From assembly GCA_026399015.1 (NCBI GenBank), contig JAPLRS010000036.1, forward strand, positions 1-64,000: a stretch of 64,000 nucleotides of DNA, read 5' to 3'. This document shows positions 1-64,000 of the stretch, in pieces. This DNA is from Methylococcales bacterium (GTDB taxonomy: Bacteria > Pseudomonadota > Gammaproteobacteria > Methylococcales > Methylomonadaceae). The position numbers and the translations under genes were made by a program. Positions within the stretch are counted from its first letter, which is position 1, and each line of letters begins with the position of its first letter. The notes under the pieces were generated by a model. It did no database searches. It was not told where the DNA came from and worked only from the letters and a program-made list of their open reading frames with translations.

Positions 1-3000
1 TGAAGATGTGCCTCTAAGTACGTTATCAAGATCATTCCCGGAGCCAGAAATAGCCGTACCTAATAAGTTTAAAACTTCTATATTAGAACTTAAGGTGAAG
101 TCAACAGAGCTATTAATTGTGTCGTAACCTTGGCCTATTTGCTCAACGACTTGATCTGCAGTATTATCGACACCATATGTATCATCACCCAACCCACCAA
201 TTAACGTATCTGCTCCCGCTCCGCCATTAATCGTATCATTCCCCGCTAACCCGTTAATCACATCATTACCCGAAGTGCCTACTAACACATCAGCTAGGTT
301 ACATTCAGTTACACCACTTTGGTTTAGGTTAACAGTTAATGTTTTGCTATCTGTTAACTGACCATCTGATGTTGTCACAGTAAACACTGTGCTGTCATTT
401 ATACCCAAGGTGTTTATCGCCAATGCATCGGGAACAAAGCTATAAGCGCCGCTGGTTTTGTCAACGGTTAAGTTGCCATAAGCACTGCTTAAGCTAACAG
501 TGGTGCCGTTATCGGTGCCGCCGACAATACTATAAGTAAAAGATGTATTGTCAATGTCACTAGTGGCTAATTGGCCATTAAAAGTAGCAAAGCTATCAAA
601 GCAAGCAGTATCTGTGTAATTAATGTCGCTGATGGCTGATAACACAGGGGCATCATCTGTACCCACTATGTTTACGGTAATAGTTGCAGGTGTGCCATCT
701 GCACTAGCAATAGTAAATGTGTCTGTATAGCTTATGCCGGCTACAAACTCATTGTGTGCAGAGCTGGCTACATAAGTCCAGGCGCCTGTGGCATCTATGT
801 TAAATACGCCATATGTGCCGGCTGTGTCGGTTTGGGCTACGATGCTTGCAGAGCTGTCTATATCAGACACATTAACTTTGCCTGTGGTGCTTAATACGGC
901 ATCAGTTTCTATTAGGTCTGCAGATAAGCCATTGGTAACGGCTAGTGCGTTTATGCTAAATAAGTTTATAACTGGGCCGGTGATTACGGCGGCATCGTTA
1001 GTGCCTGTAATAGTTACTGTTACGCTGGTTAAGGTGCCATCTGCACTGGCTACGCTAAAGGTATCGGTTAAAGTGTCGCCGACATTTAAGCTGTTAAACG
1101 CAGAGTTGGCGGTATAAGACCAAGCACCGGTAGTATCAATGGTAAAAGTACCCTGTGTACCTGCTGTGCCGGTTTGTGCTACAAAAGTTGCAGGGCTGTC
1201 GACATCTGTAATAGTTAGTTGACCGCTGGTGCTAAGCGCTGCATTGGTTTCTGATAATGTAACCACGTCGGTGCTTAATATAGCGGCGTCATTGGTGCCT
1301 AAGATGTTTACTGTTACGCTGGTTAAGGTGCCGTCTGCACTGGCTACGCTAAAGGTATCGGTTAAGTTATTGCCGACATTTAAGCTATCAAAAGTTGAGT
1401 TGGCGGTGTATGTCCAAGCGCCGGTTGCATCAATGCTAAAAGTGCCATTAGTGCCTGCTGTCGCTGTTTGTGTTACAAAAGTTGCGGGGTTGTCGACATC
1501 TGTAATGGTAAGTTGACCGCTGGTGCTAAGTACTGCGTTGGTTTCGGATAATGTCACCACGTCGGTGCTTAATATAGCAGCATCGTTTGTGCCTGCTATG
1601 TTTACTGTAATGCTGGCAGTTGTGCCATCTGCTGTGGTGATGGTAAAGCTATCTGTGTAGGTTTGGCCGGCTACAAACTCATTGTGTGCAGAGCTGGCTA
1701 CATAGGTCCATGCGCCTAAGCTGTCTATATTAAAGGTGCCGTATGTACCTAGTGTGTTGGTTTGGGCGTTTATTGTGGCGGCGCTGTCTACATCGGTCAC
1801 CATAAGTTGGCCAGAGGTGCTTAATACTGCATCTGTTTCTATTAAGTCTGCAGAGCTGGTGCCGGTAATTACTGCGGCATCGTTGGTACCAATTATGTTG
1901 ACAGTTACCCAGCTAGTGGTTAGGTCATCACTGCTTACATAAAATGTTTCGGTTAAGGTTTGGCCTGCAGCTAAGGATTGGTAGGCTTCGTAGGCTGTAT
2001 ATGACCAAGCACCAGCTGCATCAATATTAAAGCTGCCGTATGTGCCGGGTGAGTTGAATTGTTCTATAAAGGTTGCGATACCTGTGAGATTAGCGGTATC
2101 AACATCATAAATGCTTAAGGTGCCTGATGCGCTAACGGCAGTGCTTGTTTGGGTAACATCTGCTAAGCCTTCGCCTAAGATGGCGGCATCGTTTGTGCCG
2201 GTAAGGTTTACGTTGACGATGTTTTCTGTGCCATCAACACTGTAAACCACAAATTGTTCACCATAAATCCAGGTGGGTACTAATTCATCATTTGGAGTTG
2301 TGGTTATATAAGTCCATGCGCCTGTGGCATCCATGTTAAAGATGCCGTAGGTGCCCATTAAATTAGTCACGGGTCTATAGGCGCTTTCGTTTACATCTAC
2401 ATCTACTATGGTTAATTGGCCAGATGCGCTTAATACGGCGTTGGTTTCTGTTAAGTCTGCACCGGCAACGCCACCAAAAGTGGGTAGGTCGTTAACTGGT
2501 GCTATGTATACTGTTTTTGTGGCAGGTACAGAGACTGTGCCGTCATTAACATCGTAGCTTAAAGTAAGCGTGCCATTGTAATTTAAGTCTGGCGTTATGG
2601 TGTAAGTGTCTGTTATAGCGTCATAAACAATGGTGCCATGATCTGCTGTTAGGTTTAATACGCTTAAAATATCACCATCAACGTCTATGTAATCTTGTAA
2701 TAGCGAAAAACCGCCTACTGAGTAATCTGTGTCTTCAATACCATCAACTAATTTAACCGGTAAGCCAGTTAGGGCGTCTATTATGGGTGAATATTGGGGG
2801 GCGTCATTAACGGGTGTTAAAAAGACGGGTACGCCGATGGGGAGTGTGCCTTTTTGGGCTGATGACACGCCGTTGATATTGATGGCGTTAAATTCAAAGG
2901 CGGTAAATGCGCCGTTGTCGTTAAGGTTGGGGATCCAATAGGCGTTTAGTGTGTCATAAATGATATCGTTACTGCCTGCAGCCCATTCTGTGGCACTGGC

Positions 3001-3783
3001 TAAATCTGTACCAATTAATAGTGCGCCAAAGGGTACGTTGGTAATTTGAAAGCTGGTAATAGCGCCGTTGCCTTTTTCTGTTATGGCGCCATTTAATAAG
3101 CCTACGTTTAATAAGTTTGCAAATGTGATGGTGGTTGTGGTGTCTTCATCTGCTGTGGTTACAAACACGCCTGGGGTAAAGGGTGTTAAGCCTGGTGAGT
3201 TAACGGCGTTGCTATTAACGCCGCCACCACCTGCGCCGTTTGCTAATGTACCAATGTAGGCGTTTACGGCGGCTGCGTCTATGGCTAAGCCTGCTTCTAT
3301 TGAGCCGATGGCTGTTTCTAGTGTCCAGTTACCACCTAAGAGGGCTGAGCCTGTTATGTCTGATGATGCCGCTACGTCTTTGTGGGTAAGGGCTGAGATT
3401 TGTTTAACAAAGTCTACGCCAGCTGCGGTGCTGGTTACGTCGCAGCCATAGAGTAATAGATCACCAGTGGCTGATAAGGCGTCACCCAGTGTGCTTAATT
3501 GGCTGGCGTAGTCGTTTATGTTGGCACTGTTTAGTGTGCTTGATCCTAAATATAATTCGCCGGCACTACCATGTGAGATTATCTGAATGCTTTGTAAAGG
3601 AGCGTTGCTTCCGATTAATAACTGGCTGTTTAAGTAGTCATTAATTTGTGTTAAGCCATCTTTAGTGGCATCTAAGATTATTACCGCTGTATCAGGTTTT
3701 ACCCCAGCGGCTAAGTCTTGATAATTTGCTACTTGGCTATCAATAACCAAGAGATTTAACGGTGAGCTTGTTAATTGAGTCAT
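1..3783 (-). CDS. DUF4347 / VCBS / RTX giant surface protein, 3' end cut by window edge
   Basis: Reading from ATG at 3783 down to base 1 gives 1261 codons with no stop. The gene is partial and continues left of the window. Residues about 10-160 are a DUF4347 domain (IISHGSAGELYLG, LLYGCDV, LGGNWTLE), common at the N-terminus of giant secreted adhesins. Cadherin-like domains follow, then six VCBS repeats of about 100 residues (about 434-1044), most ending in GTNDAA. A last VCBS-like domain leads into RTX calcium-binding repeats from about residue 1168 (GLAGNDTINGGAGADTLIGG). The start has AGG 8-9 bases upstream. There is no Sec signal, which fits type I secretion by a C-terminal signal that lies outside the window. 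No ABC exporter genes are seen nearby. Plus-strand ORFs in this interval are shadows. The domain calls are firm; an adhesin role is inferred. Confidence 0.9.
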   Translation of the reverse strand, partial: MTQLTSSPLNLLVIDSQVANYQDLAAGVKPDTAVIILDATKDGLTQINDYLNSQLLIGSNAPLQSIQIISHGSAGELYLGSSTLNSANINDYASQLSTLGDALSATGDLLLYGCDVTSTAAGVDFVKQISALTHKDVAASSDITGSALLGGNWTLETAIGSIEAGLAIDAAAVNAYIGTLANGAGGGGVNSNAVNSPGLTPFTPGVFVTTADEDTTTTITFANLLNVGLLNGAITEKGNGAITSFQITNVPFGALLIGTDLASATEWAAGSNDIIYDTLNAYWIPNLNDNGAFTAFEFNAININGVSSAQKGTLPIGVPVFLTPVNDAPQYSPIIDALTGLPVKLVDGIEDTDYSVGGFSLLQDYIDVDGDILSVLNLTADHGTIVYDAITDTYTITPDLNYNGTLTLSYDVNDGTVSVPATKTVYIAPVNDLPTFGGVAGADLTETNAVLSASGQLTIVDVDVNESAYRPVTNLMGTYGIFNMDATGAWTYITTTPNDELVPTWIYGEQFVVYSVDGTENIVNVNLTGTNDAAILGEGLADVTQTSTAVSASGTLSIYDVDTANLTGIATFIEQFNSPGTYGSFNIDAAGAWSYTAYEAYQSLAAGQTLTETFYVSSDDLTTSWVTVNIIGTNDAAVITGTSSADLIETDAVLSTSGQLMVTDVDSAATINAQTNTLGTYGTFNIDSLGAWTYVASSAHNEFVAGQTYTDSFTITTADGTTASITVNIAGTNDAAILSTDVVTLSETNAVLSTSGQLTITDVDNPATFVTQTATAGTNGTFSIDATGAWTYTANSTFDSLNVGNNLTDTFSVASADGTLTSVTVNILGTNDAAILSTDVVTLSETNAALSTSGQLTITDVDSPATFVAQTGTAGTQGTFTIDTTGAWSYTANSAFNSLNVGDTLTDTFSVASADGTLTSVTVTITGTNDAAVITGPVINLFSINALAVTNGLSADLIETDAVLSTTGKVNVSDIDSSASIVAQTDTAGTYGVFNIDATGAWTYVASSAHNEFVAGISYTDTFTIASADGTPATITVNIVGTDDAPVLSAISDINYTDTACFDSFATFNGQLATSDIDNTSFTYSIVGGTDNGTTVSLSSAYGNLTVDKTSGAYSFVPDALAINTLGINDSTVFTVTTSDGQLTDSKTLTVNLNQSGVTECNLADVLVGTSGNDVINGLAGNDTINGGAGADTLIGGLGDDTYGVDNTADQVVEQIGQGYDTINSSVDFTLSSNIEVLNLLGTAISGSGNDLDNVLRGTSS
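640..2487 (-). repeat. Six tandem VCBS-type coding repeats
   Basis: Within the giant surface protein, about 100-residue units recur with the pattern ETxAVLSxSGQL-x-DVD, then GT-x-G-x-F-x-ID-x-x-GAW-x-Y, then DGT-x-x-x-V-x-VN-x-x-GTNDAA. The two units near 1000-1550 are nearly identical in DNA as well, which points to recent duplication. The units farther from them are more diverged. Confidence 0.85.
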
Positions 3784-3956
3784 GATAATTACCTGCGTTT
3801 ATATATTAAGTTTAAGTTTTGTTAAGTTCTTTTAAGTACTGTTCGGGTACTGCTAATTTCTAATTGCGTTACTTTTAAACGGTCTTGTTATTAAGCTAGG
3901 TGACTTAATGTTTAGATCTGTTTTCTGTGTACCGCACTCTGTTTTCATTTGTTTCT

Positions 3957-4000
3957 TTTAAGTACTGTTACGTTTTTTATGTACTGTTACGTTTTTTTAA
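3957..4000. repeat. Direct repeat upstream of the surface-protein gene
   Basis: The string GTACTGTTACGTTTTTT occurs twice in a row, 18 bases apart. Two related GTACTG sequences lie nearer the gene, at about 3837 and 3847. They sit 55-220 bases upstream of the start codon of the minus-strand surface protein. Repeated sites in a leader or promoter can be regulator sites, but no known operator is recognised. Confidence 0.4.
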
Positions 4001-4403
4001 AAGTTACTTTGTTAAGATATTAAAATTTAACTCTGACATAAAATTTAATATCTTTAAAATCTTTTAACATTTAAAAAGTTCGAGTGAATATTATCACAAC
4101 AAAAAAAAAGTAAAAGCTTTTTGTTTAATATTTTTAATTTATTTTTTATTATTTTTTATTTTTATTGAATTTGTGTTTTTATATTATTGTTTTATATGGT
4201 TTTATTTTAATATTTCATTTTTATGAAATGTTAAATTATTTTCATATATTTGGATGTATTTATTATAAATGGATGCGTTATTTTTGCTGTCGCTGGGTTT
4301 CAGGGTGAGGTTAAAATATTAATACTACATATTTATGTGGGGTGTAGTGGTTTTAAAACAAAAATAACTTTATTTTTATGTGGAAGTGGTTGTTGATAGG
4401 CTT

Positions 4404-4769
4404 CCTTCGACAGGCTCAGGACGAACGGGGGGGTGTAATATCCTTCGACAGGCTCAGGACGAACGGGATGGAGTAATATCCTTCGACAAGCTTCCTTCGA
4501 CAGGCTCAGGACGAACGGAGTCATATACGCGAGGTTATTGGTAAAACATACTTACTTAAACATACTTGCTTAAGCAAGATTGGTGTTTAAAGGATGATTG
4601 TTTGAGCAAGATTGGTTATAAAAAACGCCGTTCGCTCTGAGCCTGTCGAAGAGTAAATATCCTTCGACAGGCTCAGGACGAACGGGGATGGTGTAATATT
4701 TGAGGTGAGTTTGATTATCCGTTCGTGGTGGGTTTGATTATCCGTTCGTGGTGAGCCTGTCGAACCATG
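4404..4769. repeat. Cluster of REP-like palindromic elements
   Basis: At least four direct copies of a 25-bp unit with core CCTTCGACAGGCTCAGGAC, ending GAACGG, start at 4404, 4442, 4494 and 4661. One inverted copy lies at about 4628-4651, and two GTTCGTGGTG variants start at 4719 and 4742. Direct and inverted copies can pair (for example 4628-4651 with 4661-4685). The same family recurs at 34390-34449 and 36566-36779. Short, extragenic, dispersed and palindromic is the definition of REP elements. The family name is not known to me. Confidence 0.85.
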
Positions 4770-4850
4770 AATAACTTTGTGGGGTATCATGGTTTGGTAT
4801 GGCTGTTGAGTGGATTGATTTTTGATTTTTGAGTTTTAACAGGGGCTGGT

Positions 4851-5174
4851 ATGTTTTGGGTTTATATTTTACGTTGCGCTGATGATAGTTATTACACTGG
4901 ACATACTGAGAATTTGGAAATTAGAATCGGGCAGCATCAGTTGGGTGCAGTTGCAGGTTATACTGCGACGCGTTTACCGGTTACGCTTGTATGGTCACAA
5001 CCAACCGCTACGCGAGAAGAGGCTCTGTCTGCTGAGAGGCAAGTAAAAGGCTGGAGCCGTAAGAAAAAAGAAGCCATGATGCGCGGAGATTGGTCTGAAG
5101 TATCCCGCCTAGCTAAGAACCATAGGATGCTGCCGATAGTGGCATCAAAATACACTCTAAAATTGATTAATTAG
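4851..5174 (+). CDS. GIY-YIG domain protein (UPF0213-like)
   Basis: A 107-residue protein that is almost entirely a GIY-YIG nuclease fold. The N-terminus reads WVYILRCADDSYYTGHTENL, so the family's two motif strands are present as VYIL and YYTG. The conserved basic position is in LEIRIGQH, and the conserved Glu follows in EALSAERQVKGWSRKKKEAM. Length and layout match the small stand-alone UPF0213/YhbQ-like group, whose cellular role is poorly defined (possible DNA nicking or repair). ATG at 4851 has AGGGG 5-9 bases upstream. It sits right beside the REP cluster, which may be significant. There is no operon partner. The family call is firm; nuclease activity is inferred. Confidence 0.88.
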   Translation: MFWVYILRCADDSYYTGHTENLEIRIGQHQLGAVAGYTATRLPVTLVWSQPTATREEALSAERQVKGWSRKKKEAMMRGDWSEVSRLAKNHRMLPIVASKYTLKLIN

Positions 5175-5333
5175 GGGTGGTGGTTTGGGTGTAATTGTCT
5201 ATAGGCTTTTCGTTACGCTTAACTTTAAGGTAAAATGCCAGCAATGATGATTAGACAAAGCAGGTGGGCATTAAACCTTATCTTGTTTGCCCAGCCATTG
5301 ATTAATAATATTTAATAATAAAGGAGTAAAGCG

Positions 5334-5741
5334 ATGAAAAAGAGTTTGTTTTTGGCGGTTGCAATGCTAGTTTCAAGCAATGTTTTTGCGGTAACTGATC
5401 ATTATGTTTTGCGTGACACTGATCATAATCATGTACAACATTTAAAAATCACTAGCTTAAATGGTGAAATCATCGTTTCTGAAGATGTGGATTTTGAACC
5501 AACTATAAGTGAAGCAGGCAGACCCGCTTGTTCTGCTGATGTTTCTGGTGAAGCTAAAAAAGTTGCAGAAAACGAGTTAGTGTTAAGAAAACATTTATCA
5601 GGTGAAAAAGCGGTATGTGAGTTAAAAATCCATTTAACTCCAACTGGCGCAAGAGTTGATCAATCAGACGGTTGCCAAAATTACGCGGCGGGCATCTGCC
5701 ACTTTACTTCTGATGGTAAAGAGTTAGTTAAAATCCAATAA
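5334..5741 (+). CDS. Small exported protein of unknown function
   Basis: A 135-residue protein. Residues 1-19 form a clear Sec signal peptide (MKKSLFLAVAMLVSSNVFA, cut before VTDH). The mature part is about 116 residues, hydrophilic, with four cysteines (PACSAD, AVCELK, DGCQNY, GICHFT) that could form two disulfides in the periplasm. It starts at 5334 with AAGGAG well placed at about 5321. The gene stands alone, facing the convergent comM. I recognise no family. Confidence 0.75.
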   Translation: MKKSLFLAVAMLVSSNVFAVTDHYVLRDTDHNHVQHLKITSLNGEIIVSEDVDFEPTISEAGRPACSADVSGEAKKVAENELVLRKHLSGEKAVCELKIHLTPTGARVDQSDGCQNYAAGICHFTSDGKELVKIQ

Positions 5742-5761
5742 GCCTGATTAAATTATATAAA

Positions 5762-5850
5762 ATTTCATTAAATAAGATTTTTATTAAGTAAGATAATTTC
5801 ATTAAATAAGATTTTTATTAAACAAGATAATTTCATTAAATTTAAGATAA
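5762..5850. repeat. 34-bp tandem repeat, 2.6 copies
   Basis: The unit begins ATTTCATTAAATAAGA and starts at 5762, 5796 and 5830 (last copy partial), an exact 34-bp period. It is AT-rich and lies between the convergent ends of the exported-protein gene and comM, just before the comM terminator. No function is evident. Confidence 0.8.
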
Positions 5851-5883
5851 AAAAAAGCCCAGTTTCATAAAGTGAGACTGGGC
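5849..5883 (-). terminator. Rho-independent terminator for comM
   Basis: An 11-bp stem (GCCCAGTTTCA at 5857 pairing with TGAGACTGGGC ending 5883, one G-U pair) with a 5-base loop, followed on the minus strand by eight Ts (5849-5856). It lies about 90 bases past the comM stop. Confidence 0.8.
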
Positions 5884-5974
5884 ATTCATGGTGTATAACT
5901 TTGCACCACATCACCATAAAACTATTGTTTAAAATAGCTAACGCGATTTTACTCCGTAAACAGAATTAAACCTA

Positions 5975-7801
5975 TTATTTTGTTCTATCTAATTTCCGGT
6001 AACTTATGGCTTCGCTTAAATGTTGAAGGCTAATGTCTTTGGCGTTGGCTAAATCTGCAATAGTGCGGGCTAGTTTTAAGATGCGGTGATAGGCGCGGTG
6101 CGATAAGCCAAATTTGGTCATGGCTTTTTCTAATAATTCATGGCTGGCTTCGTTTAAGATACATATCTGTTTTACTTCTTTGGCGCTTAACGCCGAATTG
6201 GCTTTGCCACTACGGGCTAATGCTAGGTTTCTGGCGGCAATCACGCGGGTTCTAATGCTGGCGCTGCTTTCTTCTCCCTCGGGTGCGCCTCTGCGTAATA
6301 CGTCATGCGAGACTCTGGGTACTTCTAGGTGCATATCAATTCTATCTAATAATGGGCCGGATACTTTGGCTCTGTAGCGACTGACTTGTTCTGATGTGCA
6401 ATGACATCTGCCAGAGCTGTCACCTAAATAACCACAGGGGCAGGGGTTCATGGCGCCGATTAATTGAAATCTTGCCGGAAAATCAACTTGGTGTGCGGCT
6501 CTTGATATGGTGATGTGTCCGGATTCTAAGGGTTCTCTGAGTACTTCTAATACTTTTCGGTCAAATTCTGGCAGTTCATCTAAAAATAAGGTGCCGTTGT
6601 GCGCTAAGGATATTTCACCGGGTTTAGGGTTGCTGCCTCCACCCACTAAGGCCACGGCTGAGGCGGTATGGTGCGGTGCTCTGTAAGGTGGTTTTAACCA
6701 ATTGGCCACGCTAAAACCTTGGTCACTAATAGAGGCTATAGCCGCAGATTCTTGCGCTTGGTGTTCGGTTAATAACGGCAATATGCTGGGTAAGCGCGCT
6801 GCTAGCATTGATTTACCTGTGCCAGGCGGGCCAATTAACAATAAATTATGCGCCCCAGCTGCGGCAATCTCAAATGCGCGTTTTACATGATATTGTCCAT
6901 GTACATCGGCAAAGTCTAGTTCTTCAATAATGTAAGCAGGTGTATCGATTACTAAGGTTTCTTTGTTTAAGCTAGGTTTTATTCTAGTAACTGTATCAAT
7001 ATTAAATTTTGTATCGGAGGAGTCACTTTCAATTAAATTATCAGTTGCCTTATCAGAATCTGCGTCTGTTAATGTATTCGGTTTACTGCTGATGTCCTTA
7101 TTTGAGGATGGGGCAGGAATTGTAAGAGGTGATTCTGAATCTTTATCTGTTTCATAATTAATGTTCTTTGAGCAAATATTGGTCGAGGTAGCATTGGATT
7201 GTAATCTTAAGTTATTTGCAGAGTCTGTATTAAGTTCAGAGGTTAAATCTTTGCTTAAATTTTCATCGGAATTCTGTGGCACACTTGATTTAGCACCTGA
7301 TAAATAGGCGCAGACTTCGAGCAAGTGGCTGGCGGGGATGAGTTTTATGCCTTTTACTAAGGCGGCTTCTGCGCTGTTCTCTTTGGGCAAGATGAGTGTT
7401 CTGCCGGCTTTAAAGGCTTGGATGGCAATGGGTAATACGCCTTTTATAGGGCGAAGGTCCCCACCTAATGATAGTTCGCCTATGCATTCGTAGTCTGCAA
7501 GTTTGGCGAGTGGGATTTGTTCTGAGGCGGCTAATATGCCTAGGGCAATGGCTAGGTCAAAGCGTCCGCCTTCTTTGGGTAAGTCTGCTGGGGCAAGGTT
7601 AACGGTGATGCGTTGGGCAGGAAAGTCAAAATGTGAGTTTAATAGGGCACCGCGGACTCGGTCTTTGCTTTCTTTAACGGCTGTTTCGGCTAGCCCAACC
7701 ATGTTTAAGCAGGGTAAGCCATTGGCTATATGAACTTCAACTAAAACTTGTGGCGCTTGTATACCAGAGCGGCCACGGCTAAAAATAACTGCTAAGCCCA
7801 C
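5975..7801 (-). CDS. comM: ComM/YifB AAA+ protein with a large acidic linker
   Basis: A 608-residue Mg-chelatase-like AAA+ protein. ComM is a helicase for branch migration during natural transformation. The N-terminal Lon-protease-like domain spans residues 1-165 (VNLAPADLPKEGGRFDLAIA). Walker A is GPPGTGKS at about 324-331 and Walker B is GTLFLDELPEF. A Cys cluster (NPCPCGYLGDSSGRCHC) and the C-terminal helical domain follow. Family members are usually about 500 residues. The excess is a Ser/Asp/Asn-rich low-complexity stretch at about 170-285, between the two domains. ubiK lies upstream on the same strand, a common gammaproteobacterial neighbour. A hairpin terminator follows. The function call is firm and the insertion is unusual. 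Confidence 0.93.
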   Translation of the reverse strand: MGLAVIFSRGRSGIQAPQVLVEVHIANGLPCLNMVGLAETAVKESKDRVRGALLNSHFDFPAQRITVNLAPADLPKEGGRFDLAIALGILAASEQIPLAKLADYECIGELSLGGDLRPIKGVLPIAIQAFKAGRTLILPKENSAEAALVKGIKLIPASHLLEVCAYLSGAKSSVPQNSDENLSKDLTSELNTDSANNLRLQSNATSTNICSKNINYETDKDSESPLTIPAPSSNKDISSKPNTLTDADSDKATDNLIESDSSDTKFNIDTVTRIKPSLNKETLVIDTPAYIIEELDFADVHGQYHVKRAFEIAAAGAHNLLLIGPPGTGKSMLAARLPSILPLLTEHQAQESAAIASISDQGFSVANWLKPPYRAPHHTASAVALVGGGSNPKPGEISLAHNGTLFLDELPEFDRKVLEVLREPLESGHITISRAAHQVDFPARFQLIGAMNPCPCGYLGDSSGRCHCTSEQVSRYRAKVSGPLLDRIDMHLEVPRVSHDVLRRGAPEGEESSASIRTRVIAARNLALARSGKANSALSAKEVKQICILNEASHELLEKAMTKFGLSHRAYHRILKLARTIADLANAKDISLQHLSEAISYRKLDRTK

Positions 7802-7860
7802 GGGCTGGTGGTGCTATTAGTTTGCATTTGATTCAAAAGGATTAGGAGAGAGGGCGGGTA

Positions 7861-7895
7861 GTTGTCGCTATAGACGGCGAACCGGCTATAGCAAC
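7861..7895 (-). other. Stable hairpin between ubiK and comM
   Basis: On the minus strand GTTGCTATAG and CTATAGC...CAAC pair around an inner CGG-TTCG-CCG stem, giving a long hairpin with a UUCG loop and a 2-base bulge. There is no T-run on either side, so a classical terminator is unlikely. It may attenuate, or stabilise mRNA ends between ubiK and comM. Confidence 0.5.
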
Positions 7896-7930
7896 CCCTA
7901 TAAAAACTAAACGCGGGGGCGTGAAGTTGT

Positions 7931-8188
7931 TTATTCTGCTGTGTTGCTTAGGCTTTTTTCTAAATCAGCAACGCGTTTTTCTAAGTCTTCTAGTTTACTA
8001 CGAGTTTTTGCTAAAACCAACTTTTGTACTTCAAATTCTTCACGAGTCACTAACTCTAATTTACCCAAGGCAGCTTGTAAGATGCCATTAAAGGTTTTTT
8101 CTATATCATCTTTAAAGGTGTTTAGACCAGGAGGGATCGCGCCAGCCAATTTGTTGGCGATATCATCAATAGCTTTAGGATCAAACAT
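7931..8188 (-). CDS. ubiK: UbiK, ubiquinone biosynthesis accessory factor (YqiC/BMFP family)
   Basis: An 85-residue protein with the standard layout of the family: an N-terminal amphipathic part (MFDPKAIDDIANKLAGAIP, then GLNTFKDDIEKTF) and a C-terminal coiled coil (LEDLEKRVADLEKSL) that trimerises. In Escherichia coli UbiK binds UbiJ and helps the aerobic ubiquinone complex work on membrane lipids. It lies 33 bases after speE and upstream of comM, all on the minus strand, so the three may share a transcript. Length and sequence match the family closely. Confidence 0.88.
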   Translation of the reverse strand: MFDPKAIDDIANKLAGAIPPGLNTFKDDIEKTFNGILQAALGKLELVTREEFEVQKLVLAKTRSKLEDLEKRVADLEKSLSNTAE

Positions 8189-8221
8189 TTTTATAATCTC
8201 TTTGTTAGTTTGTAAAATTAT

Positions 8222-9070
8222 TTACTTTAAAAATGCTTTTTTAAAGAATTCTGGTTGTGCTAATGAGGCTTTATGAATATCTACATTGTAATAAACAGTT
8301 TCAAACGGTTTATTAGCAGAATCTTGTTCTCTAAAAGCTTTTAATGCGCTTTTGCTGGCAATCGTAGCACTCCACCAGCCTGATGGATATAAGCATTGTG
8401 GAAAAAATAAGGTTTGTAAATGCGTTAAACCGCTGGCGCTCATGGCGTCCCGCATCTCACCTATTAATGATAGGTTAAATAAAGCTGATTCACTTTGTTG
8501 CACAATCATGCCGTCTTCAGATAGGCAGTTAAAGCAGTCACGGTAAAATGCTTCGCTAAATAACCCTAGGGCAGGGCCTACGGGGTCTGTACTGTCAATG
8601 ATAATAATGTCAACAGAATTGGGCGCAGCATCTTTTACCCATTTAATACCGTCAATAAATTTTAAGTCGGCTCTTGGGTCGTTGTTTGATTCGCATAACT
8701 CAGGAAAGTAGATTTCTGCTAAGCGCGTTACGCGTTCATCAATGTCAATTTGTACGGCTTGTTCTACGCTGTCGTGTTTTAAAACTTCTCTTAAAGTACC
8801 GCAGTCGCCACCGCCGATAATCCATACTCTTTTTGGATTTGGGTGGGTATATAAAGCCGGGTGACTCATCATTTCATGATAAAAAAAGTTATCACGGGTA
8901 GAAACCATGGTGCAACCATCGATAATCATTAAGTTACCGAAAGTTTCTGTTTCATAAATTTCTAGGTGTTGAAACTCAGATTGTTCTTCGTGCAGTTTCT
9001 GTTTTATTTTTAATGAAAAAGCTGATTGTGAGCCGGGGACTATTTCGGTAAACCATTCAGATGGGTTCAT
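8222..9070 (-). CDS. speE: Spermidine synthase
   Basis: A 282-residue protein from the ATG at 9070; the frame is open further upstream to 9205, but that part has no homologous look. It transfers aminopropyl from decarboxylated S-adenosylmethionine to putrescine in the cytoplasm. Key features are WFTEIVPGSQSAFSLKI at the N-terminus, YHEMMSHPAL, the nucleotide-binding VWIIGGGDCGTLREVLKH, QIDIDERV, and IIIDSTDPVGPA with the catalytic Asp. AGGAA lies about 10 bases before this start. The gene is divergent from speA, so the arginine-derived polyamine route is partly grouped here. Agmatinase and SAM decarboxylase are not in the window. Confidence 0.94.
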   Translation of the reverse strand: MNPSEWFTEIVPGSQSAFSLKIKQKLHEEQSEFQHLEIYETETFGNLMIIDGCTMVSTRDNFFYHEMMSHPALYTHPNPKRVWIIGGGDCGTLREVLKHDSVEQAVQIDIDERVTRLAEIYFPELCESNNDPRADLKFIDGIKWVKDAAPNSVDIIIIDSTDPVGPALGLFSEAFYRDCFNCLSEDGMIVQQSESALFNLSLIGEMRDAMSASGLTHLQTLFFPQCLYPSGWWSATIASKSALKAFREQDSANKPFETVYYNVDIHKASLAQPEFFKKAFLK

Positions 9071-9159
9071 GTTTGGAGTGTTCCTGAAAAAATAAACGAA
9101 TAAATAACGGTGCATTATATTAGAATTTCGCAATCTTAAGTTACAAAACGGAGTCACGG

Positions 9160-10998
9160 GTGGATTTAAATCAGAGTAAAACTTGGTCAATTGCAAATTC
9201 GGCACAAACGTATGCGATAGAAAATTGGGGCGATGGCTATTTTTCTATTAATTCTAGTGGTCATGTTTGTGTTAAACCCAGTTCTGATAAGTCGATTGAG
9301 CTTGATTTATATGAGATTGCACAATCGCTGAATGATAAACAATTATCTTTGCCAGTTTTAGTGCGTTTTACCGATATTTTAAAAGATAGAGTCAGTCGTT
9401 TATCGGCCGCTTTTACTAAAGCTTGCGCCAGCAATCATTACACGGGTCAATATACGCCGGTGTTTCCGATTAAGGTAAATCAACAACGCCAAGTCGTCGA
9501 AGGCATTTTAGCCGCGGATAATATTGGTTTAGAGGCCGGCAGTAAGCCAGAGTTATTGGCGGTAATGGCCTTATCTAATAAAGGTGTGGTGGTGTGTAAT
9601 GGTTATAAGGATAGAGCCTATATTCGCTTAGCTTTAATCGGTTTAAAGATGGGGCTTAATCTGTATCTAGTGATTGAGAAACCTGTTGAGTTAGATTTAA
9701 TTATTGAAGAAGCCGCCTTGCTTAATGTTAAGCCGCAGTTAGGGGTTAGGGTTAGGTTATCAAGCATTAGTGCCGGTAAGTGGCAAAACAGCGGGGGTGA
9801 AAAGTCTAAGTTTGGTTTACATGCGCATGAGGTGTTGCAATTACTTGAGCGTTTAAAGTCTGTAGATTTACTAGATAGCTTGCAGTTGTTGCATTTTCAT
9901 ATGGGTTCGCAGATTGCCAATATCCATGATATTAAAGTTGCCCTTAGAGAGGCAGGGCAGTTTTATTTAGAGTTACATCGTTTGGGTGCCAAGGTAAAAA
10001 TTATTGATGCCGGCGGTGGTTTGGGTGTGGATTATGATGGCAGTCAATCACGACGTGAGTCTTCTATCAATTATAGTTTAGATGAATATGCGCAAAATAT
10101 TGTGCGCAGTTTTGCTAAGTTATGTGCAGAAAAAGAGTTACCGCAACCGGATATTATTACTGAATCAGGTCGGGCGATTACTGCGCATCACGCGGTGTTA
10201 ATTACGAATGTGACAGATATTGAATCGGTTTACAGTAATCAAGCAGAGCTAGCGGCGTTACCTGCTTTGGGTAATTTAACGGAGCATTATCATGATGCGC
10301 AATTCTCTTTAGCAGAAGCGCGCGCGCGTTTTACTCAAGATAAATTAAGTATCACAGAGTTAGCGCAAGCTGAGAATAATTATGCGTTGGTGTGTCAGCA
10401 AATTAAGAATCAGTTAGACCCTAGTATTCAGAGTGAAGAAACTATTTTAGATGAGTTAAATGAGAAGTTAGCCGATAAGGTGTTTTGTAACTTTTCTTTG
10501 TTTCAGTCTACGCCAGATATTTGGGGTATTGATCAAATCTTCCCGATTATGCCGATTCATCGTTTACACGAAGAGCCTCTGCGTAGGGCAGTGATTCAGG
10601 ATTTAACCTGTGATTCTGATGGTCGTATTGATCAGTACATTGATGGGCAAAACCTTGAGAACACCATGCCGTTGCACACCATTAATCCTGATGAGCCGTA
10701 TTTAATTGGCTTTTTTATGGTGGGCGCTTATCAAGAGATTTTGGGGGATATGCATAATCTGTTTGGTGATACGCATTCTATTAATATTAAGATTGATGAA
10801 GAAGGTTATCACTTTTTTGATTTGCAAGAAGGTGAGGATGTCAGCGATTTATTAGATTATGTACACATTAGTACCGAAGAGTTAAAAGCCTTGTACCGTG
10901 ATAAATTAGCCAATAGCCCCTTAAGTGCCCAAGAGCGCCAAGATTACGAAGCAGAATTAGTCGCCGGCTTAACGTCTTATACGTATTTGGCCAAGTAA
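9160..10998 (+). CDS. speA: Biosynthetic arginine decarboxylase
   Basis: A 612-residue PLP enzyme that converts arginine to agmatine, the first step to putrescine. It starts with GTG at 9160, with CGGAG 6-10 bases upstream. Residues 20-330 hold the alanine-racemase-fold barrel. The PLP lysine is in FPIKVNQQRQVVEG, followed by HFHMGSQI, the phosphate-binding GGGLGVDYDG and ESGRAITAHHAV. The C-terminal barrel carries the substrate Cys in TCDSDGRIDQYI. It is slightly shorter than Escherichia coli SpeA (658). It is divergent from speE across an 89-base gap that must hold both promoters. A Fic gene follows 7 bases later. Confidence 0.95.
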   Translation: MDLNQSKTWSIANSAQTYAIENWGDGYFSINSSGHVCVKPSSDKSIELDLYEIAQSLNDKQLSLPVLVRFTDILKDRVSRLSAAFTKACASNHYTGQYTPVFPIKVNQQRQVVEGILAADNIGLEAGSKPELLAVMALSNKGVVVCNGYKDRAYIRLALIGLKMGLNLYLVIEKPVELDLIIEEAALLNVKPQLGVRVRLSSISAGKWQNSGGEKSKFGLHAHEVLQLLERLKSVDLLDSLQLLHFHMGSQIANIHDIKVALREAGQFYLELHRLGAKVKIIDAGGGLGVDYDGSQSRRESSINYSLDEYAQNIVRSFAKLCAEKELPQPDIITESGRAITAHHAVLITNVTDIESVYSNQAELAALPALGNLTEHYHDAQFSLAEARARFTQDKLSITELAQAENNYALVCQQIKNQLDPSIQSEETILDELNEKLADKVFCNFSLFQSTPDIWGIDQIFPIMPIHRLHEEPLRRAVIQDLTCDSDGRIDQYIDGQNLENTMPLHTINPDEPYLIGFFMVGAYQEILGDMHNLFGDTHSINIKIDEEGYHFFDLQEGEDVSDLLDYVHISTEELKALYRDKLANSPLSAQERQDYEAELVAGLTSYTYLAK

Positions 10999-11005
10999 TA
11001 TTTAA

Positions 11006-12007
11006 ATGCCAGCCTATCAACCGCCATTTAAAATTACCTCTGAAATTCTGAGCTTGGTGGCTGACATTAGTGAGCAACTAGGGCTTTGGAGTGTTTTATT
11101 GGGTAATGACGATGAGCTATTGTCTCCACAGTTACGCCGTGGAAATCGAATTAAAACGATTCAAGCTTCTTTGGCGATTGAACATAATACCTTGACTTTA
11201 GAGCAGGTGACTGCTGTTTTAGAAGGTAAACGGGTTTTAGGTTTACCACGTGAAATACAAGAAGTGCGTAATGCGTTTGCAACTTATGAACAACTCCCGT
11301 ATTGGCAGTCCACTAACCTCAAGCATCTATTAGCCGCTCATGAACAATTGATGCTGGGGTTAGTGGATGATGCTGGGCGTTTACGTCAATCAGGGGTGGG
11401 CATTTATCGTGATGAGCAAATAATACATATGGCACCACCGAGTAGCCAGTTGCCTCGGTTAATGAATGATCTTTTGGCGTGGTTAAAATCTACTGATTTA
11501 CATCCTTTAGTAGCTAGTTGTGTGTTTCATTATGAATTTGAGTTTATTCATCCGTTTAGTGATGGTAATGGGCGAATGGGGCGCTTATGGCAAACTTTAA
11601 TATTATCTCAGTGGAAGCCAGCGTTAGCGTATCTCCCCGTTGAAACGGTTATTCGTCACCAACAAAACCAGTATTATGCGGCTTTAGGTGCGGCGGATAA
11701 AGCCAGTGATGCAACAGGATTTGTAGCATATATGTTAAAAGCTTTGTTATCAGCCATGCAAGAAGTGGTAACGGCACCAAGTGAGCACCAAGTAGGCACT
11801 AAGTCTAATTTAAATGCTGAACAACATTTAATCTTAGAAAATATTCAAGGTGAGATGACGTTACTTGAGTTAATGCAGTTTTTAAAGCGAGTTGATCGCT
11901 CCAAGTTCAGAAATCAGATCATTAAGCCTTTATTAGAGGCTGGTTTTATAGAAGCTACCATCCCAGATAAACCCACTAGTTCAAAACAAAAATATCGACT
12001 CATATGA
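11006..12007 (+). CDS. Fic family protein (class II-like)
   Basis: A 333-residue protein. The Fic active-site motif HPFSDGNGRMGR lies at residues 182-193 and is complete, with catalytic His182 and the anion-binding GNGR. An inhibitory-helix-like segment ASLAIEHNTLT (residues 54-64) precedes the core and keeps the Glu that blocks ATP in class II Fic proteins. The C-terminal part (about 265-333) resembles a winged-helix segment. Fic proteins usually transfer AMP from ATP onto Tyr/Thr/Ser hydroxyls; the target here is unknown. It starts 7 bases after speA and ends 12 bases before dusA, so it is probably co-transcribed with them. A stand-alone regulatory Fic protein is likelier than a toxin, since no antitoxin gene is adjacent. 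Confidence 0.88.
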   Translation: MPAYQPPFKITSEILSLVADISEQLGLWSVLLGNDDELLSPQLRRGNRIKTIQASLAIEHNTLTLEQVTAVLEGKRVLGLPREIQEVRNAFATYEQLPYWQSTNLKHLLAAHEQLMLGLVDDAGRLRQSGVGIYRDEQIIHMAPPSSQLPRLMNDLLAWLKSTDLHPLVASCVFHYEFEFIHPFSDGNGRMGRLWQTLILSQWKPALAYLPVETVIRHQQNQYYAALGAADKASDATGFVAYMLKALLSAMQEVVTAPSEHQVGTKSNLNAEQHLILENIQGEMTLLELMQFLKRVDRSKFRNQIIKPLLEAGFIEATIPDKPTSSKQKYRLI

Positions 12008-12019
12008 ACACTCAGTATT

Positions 12020-12979
12020 ATGGATAGAAAGTTCTCCGTTGCGCCCATGTTAGATTGGACGGATCGACATTGTCGGTACTTTCATCGTTTAATGTCACAA
12101 CAGGCTTTGTTGTACACCGAGATGGTCACTACTGGGGCTTTGATTCACGGTGATAAACATCGGTTTTTGCAGTTTAATGCCTCAGAAAATCCGCTAGCTT
12201 TTCAATTAGGTGGAAGTAATCCTAACGATTTAGCCCTGTGTGCCAAAATGGTTGAAGAGTATGCCTATGATGAGGTTAATTTAAATGTCGGTTGCCCTAG
12301 TGACCGCGTGCAAAACGGTAGTTTTGGTGCATGTTTAATGGCCGAACCGGCCTTAGTCGCTGAATGCATTGACGCTATGCTGCAGGTGGTTTCTATCCCA
12401 GTGACGGTTAAATCTAGAATTGGTATTGATGATAAAGACTCTTATGCAGAGTTGGTGCAGTTTATCGGTACGATTGCTGATAAGGGCTGTAAAACGTTTG
12501 TGGTGCATGCCAGAAAAGCCTGGTTAAAAGGTTTGTCGCCTAAGCAAAATCGAGAAGTACCGCCTTTGGATTATGAGCGGGTTTATCAGTTAAAACGTGA
12601 TTTTCCGCACTTAGAAATTATTATTAACGGCGGTATTACTACGCTAGAGCAAGCCTCTGAGATGTTAACGCATGTAGATGGAGTCATGGTGGGTCGCGAG
12701 GCTTATCAGAATCCTTATATCTTAGCGGGGGTGGACAATCTGTTTTATGGTGATATAAAAGAAGCATTGTCGCGTCAAGAGGTGGTTCGCTTATTGATTC
12801 CTTATATACAAGAGCAGTTGGCTTTGGGATTACGCGTGAATACGGTTTCGCGGCATATCCTTGGATTATTTCATGGTGAGCAGGGTGCTAAAGGTTGGCG
12901 TAGACATATCAGTGAAAATGTCTGTAAACCGGGGGCTGATGAGTCGGTTATTTTAAGAGCTTTAGAATATACCTTGTAA
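12020..12979 (+). CDS. dusA: tRNA-dihydrouridine(20/20a) synthase
   Basis: A 319-residue FMN enzyme that reduces uridines in the tRNA D-loop. Family marks are the N-terminal FSVAPMLDWTDRHCRYFHR (typical of DusA rather than DusB/C), EVNLNVGCPSDRVQNGSFGA with the catalytic Cys just after (GACLM), VTVKSRIGIDD, FVVHARKAWLKGLSPKQNR, and the FMN phosphate site IIINGGI...VMVGREAYQNP. Length matches Escherichia coli DusA (330). ATG at 12020 has no strong ribosome site and lies 12 bases past the Fic gene, so coupling is likely. Confidence 0.94.
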   Translation: MDRKFSVAPMLDWTDRHCRYFHRLMSQQALLYTEMVTTGALIHGDKHRFLQFNASENPLAFQLGGSNPNDLALCAKMVEEYAYDEVNLNVGCPSDRVQNGSFGACLMAEPALVAECIDAMLQVVSIPVTVKSRIGIDDKDSYAELVQFIGTIADKGCKTFVVHARKAWLKGLSPKQNREVPPLDYERVYQLKRDFPHLEIIINGGITTLEQASEMLTHVDGVMVGREAYQNPYILAGVDNLFYGDIKEALSRQEVVRLLIPYIQEQLALGLRVNTVSRHILGLFHGEQGAKGWRRHISENVCKPGADESVILRALEYTL

Positions 12980-13020
12980 TATAAGCGGTTTAGTAACTAT
13001 GGCCCTAGGCTGTAGGTAAA

Positions 13021-13029
13021 TGCTATACT
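13021..13029 (+). promoter_or_regulatory. Extended -10 promoter before folE
   Basis: TGCTATACT is a TGn-type extended -10 with a 5/6 match to TATAAT. It lies 34 bases before the folE start, in the 83-base gap after dusA. No good -35 is visible, as is usual with extended -10 elements. Confidence 0.5.
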
Positions 13030-13062
13030 TCTAGCTATTTTTAATTAGAGAGACAGAACACC

Positions 13063-13605
13063 ATGGAACAGCATTTCGCTGGCATTATTCAAGCAGTAGG
13101 GGAAGATTTAACCCGTGAAGGCTTGATTGATACCCCTAAAAGAGCCGCAAAAGCCTTTAAATTTTTAAATAATGGTTACGAAAAAAACTTAGAAGAGGTG
13201 TTAAACGGCGCTATTTTTTCAGCGGATACTGAAGATATGGTAATTGTTAAGGATATTGAACTTTATTCTTTATGTGAGCATCATTTATTACCGTTTATTG
13301 GTAAATGCCACGTGGGTTATTTGCCACAAGGTAAGGTTTTAGGTTTATCAAAAGTGGCGCGAGTGATTGATATGTACTCAAGACGCTTACAAATTCAAGA
13401 AGTGTTAACCAAGCAAATTGCCGATGCTATTGAACTATCAACGGGCGCTAAAGGCGTTGCGGTGGTTATTGAAGCTAAACACTTGTGTATGATGATGCGT
13501 GGTGTGGAAAAACAAAACTCTGTGATGACGACATCTGTGATGACAGGTATTTTTAGAAAAGAAATCAGTACTCGCTCCGAGTTTTTAAATCTTATTAATC
13601 GATAA
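13063..13605 (+). CDS. folE: GTP cyclohydrolase I
   Basis: A 180-residue enzyme that makes 7,8-dihydroneopterin triphosphate from GTP, the first step of folate (and tetrahydrobiopterin or queuosine precursor) synthesis. Zinc ligands are visible in LCEHHLLPF (Cys71, His74) and in HLCMMMRGV near residue 142. [19 protein letters not shown] and [13 protein letters not shown] are family blocks. The length is typical of the short bacterial type. It is followed 7 bases later by hemH and has its own extended -10 promoter. Confidence 0.95.
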
Positions 13606-13612
13606 AGTTGTT

Positions 13613-14578
13613 ATGACAAAAAAAACGGCAGTTTTACTAGCAAACCTAGGTTCTCCAACGGCACCGACCACTAAAGCAGTTAGAAAGTTTTTAGCAGACT
13701 TTTTGGGCGATCCGCGTGTGGTAAATATCCCCAGACCTATATGGTGGATTATCCTTAATTGTTTTGTATTGCCGTTTAGACCTAGCAAATCTGCGAAAGC
13801 GTATAAAAAGATTTGGCATGAAAAAGGCTCGCCTTTAGCGTATTTAACCCGCGAACTTACCGAGAAGTTGGCTATTGAGCTTAACGATAAAGGCGTAATA
13901 ACTGATTATGCGATGCGTTACGGTGAGCCTTCTATCGCAACGCGTTTAAAAGAGTTTAAAGCGCAGGGCGTTACTAATGTGGTGATATTGCCTTTATATC
14001 CTCAGTATTCTTCAACCACTACGGCTTCTATTTACGATGATTTAATCAAAGAATTTAATCAATGGTGGCATATCCCCAGTTTTGAATTTATCAGCGATTA
14101 TCATGATAATGCGCATTATATTGCAGCGGTTGCTGAATCTATTCAACATGCTTGGCAAGTGCAAGCTAAGAATGAATTATTAGTGATGTCGTTTCATGGT
14201 CTGCCTGAGATGTTAACTAAAAAGGGTGATCCGTATTTTTATCAATGTCATAAAACCGCGGCTTTAATAGCTGAAAAATTAGGTTTGGCAGAACATGAAT
14301 GGATGATAGTGTTTCAATCGCGCTTTGGTAAGGCAGAATGGTTAAAACCATATTGTGCGGATACTTTAGAAGAGTTGCCAAATAAAGGTGTTAAAACTGT
14401 AGATATAGTGTGTCCTGGTTTTGGGGTGGATTGTTTAGAAACACTCGAAGAAATTGCCATGGAAAACAAAGAAGTGTTTATGGAGGCCGGAGGTGAAGCG
14501 TATCGTTATATTGGATGCTTAAATGATTCTGCTGCCCAAGTGTCGGCTTTTATAAAAATGCTTGAGCCTAAGTTATAA
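13613..14578 (+). CDS. hemH: Ferrochelatase
   Basis: A 321-residue enzyme that inserts Fe2+ into protoporphyrin IX, the last step of haem synthesis. Visible features are LLANLGSPTAPT at the N-terminus, AMRYGEPSI, PLYPQYSSTTTASI, the catalytic His near residue 194 in MSFHGLPEM, and CPGFGVDCLETLEEIA with the conserved Glu. Length equals Escherichia coli HemH (320). It lies 7 bases after folE and was probably co-transcribed; the next gene begins 30 bases later. Confidence 0.95.
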   Translation: MTKKTAVLLANLGSPTAPTTKAVRKFLADFLGDPRVVNIPRPIWWIILNCFVLPFRPSKSAKAYKKIWHEKGSPLAYLTRELTEKLAIELNDKGVITDYAMRYGEPSIATRLKEFKAQGVTNVVILPLYPQYSSTTTASIYDDLIKEFNQWWHIPSFEFISDYHDNAHYIAAVAESIQHAWQVQAKNELLVMSFHGLPEMLTKKGDPYFYQCHKTAALIAEKLGLAEHEWMIVFQSRFGKAEWLKPYCADTLEELPNKGVKTVDIVCPGFGVDCLETLEEIAMENKEVFMEAGGEAYRYIGCLNDSAAQVSAFIKMLEPKL

Positions 14579-14608
14579 GTTTAATTTAACTATGAATGGG
14601 TAATAATA

Positions 14609-16207
14609 ATGACAATAAAAACCATACTTCAAGGTTGGCAAGACGCATGGCCCACTATTAAATCCACTAAGCCTTTAGAAACCGGTGTGGGCGTTTTAGA
14701 TGAAAGCGCTTTTAATACTATAGAAGTTGATAAGCTTTTTGAAGCTGTAAATCAGGCTAGTACGACTATTGGTCAAGCGACGATCTATCGATCTTTAACC
14801 CAACCTTTAGCGGATTTAGAGGCACTTAAAGCCAAGCAAGAGGCCTTAACTGAGTTACGCAATAATCCTGAGTTAAGAGCCATTATTGAACGCATTTTAG
14901 CTTCGGCTGTTACTCAAGAAAAAAGTTTTTATTTGTTATTGTTTGGTGAGTTTTTAGGGTCGTTTGGTACTGCAAGACAAGAACACGAAATCGAAGGCTT
15001 TGGATATTCGCAATACAGACGCGGTACGCGCTTTTTATTGGATGTGGTCGATGAGCTTTATACTATAACTGTTCCTGAGAATTCTTATTTAAAAGCCATT
15101 ATTGAAAAGATTAAAGGCTTTGCGGATACCAATGCTTATTCTTTAATGGAAGGGCCGGTTTATATTTCTGAAAGTGGGATTCAATCAAAACAGCAACGTA
15201 AGAACTCTTTATCACCGGCTATTATTTTTAAACCACGTTTACTTAAACCTTTGTTGCTGGCTTTGTTGGCGGGTGGTTTATGGTCGATAGGGCATTTTTT
15301 TCCGACTGATTTTTTTAATATATCCATCGAAGTTTTACCAACAGCCAGTTTATTTATTGTGCCCATTTTATTGGCTTATTATCCTATTGTGGGTGGATTT
15401 GATCGCGATAGTTGTATTATCCCATTAAGAAATATTTTTAGAAACGCGCCAGAAGTAGCAGAAACCTTAGATGCTTTAGGTCAACTTGATGAGTTGATGG
15501 CTTTTATTAAATTTGCCGATGGTTTTGCTAATCCAGTCGTGTTGCCTGAGTTAGTTGAAGCGGATCATCATCGTATTGCTTTAGTGGATGCTAAGAATCC
15601 GGTGTTAGCGCAAGGCAATCCGGATTATGTGGGTAATGAGTTTATTTTAGAAGACGATAAGTTAGTCTTAGTCACTGGTCCTAATAGTGGCGGTAAAACT
15701 GCGTTTTGTAAAACAGTGACGCAGATTCAGGTATTAGCGCAAATCGGCTGTTATGTGCCAGCAGCATCCGCTACGTTAACGGTGGCCGATAGAATTTTTT
15801 ATCAAGTCTCAGAAGTAAGTCATTTAAATGATGGTGAAGGCCGTTTTGGTACAGAATTAAAACGCACTAAAGATATTTTCTTGGCCACAACGCCCAAAAG
15901 TTTAGTGGTGTTGGATGAGTTATCAGAAGGTACAACTTTTGAAGAAAAGATGGAGTCCTCAACCAATGTGTTAGAGGGTTTTTACCGTAAAGGCAATAGC
16001 ACTTTATTAATTACCCATAATCATCAATTGGTGGATCTCTTTGTTAAAAAGCGTATTGGTTTACCCAGACAAGTTGAGTTTGCGAATGATCTGCCCACTT
16101 ATAAATTAATTGCGGGTATTTCTCGAGTTAGTCATGCTGATAGGGTGGCGAAGAAGATTGGTTTTTCAAAAGAAGATATAGATAATTATTTGGCGGATTC
16201 TAAATGA
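14609..16207 (+). CDS. MutS-family ATPase with two membrane segments
   Basis: A 532-residue protein. The C-terminal half is a MutS ATPase domain with Walker A GPNSGGKT (about 357-364), the MutS-type [17 protein letters not shown], Walker [13 protein letters not shown], and an ITHNH switch. The MutS mismatch-binding, connector and clamp domains are missing. Residues 1-200 resemble the helical lever/core part. Two hydrophobic stretches (about 211-229 and 242-262) look like a transmembrane hairpin, so the ATPase is probably membrane-anchored. That is unlike classical mismatch repair, and the substrate is unknown. Its stop overlaps the purT start by 4 bases (ATGA), so translation is probably coupled. 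The family call is sure; a repair role is not. Confidence 0.85.
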
Positions 16208-17403
16208 CAATAGGTACAGCTTTATCCAGTGGTGCAACAAGAGCTTTATTATTAGGCAGTGGCGAGTTAGGTAAAGAAGTCGCTATTTCTTTGCAACGCT
16301 ATGGTGTAGAAGTGATAGCTGTCGATCGTTATGAAAATGCTCCTGCTCATCAAGTTGCCCATCGGTCTTATGCCATTGATATGACGGACAGTGAGGCGGT
16401 AAAAAAACTGATTGCTTTAGAAAAGCCGCATTTTATTATTCCAGAAATTGAAGCTATTGCGACGCAAGCATTGGCTGAAATTGAAGCGGAAGGTTTATCA
16501 ACCGTGGTGCCTAATGCTAGGGCTATTCAATTAACGATGAATAGAGAAGGCATTAGAACCTTAGTTGCAGAAAAGCTTAATTTACCCACGTCGGCTTATG
16601 CGTTTGCTGATAGTTTTGGTGAGTTACAGGCGGCGGTAAATGGCGGTATTGGGTATCCGTGTTTTATTAAACCCACTATGTCGTCATCGGGTAAAGGTCA
16701 GTCTATGGTTAAATCCGCTGATCAGTTACAGGCCGCTTGGGATTATGCTAAATCCAGTGGGCGGGTTGATACCGGTAAAGTGATTGTTGAGGCTAAAATT
16801 GATTTTGATTTTGAAATTACCTTATTAACCGTTAGAGCTTATGACGCGCATTGTGAAATCCAAACTTATTTTTGTGATCCAATAGGGCATGTGCAAGAAA
16901 ACGGCGATTATCGTGAAAGTTGGCAACCGCAAGTCATGACCGATGCTGCTTTAAAATTATCCCAAGAGATTGCCACTAAAGTGACGCAAGAAATCGGTGG
17001 TTTAGGTTTGTTTGGGGTGGAATTATTTATTAAAGGCGATGAGGTTTGGTTTAGTGAAGTGAGCCCAAGACCTCATGACACGGGCATGGTAACAATGGTT
17101 ACGCAAAGACAAAATGAGTTTGAGTTACACGCTAGAGCTATTTTAGGTTTACCTGTTAATACACAATTACACCAAGCTGGTGCAAGTGCCGTTATCTTAG
17201 GTGGCATTGATGCTGTCGGTGTGGTTTATGATGGTTTGGCAACGGCTCTGGCTGATCCTGATACTGAAGTAAGATTATTTGGCAAGCCTGAAGCGTTTGT
17301 GCATAGACGCATGGGTGTGGCCTTAGCAACGGCAGAAGATACTCAACAAGCCCGTAAAAAAGCCCTTAAAGCCGCCAGTGCGATTGTGGTTAAGGCTTCG
17401 TAG
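16204..17403 (+). CDS. purT: Formate-dependent GAR transformylase (phosphoribosylglycinamide formyltransferase 2)
   Basis: A 399-residue ATP-grasp enzyme that formylates glycinamide ribonucleotide using formate and ATP in purine synthesis. Features are [15 protein letters not shown] (N-terminal nucleotide fold), [31 protein letters not shown], the ATP-grasp block [17 protein letters not shown], and [17 protein letters not shown]. Length matches Escherichia coli PurT (392). Its ATG overlaps the stop of the MutS-like gene. Confidence 0.96.
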
Positions 17404-17433
17404 GCTGTGTCCATTTTTAATAGGATGTAGCTT

Positions 17434-18072
17434 ATGAAAATGATTCGGGTATGTATCATTTTTCTTGGCTTAAGTTTTGGTCAGCCTTTATGGGCTGATG
17501 TGTTTAAGTTTATTGATAGTCGTGGCTCTGTGTTTTACACGGATAAACCGAAGAATGAGCATTATCAGCGTATTATTAAGAGTGTGCCTAGGCCAGTTGC
17601 GCCAATCCTTAAAGAATTACCGCCTAGTGATGATGACCTTAACCCTTTAAGTTTGGGGCGATTAATTACTCCAAACAAAAATAACTTTGATCGATATATC
17701 GACCAAACGGCTTATAAACATCAAGTGGATGCTCGATTAGTTAGAGCGGTGATAGAAACAGAATCTGCCTATAATGTGACGGCCCAATCCCCTAAGGGAG
17801 CAGTAGGTTTAATGCAGTTAATGCCGGATACTGCAAAACGTTTTGGGGTGGTTGATAGAACTAATCCGCATCAGAATGTGGATGGTGGCACCCGGTATTT
17901 AAAGTATTTAATCAATATGTTTAAACCTAATTTAGGTTTAGCGCTCGCAGCTTATAACGCTGGAGAAAATGCGGTGTTACGAAATAACAACCGTATTCCC
18001 CCTTATCCAGAAACCGAAAACTATGTAAGGCAAGTCCTAGCTTTATATCGCCAGAAAACAGCGTTTAATTAA
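17434..18072 (+). CDS. Periplasmic lytic transglycosylase (DUF4124 + SLT)
   Basis: A 212-residue protein with a signal peptide (MKMIRVCIIFLGLSFGQPLW), a short DUF4124 segment (ADVFKFIDSRGSVFYTDKP) and a C-terminal SLT domain. The catalytic Glu is in RAVIETESAYN, followed by SPKGAVGLMQLMPDTAKRFG, NVDGGTRYL and LALAAYNAGENAV. Such enzymes cut peptidoglycan between MurNAc and GlcNAc with 1,6-anhydro ring formation. It is convergent with rsgA; the two stop codons overlap by 4 bases. Confidence 0.92.
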   Translation: MKMIRVCIIFLGLSFGQPLWADVFKFIDSRGSVFYTDKPKNEHYQRIIKSVPRPVAPILKELPPSDDDLNPLSLGRLITPNKNNFDRYIDQTAYKHQVDARLVRAVIETESAYNVTAQSPKGAVGLMQLMPDTAKRFGVVDRTNPHQNVDGGTRYLKYLINMFKPNLGLALAAYNAGENAVLRNNNRIPPYPETENYVRQVLALYRQKTAFN

Positions 18073-18953
18073 TTCTTTAGAGCCATTTTTTCGCGTAGCT
18101 TTAAAAAGCGTTCATAGCGGGTGCTGGTGATTTCTTGGTTTTCAACTGCCGCTACAATTGCACAGCCTTTATCTTTTAAATGCCGACAGTCATTAAACTG
18201 ACACTGATCTATATACGGCTGAAACTCTCTGTAGCCGTTGGCTAATTGATATTCTGAAATGCCCGCTAAACCAAAAATGGCCACACCCGGGCTGTCTATT
18301 AAGTCTCCACCGTCTGGTAAATGGTAAAGCGTAGCCGCTGTCGTGGTGTGTCGACCGTGTTTAGTGGTTGCTGAGATGGTATTGGTTTTAAGGTCTTTAT
18401 CAGGAATAAGTGCGTTGGTTAATGAAGATTTACCTACGCCAGATTGGCCTGCCAACATACTTACTTGATCTTTTAAAGTGTTTTTAAGGGTATCTAAGCC
18501 ATGGTTTTGCTTGGCGCTGACCCGATAAAGTTGATAACCTAAATCGGTGTAGGTTTTTAATTCTGTTTCTATAGTTTCTGATTGATACAGGTCGGTCTTA
18601 TTAAGAATTAAGGCCGCATCAATATTATTATTTTCACAAACCGCTAAATACTGATCAAGTAATAAAAAGTCACAGTGGGGTTCTACGGCAAACACAACAA
18701 AAATTCTGTCTAGATTAACCGCCACAGGGCGTAACTTATCATTTCTTGAGGGTCTGGTTAAGACAGAGCGTCTAGGTAGGATTTCTTCAATTCGGCCTTG
18801 GTCAGGGGCGGCTAGTGACCACATAACTTTGTCACCTACGGCGACTGTTTCTAGTTTCCGTAGGGTTTGGCAAAGAATGATCTTGCCGTCGTGTTCGACG
18901 GCAATACCTTGGCCTAGATGTGAAATAACTAGGCCTTCTTGTAAAGTTGCCAT
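18069..18953 (-). CDS. rsgA: Small ribosomal subunit biogenesis GTPase RsgA
   Basis: A 294-residue circularly permuted GTPase that aids late 30S maturation. An OB-fold domain (about 1-65) precedes the GTPase, in which G4 (LILNKTDLY) comes before G1 (GQSGVGKSSL), G2-like STTKHGRHTTT and G3 (DSPGV). The C-terminal zinc knuckle reads CQFNDCRHLKDKGC. Length is shorter than Escherichia coli RsgA (350), mainly at the N-terminus, but all domains are present. Its ATG shares one base with the stop of the upstream M48 protease gene, so translation is likely coupled. Confidence 0.95.
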   Translation of the reverse strand: MATLQEGLVISHLGQGIAVEHDGKIILCQTLRKLETVAVGDKVMWSLAAPDQGRIEEILPRRSVLTRPSRNDKLRPVAVNLDRIFVVFAVEPHCDFLLLDQYLAVCENNNIDAALILNKTDLYQSETIETELKTYTDLGYQLYRVSAKQNHGLDTLKNTLKDQVSMLAGQSGVGKSSLTNALIPDKDLKTNTISATTKHGRHTTTAATLYHLPDGGDLIDSPGVAIFGLAGISEYQLANGYREFQPYIDQCQFNDCRHLKDKGCAIVAAVENQEITSTRYERFLKLREKMALKN

Positions 18954-20200
18954 TATGATTTGGCGTTAAGGTGTGCGATACGAATTGCCGCAGGTGGATG
19001 GCTGTAATGGAAAGCAGAATATAAAGGGTCAGGGGTTAAGGTGTTAGCGTTTTCTTCATATAGTTTAACTAGACCACTAATTAATTTGCTAGCTTGTGCG
19101 TGTTCTGCAGCAAAACTATCAGCTTCAAATTCAAATTTTCTCTGAAAGTAAGCGCTGATCGGTTGCATAAAAAATGTAAACGTTGAAGAAACTAGCATAA
19201 ACAATAATAAAGCGGTGGCATGTGACTTTTGTTCTATTGCCACACCTAAACCGGTGTAAAACCAATCTTGATCAATTAACCAACCCAAGATGCCTAAGCT
19301 GATTAAACTCATGATTGAAGTTGAGATCAGCATTTTAATCACATGTTTACATTTAAAATGACCTAGTTCATGAGCTAAGACAGCTTCTAATTCTTCGTCT
19401 TCTAATGATTCAACTAAATTATCAAAAAATACGATGCGTTTGTTATTACCTAAACCTGTGAAATAAGCATTGCCATGGCCTGAACGTTTTGAGCCGTCCA
19501 TAATAAAGATACCTTGGCTGTTAAAACCACAACGCGTTAATAAGCCTTGAATACGATCTTTTAAAGAGCCTTCTGGCATGGGGGTAAATTTATTAAATAA
19601 AGGTGCGATGACAGTAGGGTATAACCAGCTCATTAATAAAGAAAAGCCCATGATAATGCCCCAAGCCCAAATCCACCAAGTGGGCCCCACGTTATCCATA
19701 ACCCATAAGATTAACGCTAAGATCGGTAAACCAATGATGCCACCTAAGAGGGTTTGCATGACTAAGTCTTTAGCAAATTGAGCGCCGGTGCTTTTATTAA
19801 AGCCAAACTTTTCTTCAATAACAAAAGTTTGATACAAGCTAGTTGGGATATCAACTAAGCTCATCACTAAAAATATAGCTGCAGTTGCAACTACGCCAGC
19901 CCAAAGGGGAGAAGTTATCACTGTGCTTGCATAAGCAAACGCCCAATTGATGCCACCACCTAAGGTAAGGCCTAATAAAATAGCGATGCCTAAAATCTCA
20001 TCAATTTTGCCTAAGCTTAATTTGGCTTGGGTGTAATCTGCGGCTTTTTGATGAGCGGCTAAGGGGACTTTGTCTTTAAAGGCATCCGGTACGGCATTTT
20101 TGTGTTGATCAACAAATTTTCCGTGTCTGTACGCTAGGTAGAACTGGATGCCGTTAGAAATAATCAGGGCAATTATAAAGATTGTAGTAAATGTATTCAT
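18953..20200 (-). CDS. Ste24/CAAX-protease-like M48 metallopeptidase
   Basis: A 415-residue integral membrane zinc protease. The N-terminal part (about 1-210) has the Ste24-type multi-helix membrane domain, with YQTFVIEEKFGFNKSTG as a conserved loop. The zinc site HELGHFKCKH lies near residue 279, and the third ligand Glu is in FEFEADSFAAEHA. Bacterial members lack prenylated substrates, and membrane quality control is the usual guess. It lies directly upstream of rsgA with a 1-base overlap and is divergent from orn, an arrangement common in gammaproteobacteria. Confidence 0.9.
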   Translation of the reverse strand: MNTFTTIFIIALIISNGIQFYLAYRHGKFVDQHKNAVPDAFKDKVPLAAHQKAADYTQAKLSLGKIDEILGIAILLGLTLGGGINWAFAYASTVITSPLWAGVVATAAIFLVMSLVDIPTSLYQTFVIEEKFGFNKSTGAQFAKDLVMQTLLGGIIGLPILALILWVMDNVGPTWWIWAWGIIMGFSLLMSWLYPTVIAPLFNKFTPMPEGSLKDRIQGLLTRCGFNSQGIFIMDGSKRSGHGNAYFTGLGNNKRIVFFDNLVESLEDEELEAVLAHELGHFKCKHVIKMLISTSIMSLISLGILGWLIDQDWFYTGLGVAIEQKSHATALLLFMLVSSTFTFFMQPISAYFQRKFEFEADSFAAEHAQASKLISGLVKLYEENANTLTPDPLYSAFHYSHPPAAIRIAHLNAKS

Positions 20201-20284
20201 CAGTCAGATTTAGTTTTAAGAGTTAGACGTAAATATTCCGCAATGCTACACTAACCTTAACATTTTTTACAATGGAATCAATAA

Positions 20285-20830
20285 ATGACCCAAGATTCTG
20301 AGAATCTAATTTGGATAGACCTAGAAATGACCGGGCTAAATCCAGATACTGACTTAATTATAGAAATAGCCACAATTGTTACCGATAAAAATTTAAACGT
20401 CTTAGCGCAAGGTCCGGTGTTGGCTGTTAAGCAGTCTGATGCGGCTTTAGCGGCGATGGATGAGTGGAATCAAACGCATCATGGCAAATCGGGATTAATA
20501 GATAGAGTTAAAGTCTCTGTGATTGATGATGCTGAAGCTGAGTTACAAACTATCGCTTTTTTACAGCAATGGGTGCCCGCTAATACATCACCTATGTGTG
20601 GGAATAGTATTGGTCAGGATAGACGCTTTTTATATCGCTACATGCCTAAGTTAGAGGCGTATTTTCATTACCGAAGTATTGATGTGTCGACTATTAAAGA
20701 GTTGGCTGCGCGTTGGGCGCCAGAAGTAAAAGCGGGGTTTAATAAGGAATCTACCCATCAGGCCTTAGACGATATTATTGAATCCATTGAAGAATTACAG
20801 TATTACCGAGCACACTTTATTAAGTATTAA
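20285..20830 (+). CDS. orn: Oligoribonuclease
   Basis: A 181-residue DEDDh 3'-5' exoribonuclease that degrades 2-5-mers and pGpG, an essential last step of RNA decay and c-di-GMP turnover. Acidic residues Asp12 and Glu14 are in [30 protein letters not shown] holds the third Asp, and the motif III His and Asp are in [14 protein letters not shown]. Length equals Escherichia coli Orn (181). Next comes the crcB-like gene, 2 bases after the stop. Confidence 0.96.
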
Positions 20831-20832
20831 TA

Positions 20833-21540
20833 ATGAATCAATTGATCTCAATTGCCTTAGGTGGCGCCTTTGGAGCAGTCCTTCGATTTTTAATGTCTGC
20901 TGGCCTTTACCAATGGTTAGGGCGGGGCTTTCCTTATGGTACTCTAGCGGTCAATTTGGTCGGTTCATTTTTAATTGGTTTGTTAACAGAAGCTTTAATT
21001 TTGCAACGCATTGCCATTGCGGTTGAATATCGGGCCGCTATTTTAGTCGGCTTTATTGGTGCTTTTACGACCTTTTCAACCTTCTCTTTAGAAACCATAT
21101 ACTTGTTAGAGCAGGGTAACTTAACTAAAGCCGGTTTAAATGTTTTATTAAGTGTAATAGGTTGTTTAATCGCAGTGTGGTTAGGTTTGCTGTTAGGGCG
21201 AGCTTTATTTGTTTTTGGTGGTGTAGTGCATTGGGGTGGAATGGCTTTTCCTTATGCCTTATTAATTGTAAATGCGATTGGCGCCTTTTTAATTGGCATG
21301 ATTGCTACTTTGATTTTACAGAAAGTTGAATTAGCTTTGGATTATCGGGCTGCCATTATGGTGCTACTGGTGGGCGTGTATTTAACCCTGTCTGGTTTGT
21401 ATATTATTTTCTTTTTATTAGAACAGGGTTATGCCTTCGAAACCCATGCCAGCACAGTATTGACTACGTTTGTAGTCAATAGTTTTGGGGTGTTGAGTGT
21501 AACGGGGTTCGGTTTGTGGGTCGGTAAGCAGCTTGGGTGA
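20833..21540 (+). CDS. crcB: Double-length CrcB/Fluc-type fluoride channel
   Basis: A 235-residue, all-membrane protein. CrcB is normally about 125 residues with four helices and works as an antiparallel dimer. Here there are two CrcB-like halves and about seven hydrophobic segments. The first half is canonical: GGAFGAVLRF, FPYGTLAVNLVGSFLIG, and VGFIGAFTTFSTFSLET with the Phe/Thr fluoride path. The second half (from about residue 103) repeats FPYALLIVNAIGAFLIG and YRAAIMVLLVG, but its third-helix motif has decayed to VYLTLSGLYII. The long fourth segment seems to be shared between halves, which would invert the second half. Probably a fused pseudo-dimer, function assumed. It is coupled to orn. 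Confidence 0.85.
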   Translation: MNQLISIALGGAFGAVLRFLMSAGLYQWLGRGFPYGTLAVNLVGSFLIGLLTEALILQRIAIAVEYRAAILVGFIGAFTTFSTFSLETIYLLEQGNLTKAGLNVLLSVIGCLIAVWLGLLLGRALFVFGGVVHWGGMAFPYALLIVNAIGAFLIGMIATLILQKVELALDYRAAIMVLLVGVYLTLSGLYIIFFLLEQGYAFETHASTVLTTFVVNSFGVLSVTGFGLWVGKQLG

Positions 21541-21553
21541 AGCAGTTTGTGGA

Positions 21554-22471
21554 TTATTTTAACGGTGCAATAGTGCCGCCTACATTACCCTCTTGGTCTA
21601 TCCATTGATGCGCCAAGTTAAGACTATTTAACCAGTTAGCGCCTTCTGCTTCTTTTAACATTGCGATAGTTGAAGCGCTACCCGCTAATACGCAAAACTC
21701 ACTAACAACGGTTACAGAAGAAAAGTACTGCACAGGCCAACCTGTTTTGGGGTTTAAAATATGCCCATAACGTTTACCATCAATAGTTATATAGCGTTGA
21801 TAATCACCACTGGTAGCCATGCCACCACCAATTAATCCAATTGCGCTAATAATGTCGTCTTCTTTGTTTGGGTGTTGAATACCTACTTGCCAAGCGTTGC
21901 CATCTGGATGGCTACCAATGACTTTAATATCGCCACCTAGATTTATCAAACCATGATCTACACCGAGCTGTTTAGCAATGACAGCAGCTCTGTCTGTTGC
22001 ATACTCTTTAACAATCCCACCAAAATCAAGTTCCATTCCAGCGCGAGGAAAACTGAGTTTGGAGTTTGCCCATTTTACTTTGTCCCAGCCAATATTTTTT
22101 AAAGCTTTTTCAATGTATTTTGGATTAGCAAGAGTAGGTATATCAAGATTAAATTTCCAGGCCTTACGTAAAACACCAGAGGTAATATCAAATAAACCAT
22201 CACTTTGTTCATAACAAGTGACTGCGTAATTTAATAAACTTGCAGTTTCTGGATCAACTTCAATACTTTTGCCATTGGCGGCATGTCTATTGATTTCTGA
22301 AAGAACACTATCTGTTTTATAACGTGAATAACGATTTTCTAATCGGATTACATCGCCAATAACATGGTCAGCAATGTTTTGGGCCTGTTGTTGATCGGTT
22401 GCGTAAAGTTGGATTTCGCAAGGGGAACCCATTGCGGTGAAACGGAAGTTAAATAACGATAAATTGCTCAA
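21554..22471 (-). CDS. apbE: ApbE, FAD:protein FMN transferase
   Basis: A 305-residue enzyme that moves FMN from FAD onto a Thr/Ser of target flavoproteins, Mg2+-dependent. Marks are FRFTAMGSPCEIQLYA, RYSRYKTDSVLSEIN, FDITSGVLRKAW, ELDFGGIVKEYATD, HGLINLGGDIKVIG, the GHILNPKTGWPV motif, and SVTVVSEFCVLAGSAST. The start is TTG at 22471, with AAGG 7-9 bases upstream. A TAA four codons upstream rules out a longer form. The enzyme fold begins at about residue 9, so there is no signal peptide or lipobox, unlike periplasmic ApbE. It is the last gene of a minus-strand operon after the DUF3570 gene, with a hairpin between them. Confidence 0.93.
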   Translation of the reverse strand: MSNLSLFNFRFTAMGSPCEIQLYATDQQQAQNIADHVIGDVIRLENRYSRYKTDSVLSEINRHAANGKSIEVDPETASLLNYAVTCYEQSDGLFDITSGVLRKAWKFNLDIPTLANPKYIEKALKNIGWDKVKWANSKLSFPRAGMELDFGGIVKEYATDRAAVIAKQLGVDHGLINLGGDIKVIGSHPDGNAWQVGIQHPNKEDDIISAIGLIGGGMATSGDYQRYITIDGKRYGHILNPKTGWPVQYFSSVTVVSEFCVLAGSASTIAMLKEAEGANWLNSLNLAHQWIDQEGNVGGTIAPLK

Positions 22472-22495
22472 TTGATCGCCTTATTTTATGTGAAG

Positions 22496-22530
22496 GTTAT
22501 GGTTTTAATTGGTTAGATTAAAACCATAAC
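22496..22530. other. Perfect inverted repeat between DUF3570 gene and apbE
   Basis: A 14-bp perfect stem (GTTATGGTTTTAAT at 22496, its complement at 22517-22530) with a 7-base loop. No T-run follows on the minus strand, so read-through into apbE is likely. It could protect the upstream mRNA or lower apbE expression relative to the DUF3570 gene. Confidence 0.6.
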
Positions 22531-22547
22531 ACATTGTGTTTAACTAA

Positions 22548-23840
22548 TTAAAATTTTACGTTAACTTTTGCTGAGAATAACGAGAAACTATAGTCATCAA
22601 CTGAAGAGCCTTTGCCACCATGCATGGTGTAGTTTTGTTGGCGTTCGTAAAAATCTATACCAAAACCAAGGTTTGCATGATTAAAAACTTCTTTACTCAG
22701 TTGTACACCACCACCGTAAGCACCAAAGCTTGCTAAACGATAGTCAGAGCTGTAATAACCATCTGCTCTAGGTGCATCAAAGAATGGCTGATAAAAATCA
22801 GCTGAACCTTGTGAGTAGTAACGGGCTCTTGGAGTAATTTCCCAACCAGCATAGATAGGTTGTACCCATGCAAATTCAAAGGTATGGGCATTAACGCCCC
22901 AATTATCCACATATAAACGATAATCTAAGTGCATTGCTGCTGAGTTTAATACACCAAAATGCTGTACATAACGTGTCAAGAATGCAAATTGATCACGACT
23001 ATCTGGGCGAGTATCGTGTCTAAAATGACCATAAGAATGAGGAGGTAACCATGTTTTATCATCCCAAGGTACCCAGACTTCCTTATAAGGATCTGATAAG
23101 TAGCCATCATTACGCGTGTAGGTTAAATTGGTTTGTACTAATGCATCTTTGTTGATGATTTGAGTAGCTCCCAATAACCATTGATGAGTGGTTTTATCTC
23201 CACCTACGCCGGGGCGTTTATACATACCATCAGTCATTTGTGGTACTAAATTCATACCAGGAAAATCTGCTGGGTTAATGCAATTGTTGACTGCTTTCTC
23301 TGGATGGCAATGATCCACCGCCCAAACCTGATCAGAAGAAAAGCCATAACCTGTAGCTAATACGGTTCTTTTGTTATTAAATTCATTACGTGAATCAATG
23401 TTAAAAGAGTTTGAATCGTAATCATGTTCACTAGAGCGAGCAACGCCAAGACCTAAAGTACCACCTTGATAGGTATAGGTACCTGCTAATTCTTGAGAAT
23501 CTCTAACTTCTTTAATGGAAGCAGCAGATTTTTGCATTTTTGTTTGACCGGTATTGCCATCTCTATAGTAGTAAATTGGAGAAGCGCCACTGATAACGTC
23601 TTTAACGCCATTAACTTTTAATTTAAATTTATCATTAATGGGTATGTTTGCGGTAGCTTGGTATACTTCAATTTTCATACGATTTCCGCTCTCAGAATAA
23701 CGCGAAAATAGTGTGTTAGCATCAAAGTACTCTGCTTCACCTGCTGCAAATGCTGAGCCGCTGATGCCTGGTAGGGCTAAAGTAGCTAAGGTTAATGCTT
23801 TTAAGGCATTTACGTTTTTGGTTTTTTTAGTTACAGCCAC
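22548..23840 (-). CDS. DUF3570 outer-membrane beta-barrel protein
   Basis: 430 residues from the GTG at 23840; a second GTG at 23846 is in frame but sits on the ribosome site. GGAGG lies 5 bases before 23840, inside the Gly codons at the end of the DUF4266 gene. Residues 1-33 are a signal peptide (LKALTLATLALPGISGSAFA). The rest is barrel-like: alternating, aromatic-rich strands ending in FSAKVNVKF with a terminal Phe. Two motifs like ApbE flavinylation sites stand side by side: DVISGAS (81-87) and DGNTGQT (94-100). Function is unknown. The operon partners (thioredoxin, DUF4266, ApbE) are typical for this family. Flavinylation is my inference. Confidence 0.85.
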   Translation of the reverse strand: MAVTKKTKNVNALKALTLATLALPGISGSAFAAGEAEYFDANTLFSRYSESGNRMKIEVYQATANIPINDKFKLKVNGVKDVISGASPIYYYRDGNTGQTKMQKSAASIKEVRDSQELAGTYTYQGGTLGLGVARSSEHDYDSNSFNIDSRNEFNNKRTVLATGYGFSSDQVWAVDHCHPEKAVNNCINPADFPGMNLVPQMTDGMYKRPGVGGDKTTHQWLLGATQIINKDALVQTNLTYTRNDGYLSDPYKEVWVPWDDKTWLPPHSYGHFRHDTRPDSRDQFAFLTRYVQHFGVLNSAAMHLDYRLYVDNWGVNAHTFEFAWVQPIYAGWEITPRARYYSQGSADFYQPFFDAPRADGYYSSDYRLASFGAYGGGVQLSKEVFNHANLGFGIDFYERQQNYTMHGGKGSSVDDYSFSLFSAKVNVKF

Positions 23841-24051
23841 AACCACCTCCGCCTACGCCGTAACCACCCGATGATGATTCTTTTGAGCTAAATGTATGCT
23901 TCATAATAGCTGAATCCAATTCATTAGTTTCTAAAGCCATTTGGGGCTTGGCTAAATTACCTCTTTCCCAAGGGGAAAGTTTTGCTGCACAACCCATCAG
24001 TAAACTACTGATGATTAGGCAACTTAATAACATTAAGTTGGGTAGACGCAT
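23827..24051 (-). CDS. DUF4266 small lipoprotein with Cys tail
   Basis: A 74-residue protein. The signal II peptide ends in SSLLMGC, so lipid-modified Cys21. A conserved core LSPWERGNLAKPQMA follows. The C-terminus is Gly/Ser-rich and ends GGYGVGGGGCGCN, with the C-G-C pair one residue from the end. The last codons contain the ribosome site of the overlapping DUF3570 gene. It starts 2 bases after the thioredoxin stop, so the genes are translationally linked. Function is unknown. The tail could bind a metal or form a disulfide handled by the thioredoxin next door (inference). Confidence 0.87.
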   Translation of the reverse strand: MRLPNLMLLSCLIISSLLMGCAAKLSPWERGNLAKPQMALETNELDSAIMKHTFSSKESSSGGYGVGGGGCGCN

Positions 24052-24053
24052 AT

Positions 24054-24539
24054 TTACTCCGCTAATAATTTTTCTACTTCTGCACGAATCACCGCCTTTT
24101 CTTCGGCATGGAAGCCTAAGTTAATGCGTCTAATTTTGCCCTTACGGTCGATTAAGTAAGAAGATGGCATAGCAACCACACCAAAAGCAGCGGGACATTC
24201 TCCATTCGGATTAACTGCAACAGTAAAATTAACTTTGTGTTTATCTAGAAAGTTTTTGGCATCATCTCTTGATTCGTCAAGATTGATAGCAATAACTTCA
24301 AAGTTTTTAGCTTTAAGTTGAGTGTTAATTTCTTCTAAGAAAGGCATAGATTGTTCACAAGGACCACACCAAGACGCCCAGAAATCAACATAAGTAACTT
24401 TACCTGGCTTAATAAGTTGTACGGGAGCCGCGTCAGAGAATTGTTGAAGATCGCATTTTGGTGCTTCAGCGCCAACTTCTAAAGCTAGAGCGAAAGGTGA
24501 AAGTGCAGAAAGTAAAATAGCAGGAAGTATTTTTTTCAT
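24054..24539 (-). CDS. TlpA-like periplasmic thioredoxin
   Basis: 161 residues with a signal peptide (MKKILPAILLSALSPFALAL) and a thioredoxin/AhpC-TSA fold. The active site is WCGPC (residues 57-61) in VDFWASWCGPCEQSMPFL. The cis-Pro is in VVAMPSSYLIDRKGKI. Extra cysteines occur at EAPKCDL and NGECPAAF. It is the first gene of the operon with DUF4266, DUF3570 and ApbE, so it probably keeps a partner's cysteines reduced. AAAAAA around the start gives no clear ribosome site. Confidence 0.9.
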   Translation of the reverse strand: MKKILPAILLSALSPFALALEVGAEAPKCDLQQFSDAAPVQLIKPGKVTYVDFWASWCGPCEQSMPFLEEINTQLKAKNFEVIAINLDESRDDAKNFLDKHKVNFTVAVNPNGECPAAFGVVAMPSSYLIDRKGKIRRINLGFHAEEKAVIRAEVEKLLAE

Positions 24540-24902
24540 ATTTTTTAAGTGTGGATTGGAGGTAGAAATAAAAGTTTTTTGTTACAAGACTAAAATAATT
24601 CTTGTGCATTTTAACTTAATTGTAAGAGTAATGTACAAAATATCTTTAATATTAAGTTGTTTGGCTTGAAAAAAACTATTTATTTTCAGGGTCATGGGTG
24701 CTGCTTAGAGAGTAGTAAACAAGGGATGGTTGAACAAAATTGGATGTTAATTTAGGCTGTGGCTTTAAATAAATTTGTTACATCATTAAAATTTTACTTG
24801 CGTATTTTGGCTTATCTAATATCATAATATGTAAAAGAAATTGAAAAATATACCCTCCTTCATCGCAATAAATTTTTTCTTAACATATAAGGTGATTAAA
24901 AT
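24540..24902. other. 363-bp divergent control region
   Basis: Separates the minus-strand thioredoxin-DUF4266-DUF3570-apbE operon from the plus-strand repeat protein, so it must hold both promoters. It is very AT-rich. CATAAT at 24823 with TTGCGT at 24798 (19-base spacer) is a weak candidate for the rightward promoter. TAAGGTG at about 24889 is a good ribosome site. No recognisable operator or gene. Confidence 0.5.
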
Positions 24903-27900
24903 ATGGCAACAACTCCATCCACTGCTAGTGACACAATTACGCCCTCGCAAAATCAGGTTAATGGAAATTTAGCTTGGGATGGATTGGCTGGTGTAGATGT
25001 TTTCAACGTTGCTAATGGCAATGTTAGAAACTTTTTTACTACATTTAAAGTAACTTATCAAGCTAATGGAACTGCTGTATTTACATCCGCCGCAGGTGGG
25101 GCTAGTGGTTTTAAACTTACTAACTTTGAAAAGCTGACTTATTTAGCTAATGGTGTCTCCACTACAATGGATTTAGCGATTTACGTAACGTCTGTAAGTC
25201 CTGTAGCTACTGTGCCAACTAACAGTGATATTGTTATTACGTTTAATGAAACAATCAAAGCCGGTACTGGGAATGCGGTAATACATTCTGGTACTGTTGG
25301 CGGAACAGCAGTTTTTACTGCGGCTGCGGCAAGTTTAATTTATTCTGGAAATACTTTAACCATTAGGCCAACCAGTCCATTGGCTGCAAATACACATTAT
25401 TTTGTTACCTTGGATAAAGGCTTAGTTGTCAGTGGTGCTGGAACTTCTACTCAGCACGTGTTTATGGGTAATCTGTCTTCTACAAATACAACAGCGGCTA
25501 ACGGATATGATTTTACAACATCAGCTGCAATTCCAACTGGCGTTACCGTGGCAACATTTTTGTTAACACCCGCAGTAGCGCAAGCAATTGCTGATTCTAG
25601 TGCAAATGTTGCCGCAAAATTAGATCTACTCCAAACTAATCTGGCTAAAGTAACCAGCATCTCTTTGACAGATGCATCTATTCCTTTAACCATAAGTGCT
25701 GGACAAGTGACATCTGATGCAGGAATTCTGGCTAAATTAGGTACATATTCATTAGCTATCTCTGATAGCAGCGCAAATATTGCAGCTAACATTGACGCGC
25801 TTCAAGGTGCTTTAGCTAAAATCACCTCAATTACGCAAACCGGAACTCCAGCTGCTTTAGCAATAACAGCGACACAGTTAGCAAATGATGCGGGTGCTTT
25901 AGGTTTAATTACTGGTGTTTACACGTTAGCTGTATCAGGTGTTACGACAACTAATTTATCTTCTATTATAGCGAATACAAAAGTCGCATCAGTTGCAATT
26001 ACTGATACAAGTGCAAATATTGCTGCTAATTTAAATGCTTTAGAAACAAATTACCTCAAAATAGGTACGCTTACACAAAGTGATTCAGGGGTAGCTTTAA
26101 CTATCACTGCAACTCAACTAGGTGCAGATACACATGCATTGGCAAAATTAAATAATGGTGCTTATACATTAAATGTTACAGGTGTTTTGGCTGCAAATGC
26201 CGGCACGGTTTTATTAGATGCGCATGTGGCGTCAATCACTGTTTCAGACAGTAGTGCAAATATTGCTGCTAATTTAAATGCTTTAGAAACAAATTACCTC
26301 AAAATAGGTACGCTTACACAAACCAATACAGGAACAGCTTTAACAATTAGTGCTGCCCAGTTAAGTGCTGACACACATGCTTTAGCTAAACTAAACAATG
26401 GTACTTACACATTAAATGTTACAGGTGTTTTGGCTGCAAATGCCGGCACGGTTTTATCAAATGCGCATGTGGCGTCAATCACTGTTTCAGACAGTAGTGC
26501 AAATATTGCTGCTAATTTAAATGCTTTAGAAACAAATTACCTCAAAATAAGTACGCTTACACAAAGTGATTCAGGCGCAGCATTATCAATAACTGCAGGC
26601 CAGTTAAGTTCTGACACACATGCTTTAGCTAAACTAAACAATGGTACTTACACATTAAATGTTACAGGTGTTTTGGCTGCAAATGTCGGCACGGTTTTAT
26701 TAAATGCGCATGTGGCGTCAATTACTGTTTCAGACAGTAGTGCAAATATTGCTGCTAATTTAAATGCTTTAGAAACGAATTACCTCAAATTAAGTACGCT
26801 TACACAAACTGATTCAGGTATTGCATTAACAATCACTGCTGCCCAACTAAGTGCTGATACACATGCTTTAGCTAAACTAAACGGTGGTACTTACACATTA
26901 AATGTTACAGGTGTTTTGGCTGCAAATGCTGGCACGGTTTTATCAGATCCGCATGTTTCTTCAATTTCTATAACAGATTCGAGTGCAAATTTATCGTTAA
27001 CTGCAAATTTAGATTTACTAAAAACTAATCTGGCAAATATTAGTTCTTTCACTTTTAGTGATGTGGCTCAAATTTCTATTACAAGTGCACAGCAAACAAC
27101 CTATGCAGAAGTTTTAACTAAGATTGCTCAAACTAACCCGTCTTATAGTTTAGTTTTAACTGATTTGGCAACAGATATTGCGCATGCTATCTTTACTGGG
27201 GCAGCGGTAAATATTTTAGATACGGCAACTAATGTTTCGAATAGTTTGGACACATTACAAGCTAATAAATTAAAAATTAATACAGTAGCAACCAGTGATG
27301 CTTTACCAATAACTGTTACTGAGGCTCAAATAACAACTGACGCTGATATTTTAAGTAAAATTAATGGTGGTAATTACACTTTAAACGTATCGAATGTGAG
27401 TTCAGATCCATTAAGTTTAGCAAGTCTGTTGGGCAATGTTCATGTTACTTCATTGGATGTTACAGATACCCCGGCTAATATTTCTGCAAACTTAGATGCA
27501 TTGCAAGCAAATAATTCTAAGATAGGCACTATCAATATTGCTTATGGAAGTGGACCACATACTCCAATTAGTTTAACAGCGGCTCAAATAGCAAATGATG
27601 GTGATGTAATACAGAAAATAGTTGGTCTTAATAATCCGCTGTCAGTCCCTTTTACTGTAACTGGTAATACTTCTAGTATAGGTCAAAACTTTACTGCATT
27701 GAATCAGTACGTAAACAATATTTCTACTATTGTACGGTCTGATGTTAAGTCTATTTTGTCTATCACTAACGATCAATTTAAAAATGATACCGCACTATTA
27801 AATAAGTTAGGCACAAAATACAGCGTATCAATTACAGATGCAGTGGCCGATAAAGTTACTTTAGATGCTTTGTTAAAAACGCTTCATGTGGTATCAGCTA

Positions 27901-45849: not shown

Positions 45850-45861
45850 GGCTGATTAGAT

Positions 45862-46620
45862 ATGTCTACAACTTCTAATGAGCTTTTATCAAACTATCCT
45901 CGACACATTGCCGTTATTATGGATGGCAACGGGCGTTGGGCACAGAAAAGGTTTATGCCACGTGCAGTTGGCCATAGGGCAGGTGTTAAATCTGTCAGGG
46001 CCGCGGTAGAGTATTGTGCTAATAATAAGGTTGATGTACTTAGTTTATTTGCTTTTAGTAGTGAGAATTGGCGAAGACCTGAAGCAGAAGTGAAATTATT
46101 AATGGCGCTTTTTATGTCTTCTCTGCAAAGGGAAATTAATCGGCTTGATGACAAGAATGTTTGTTTACGCTTTATTGGTGATAGAACAGCATTTTCAGAT
46201 AAATTACAACAAAAAATGTCCGAAGCTGAAGAGCAAACCAAAGATAATAAGGCTTTGACTTTAGTTATTGCAGTTAATTATGGTGGGCGATGGGATTTAT
46301 GTCAGGCCGCTCAACAAGTTTTTAATAAAATTGCTTCAGGTGTTTTAGAAAAACAACAAATAACCGAGCAACTTATTAATGAACATTTATCAACGGCAGG
46401 TTTACCGGAACCAGACCTATTTATAAGAACTGGTGGTGAACAAAGAGTAAGTAATTTTATGTTATGGCAATTAGCTTATACTGAAATGTACTTTACATTC
46501 ACGCTCTGGCCAGATTTTGATCAGAGTTCTCTTGAAGAGGCTGTTAAGAGCTTTAAGGGTCGGCAACGACGTTTTGGTCACACGAGTGAACAAGTTCTTA
46601 ATCAAGCAGTCACTTTGTAA
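45862..46620 (+). CDS. uppS: Undecaprenyl diphosphate synthase (cis-prenyltransferase)
   Basis: A 252-residue enzyme that makes the C55 carrier lipid for peptidoglycan and O-antigen. HIAVIMDGNGRWAQKR holds the catalytic Asp. GHRAGVKSVRAAVEYC, LSLFAFSSENWRRP, PDLFIRTGGEQRVSNFMLWQ and AYTEMYFTFTLWPDF are diagnostic. It lies 12 bases after frr in the conserved order. Confidence 0.97.
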   Translation: MSTTSNELLSNYPRHIAVIMDGNGRWAQKRFMPRAVGHRAGVKSVRAAVEYCANNKVDVLSLFAFSSENWRRPEAEVKLLMALFMSSLQREINRLDDKNVCLRFIGDRTAFSDKLQQKMSEAEEQTKDNKALTLVIAVNYGGRWDLCQAAQQVFNKIASGVLEKQQITEQLINEHLSTAGLPEPDLFIRTGGEQRVSNFMLWQLAYTEMYFTFTLWPDFDQSSLEEAVKSFKGRQRRFGHTSEQVLNQAVTL

Positions 46621-46643
46621 TTCAATTTATACAGCATACTACA

Positions 46644-47522
46644 ATGTTACTCACACGAATAATAACCGCATCAATACTTGCAAGCTTAATTGCCGTAGCC
46701 GTTTTTGTATTACCACTTGAATATTTTTCACTCATTATGGGGCTTATTACATTATTAGCCGCTTGGGAGTGGTCTAACTTAGTTGGGATAGAATCTTATA
46801 AAAAAGGTTTATTTTTATTTTCCTTGTTAGTGCCCATGATAGGTTTGCAATTTTGGACTCAATTACTTGAATTATTAGCTCAGTTAGCTGATTGGACCGA
46901 TGTAAGAGAGCATTCTGGAATTTTAGAATGGTTCGTGATCGGCCCTGTATTATTCTGGCTTACAATAATGATTCTTATTAGAAATAAGCCAGCAGACATT
47001 TTAAGTATAGAATTACGCTTGAAGTATAAGGCATTTATTGGCTGGTTTATTTTGTTAGGTGCTTGGATGTTCTTAACGCGTTTAAGAGCTTTTTATGGCC
47101 CAGAAATGACCATGTATTTCTTAGTATTAATTTGGCTTGCGGATATTGCAGCTTATTTTTCAGGAAAAAAATGGGGCGTAACAAAATTGGCTCCTGAAAT
47201 CAGTCCGGGTAAGACTCTTGCTGGTATGTATGGCGCATTAATTGTTTCATTAATTGCTGGTGCTGTTTTCATTGGTTATTACGGATATCGAGATGGGTTT
47301 GTTTGGACTCGAGTGTTTGATTTCCTATTATTATCAGTTTTAACGGTATTAGTTTCGATATACGGTGATTTATTTATAAGTGTTGTTAAGCGTAAAGTAG
47401 GTGCTAAAGATAGCGGTACTTTGTTACCTGGGCATGGTGGTGTACTTGATAGAATCGATAGTTTGATAGCAGCTATCCCAGTATTTTATGCGGGTATCAT
47501 CTTAATAGGGCTTGAATCATGA
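46644..47522 (+). CDS. cdsA: Phosphatidate cytidylyltransferase (CDP-diglyceride synthase)
   Basis: A 292-residue integral membrane enzyme that makes CDP-diacylglycerol from phosphatidate and CTP. Several hydrophobic helices precede the C-terminal signature: DIAAYFSGKKWGVTKLAPEI, SPGKTLAGMYGAL, then GDLFISVVKRKVGAKDSGTL and LPGHGGVLDRIDSL. Length is near Escherichia coli CdsA (285). It overlaps dxr by 4 bases (ATGA). Confidence 0.96.
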   Translation: MLLTRIITASILASLIAVAVFVLPLEYFSLIMGLITLLAAWEWSNLVGIESYKKGLFLFSLLVPMIGLQFWTQLLELLAQLADWTDVREHSGILEWFVIGPVLFWLTIMILIRNKPADILSIELRLKYKAFIGWFILLGAWMFLTRLRAFYGPEMTMYFLVLIWLADIAAYFSGKKWGVTKLAPEISPGKTLAGMYGALIVSLIAGAVFIGYYGYRDGFVWTRVFDFLLLSVLTVLVSIYGDLFISVVKRKVGAKDSGTLLPGHGGVLDRIDSLIAAIPVFYAGIILIGLES

Positions 47523-48703
47523 AGGGAATTTGCGTATTAGGTGCGACAGGGTCTATTGGTGTTAGTACTTTAGATGTCGTTGCTAGACATTCACATCTCT
47601 ACAAAGCAGTTGCATTAACAGCAAATCACAATATAGATTTGTTATTTGAACAATGTATGTTGCATCATCCAGAATATGTTGTGGTAGTTGATGAAAATAA
47701 GGCAAAGAGTTTTGAGCAAAAAATTCAAAATACACCTATTTCAGATATTAAAGTATTAACTGGATCTGAATCATTAGAATATGTTTCAACACTTGATAGT
47801 GTTGATTCAGTAATGGCCGCGATAGTGGGGGCTGCAGGTTTATTGCCAAGTTTAGCGGCTGCAAAAGCCGGTAAAACTATTTTACTAGCAAATAAAGAAG
47901 CGCTTGTTATGTCAGGCGATATTTTTATGGATGCAGTTGCAAAGTCTGGTGCCCAGTTGTTGCCAATAGATAGTGAGCATAATGCAATTTTTCAATGTAT
48001 GCCTGCAGGTTATAAATCCGGCATGCAAGCCAAAGAGGCTAGACGTATATTGTTAACGGCTTCGGGTGGACCATTTCGTCAAATGCCAGTTGATCAATTA
48101 GTGAATGTAACGCCTGCTCAAGCGGTTGCGCATCCTAATTGGGATATGGGTAAGAAAATATCTGTAGATTCTGCAACTATGATGAATAAGGGCTTGGAAA
48201 TGATCGAGGCTTGTATTCTCTTTGCCATGAAACCAGATCAAATTCAGGTTGTTATTCATCCACAGAGTATTATTCATAGTATGGTGGATTATGTTGACGG
48301 TACAGTTTTAGCGCAAATGGGTAATCCAGATATGCGAGTGCCAATTGCTTATTCAATGGCATGGCCAGAACGATTTGAATCAGGTGTTGCGCCTTTGAAT
48401 ATATTTGATGTTAGACAAATGGATTTTGAAGAGCCAAATTTGGAACGTTTTCCGTGTTTACGGTTAGCTTATAAAGCTATTAATTTAGGCGGTATTATTC
48501 CTACTGTTTTAAATGCAGCAAATGAAATTGCGGTAGACGCATTTTTGAATGAACAGATTCGTTTTACAGATATTCCTCTTGTGATTGAACGCAGTATGGA
48601 TAAATTTGTAGCAAGTCCCGCTAGTTCCCTAGAGCTTATTCTTGAGGCAGATAAAAATGCTAGATTAGTTGCAAAACAATTAATCATTGAGCTGGCTGCA
48701 TAA
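47519..48703 (+). CDS. dxr: 1-deoxy-D-xylulose 5-phosphate reductoisomerase
   Basis: A 394-residue NADPH enzyme that makes MEP, the second step of the non-mevalonate isoprenoid route. GATGSIGVSTLDVVARH binds the nucleotide. LLANKEALVMSGDIF, the metal site LLPIDSEHNAIFQCM, LTASGGPFRQM, and NWDMGKKISVDSATMMNKGL are clear. Length matches Escherichia coli Dxr (398). Together with uppS and ispA it links the window to isoprenoid synthesis. It overlaps cdsA by 4 bases and rseP by 1. Confidence 0.97.
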   Translation: MKGICVLGATGSIGVSTLDVVARHSHLYKAVALTANHNIDLLFEQCMLHHPEYVVVVDENKAKSFEQKIQNTPISDIKVLTGSESLEYVSTLDSVDSVMAAIVGAAGLLPSLAAAKAGKTILLANKEALVMSGDIFMDAVAKSGAQLLPIDSEHNAIFQCMPAGYKSGMQAKEARRILLTASGGPFRQMPVDQLVNVTPAQAVAHPNWDMGKKISVDSATMMNKGLEMIEACILFAMKPDQIQVVIHPQSIIHSMVDYVDGTVLAQMGNPDMRVPIAYSMAWPERFESGVAPLNIFDVRQMDFEEPNLERFPCLRLAYKAINLGGIIPTVLNAANEIAVDAFLNEQIRFTDIPLVIERSMDKFVASPASSLELILEADKNARLVAKQLIIELAA

Positions 48704-50115
48704 TGGAATTAATACATACGCTATTTTATTTTGTGGTGGCCATTGGTATTTTGGTTTCATTCCATGAGTTTGGTCACTTTTGGGTGGCTCGTAAAGTAGG
48801 CGTAAAAGTAATTCGATTTTCAGTGGGTTTTGGTAAGGTATTATGGTCTTATCAAAAGAACTCTGAAACGACAGAATACGTTATTTCTGCAATTCCTTTG
48901 GGTGGATATGTAAAAATGATTGATGAGCGTGAAGGTGAAGTGTCTACGGATGACTTACCTTATGCTTTCAACCGTCAATCGTTATGGGCACGAACTGCAA
49001 TTGTGGCCGCTGGTCCTATTTTTAATTTATTTCTCGCCGTAATATTATTTTGGAGTGTTTTGGTCATTGGTGAGGTAGGAATTAAGCCTATTCTAGGTGA
49101 AGTAAAACAAAACACCATAGCTTATAAGGCCGGATTTACAGAAGGGGATGAAATAGTTTCTATTAATGATAAATTATCTCCTACTTGGTCAGAGGCATTA
49201 AGCGGCATTATTTCATCTGCTTTAGAGGGTAATCATGAAATAAAGGTGCTTATTAAGCATGGTGATGAGGCGGCTGTAGAAAAAATATTAAATTTTACTG
49301 ATGTTGATATTAAATCGCCTGAAGAGTTATATCAGCAACTTGGCTTTAAACCATGGTCGCCAAAATTAAAACCCATTATCGGTAAAGTTTTACCACAGGG
49401 AGCTGCGTTAGAAGCAGGATTGGAACAAGGGGATGTGGTCATAAGTGCTGATGGTATTGCGCTCAAGGAATGGTTGCAATTAGTTGATATTGTGAAGAAG
49501 AAACCTGGTGAAACTATCGAATTGCAGATTGAGCGAGATGCTGTGCAATTGAAGATTGATATTACTCCAAAAACTATTCAAGTCGAACATGGCGCTGAAG
49601 GTAAAATTGGCGCATCAGTTTATGTGCCCGAAAGTTTGCAAAAATCAATGCAGATTGAGTATGCGCTACCGCCTTTAGAAGCTGTTCCTGTCGCATTAGA
49701 AAATACACTTTTTTATTCAATTTCTACTTTAAAGATGTTGGCTAAGATGTTTATAGGTGAAGCTTCTGTTGAAAATTTAAGTGGCCCCATTAGCATAGCC
49801 CAATACGCTGGCCAATCAGCTAACATGGGTTTTGCTGCCTTTTTTAAATTTATGGCTTTTGTTAGTGTTAGTCTTGGAGTGTTAAATCTTTTGCCTGTGC
49901 CGGTATTAGACGGTGGGCATTTATTGTTTTTTGCTATCGAAGGATTGAGAGGAAGGCCGGTTTCTGAAAGAATACAATTATTCTTTCAACAAGTAGGGAT
50001 GTCGTTTCTTTTTTTGTTAATGGCTGTGGCGATGACCATGGATGTTAAGCGGAGCATACTAAATACTTCTTTTTTTCAGTCCATGAAAGAAGTATTTAAA
50101 AGTCTATTTTATTAA
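48703..50115 (+). CDS. rseP: RseP site-2 protease
   Basis: A 470-residue intramembrane zinc protease that cuts RseA and signal-peptide remnants. The active site is VSFHEFGHFWVAR in the first helix (HExxH), and the third ligand is in VPVLDGGHLLFF near the C-terminus. Two PDZ domains lie between (PILGEVKQNTIAYKAGFTEG and PIIGKVLPQGAALEAGLEQG). Four transmembrane segments are expected. In most gammaproteobacteria bamA follows; here a DsbC-like gene does. Confidence 0.96.
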   Translation: MELIHTLFYFVVAIGILVSFHEFGHFWVARKVGVKVIRFSVGFGKVLWSYQKNSETTEYVISAIPLGGYVKMIDEREGEVSTDDLPYAFNRQSLWARTAIVAAGPIFNLFLAVILFWSVLVIGEVGIKPILGEVKQNTIAYKAGFTEGDEIVSINDKLSPTWSEALSGIISSALEGNHEIKVLIKHGDEAAVEKILNFTDVDIKSPEELYQQLGFKPWSPKLKPIIGKVLPQGAALEAGLEQGDVVISADGIALKEWLQLVDIVKKKPGETIELQIERDAVQLKIDITPKTIQVEHGAEGKIGASVYVPESLQKSMQIEYALPPLEAVPVALENTLFYSISTLKMLAKMFIGEASVENLSGPISIAQYAGQSANMGFAAFFKFMAFVSVSLGVLNLLPVPVLDGGHLLFFAIEGLRGRPVSERIQLFFQQVGMSFLFLLMAVAMTMDVKRSILNTSFFQSMKEVFKSLFY

Positions 50116-50129
50116 ATGATGAGAATATT

Positions 50130-50849
50130 ATGAGAAACGTATTTAAGTTGGTTCTGCTTTCTATTTTAGGCAGTGTTAATGCTGTAAACGCGGATGAAGC
50201 GGCAGTTAGACAAGCGATGACGAAGATAATACCTACTGTCAAAATTGATTCTATTAAGCCATCTGAAGTTAAGGGGTTGTTTGAGGTCATTGTAGGTGTA
50301 AATATTTACTATGTTTCTGAGAATGGTAAATATTTATTAGCCGGCCAACTAATTGATGTTGCAACTAGTAAAGACTTGACCAAAGAAAGACTAAATAGTG
50401 CACGTATCTTAGCTATCAATAGTTTAGGTGAGTCTAAGATGGTTATTTACAAGCCTAAAATTTCAAAGTATACAGTGTCAATCTTCACTGATATTGATTG
50501 CGGATATTGCCGCAAGTTACATTCTGAGATAGATCAGTATTTAGCTGAAGGAATCACAATTAGATATATGTTTTTCCCAAGAGCCGGAAAAGGTTCTGAA
50601 TCGTATGATAAAGCAGTATCCGTTTGGTGTTCTGCTGATCGTAATGCAGCCTTAACTGCAGCCAAAAAAGATCAATCACTTCCAACTAAGACTTGTGATA
50701 ATCCAATTGATGAGCATATGAAATTAGTTAATGATTTCGGCTTAAATGGAACCCCAACGATAGTATCTGAAAATGGTAGTTTGTATCCAGGTTACTTGCC
50801 ACCTAAGCAACTCTTTGCTACTTTGGAACAAGAGAAGCTAACAAAATAA
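50130..50849 (+). CDS. dsbC: DsbC-like periplasmic disulfide isomerase
   Basis: 239 residues with a signal peptide (MRNVFKLVLLSILGSVNAVN). The N-terminal dimerisation domain (about 23-85; IKPSEVKGLFEVIVGVNIYY) precedes a thioredoxin domain with CGYC at 124-127 (FTDIDCGYCRKLHSEI) and cis-Pro in GLNGTPTIVS. A second Cys pair (VWCSAD, KTCDNP) is the structural disulfide of DsbC. It shuffles wrong disulfides and is kept reduced by DsbD, encoded at 59713. It follows rseP by 14 bases. Confidence 0.93.
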   Translation: MRNVFKLVLLSILGSVNAVNADEAAVRQAMTKIIPTVKIDSIKPSEVKGLFEVIVGVNIYYVSENGKYLLAGQLIDVATSKDLTKERLNSARILAINSLGESKMVIYKPKISKYTVSIFTDIDCGYCRKLHSEIDQYLAEGITIRYMFFPRAGKGSESYDKAVSVWCSADRNAALTAAKKDQSLPTKTCDNPIDEHMKLVNDFGLNGTPTIVSENGSLYPGYLPPKQLFATLEQEKLTK

Positions 50850-50870
50850 TCATTAATACCACTAAGTAGA

Positions 50871-50910
50871 CTTGTTAAGAACAATTTATTAAATATTGGT
50901 TCTTAACAAG
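50871..50910. terminator. Hairpin between convergent dsbC and the Sua5 gene
   Basis: CTTGTTAAGAAC (50871-50882) and its complement (50899-50910) form a perfect 12-bp stem with a 16-base loop. T-runs are not immediately adjacent (TTTTT comes 12 bases later), so termination strength is uncertain. Position between two convergent genes suits a shared terminator. Confidence 0.55.
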
Positions 50911-50938
50911 ACTTATGATGAAGTTTTTCGTTTAAAAC

Positions 50939-51943
50939 TCAGTTATTTTTAAAGTTTGATGTCGCTTTTTTGATGCGGTCATTAATTGCTCGCCAAGCTT
51001 CTGTGTCTGGGGTTTGTTCAATTAAAATAATGTCGAGCTCTCTGTTATCTAATTCACGCAAACAAGTGTATAAAATCTGAGCATAACTTTCCGCCTGTTC
51101 AGGCATGCATAGCATATGCATAAGCCTGTTTTCTGGTGGGTTAAATTGATAAGAAAGCAAGCCAACCCGTTTGTTTTGTAAACGTAAATTATTTAATATT
51201 TGAGGTAATTTATCATGTTCACAGAGCGCGGCACGTGTTGTTGGTGCATAGTGCACAGGCATCATGCCGGGAGCCATAGTTTCAGTTGATTTGTTACCGT
51301 TTGCACTGGCTGTTACTATTTGCAGTTCGCTATCTAAAACCGCTTCAATTTCAGCTTTGCTAATGTGTCCTGGTCTCAATAGTTTTGGAATGGGTCCTGT
51401 TAAATCAATAATTGTTGATTCTACCCCCACTCTACAAGCGCCACCATCGAGTATCATGTCGATGGTATCGCCCAGTTCTTCTTCAACGTGTGAAGCCTGT
51501 GTTGGGCTAATTCTGCAGTAAATGTTTGCTGATGGAGCAGCAATACCGCCTTCAAATTTATTAAGTAATGCAAGCGCAACAGGATGGTCAGGCATCCGTA
51601 AAGCGATAGTGTTTTGTCCACCTGTTACTTCTGATGGGACGCTATTTTTTTTATTAAGAATTAAGGTAAGGGGGCCAGGCCAAAAGTGGGAGGCTAGTTT
51701 TTTTGCATTATCAGGTATTTTCTGGGCCCAATCTTTAATTTGATCAGCATCTCCTATATGAACTATAAGAGGGTGAGTTGTGGGTCGCCCTTTAACGGCA
51801 AAAATCTGCTTAATTGCCTCAGCATTTGATGCGTCAGCACCTAAACCATAAACGGTTTCAGTGGGAAACGCGACTAGGCGACCTTGTCGCAATAATTTAG
51901 CTGCTTGTTCAATAGCAGCGTTATCTGCAAAGATAGGTTTCAT
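50939..51943 (-). CDS. Sua5-type threonylcarbamoyl-AMP synthase
   Basis: A 334-residue enzyme that makes threonylcarbamoyl-AMP for the t6A37 tRNA modification. The YrdC domain (about 1-200) shows GRLVAFPTETVYGLGADA, KGRPTTHPLIVHI, FWPGPLTLIL, IALRMPDHPVAL, IAAPSANIYCRISPTQASHV and GVESTIIDLT. A linker and C-terminal Sua5 domain (about 230-334; APGMMPVHYAPTT) are present, so this is the long Sua5 form rather than short TsaC. Conserved function; it stands alone. Confidence 0.94.
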   Translation of the reverse strand: MKPIFADNAAIEQAAKLLRQGRLVAFPTETVYGLGADASNAEAIKQIFAVKGRPTTHPLIVHIGDADQIKDWAQKIPDNAKKLASHFWPGPLTLILNKKNSVPSEVTGGQNTIALRMPDHPVALALLNKFEGGIAAPSANIYCRISPTQASHVEEELGDTIDMILDGGACRVGVESTIIDLTGPIPKLLRPGHISKAEIEAVLDSELQIVTASANGNKSTETMAPGMMPVHYAPTTRAALCEHDKLPQILNNLRLQNKRVGLLSYQFNPPENRLMHMLCMPEQAESYAQILYTCLRELDNRELDIILIEQTPDTEAWRAINDRIKKATSNFKNN

Positions 51944-52171
51944 AATATATTTTTAACGGTTGTGTAACGGCGTTAATAATCAAGTTGGTGCGAAGTCTTA
52001 GCAAAATATTAAAACTACGTTTATTAATTGCATTGAGTATCGTTTGTTCGATATTTTATGGGTGTGTTGCCCAGTAATCAAGTATTACGGTTACTGCAAT
52101 ATAAAGTAACAGGGTGCTAGATTGAAATTTTAATTAAACTTGATTGTATCGAATGTGGTTTAGTGAACGCA
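51944..52171. other. Non-coding AT-rich stretch
   Basis: Between the divergent start of the Sua5 gene and the tRNA terminator. I see no ORF, repeat or recognisable signal apart from the Sua5 upstream region. Confidence 0.5.
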
Positions 52172-52208
52172 TAAAAAAAAAGGCTTTTGCGTAAACGCAT
52201 AAGCCTTT
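52172..52208 (-). terminator. Terminator of tRNA-Met
   Basis: On the minus strand AAAGGCTTATGCG-TTTA-CGCAAAAGCCTTT forms a stem of about 13 bp with one A-A mismatch, followed by a long T-run (52172-52180). It starts 6 bases past the tRNA CCA end. Confidence 0.92.
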
Positions 52209-52214
52209 AAATTT

Positions 52215-52291
52215 TGGTGGCGATAGGTGGATTTGAACCACCGACCCCGGGGTTATGAATCCCGTGCTCTAACCAACTGAGCTATATCGCC
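52215..52291 (-). tRNA. tRNA-Met, anticodon CAT
   Basis: A 77-nt cloverleaf on the minus strand: acceptor GGCGATA/TATCGCC, D-arm GCTC/GAGC, anticodon loop TTCATAA (anticodon at 52255-52257), T-arm GGTGG-TTCAAAT-CCACC, and encoded CCA. G1-C72 pairing argues against initiator tRNA, so it is elongator Met; a lysidine-type Ile-CAU cannot be fully excluded. Position 31 is A and 39 is C, so the last anticodon-stem pair is mismatched. It has a perfect promoter and its own terminator. Confidence 0.95.
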
Positions 52292-52319
52292 TTATTAATC
52301 GTTCTTAACAAAGACAGAA

Positions 52320-52348
52320 ATTATAATAATTCTGTGGGCTTTTGTCAA
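52320..52348 (-). promoter_or_regulatory. Perfect consensus sigma-70 promoter of tRNA-Met
   Basis: On the minus strand TTGACA (52343-52348), a 17-base spacer and TATAAT (52320-52325): both hexamers and the spacing are exact consensus. The -35 box contains the TGA stop codon of ychF. Transcription should start near 52313, giving about 22 leader bases before the tRNA. Confidence 0.9.
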
Positions 52349-53436
52349 ACATTGAACCTAAAATGAACCACATCCCCGTCTTTTACAACATAATCTTTTC
52401 CTTCTAAACGCCATTTGCCAGCATCTTTTGCACCTTGCTCACCTTTATTTGCAATGTAGTCTTCATAGGAAATGACTTCTGCCCGAATAAAGCCTTTTTC
52501 AAAATCACTATGAATTACACCTGCCGCTTGTGGTGCTGATGCGCCCACAGGAATAGTCCAAGCTCTTACTTCTTTGACGCCGGCAGTAAAATATGTAGCA
52601 AGATTAAGCAAGGCATAACCGGCTCTAACTACACGATTTAAACCCGGTTCTTCTAGGCCTAGATCGTCCAAGAATTCTTTCTTTTCTTCTTCATCAAGTT
52701 GTGCGATTTCAGCTTCAATGGCTGCACAGATTGGCACAACAGTAGCGCCTTCTTTTGTGGCAAGATTTCTAACGCTATCTAAAAGTGGGTTGTTTTCAAA
52801 TCCATCATCTTGTACATTCGCAATATACATAGTGGGCTTTAATGTCATTAAGCATAAATCTTTGATTAAAGCTTTGTCATCATCAGAAAGTGGCAGTGTG
52901 CGAACTGGTTCACCAGTCTCCAGTTGTTTAAGAACTTGTTCTAATACTGCTTTTTTTGCAAGTTCATCTTTGTTTCCTGTTCTGGCAATTTTGCTTGATC
53001 GAAGCAATGCTTTTTCAACTGAGGCCATGTCAGCTAAAGCTAGTTCTGTGTTGATGACTTCAATATCCGATAAAGGATCAACCTTTCCTGATACATGAAC
53101 GACATTATCGTCTTGAAAACAGCGAACAACATGTGCAATGGCATCCGTTTCACGAATATTAGCCAAAAATTTATTTCCTAAGCCTTCACCTTTTGATGCT
53201 CCAGCAACTAATCCAGCAATGTCTACAAATTCGATAGTTGTTGGGAGTATCCTTTCGGGCTTAACAATTTCGGCTAATTTATCCATACGTGGATCAGGGA
53301 CGGGAACAACCCCAACATTAGGGTCAATTGTACAGAAGGGATAATTTTCAGCAGCAATTTTAGCTTTCGTTAAGGCATTAAACAGTGTTGATTTACCAAC
53401 ATTCGGTAAGCCAACAATTCCACAATACAGCGCCAT
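52345..53436 (-). CDS. ychF: Redox-regulated ATPase YchF
   Basis: A 363-residue Obg-family P-loop protein that prefers ATP and binds ribosomes; it is linked to stress responses. G1 is [16 protein letters not shown]3 is [18 protein letters not shown], and the altered G4 is IANVQDD-type [11 protein letters not shown] coiled-coil insertion lies at about 140-200, and the C-terminal TGS domain ([20 protein letters not shown] ... [16 protein letters not shown]) completes it. Same length as Escherichia coli YchF (363). The tRNA-Met promoter begins inside its stop codon. Confidence 0.97.
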
Positions 53437-53748
53437 ATTTTTCTCTTGATATTCTTTTAGTTAATAAAGGATTGTATGAAAGGATAATGATCATACTTAA
53501 GCCCATCAATTATACTGGGTATCCTTGAATTCTAAATGAATTAATTTAATCAAATCAGTTGTAGATGTTCTTGATAGAGGAAATACGGCTGTACTAATAT
53601 TACTCTTTAAGGTTAAAACCATTAGTAGAATTGTAGTCAATAGACAACATTCATAGACTAATCCCCTACTATTTTGGTATAGTTATACAGCTATTAAGTT
53701 CAGCTCATCAGTTTTTATATTTTTAAAACATCACTCTGGAGATTATCA
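53437..53748. other. Divergent ychF/gap control region
   Basis: 312 AT-rich bases with both gene starts pointing outward. TTGATA (53571) with an 18-base spacer to TAATAT (53595) is the best gap promoter candidate. A second possible -10, TATAGT, is at 53678. No repeats or ORFs. Confidence 0.45.
53571..53600 (+). promoter_or_regulatory. Candidate gap promoter
   Basis: TTGATA-18-TAATAT, 4-5 of 6 matches each, about 150 bases before the gap start. Assigned by position and match only. Confidence 0.35.
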
Positions 53749-54762
53749 ATGCCAATTAAAGTTGCAATCAATGGTTATGGTCGTATTGGACGTAATATCG
53801 TTCGTGCTTTATACGAATCAGGCCGCACAAACGAAATTCAAATAGTTGCAATTAATGACTTAGGTGACAGTAATACAAATGCTCACTTAACACAATATGA
53901 TTCAGTACATGGCAAATTTCCTTTTGAGGTTTCTGTTGACGGTGATTACATCATTATCAATGGTGACAAAATTAGAGTTTTCTCTGAAAGAGATCCATCA
54001 AAATTACCATGGGCAGAATTAGGTATTGAAGTTGTACATGAATGTACTGGTTTCTTTACAAGTAAAGCTAAAGCATCTGCTCATATTACCGCAGGCGCTA
54101 AAAAAGTTATCATTTCAGCACCAGGTGGTGATGATGTTGATGGTACTATCGTTTTTGGCGTTAACCATGACACTTTAAAAGCTTCAGATACAGTTATTTC
54201 AAATGCATCTTGTACTACTAACTGTTTAGCTCCAATTGTTAAGCCTTTAAATGATGTAATTGGTATTGAAAGTGGTTTAATGACTACTATTCACTCTTAC
54301 ACAAACGATCAAGTATTAACTGACGTTTATCACAGTGACTTACGTCGTGCTCGTTCTGCGACGCAATCAATGATTCCTACTAAAACAGGCGCAGCAGCGG
54401 CAGTAGGCTTAGTGTTGCCTGAGTTATCTGGTAAGTTAGATGGTTTTGCAATGCGTGTACCAACTATCAACGTATCGGTTGTGGATTTAACTTTCCAAGC
54501 GTCTAGAGATACTACTAAAGCAGAAATTGATGAAATTTTAACATCAGCTTCTAAAGGTGCCTTAAAAGGGATTTTAGATATCAATGAAAGACCTTTAGTT
54601 TCAGTAGATTTTAATCATAATCCAGCTTCTTCAATTTATGAATCACCTTTAACTAAGGTTTTAGGCGGTCGTTTAGTGAAAGTTCTTTCTTGGTATGACA
54701 ACGAATGGGGTTTCTCAAATCGTATGTTGGATACTACTATTGCCTTTGTTAACGCAAAATAA
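53749..54762 (+). CDS. gap: Glyceraldehyde-3-phosphate dehydrogenase, type I
   Basis: A 337-residue NAD(P) enzyme. [18 protein letters not shown] binds the cofactor. Catalytic Cys is in [17 protein letters not shown], with [20 protein letters not shown] and [19 protein letters not shown] in place of the usual sugar-phosphate contact region is not altered in a way that suggests loss. ATG at 53749 has GGAG upstream (CTGGAGATTATCA). pyk follows 12 bases later; pgk, often between them, is absent here. Confidence 0.97.
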
Positions 54763-54774
54763 CGGATTTCATTC

Positions 54775-56223
54775 ATGTTAAGAAGAACCAAAATTTTAGC
54801 CACACTCGGCCCTGCTACTGATAAGCCTGGTGTGCTTGAAGGCTTATTTAAGGCAGGTATTGATGTAGTCCGAATGAACTTTTCTCATGGTTCTGCTCAA
54901 GATCATATAGACAGAGCTAATCTCATTCGTGAATTAGGTAAAAAAACAGGCAGACGAGTAGGTATTCTTGCTGATTTACAAGGGCCAAAAATTCGTATTG
55001 CTCGTTTTAAAGATACGAAAGTGTTTTTAGAAGAAGGTCAAGATTTTGCTTTAGATATTAACTTTGATCCGTTATTGGGTGATAACACTCAAGTAGGTAT
55101 AACCTATGAGCCTTTGGCTCTTGAAGTAGTGCCTGGAAGCCGTTTGTTATTAGATGACGGACGTATCGTTCTTGATGTTGTTAATGTTGTTGATATGCGT
55201 GTAAATTGTACTGTTGTTGTCGGTGGTGCATTATCAAACAACAAGGGTATTAATTTATTAGGCGGTGGTCTTTCTGCTGCGGCGTTAACTGAAAAAGATA
55301 AAGAAGACATAAAAACGGTTGCTTTAATGAACTGTGATTATGTTGCTATATCTTTTCCTCGTTGTGCGGAAGACTTAAATGAAGCACGTCGTTTGTTACA
55401 AGCAGAGGGCTGTTATGCAGGTATCGTTTCTAAAGTAGAGCGTGCTGAAGCGATTGTCCCTGAAGTGATGGATGAAATTATCTTAGCTTCTGATGCTGTT
55501 ATGGTTGCGCGTGGTGATTTGGGTGTTGAAATTGGCGACGCTAATTTACCAGCTGTTCAAAAGCAATTGATTAAGCGGGCAAGAGAGCTTAATCGTGTGG
55601 CTATAACTGCGACACAAATGATGGAATCAATGATTGAAAATCCGATTCCAACGCGTGCAGAAGTATTTGACGTGGCTAATGCTGTTTATGATGGTACTGA
55701 TGCAATTATGTTGTCAGCAGAAACAGCTTCGGGTAATTATCCGATTAAAGCCGTTGAAGCGATGGTTCGTATTTGTTTAGAGGCAGAAAAACAAGCTGTA
55801 GTTCGTGAATCAGATCACCGTATCAGTGATCAATTTCAACGTGTTGATGAAGCGATTGCTATGTCTGCAATGTACTTAGCTAACCATACGAAAATCAAAG
55901 GTATCGTGAGCTTAACAGAGTCTGGTTCTACACCATTATGGATGTCTCGAATCAGTTCAGGTATTCCTATTTTTGCTTTTAGTAGTCAAGAAAAAACACT
56001 TGGTAAAGTGACGCTTTATAGAGGTGTATTTCCTGTTCATCATGAATTGGATGGCAATAATGATCATGCTGAGGTTAATCGCAGTGTGGTTGCTAAACTC
56101 AGAAAATGGTATAAAGCGGCTGATGGTGATAAATATATTATCACTAAAGGTGATTTAACCGGTGTTGAAGGTGGAACCAATGCGTTAAAGGTTATTGTCA
56201 TTGGACAAGGTCTTACGCCCTAG
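54775..56223 (+). CDS. pyk: Pyruvate kinase
   Basis: A 482-residue enzyme that makes pyruvate and ATP from PEP and [73 protein letters not shown], the [20 protein letters not shown] signature and [20 protein letters not shown] are clear. C-terminal regulatory domain present. Sequence resembles the Escherichia coli PykA type. Transcribed with gap and followed by a strong terminator. Confidence 0.97.
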
Positions 56224-56231
56224 GTAATACA

Positions 56232-56268
56232 AAATTCTGCACTTACTTGTTAAGTGCAGAATTTTTTT
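56232..56268 (+). terminator. Terminator after pyk
   Basis: A perfect 12-bp stem (ATTCTGCACTTA at 56234 with its complement at 56251-56262), 5-base loop, then seven Ts. An A-run precedes it, so it may also serve uvrD from the other side. Confidence 0.93.
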
Positions 56269-56301
56269 GATGCTGTAAATTGATTCTAGTTGATAATACT
56301 A

Positions 56302-58467
56302 CTAAATTTTTTCAAGTTGGGCATAAGAAATCATCAGCCATTTCATACCCGCACCTGAAAAATTAATCTGTACTCTTTCTTGATTTCCTGATCCTTCTAG
56401 TTGTAACACTATTCCTTCGCCAAACTTTCCATGATGGACGCGTTGACCCAGTTTGAACGTTGACTCTTCTGATAACGATGGTGACTTTGTGGGTGATTGT
56501 GTAACAGGCTTGCTAATATTAGCGCGTATGCGTACTTCTTGTATAAGTTCTACAGGAATTTCTCTTATAAATCTCGATGGTCTTGGATAGCTTTCTCGTC
56601 CATATAAGCGTCTCGATTCAGCATAGCTTAAATATAAGATTTGCATTGCTCTAGTCATCCCAACATAACAAAGTCTTCGTTCTTCTTCTAAGCGACTTAA
56701 GTCGTCAATAGATTGTTGAGATGGGAATAATCCATCTTCCATGCCTACTAAAAATACAGTTTTAAATTCTAAGCCTTTAGCAGAGTGAATGGTCATTAAT
56801 TGCACACAGTCTTCACTTTCATCGCTTTGATTGTCTCCAGCCTCCAATGATGCATGTGTTAAAAACATATTAAGTTCGTTCATGCCCTCTTCATTGTTGC
56901 TATCAAAGTCGAAAAGTTTAGCAGCGTTAACTAATTCCTCTAAATTTTCAATTTTCTCATCACCCTTATCAACTTTATCTTTTTTATAAAACTCAATAAG
57001 TTTAGTTTGTTCAATAACTAATTCTACCTTTTCAAAGAGACTAATTTCTTCAGATTTAATGGCAAGATTTTTAATGAGTTCTAAGAAACTAATAAGTGCA
57101 TTTGTGGCCCTTGGTGTTAATGCTTTATTGTTAATGAGGCTAATCGTTGATGTCCACAAAGATTGATTTTGATCTCTTGCAATGGTGCGAATTTCATCTA
57201 TTGCTTTTGCACCTATACCACGAGTTGGAGTGTTAATGATTCTTTCAAATGAGGCGTCATCATGGTGATTATTCATTAGGCGTAGATAGGCTAGTGCATT
57301 TTTAATTTCTGCACGGTCAAAGAATCTAAGCCCACCATAGACACGATAAGGCGTGCCCGTAGCCATAAGTTTTTCTTCAAATTGACGAGACTGAGCGTTT
57401 GATCTATATAATATAGCTGTTTCAGATCTTAAACCTCCTTCTTTTATCCAGTTTTTAATTCTTTCAACAACGAAAAATGCTTCATCTTGTTCATTGAATG
57501 CAGAATATAAATAGCAAGGATCCCCATCCCCACTATCCGTCCATAGTTCTTTACCCATTCTTCCAGAATTATTGGCAATGATATGGTTAGCAGCCTTAAG
57601 TATCGTTCCAGTAGATCTGTAGTTCTGTTCTAGCTTAATAATTTCATTATTTGGGTAGTGTTTTTGGAAGCTATATAAATTTTCAATTTTAGCGCCACGC
57701 CAGCCGTAAATTGATTGATCATCATCACCTACGACAAATAAGTTATCTTTATTATCCGTTAGTAAACGTAACCAAGCATATTGAATAGTGTTAGTGTCTT
57801 GGAATTCATCAACATGGACGTGTTTGAATCTATGTTGATAAAATTCAAGTAGATCGAGATTGTCTCTAAGTAATTCATGGGCGCGAAGAAGTAATTCAGC
57901 AAAATCTACTAGTCCAGATCGATCACATAGATCTTCATAGGCGCGGTATATTGCAAGCATCTGATTCTGATGGTAATCATGTGAGTCGAGCATGTGTTTT
58001 GCTCTAATGCCTTCATCTTTTTGAGCGTTAATAAACCACTGGGCCTCCCTTGGCGGCCACTTGCTTTCATCTAGATTAAGGCTAATTAATAGTCTTTTTA
58101 TAAGTCTTAATTGATCGCTAGAATCCATCACCTGAAAGGTTTCTGGTAGACGAGCGCTTTTAGCATGTCGTCTTAATAGTCTATGAGCAATGCCATGAAA
58201 AGTGCCTATCCATAAATTTTGAGTAGGAACATTGAGCAGTTGTTCAATTCTATGGCGCATTTCTTTAGCGGCTTTGTTAGTAAAAGTAACAGCTAAAATG
58301 TTATGTGCGGCTACTCCTTCGACCTGAATTTGCCAAGCAATTCGATGGACTAATACGCGGGTTTTTCCACTGCCAGCACCAGCTAAAATGAGCAGCGCTT
58401 TTGATGGGGCAGTTACCGCTTGGCGTTGGGCATTATTTAAAGGTTCTATTATCTGGGTGATGTCCAT
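56302..58467 (-). CDS. uvrD: DNA helicase II, UvrD
   Basis: 721 residues from the ATG at 58467, where MDITQIIEPLNNAQRQAVTA begins the family match; an in-frame ATG 51 bases upstream adds only unconserved residues. It is a 3'-5' SF1A helicase of mismatch and excision repair. Walker A is ILAGAGSGKTRVL. Motif II is VHVDEFQDTN, motif III is VVGDDDQSIYGWRGA, motif IV is EQNYRS, and motif VI is CYVGMTRAMQ. The C-terminal region VHHGKFGEGIVLQLEGSG is the UvrD/PcrA Tudor-like domain that Rep lacks. Length matches Escherichia coli UvrD (720). Confidence 0.95.
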   Translation of the reverse strand: MDITQIIEPLNNAQRQAVTAPSKALLILAGAGSGKTRVLVHRIAWQIQVEGVAAHNILAVTFTNKAAKEMRHRIEQLLNVPTQNLWIGTFHGIAHRLLRRHAKSARLPETFQVMDSSDQLRLIKRLLISLNLDESKWPPREAQWFINAQKDEGIRAKHMLDSHDYHQNQMLAIYRAYEDLCDRSGLVDFAELLLRAHELLRDNLDLLEFYQHRFKHVHVDEFQDTNTIQYAWLRLLTDNKDNLFVVGDDDQSIYGWRGAKIENLYSFQKHYPNNEIIKLEQNYRSTGTILKAANHIIANNSGRMGKELWTDSGDGDPCYLYSAFNEQDEAFFVVERIKNWIKEGGLRSETAILYRSNAQSRQFEEKLMATGTPYRVYGGLRFFDRAEIKNALAYLRLMNNHHDDASFERIINTPTRGIGAKAIDEIRTIARDQNQSLWTSTISLINNKALTPRATNALISFLELIKNLAIKSEEISLFEKVELVIEQTKLIEFYKKDKVDKGDEKIENLEELVNAAKLFDFDSNNEEGMNELNMFLTHASLEAGDNQSDESEDCVQLMTIHSAKGLEFKTVFLVGMEDGLFPSQQSIDDLSRLEEERRLCYVGMTRAMQILYLSYAESRRLYGRESYPRPSRFIREIPVELIQEVRIRANISKPVTQSPTKSPSLSEESTFKLGQRVHHGKFGEGIVLQLEGSGNQERVQINFSGAGMKWLMISYAQLEKI

Positions 58468-58582
58468 TATGGTTTTATCGCTTGCACATTTTTTAGAGCT
58501 GTGTATATTACTTGCCATTCGGCAAGGGCATCAATTATCATTGTCAGAATATATTATAACTATTACACAGAGGGGGATTAAG

Positions 58583-58816
58583 ATGAGTTTTGATTATAAA
58601 CGTATGATTAAATTTGAACACAATATTGGTGCTAATGAGAAAAAATATCGACTATATGGAGGGGCTGCTTTATTAGTTATATCTGTATTTACAGCTTCGA
58701 TCTTATTATTGGTAGTGGGTATGGTGTTAGTCGGTACTGGCTTCTCTGGTTGGTGTCCCTTATATTCAGGTCTTAATCGTAATACATCAGGTGAATTAGA
58801 TACACCTGCTGAATAA
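58583..58816 (+). CDS. Small YgaP-like (DUF2892) membrane protein
   Basis: 77 residues from the ATG at 58583, which has AGGGGG 8 bases upstream. A longer frame starting at 58388 overlaps uvrD and is rejected. Two hydrophobic segments (AALLVISVFTASILLLVVGM and VGTGFSGWCPLYS) match the DUF2892/YgaP membrane domain, including the conserved CPLY turn. Such proteins are often linked to rhodanese or sulfur handling, but no such domain is present. Function is not known. Confidence 0.8.
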   Translation: MSFDYKRMIKFEHNIGANEKKYRLYGGAALLVISVFTASILLLVVGMVLVGTGFSGWCPLYSGLNRNTSGELDTPAE

Positions 58817-58822
58817 TTATCG

Positions 58823-58859
58823 TTTTAGCGCAAGGTTAATTTATGTCCTTGCGCTAAAA
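58823..58859. terminator. Hairpin after the small membrane protein gene
   Basis: A perfect 13-bp stem: TTTTAGCGCAAGG (58823-58835) and CCTTGCGCTAAAA (58847-58859) with an 11-base loop, 6 bases past the stop. It lacks an immediate T-run on the plus strand, but the A/T ends of the stem may suffice. Confidence 0.65.
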
Positions 58860-58976
58860 ATTCAAAATAAGTAATTTTTTTCAAGATCTGCATCAAGCAT
58901 ATTTGACTCTCCTGTTTTTCTTTATTTAGATTTGAAAGTTATAACATGTCTCAATAATTTTAGTTTAAATAATGTC

Positions 58977-59262
58977 TTAAGCTAAGTTTTTTATTAATAG
59001 TGCTATCGCACAGGTTATACCAAAAATATCAGTTAATAATCTAGTAGATTTTAAAAGTGGTCTTGAAGTTAAAAAATTAACTAGATTTTCCATAATTACA
59101 TACGCTACAAATGGCCCACGCTTTACATTATTTTGTGTTTTTTTGCTATTAGAGTGCTAATCCACAAGAATAATTCAGTTATGGATATTAAAAAATTGTT
59201 GAAAAAACTCCGATGACACTTTTGGTAATTTAATAGTAAAAATATTATCTGTGATTTTGAAT
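58977..59262 (-). pseudogene. Possible relic coding frame
   Basis: An open minus-strand frame of about 95 codons with no start codon near its upstream end; the only internal ATG leaves 38 residues (MENLVNFLTSRPLLKSTRLL, then TDIFGITCAIALLIKNLA). The composition could arise by chance in such AT-rich DNA. It is listed because it is the only long open frame in a 0.9-kb gap. Confidence 0.2.
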
Positions 59263-59675
59263 CAATTTAATTATTAAGATAGATGGGGTTAATATTGACA
59301 TTAACGAGGTGTTTTTAGATAATTTATTGCTTTAAGTTGTAATTGTTTTAACTTAATTGGTACAATATGATTTGATATTTATTTAAATTTCGGTCTTTGT
59401 TTTTGATGACTTATAAAACTGAATGAATATCAGTTTAAGATCAAATGATTTAATTTGCACGGCTAAAGTAATTGTATTTTAGAAATCTAAAAATTATTAT
59501 GCCTGATTGATCACTCATATATTCGCATAGTATATTTTAGATAAAAATATTTATTCAAAATTGTCAAAGTATAATTAATGAGTGTTTTTACATATTAAAT
59601 CAATAACGTTAATTATGGATTAATTTAATTAGCAATTAAAAATCTACACCCAATATGGGCCTCCTGAAATAATTG

Positions 59676-59693
59676 CCGTTTACCTCCAAACGG
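59676..59693 (+). promoter_or_regulatory. Leader hairpin with anti-Shine-Dalgarno loop before dsbD
   Basis: CCGTTT (59676) and AAACGG (59688) pair around the loop ACCTCC, which is complementary to a ribosome-binding site. It lies 20-37 bases before the dsbD ATG, which itself has no visible ribosome site. Whether it matters is unknown. Confidence 0.3.
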
Positions 59694-59712
59694 TGCCTTC
59701 TCAATATCTTCA

Positions 59713-61941
59713 ATGGATTATTTAATGTTACATATGAAAATAATATTGTTCTGTTTTCTTTCGTTGTTCGGCTTTACAAATTTTGTTTATGCTGAAGATG
59801 CTCCACTACCAGGTGATCAAGCTTTTAAACTAACTGTAAAAGCAGTCAAATCGGATCAACTTGAGTTGTCATGGGACGTTGTAGAGGGTTACTACTTATA
59901 TAGGGATCACATACACGTAGTTTCCAAAACCGACGATGTTCAAATTTCTCCCTTAATACTTCCAGAAGGTAAAAGCAAGCATGATGCTACCTTTGGTGAT
60001 GTAATTATTTATCGTAATAGCCTAAAAGTTCCTGTTTCTTTAGTCTCTACAAATAAATTACCATCTGTTAAAGTTTTAGTTACATATAGAGGTTGTGCTG
60101 ACAGAGGAATTTGTTATCCACCGCAAAAACAACTTGTTGATGTAGATTTATCATCTTTTTCAACAGATGCAAGTGGATCTTCAAATTCAGGCTTAACTAA
60201 TGTGCTTACTAAAGCGCCCAGTGATGATTTATTGCCACCTGAGCAAGCATTTGTCTTTAATTCTTCTGTAAAAGATGCAAGTACATTGCATGTTTCTTGG
60301 AAAATTGCGAAAGGCTATTATCTATATCGTGAAAAAATTGCACTATCTTTAAATAATTCTGATGGTGTGCAATTGGGATCTTACACAATTCCACACGGAA
60401 CGCCCAAAGAAGATGATGCTTTTGGTAAGGTTGAAATATTCCATGATGAATTGACTTTTGATTTGCCAATTACGCGAACAAATGCACAAGTTCAAAATAT
60501 AAATTTAGAGGCAAAATATCAAGGATGTGCTGAGCGTGGGGTTTGCTACCCATTGATGACCAATTCAAATGCATTAGTATTGCCAGTTGCGGATAGTAAG
60601 GCGGCATCAGCTACAGTAGATTCTTCTAAAGTATCGGAACAAGATCAAATTGTTAATTCATTGAAAAGTGATAGTTTCGGCGCCACTTTATTAACTTTTT
60701 ATGGTTTTGGAGTACTGATATCCTTAACACCTTGTATATTTCCAATGATTCCGATTTTATCCGGTATTATTGTTGGGCATGGTAATAAAATATCAACCTT
60801 ACAAGGCTTCTTATTGTCACTAAGTTATGTGGTTGCTTCTGCATCAACCTACACTATTTTTGGGGTACTTGCTGCGTTATTTGGTGGTAATTTGCAAGCA
60901 ACTTTCCAACAACCTTGGATAATCGCTTTATTTAGTAGCATATTTGTATTGTTGTCGTTATCAATGTTTGGTTTTTATGATTTGGAATTACCAAATTCAT
61001 TAAAAACAAAGTTGAGTAATTCAAGCTCTAAGCATCAAGATGGATCTTTATGGGGTGCGGCTATTATGGGTGCGCTGTCTTCGTTAATCGTTGGGCCTTG
61101 TGTTGCGGCTCCATTAGCAGGTGCTTTGATATTCATTGGTCAAACAGGTGATGCATTGTTGGGTGGCGGCGCTCTATTTGCGATGGGTATGGGTATGGGT
61201 ATGCCATTGCTCTTATTGGGTCTTTCAGCGGGAAAATTGTTACCAAAAGCTGGTGGCTGGTTAAACTCTACAAAAGCGATATTTGGTGTGTTAATGTTAG
61301 GTGTTGCTGTATGGATGCTTAGCAGAATATTACCGGGTGCTGTAACGGCTTTATTGTGGGCTGTGCTTTTAATCATCCCATCAGTGTATCTTAGCGCAGT
61401 TGATCCTTTACCGAATGGAAGTTCTGGTTGGGCTAAGTTATGGAAAGGTTTAGGATTAATTATGCTCGCCTATGGTTTGATAATAATTTTAGGCGTAAGT
61501 CTAGGAAATACAAATCCATTGCAACCTCTTAAAGGTGTAGGTGCGGGCGCTACATCAGCTGCAACAGTTGCTGAAGAGGGTTTGGTTTTTGAACGTGTTG
61601 CAACTGTTGCTGAGTTGGAAGAGAAGCTTAAGCAGGCAAGTGCAAATCATAAAAAAATCATGTTAGATTATTATGCTGATTGGTGTATTTCTTGTAAAGA
61701 AATGGAAGCATACACTTTTACCGATGCTAAAGTTAAAGCAGCATTGAAAGGTTATGTACTTTTACAAGTAGATTTGACTGATGATACTGACGAAAATAAA
61801 GCTTTATTGAAAAAATATGAATTAGTTGGCCCGCCAGCAACTTTATTTTTTAATGGTAGTACTGAAGAAATTAAGGCCAGTCGAGTCATCGGCTACCAAG
61901 AGCCTGAAGTTTTCTTAAAAACCTTAGAAGCTTTAAAATGA
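59713..61941 (+). CDS. dsbD: DsbD thiol:disulfide interchange protein with doubled N-terminal domain
   Basis: 742 residues; ATG at 59734 (MKIILFCFLSLFGFTNFVYA) is an equally good start since neither has a ribosome site. It carries electrons from cytoplasmic thioredoxin across the membrane to DsbC and TlpA-type proteins. Domains in order: signal peptide; nDsbD-1 (about 35-150) with GCADRGICYP; nDsbD-2 (about 178-293) with GCAERGVCYP; an eight-helix core from about 322 (TPCIFPMIP and VGPCVAAPLAG holding the two cysteines); a C-terminal thioredoxin domain with DWCISCKEME near 656. Escherichia coli DsbD (565) has one N-terminal domain; here there are two in tandem, both with intact Cys pairs. It overlaps tlpA by 4 bases. 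Confidence 0.94.
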   Translation: MDYLMLHMKIILFCFLSLFGFTNFVYAEDAPLPGDQAFKLTVKAVKSDQLELSWDVVEGYYLYRDHIHVVSKTDDVQISPLILPEGKSKHDATFGDVIIYRNSLKVPVSLVSTNKLPSVKVLVTYRGCADRGICYPPQKQLVDVDLSSFSTDASGSSNSGLTNVLTKAPSDDLLPPEQAFVFNSSVKDASTLHVSWKIAKGYYLYREKIALSLNNSDGVQLGSYTIPHGTPKEDDAFGKVEIFHDELTFDLPITRTNAQVQNINLEAKYQGCAERGVCYPLMTNSNALVLPVADSKAASATVDSSKVSEQDQIVNSLKSDSFGATLLTFYGFGVLISLTPCIFPMIPILSGIIVGHGNKISTLQGFLLSLSYVVASASTYTIFGVLAALFGGNLQATFQQPWIIALFSSIFVLLSLSMFGFYDLELPNSLKTKLSNSSSKHQDGSLWGAAIMGALSSLIVGPCVAAPLAGALIFIGQTGDALLGGGALFAMGMGMGMPLLLLGLSAGKLLPKAGGWLNSTKAIFGVLMLGVAVWMLSRILPGAVTALLWAVLLIIPSVYLSAVDPLPNGSSGWAKLWKGLGLIMLAYGLIIILGVSLGNTNPLQPLKGVGAGATSAATVAEEGLVFERVATVAELEEKLKQASANHKKIMLDYYADWCISCKEMEAYTFTDAKVKAALKGYVLLQVDLTDDTDENKALLKKYELVGPPATLFFNGSTEEIKASRVIGYQEPEVFLKTLEALK

Positions 61942-62453
61942 TAAAAAGAGCAATACTAATAGTTAGTGTTGCTCTATTTGCATTGGGGGTGGGGGCCTAC
62001 ACTAATTTAGAGTTGTCACCCCCATTACTTAGCAAAAATCAATTATCAACTGGTTTTCTCTTGTCAGATATTTATGGAAAACAGCACTCCATTAATGAAT
62101 GGCAAGGAAAAATCAAAGTAATTAACTTTTGGGCGACCTGGTGTAGTCCTTGTCTTAAAGAAATACCAGAATTTATTAGTTTACAGAATCAATATGCCTT
62201 GCAAGGTGTACAGTTTATTGGTATTGCAATTGATAATAAAGATGCAATAAATAAATATCTATCAACCATTCAAATAAATTATCCAATTTTGATTGCTGAA
62301 AACGAAGGTTTAATCTTGGCAAGGCAAATGGGTAATAGCATCAATTCGGTACCTTTTACAATTATAATCAATCAACAAGGTGTGATACTTGAAAGGTATT
62401 TTGGCGAAATAAATGCTGAAAAATTAGAAGAAGAAATACGCTCTCTAATTTAG
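61938..62453 (+). CDS. TlpA/ResA-like membrane-anchored thioredoxin
   Basis: 171 residues. An N-terminal hydrophobic helix (AILIVSVALFALGVGAY) probably anchors it in the periplasm. The active site is WCSPC (67-71) in VINFWATWCSPCLKEIPEF, with cis-Pro in NSVPFTIIINQQG. Such proteins reduce specific partners such as apocytochrome c or copper-site proteins. Overlapping dsbD by 4 bases (ATGA), it is very likely a DsbD client. Confidence 0.92.
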   Translation: MIKRAILIVSVALFALGVGAYTNLELSPPLLSKNQLSTGFLLSDIYGKQHSINEWQGKIKVINFWATWCSPCLKEIPEFISLQNQYALQGVQFIGIAIDNKDAINKYLSTIQINYPILIAENEGLILARQMGNSINSVPFTIIINQQGVILERYFGEINAEKLEEEIRSLI

Positions 62454-62494
62454 ATTTGATGTGTAAAGTAAGTTTTTTGTGTTTTTAATGGTCC

Positions 62495-62520
62495 ATAAAA
62501 AATGGGTAATGATTACCCAT
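62495..62520 (-). terminator. Terminator between tlpA and the convergent small gene
   Basis: ATGGGTAA/TTACCCAT (62502-62520), a perfect 8-bp stem with a 3-base loop. On the minus strand six Ts follow directly, so it serves the exported-protein gene at 62537-62887. On the plus strand TTTTT lies a few bases on, so it may work both ways. Confidence 0.8.
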
Positions 62521-62536
62521 CTTCATTTTTGAATTC

Positions 62537-62887
62537 TTATAGAGATTTGTAAAGCTTTAAGGCTTTATTTAATTCATCTGACGATTTATTAATATCACCG
62601 TATTTAGTTTGAATTTGTCCTTGAATAACGAAGTCGTTGGCTTGCTTAACTAAGTTTTCATTACCAGTAATTTTGGCGGCAGATAAACGTGCAGACTTTA
62701 AAAACAATTGCGCTGTAGAGAAGTCGCTTTTATTAATTTCTATTAAAGCATCTTCAATATGTTTTATGGTTTCAGTAATGATAGGTGCCGACGAATTAGT
62801 TGATTCAGTTGAGTAGGCACTTGTGCTAACAGACGTAAATAAAGTGATAGCGCAAAATATTAAAGCGATATTTTTTATGATATTCAT
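62537..62887 (-). CDS. Small exported helical protein, function unknown
   Basis: 116 residues. A signal peptide (MNIIKNIALIFCAITLFTSV, cut near STSA-YS) precedes an all-helical mature protein (ETIKHIEDALIEINKSDFST, AQLFLKSARLSAAKI, SSDELNKALKLYKSL) with a TPR-like look. No cysteine is left after processing. It is convergent with tlpA and divergent from xseB. No family recognised with confidence. Confidence 0.72.
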   Translation of the reverse strand: MNIIKNIALIFCAITLFTSVSTSAYSTESTNSSAPIITETIKHIEDALIEINKSDFSTAQLFLKSARLSAAKITGNENLVKQANDFVIQGQIQTKYGDINKSSDELNKALKLYKSL

Positions 62888-63153
62888 AATGTATTGATTG
62901 TAGAAGAAGAGAGGGTTCGGTAATTGTCGCCGAAGGTATGTTTGAAAAGAAAGAAATTTTCAAGGTGCATCATATATTAATTGACCAGAATATATATGAC
63001 AGTTTTAATAAATGATTAAAAAAACATTTATTCTGTATGAATAACCAAGAAACGTTTTTTGTTTTAAGAAGACTTGATTAATAAAGTTGCCTATATTTGC
63101 TATATAATAATACGTTTTATTTTTTATTATTTTCTATCAGTTGTTCAATCATA

Positions 63154-63387
63154 ATGACAAAAAAGAAGAGTGGAACTGTTTTTGAGGATTCATTAGCAGA
63201 GATTGAGTCTTTGGTGATTCACTTAGAACAAGGAGATATCTCTTTGGAAGAATCTTTGAAGTCATTTGAGAGAGGGATTAATTTAACTCGAATTTGTCAA
63301 AAAGCTTTGCAAGATGCGGAGCAGAAGGTGCAGATATTGATAGAACGAAATGGTACACAAAATTTGGAGCCCTTTACAGATGAGTAG
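63154..63387 (+). CDS. xseB: Exodeoxyribonuclease VII small subunit
   Basis: 77 residues from the ATG at 63154; an in-frame start 57 bases earlier only adds hydrophobic, non-conserved residues. Signature: FEDSLAEIESLVIHLEQGDI followed by SLEESLKSFERGINLTRICQ. It pairs with XseA, which is not in the window. It overlaps ispA by 8 bases, the usual xseB-ispA arrangement. Confidence 0.94.
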   Translation: MTKKKSGTVFEDSLAEIESLVIHLEQGDISLEESLKSFERGINLTRICQKALQDAEQKVQILIERNGTQNLEPFTDE

Positions 63388-64000
63388 TGCGTTAAAAGAA
63401 TATCTTAGCTTAAGCCAAGAGCGTGTTGAAAAAGCCTTGGAAGATCGGTTGCCAAGTGAGCAATTGTTACCTCAAAAACTTCATCAAGCTATGCGTTATA
63501 GCGTGCTAAACGGCGGTAAACGTATGCGACCGATGTTAACTTATTGTACGGGTAAAGCATTAGGTATACCTTTAGAAACATTAGATGGCCCTGCATGTGC
63601 GGTTGAATTTATTCATGTTTATTCTTTAATTCATGATGATTTACCTGCGATGGATGATGATGATTTAAGAAGGGGCAAGCCTACCTGTCATGTTGCTTAT
63701 GATGAAGCAACTGCGATTTTAGCCGGAGATGCTCTACAAGCGTTGGCTTTTGAAATTTTAGCGAAGGATCCTACGATTTCTGCTACACCAGAGGCGAGAT
63801 TGAAAATGCTTATTTCCCTTGCAAAAGCGAGTGGGTCACAAGGAATGGTTGGAGGGCAGGCAATTGATCTTCAGTCGGTCGGCACACGCTTGAATTTGCC
63901 TGAATTAGAAAATATGCATATTCATAAAACTGGTGCTTTAATACGGGCGAGTGTAAATTTAGCCACTTTTGCTAAAGCTGATGTTGATGAAGATGCTGTT
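63380..64000 (+). CDS. ispA: Farnesyl diphosphate synthase, 3' end cut by window edge
   Basis: ATG at 63380; 207 codons are inside the window and the frame is still open at 64000 (the full protein is about 295-300). It condenses DMAPP/GPP with IPP to make FPP. MRYSVLNGGKRMRPMLTY and the first Asp-rich motif HDDLPAMDDDDLRRGKPTCH are clear. GDALQALAFEIL, GSQGMVGGQAIDLQS and MHIHKTGALIRASV follow; the second Asp motif lies outside the window. FPP feeds UppS, encoded at 45862. Confidence 0.96.
   Translation, partial: MSSALKEYLSLSQERVEKALEDRLPSEQLLPQKLHQAMRYSVLNGGKRMRPMLTYCTGKALGIPLETLDGPACAVEFIHVYSLIHDDLPAMDDDDLRRGKPTCHVAYDEATAILAGDALQALAFEILAKDPTISATPEARLKMLISLAKASGSQGMVGGQAIDLQSVGTRLNLPELENMHIHKTGALIRASVNLATFAKADVDEDAV

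Follow-up and report, generated by a model that had tools for sequence, protein, structure and literature searches.

The closest described relatives of the locus discussed here are the gene clusters of Meheust et al. 2021 (PMC8238504), which contain the same four genes and a DUF3570 protein with [ST]GA[ST]. In the part of that paper considered here, 316 clusters of ApbE, DUF3570, thioredoxin and DUF4266 without DsbD were reported, and it was determined that DUF3570 is flavinylated by the neighbouring ApbE at [ST]GA[ST] sites. When the Chlorobium luteolum pair was co-expressed, flavinylation persisted unless the serines were replaced in both [ST]GA[ST] motifs. The cloning strategy for the partners was described as signal-peptide-truncated and expression was carried out in E. 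coli, where most of the DUF3570 protein was found in the pellet. The guanidine-purified protein was still flavinylated, so that cytosolic modification of an insoluble barrel appears possible. The missing ApbE leader, the changed active site and the side of the membrane are not treated in that part of the paper.

Two other groups of ApbE proteins offer comparisons. The cytosolic ApbE of Klebsiella pneumoniae (PMC12052999) is, by its description, likewise without a signal peptide, but its target is a soluble fumarate reductase that stays in the cytosol, whereas the target considered here is exported to the outer membrane. In the same source, as far as considered, ApbE was found to take a terminal Ser less well than Thr, and a Gly-to-Ala change in the motif of a fumarate reductase lowered flavinylation (~50%). 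The periplasmic ApbE/Ftp enzymes that act on NqrC or RnfG belong to the same family as the ApbE studied here and share its active-site Ser and His and the motif chemistry; they differ in having a leader and the metal-site Asp (D280 in E. coli), both of which are absent from our protein. In the literature as far as consulted, enzyme and target share a location: an exported ApbE modifies exported proteins, and a cytosolic one modifies proteins of the cytosol.

The window is a stretch of 64,000 nucleotides from a Methylococcales bacterium (GCA_026399015.1, contig JAPLRS010000036.1). The operon of ApbE, DUF3570, DUF4266 and a thioredoxin proposed by the first-pass annotation is real, as the four minus-strand ORFs form a single run and all four proteins score above their Pfam cut-offs. 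The gene for ApbE (FAD:protein FMN transferase; 21554..22471, 305 aa, TTG start; PF02424, E 2e-76) is separated by 76 nt from that for DUF3570 (22548..23846, 432 aa, ending in Phe; PF12094, E 2.4e-91), whose start overlaps the end of the DUF4266 gene (23827..24051, 74 aa; PF14086, E 2.9e-22) at 23827..23846, as read from the ORFs. A TlpA/ResA-like thioredoxin with WCGPC (24054..24539, 161 aa; PF08534, E 4.1e-26) completes the run. Its N terminus resembles a signal peptide, and it matches the NCBIfam ResA subfamily under that model's cut-off. DUF4266 has a lipobox-like LLMGC and a Gly-rich tail with a CGCN end (CGC at 23833-23841). No NCBIfam match was found for the DUF3570 and DUF4266 proteins, and no dsbD was seen among the six window proteins scanned with Pfam.

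The DUF3570 protein carries the motif DVISGAS (23580..23600, minus strand) at residues 83-89 counted from the first GTG, or 81-87 from the second, as numbered earlier. Its proposal as a flavinylation-type motif holds up: the acceptor column is Ser or Thr in all 41 aligned short-form DUF3570 proteins and the strict form [DE]xx[ST]GA[ST] is present in 31 of them, while a wider set (n=165) has Ser or Thr in 159 and the strict motif in 121. Judged by this alignment, the first site is no chance match, and we consider it very probable that its predicted FMN acceptor, Ser89, is flavinylated, the terminal residue being the Ser that ApbE takes less well. The second motif proposed earlier, DGNTGQT (residues 96-102; 23541..23561, minus strand), fell away, as it lies in a variable loop and [DE]xx[ST]Gx[ST] occurs there in one of the 41 proteins, the window's own. 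The true second-site column is at residues 107-110 (23517..23528, minus strand), where the window has SAAS in alignment with the SGAS of three relatives (L082-L084). The published-type second [ST]GA[ST] is thus replaced by its Gly-to-Ala form, a difference from the proteins of Meheust et al. 2021. Flavinylation at this position may be weak, given that the same substitution lowered flavinylation in fumarate reductase.

By eye, DUF3570 begins with a Sec-like signal, which is followed by a predicted 16-strand outer-membrane barrel. The AlphaFold model (pLDDT 88.8, pTM 0.84) is closed and the chain ends in Phe, as expected of an outer-membrane beta-barrel. In the model, all five long loops are odd-to-even connections, and the turns on the opposite, even-to-odd side each span 2 to 5 residues; both termini lie on this latter side. 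The conserved column falls at the end of strand 3 and SAAS at the start of strand 4, so that the two sites (mature residues 52-55 and 73-76) flank loop 54-76. On this model, both would flank an outward loop between strands 3 and 4, which makes it likely that FMN sits on the cell-surface side. In Methylomonas-type relatives this same loop is longer by some 350 residues or more. For a Methylomonas form shortened to 761 residues the model reached a mean pLDDT of 67.1, and its barrel part alone is usable; the insert, modelled at low confidence, may consist of two long helices with a beta-rich head, and a 357-residue stretch reaching into it has no Pfam match. Twin-arginine export of DUF3570 is unsupported, a twin-arginine-like stretch being found in 1 of 92 linked proteins. 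Matches in the PDB are to barrels in general, and a closer family is not claimed. Among the many is 6r2q_B, from the MtrCAB conduits, in which a barrel is proposed to carry electrons outwards, as here; the window operon shows no haem protein, and the likeness is one of barrels generally rather than evidence of kinship.

The window ApbE has an in-frame TAA 9 nt upstream of its TTG start and reaches the conserved MGSPC at residue 14, which leaves no room for a signal peptide; it has neither an N-terminal leader nor a lipobox. The missing signal peptide had been counted earlier against modification of DUF3570. The absence itself is confirmed, but it no longer weighs as counter-evidence since it is general to this ApbE clade, with 83 of the 84 DUF3570-linked genes lacking a leader; the exception, from Hymenobacter, has a hydrophobic leader. 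Genes on either strand counted as linked up to a distance of 3 kb (more than 600 nt in 8 of the 86 rows), and the 86 rows represent 84 genes as L249/L259 and L250/L261 are each one gene twice. Leaders were judged by hydrophobicity (KD 1.7 or more), leaving out proteins below 240 aa or 60 bits, start-cut loci and those with identical last 200 residues. One protein (L054) passed the threshold in one count through a misplaced motif, its leader region scoring 0.34, and another (L121) reached 1.6 via an upstream start taken as spurious. A hydrophobic leader is present in 35 of 41 unlinked or distant comparison rows, which are mostly best-scoring loci rather than a random draw. The six leaderless rows comprise L195, which itself belongs to the clade and lies 3.1 kb away from DUF3570 pieces, L207, whose ORF start is short, and the distant L242, L243, L244 and L246.

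A tree built from the last 330 residues places 85 linked rows and one unassigned row in a single leaderless clade (SH-aLRT 91). Alignments of the same region show that its members have Gly in place of the metal-site/triad Asp and Glu at the Gly of 'KGY'. The window ApbE bears both marks, Glu156 and Gly264, the latter aligning with E. coli D280, and retains the PF02424 domain with Ser221 and His237. The metal site would thus be rebuilt by an Asp-to-Gly change together with Gly to Glu beside the Lys/Glu position of site 2, and activity is not guaranteed because the metal-site/triad Asp of characterised ApbEs is absent. That DUF3570 barrels receive flavin is known; the enzyme here belongs to a distinct leaderless branch that seems to act in the cytosol, ahead of barrel export.

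The window-type ApbE is found in 43 of 45 family genomes with DUF3570 and in none of the 16 without it (Fisher 7.5e-13, kinship uncorrected); the two exceptions (G056, G059) are 82 and 88% complete. A strict one-to-one pairing is rejected by the phylum sample, in which 5 of 22 genomes with this ApbE show no DUF3570 match, and the pairing is not exclusive. It had been asked whether the motif is conserved only beside apbE, and the answer is a moderate one. Within the first 320 residues (proteins below 60 bits or 330 aa left out), the strict motif is commoner in apbE-linked proteins (88/100), but it also occurs in unlinked ones, whether their flanks reach 4 kb or more (29/44) or are short (27/38), so that it is not exclusive to linked copies. 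In some genomes, including the window's own, an unlinked copy coexists with an apbE of the same type at another locus.

Unexpectedly, four of the five genomes that have this ApbE without DUF3570 were found to encode EF-hand proteins with PQxx[ST]GAS. These proteins are leaderless and adjoin ApbE genes of the same clade. The link was not replicated in a further sample, the 78 genomes available from the class of one of these (G160), which gave the same two genomes, G160 and G089. The link makes these proteins a candidate new ApbE substrate that is directly testable.

The operon most likely builds a redox barrel of the outer membrane, with a flavin attached at a surface loop. A dedicated cytosolic ApbE would modify the DUF3570 precursor while it is still unfolded, with Ser89 as the FMN acceptor and Ser110 of SAAS perhaps serving as a poorer one. 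Passage of the flavinylated precursor through Sec and BAM would then leave the FMN on the outer loop that joins strands 3 and 4. Flavinylation probably takes place in the cytosol. We suggest tentatively that electrons reach the barrel from the periplasm by way of the thioredoxin-like protein and DUF4266, the lipoprotein with the CxC tail. Cytosolic flavinylation before Sec export, with FMN at the cell surface, is on the whole the best explanation, and we lean slightly towards it. The reading of DUF3570 as an outer-membrane FMN protein served by the linked ApbE is therefore kept from the first-pass annotation, although not as uncharacterised, given the published homologue (PMC8238504, as far as considered).

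Alternatively, the barrel might receive its flavin in the periplasm from a second ApbE of the genome (L004/L053), which has a lipoprotein-like leader, with the leaderless enzyme serving another role. The linked ApbE of Hymenobacter (Bacteroidota; one plasmid record compared, of two found) does have a leader, and its Gly and Asp are the canonical ones; the published constructs were described as signal-peptide-truncated. We think this unlikely: 61 of 61 family genomes, with or without DUF3570, contain a less similar ApbE (at most 35% identity; leader checked in part of them), whereas the window-type enzyme tracks DUF3570 and often adjoins its gene, and the Hymenobacter DUF3570 has SSAS instead of SGAS. 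It is also improbable that DxxSGAS is a structural barrel turn left unmodified here, as flavinylation of a homologue was directly published (PMC8238504, in the part considered). A DxxSxAS-like stretch does survive in genomes where no window-type ApbE was found. Eight such Myxococcota genomes keep the strict motif in six cases. Seven such Pseudomonadota genomes have SSAS, SNAS or TAAS in the first-site column in six cases (one of which, G061, has a further DTLSGAS 18 residues on) and SGAS in one, but a loss of Gly in six of seven would be expected under relaxed selection on flavinylation. The EF-hand neighbours raise the thought that the main target is another, cytosolic protein and that DUF3570 merely adjoins. 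This is very improbable in our view, as the window's genome (86% complete) gave no match to that EF-hand protein at E 0.001 and ApbE occurrence within the family follows DUF3570.

It is conceivable, at somewhat less than even confidence, that leaderless ApbEs with the rebuilt metal site form a subfamily that flavinylates exported outer-membrane barrels within the cell, that FMN is carried through SecYEG and BAM to the surface, and that the motif can open with Q as well as D (Q-x-x-[ST]-G-A-S). Acceptance of Q would explain the second DUF3570 site and reveal the leaderless EF-hand proteins as a second substrate family. If true, a cytosolic ApbE with an exported target would cross the usual pairing, in Pseudomonadota and Myxococcota alike, and no periplasmic FAD would be needed. 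Sec and BAM would have to handle a bulky covalent cofactor, and methanotrophs and others would have a haem-free, surface-exposed redox site.

Flavinylation of DUF3570 by the ApbE encoded beside it is already published (PMC8238504), and the central idea of the first-pass annotation is therefore right and already in print; no other paper naming DUF3570 or DUF4266 was found in a literature search. The gene group also stands as described, with the genes for a thioredoxin-like protein (24054-24539), DUF4266 (23827-24051), DUF3570 (22548-23846), and ApbE (21554-22471) lying in this order on the minus strand and each protein being a clear Pfam member. The DUF4266 and DUF3570 genes share 20 nt (23827-23846), and, as read from the sequence, start codons for DUF3570 occur only within the codons for the Gly/Cys tail of DUF4266, where translation of DUF3570 seems to begin. 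In 63 of 155 pairs, a rough script found no start codon from the DUF4266 stop up to 70 codons ahead of site 1. The thioredoxin-like protein carries WCGPC and 153 of 155 adjacent DUF4266 copies end in CxC, which suggests thiol-based electron delivery, much as proposed in PMC8238504. Nearby, the 235-aa product of 20833-21540 contains CrcB twice and is probably a fluoride channel made by tandem fusion, 24903-29006 encodes a 1367-aa Big_5 protein with four repeat copies at 243-nt spacing (25966-26994), and 29242-30144 encodes a 300-aa relative that by eye has the same C-terminal end.

The motif DVISGAS (site 1; 23580-23600, minus strand), a predicted flavinylation site, is conserved: its column reads [DE]-x-x-[STGA]-G-A-[ST] in 145 of 165 unique DUF3570 proteins and has the strict form with [ST] in 121, and the acceptor place is Ser or Thr in 159 with a gap in four. 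DGNTGQT (23541-23561, minus strand), also suggested earlier, was rejected as a second site, as among 41 aligned short-form proteins only that of the window matches such a motif there. In the alignment, the column in which relatives carry a second SGAS (QVLSGASI and similar) is K-SAAS-I in the window protein; the nearest relatives (L082, L083, L084) carry TGAS at the first site and SGAS at the second. A regular expression applied to 182 DUF3570 proteins, 18 of which gave no site 1 as a starting point, determined that SAAS/SSAS-like second sites are not unique to the window: site 2 was [ST][AS]A[ST] in 15 short and 15 long proteins, [ST]GA[ST] in 47 short and 36 long, [GA]GA[ST] in 11 long, and absent in any form in 26 short and 14 long. 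The second motif has the form Q-x-x-[ST]-G-A-[ST], as in the EF-hand proteins described below, in 37 of these 47 short-form proteins versus 3 of the 36 long-form ones.

Long DUF3570 proteins (about 850-1000 aa) comprise most of L005-L033 and also L052:6139-8817, which the window's genome carries as its second DUF3570; their second, C-terminal half is Met/His-rich and, in the two that were scanned (L052, L039), matched nothing in Pfam. In Methylomonas/Methylocaldum-type proteins (L034:1812-5507, L124:5504-8992, L151:5774-9025, L159:5375-9070), the loop from site 1 to strand 4 holds a large insert, for which the L124 model gives, at low confidence, a helical stalk and a beta head. DUF3570 matches number 15 and 9 in two family genomes (L038-L043); some lie in tandem with DUF4266, and several copies have DTWGGATP at site 1.

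The expectation that the motif is conserved only beside apbE was borne out as a tendency, not as an exclusive rule. In the enlarged set of 182 proteins, scored within the first 320 residues, the strict motif was present in 88/100 proteins with apbE within 3 kb versus 29/44 unlinked proteins whose flank was 4 kb or longer and 27/38 unlinked ones with short flanks. A Pseudomonadota lineage (L180, L181, L185, L187-L192) has thioredoxin, DUF4266, and DUF3570 with no adjoining apbE, and six of these nine loci, three of which come from genomes with a second, apbE-linked DUF3570, have SSAS or SNAS. In seven genomes of this or a similar kind with no ApbE closer than 36% to that of the window (G067, G075, G246, G402, G426, G428, G061), SGAS is found at the site-1 column in one; yet 6/8 Myxococcota genomes without the window-type ApbE keep the strict motif. 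On these counts, the association is real but not absolute. Five of the apbE-less loci (L180, L181, L188, L190, L192) have TPR, SH3, and 900-aa PD40/HZS_alpha-like neighbours (Pfam scan of L180 only).

The partnership is also seen between genomes. In the 61 genomes of the window's family, window-type ApbE (at least 46% identity; other full matches are at most 35%) was found in 43 of 45 with DUF3570 versus 0 of 16 without (Fisher 7.5e-13, kinship not corrected), in two of the 43 (G031 and G040) as fragments only; G018 has 15 DUF3570 matches and one window-type ApbE. Across the phylum, 22 of 398 genomes have it (E < 1e-50), 17 with DUF3570 and five without. The other 12 DUF3570 genomes are the seven named above and five (G094, G157, G158, G241, G312) with a linked, leaderless, more divergent ApbE.

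The ApbE of the window had been noted to lack a signal peptide, and this is near-universal in linked ApbEs. The 86 linked rows, representing 84 genes, come from Methylococcales, other Gammaproteobacteria, other Pseudomonadota, Myxococcota, and two plasmids. What precedes the conserved M-G-S-P-C in them is either short or insufficiently hydrophobic for a leader, and the sole genuine leader is that of Hymenobacter. A hydrophobic leader is present in 35/41 comparison rows not adjoining DUF3570, a set that is not a random draw. The linked rows minus Hymenobacter group together in a tree made by a quick method (SH-aLRT 91). The place of E. coli D280 is Gly in all 82 linked rows with the column filled, and that of G170 is Glu in 83/84; only Hymenobacter differs, and its second piece retains Asp. 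In the 35 unlinked rows, the first place is Asp or Glu (34/34 filled) and the second Gly (35/35). In E. coli Ftp, D280 binds the metal at site 1, and E169, next to G170, that at site 2 (PMC4767422). From alignment, D280 is taken as the equivalent of the triad Asp301/Asp285 of the review PMC12052999. A literature search covering parts of the candidate papers turned up no case of a cytosolic ApbE whose target is exported.

In the five genomes with clade ApbE and no DUF3570 match, every one of these ApbEs has the clade Glu and Gly. In G251, G160, and G089, the neighbouring gene codes for a small EF-hand protein that has no leader and carries PQVMTGAS, PQAWSGAS or PQAMTGAS close to the N terminus. 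Strong EF-hand matches (E < 1e-20) among the 398 genomes occur only in G089, G149, G160, and G251, four of these five (Fisher 6.6e-9 among 369 genomes without DUF3570, kinship not corrected). In G149, the matches, including one 713-aa array without the motif, are on contigs other than that of apbE; the fifth genome, G205, is fragmented and of the same genus as G149. Weaker matches occur in G424, G447, G438, and G395, and the three checked (G424, G447, G438) lack PQxx[ST]GAS. The leaderless EF-hand proteins with PQ[AV][MWIV][ST]GAS (L338:6367-6780, L339:4688-5023, L340:4140-4541, L345, L351, and L353), which adjoin or share a genome with a leaderless clade ApbE where DUF3570 is absent, are candidate new ApbE substrates. 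In a literature search, ApbE, EF-hand, and flavinylation came together only in a Treponema lipoprotein paper, with one mention of each.

The substance of the finding is sound, and its outline was known. New here are an ApbE branch without leader and with an altered active site, which is the rule for the DUF3570 system in two phyla, the model-predicted surface position of both sites, a corrected second site (SAAS in place of DGNTGQT), and the EF-hand lead.
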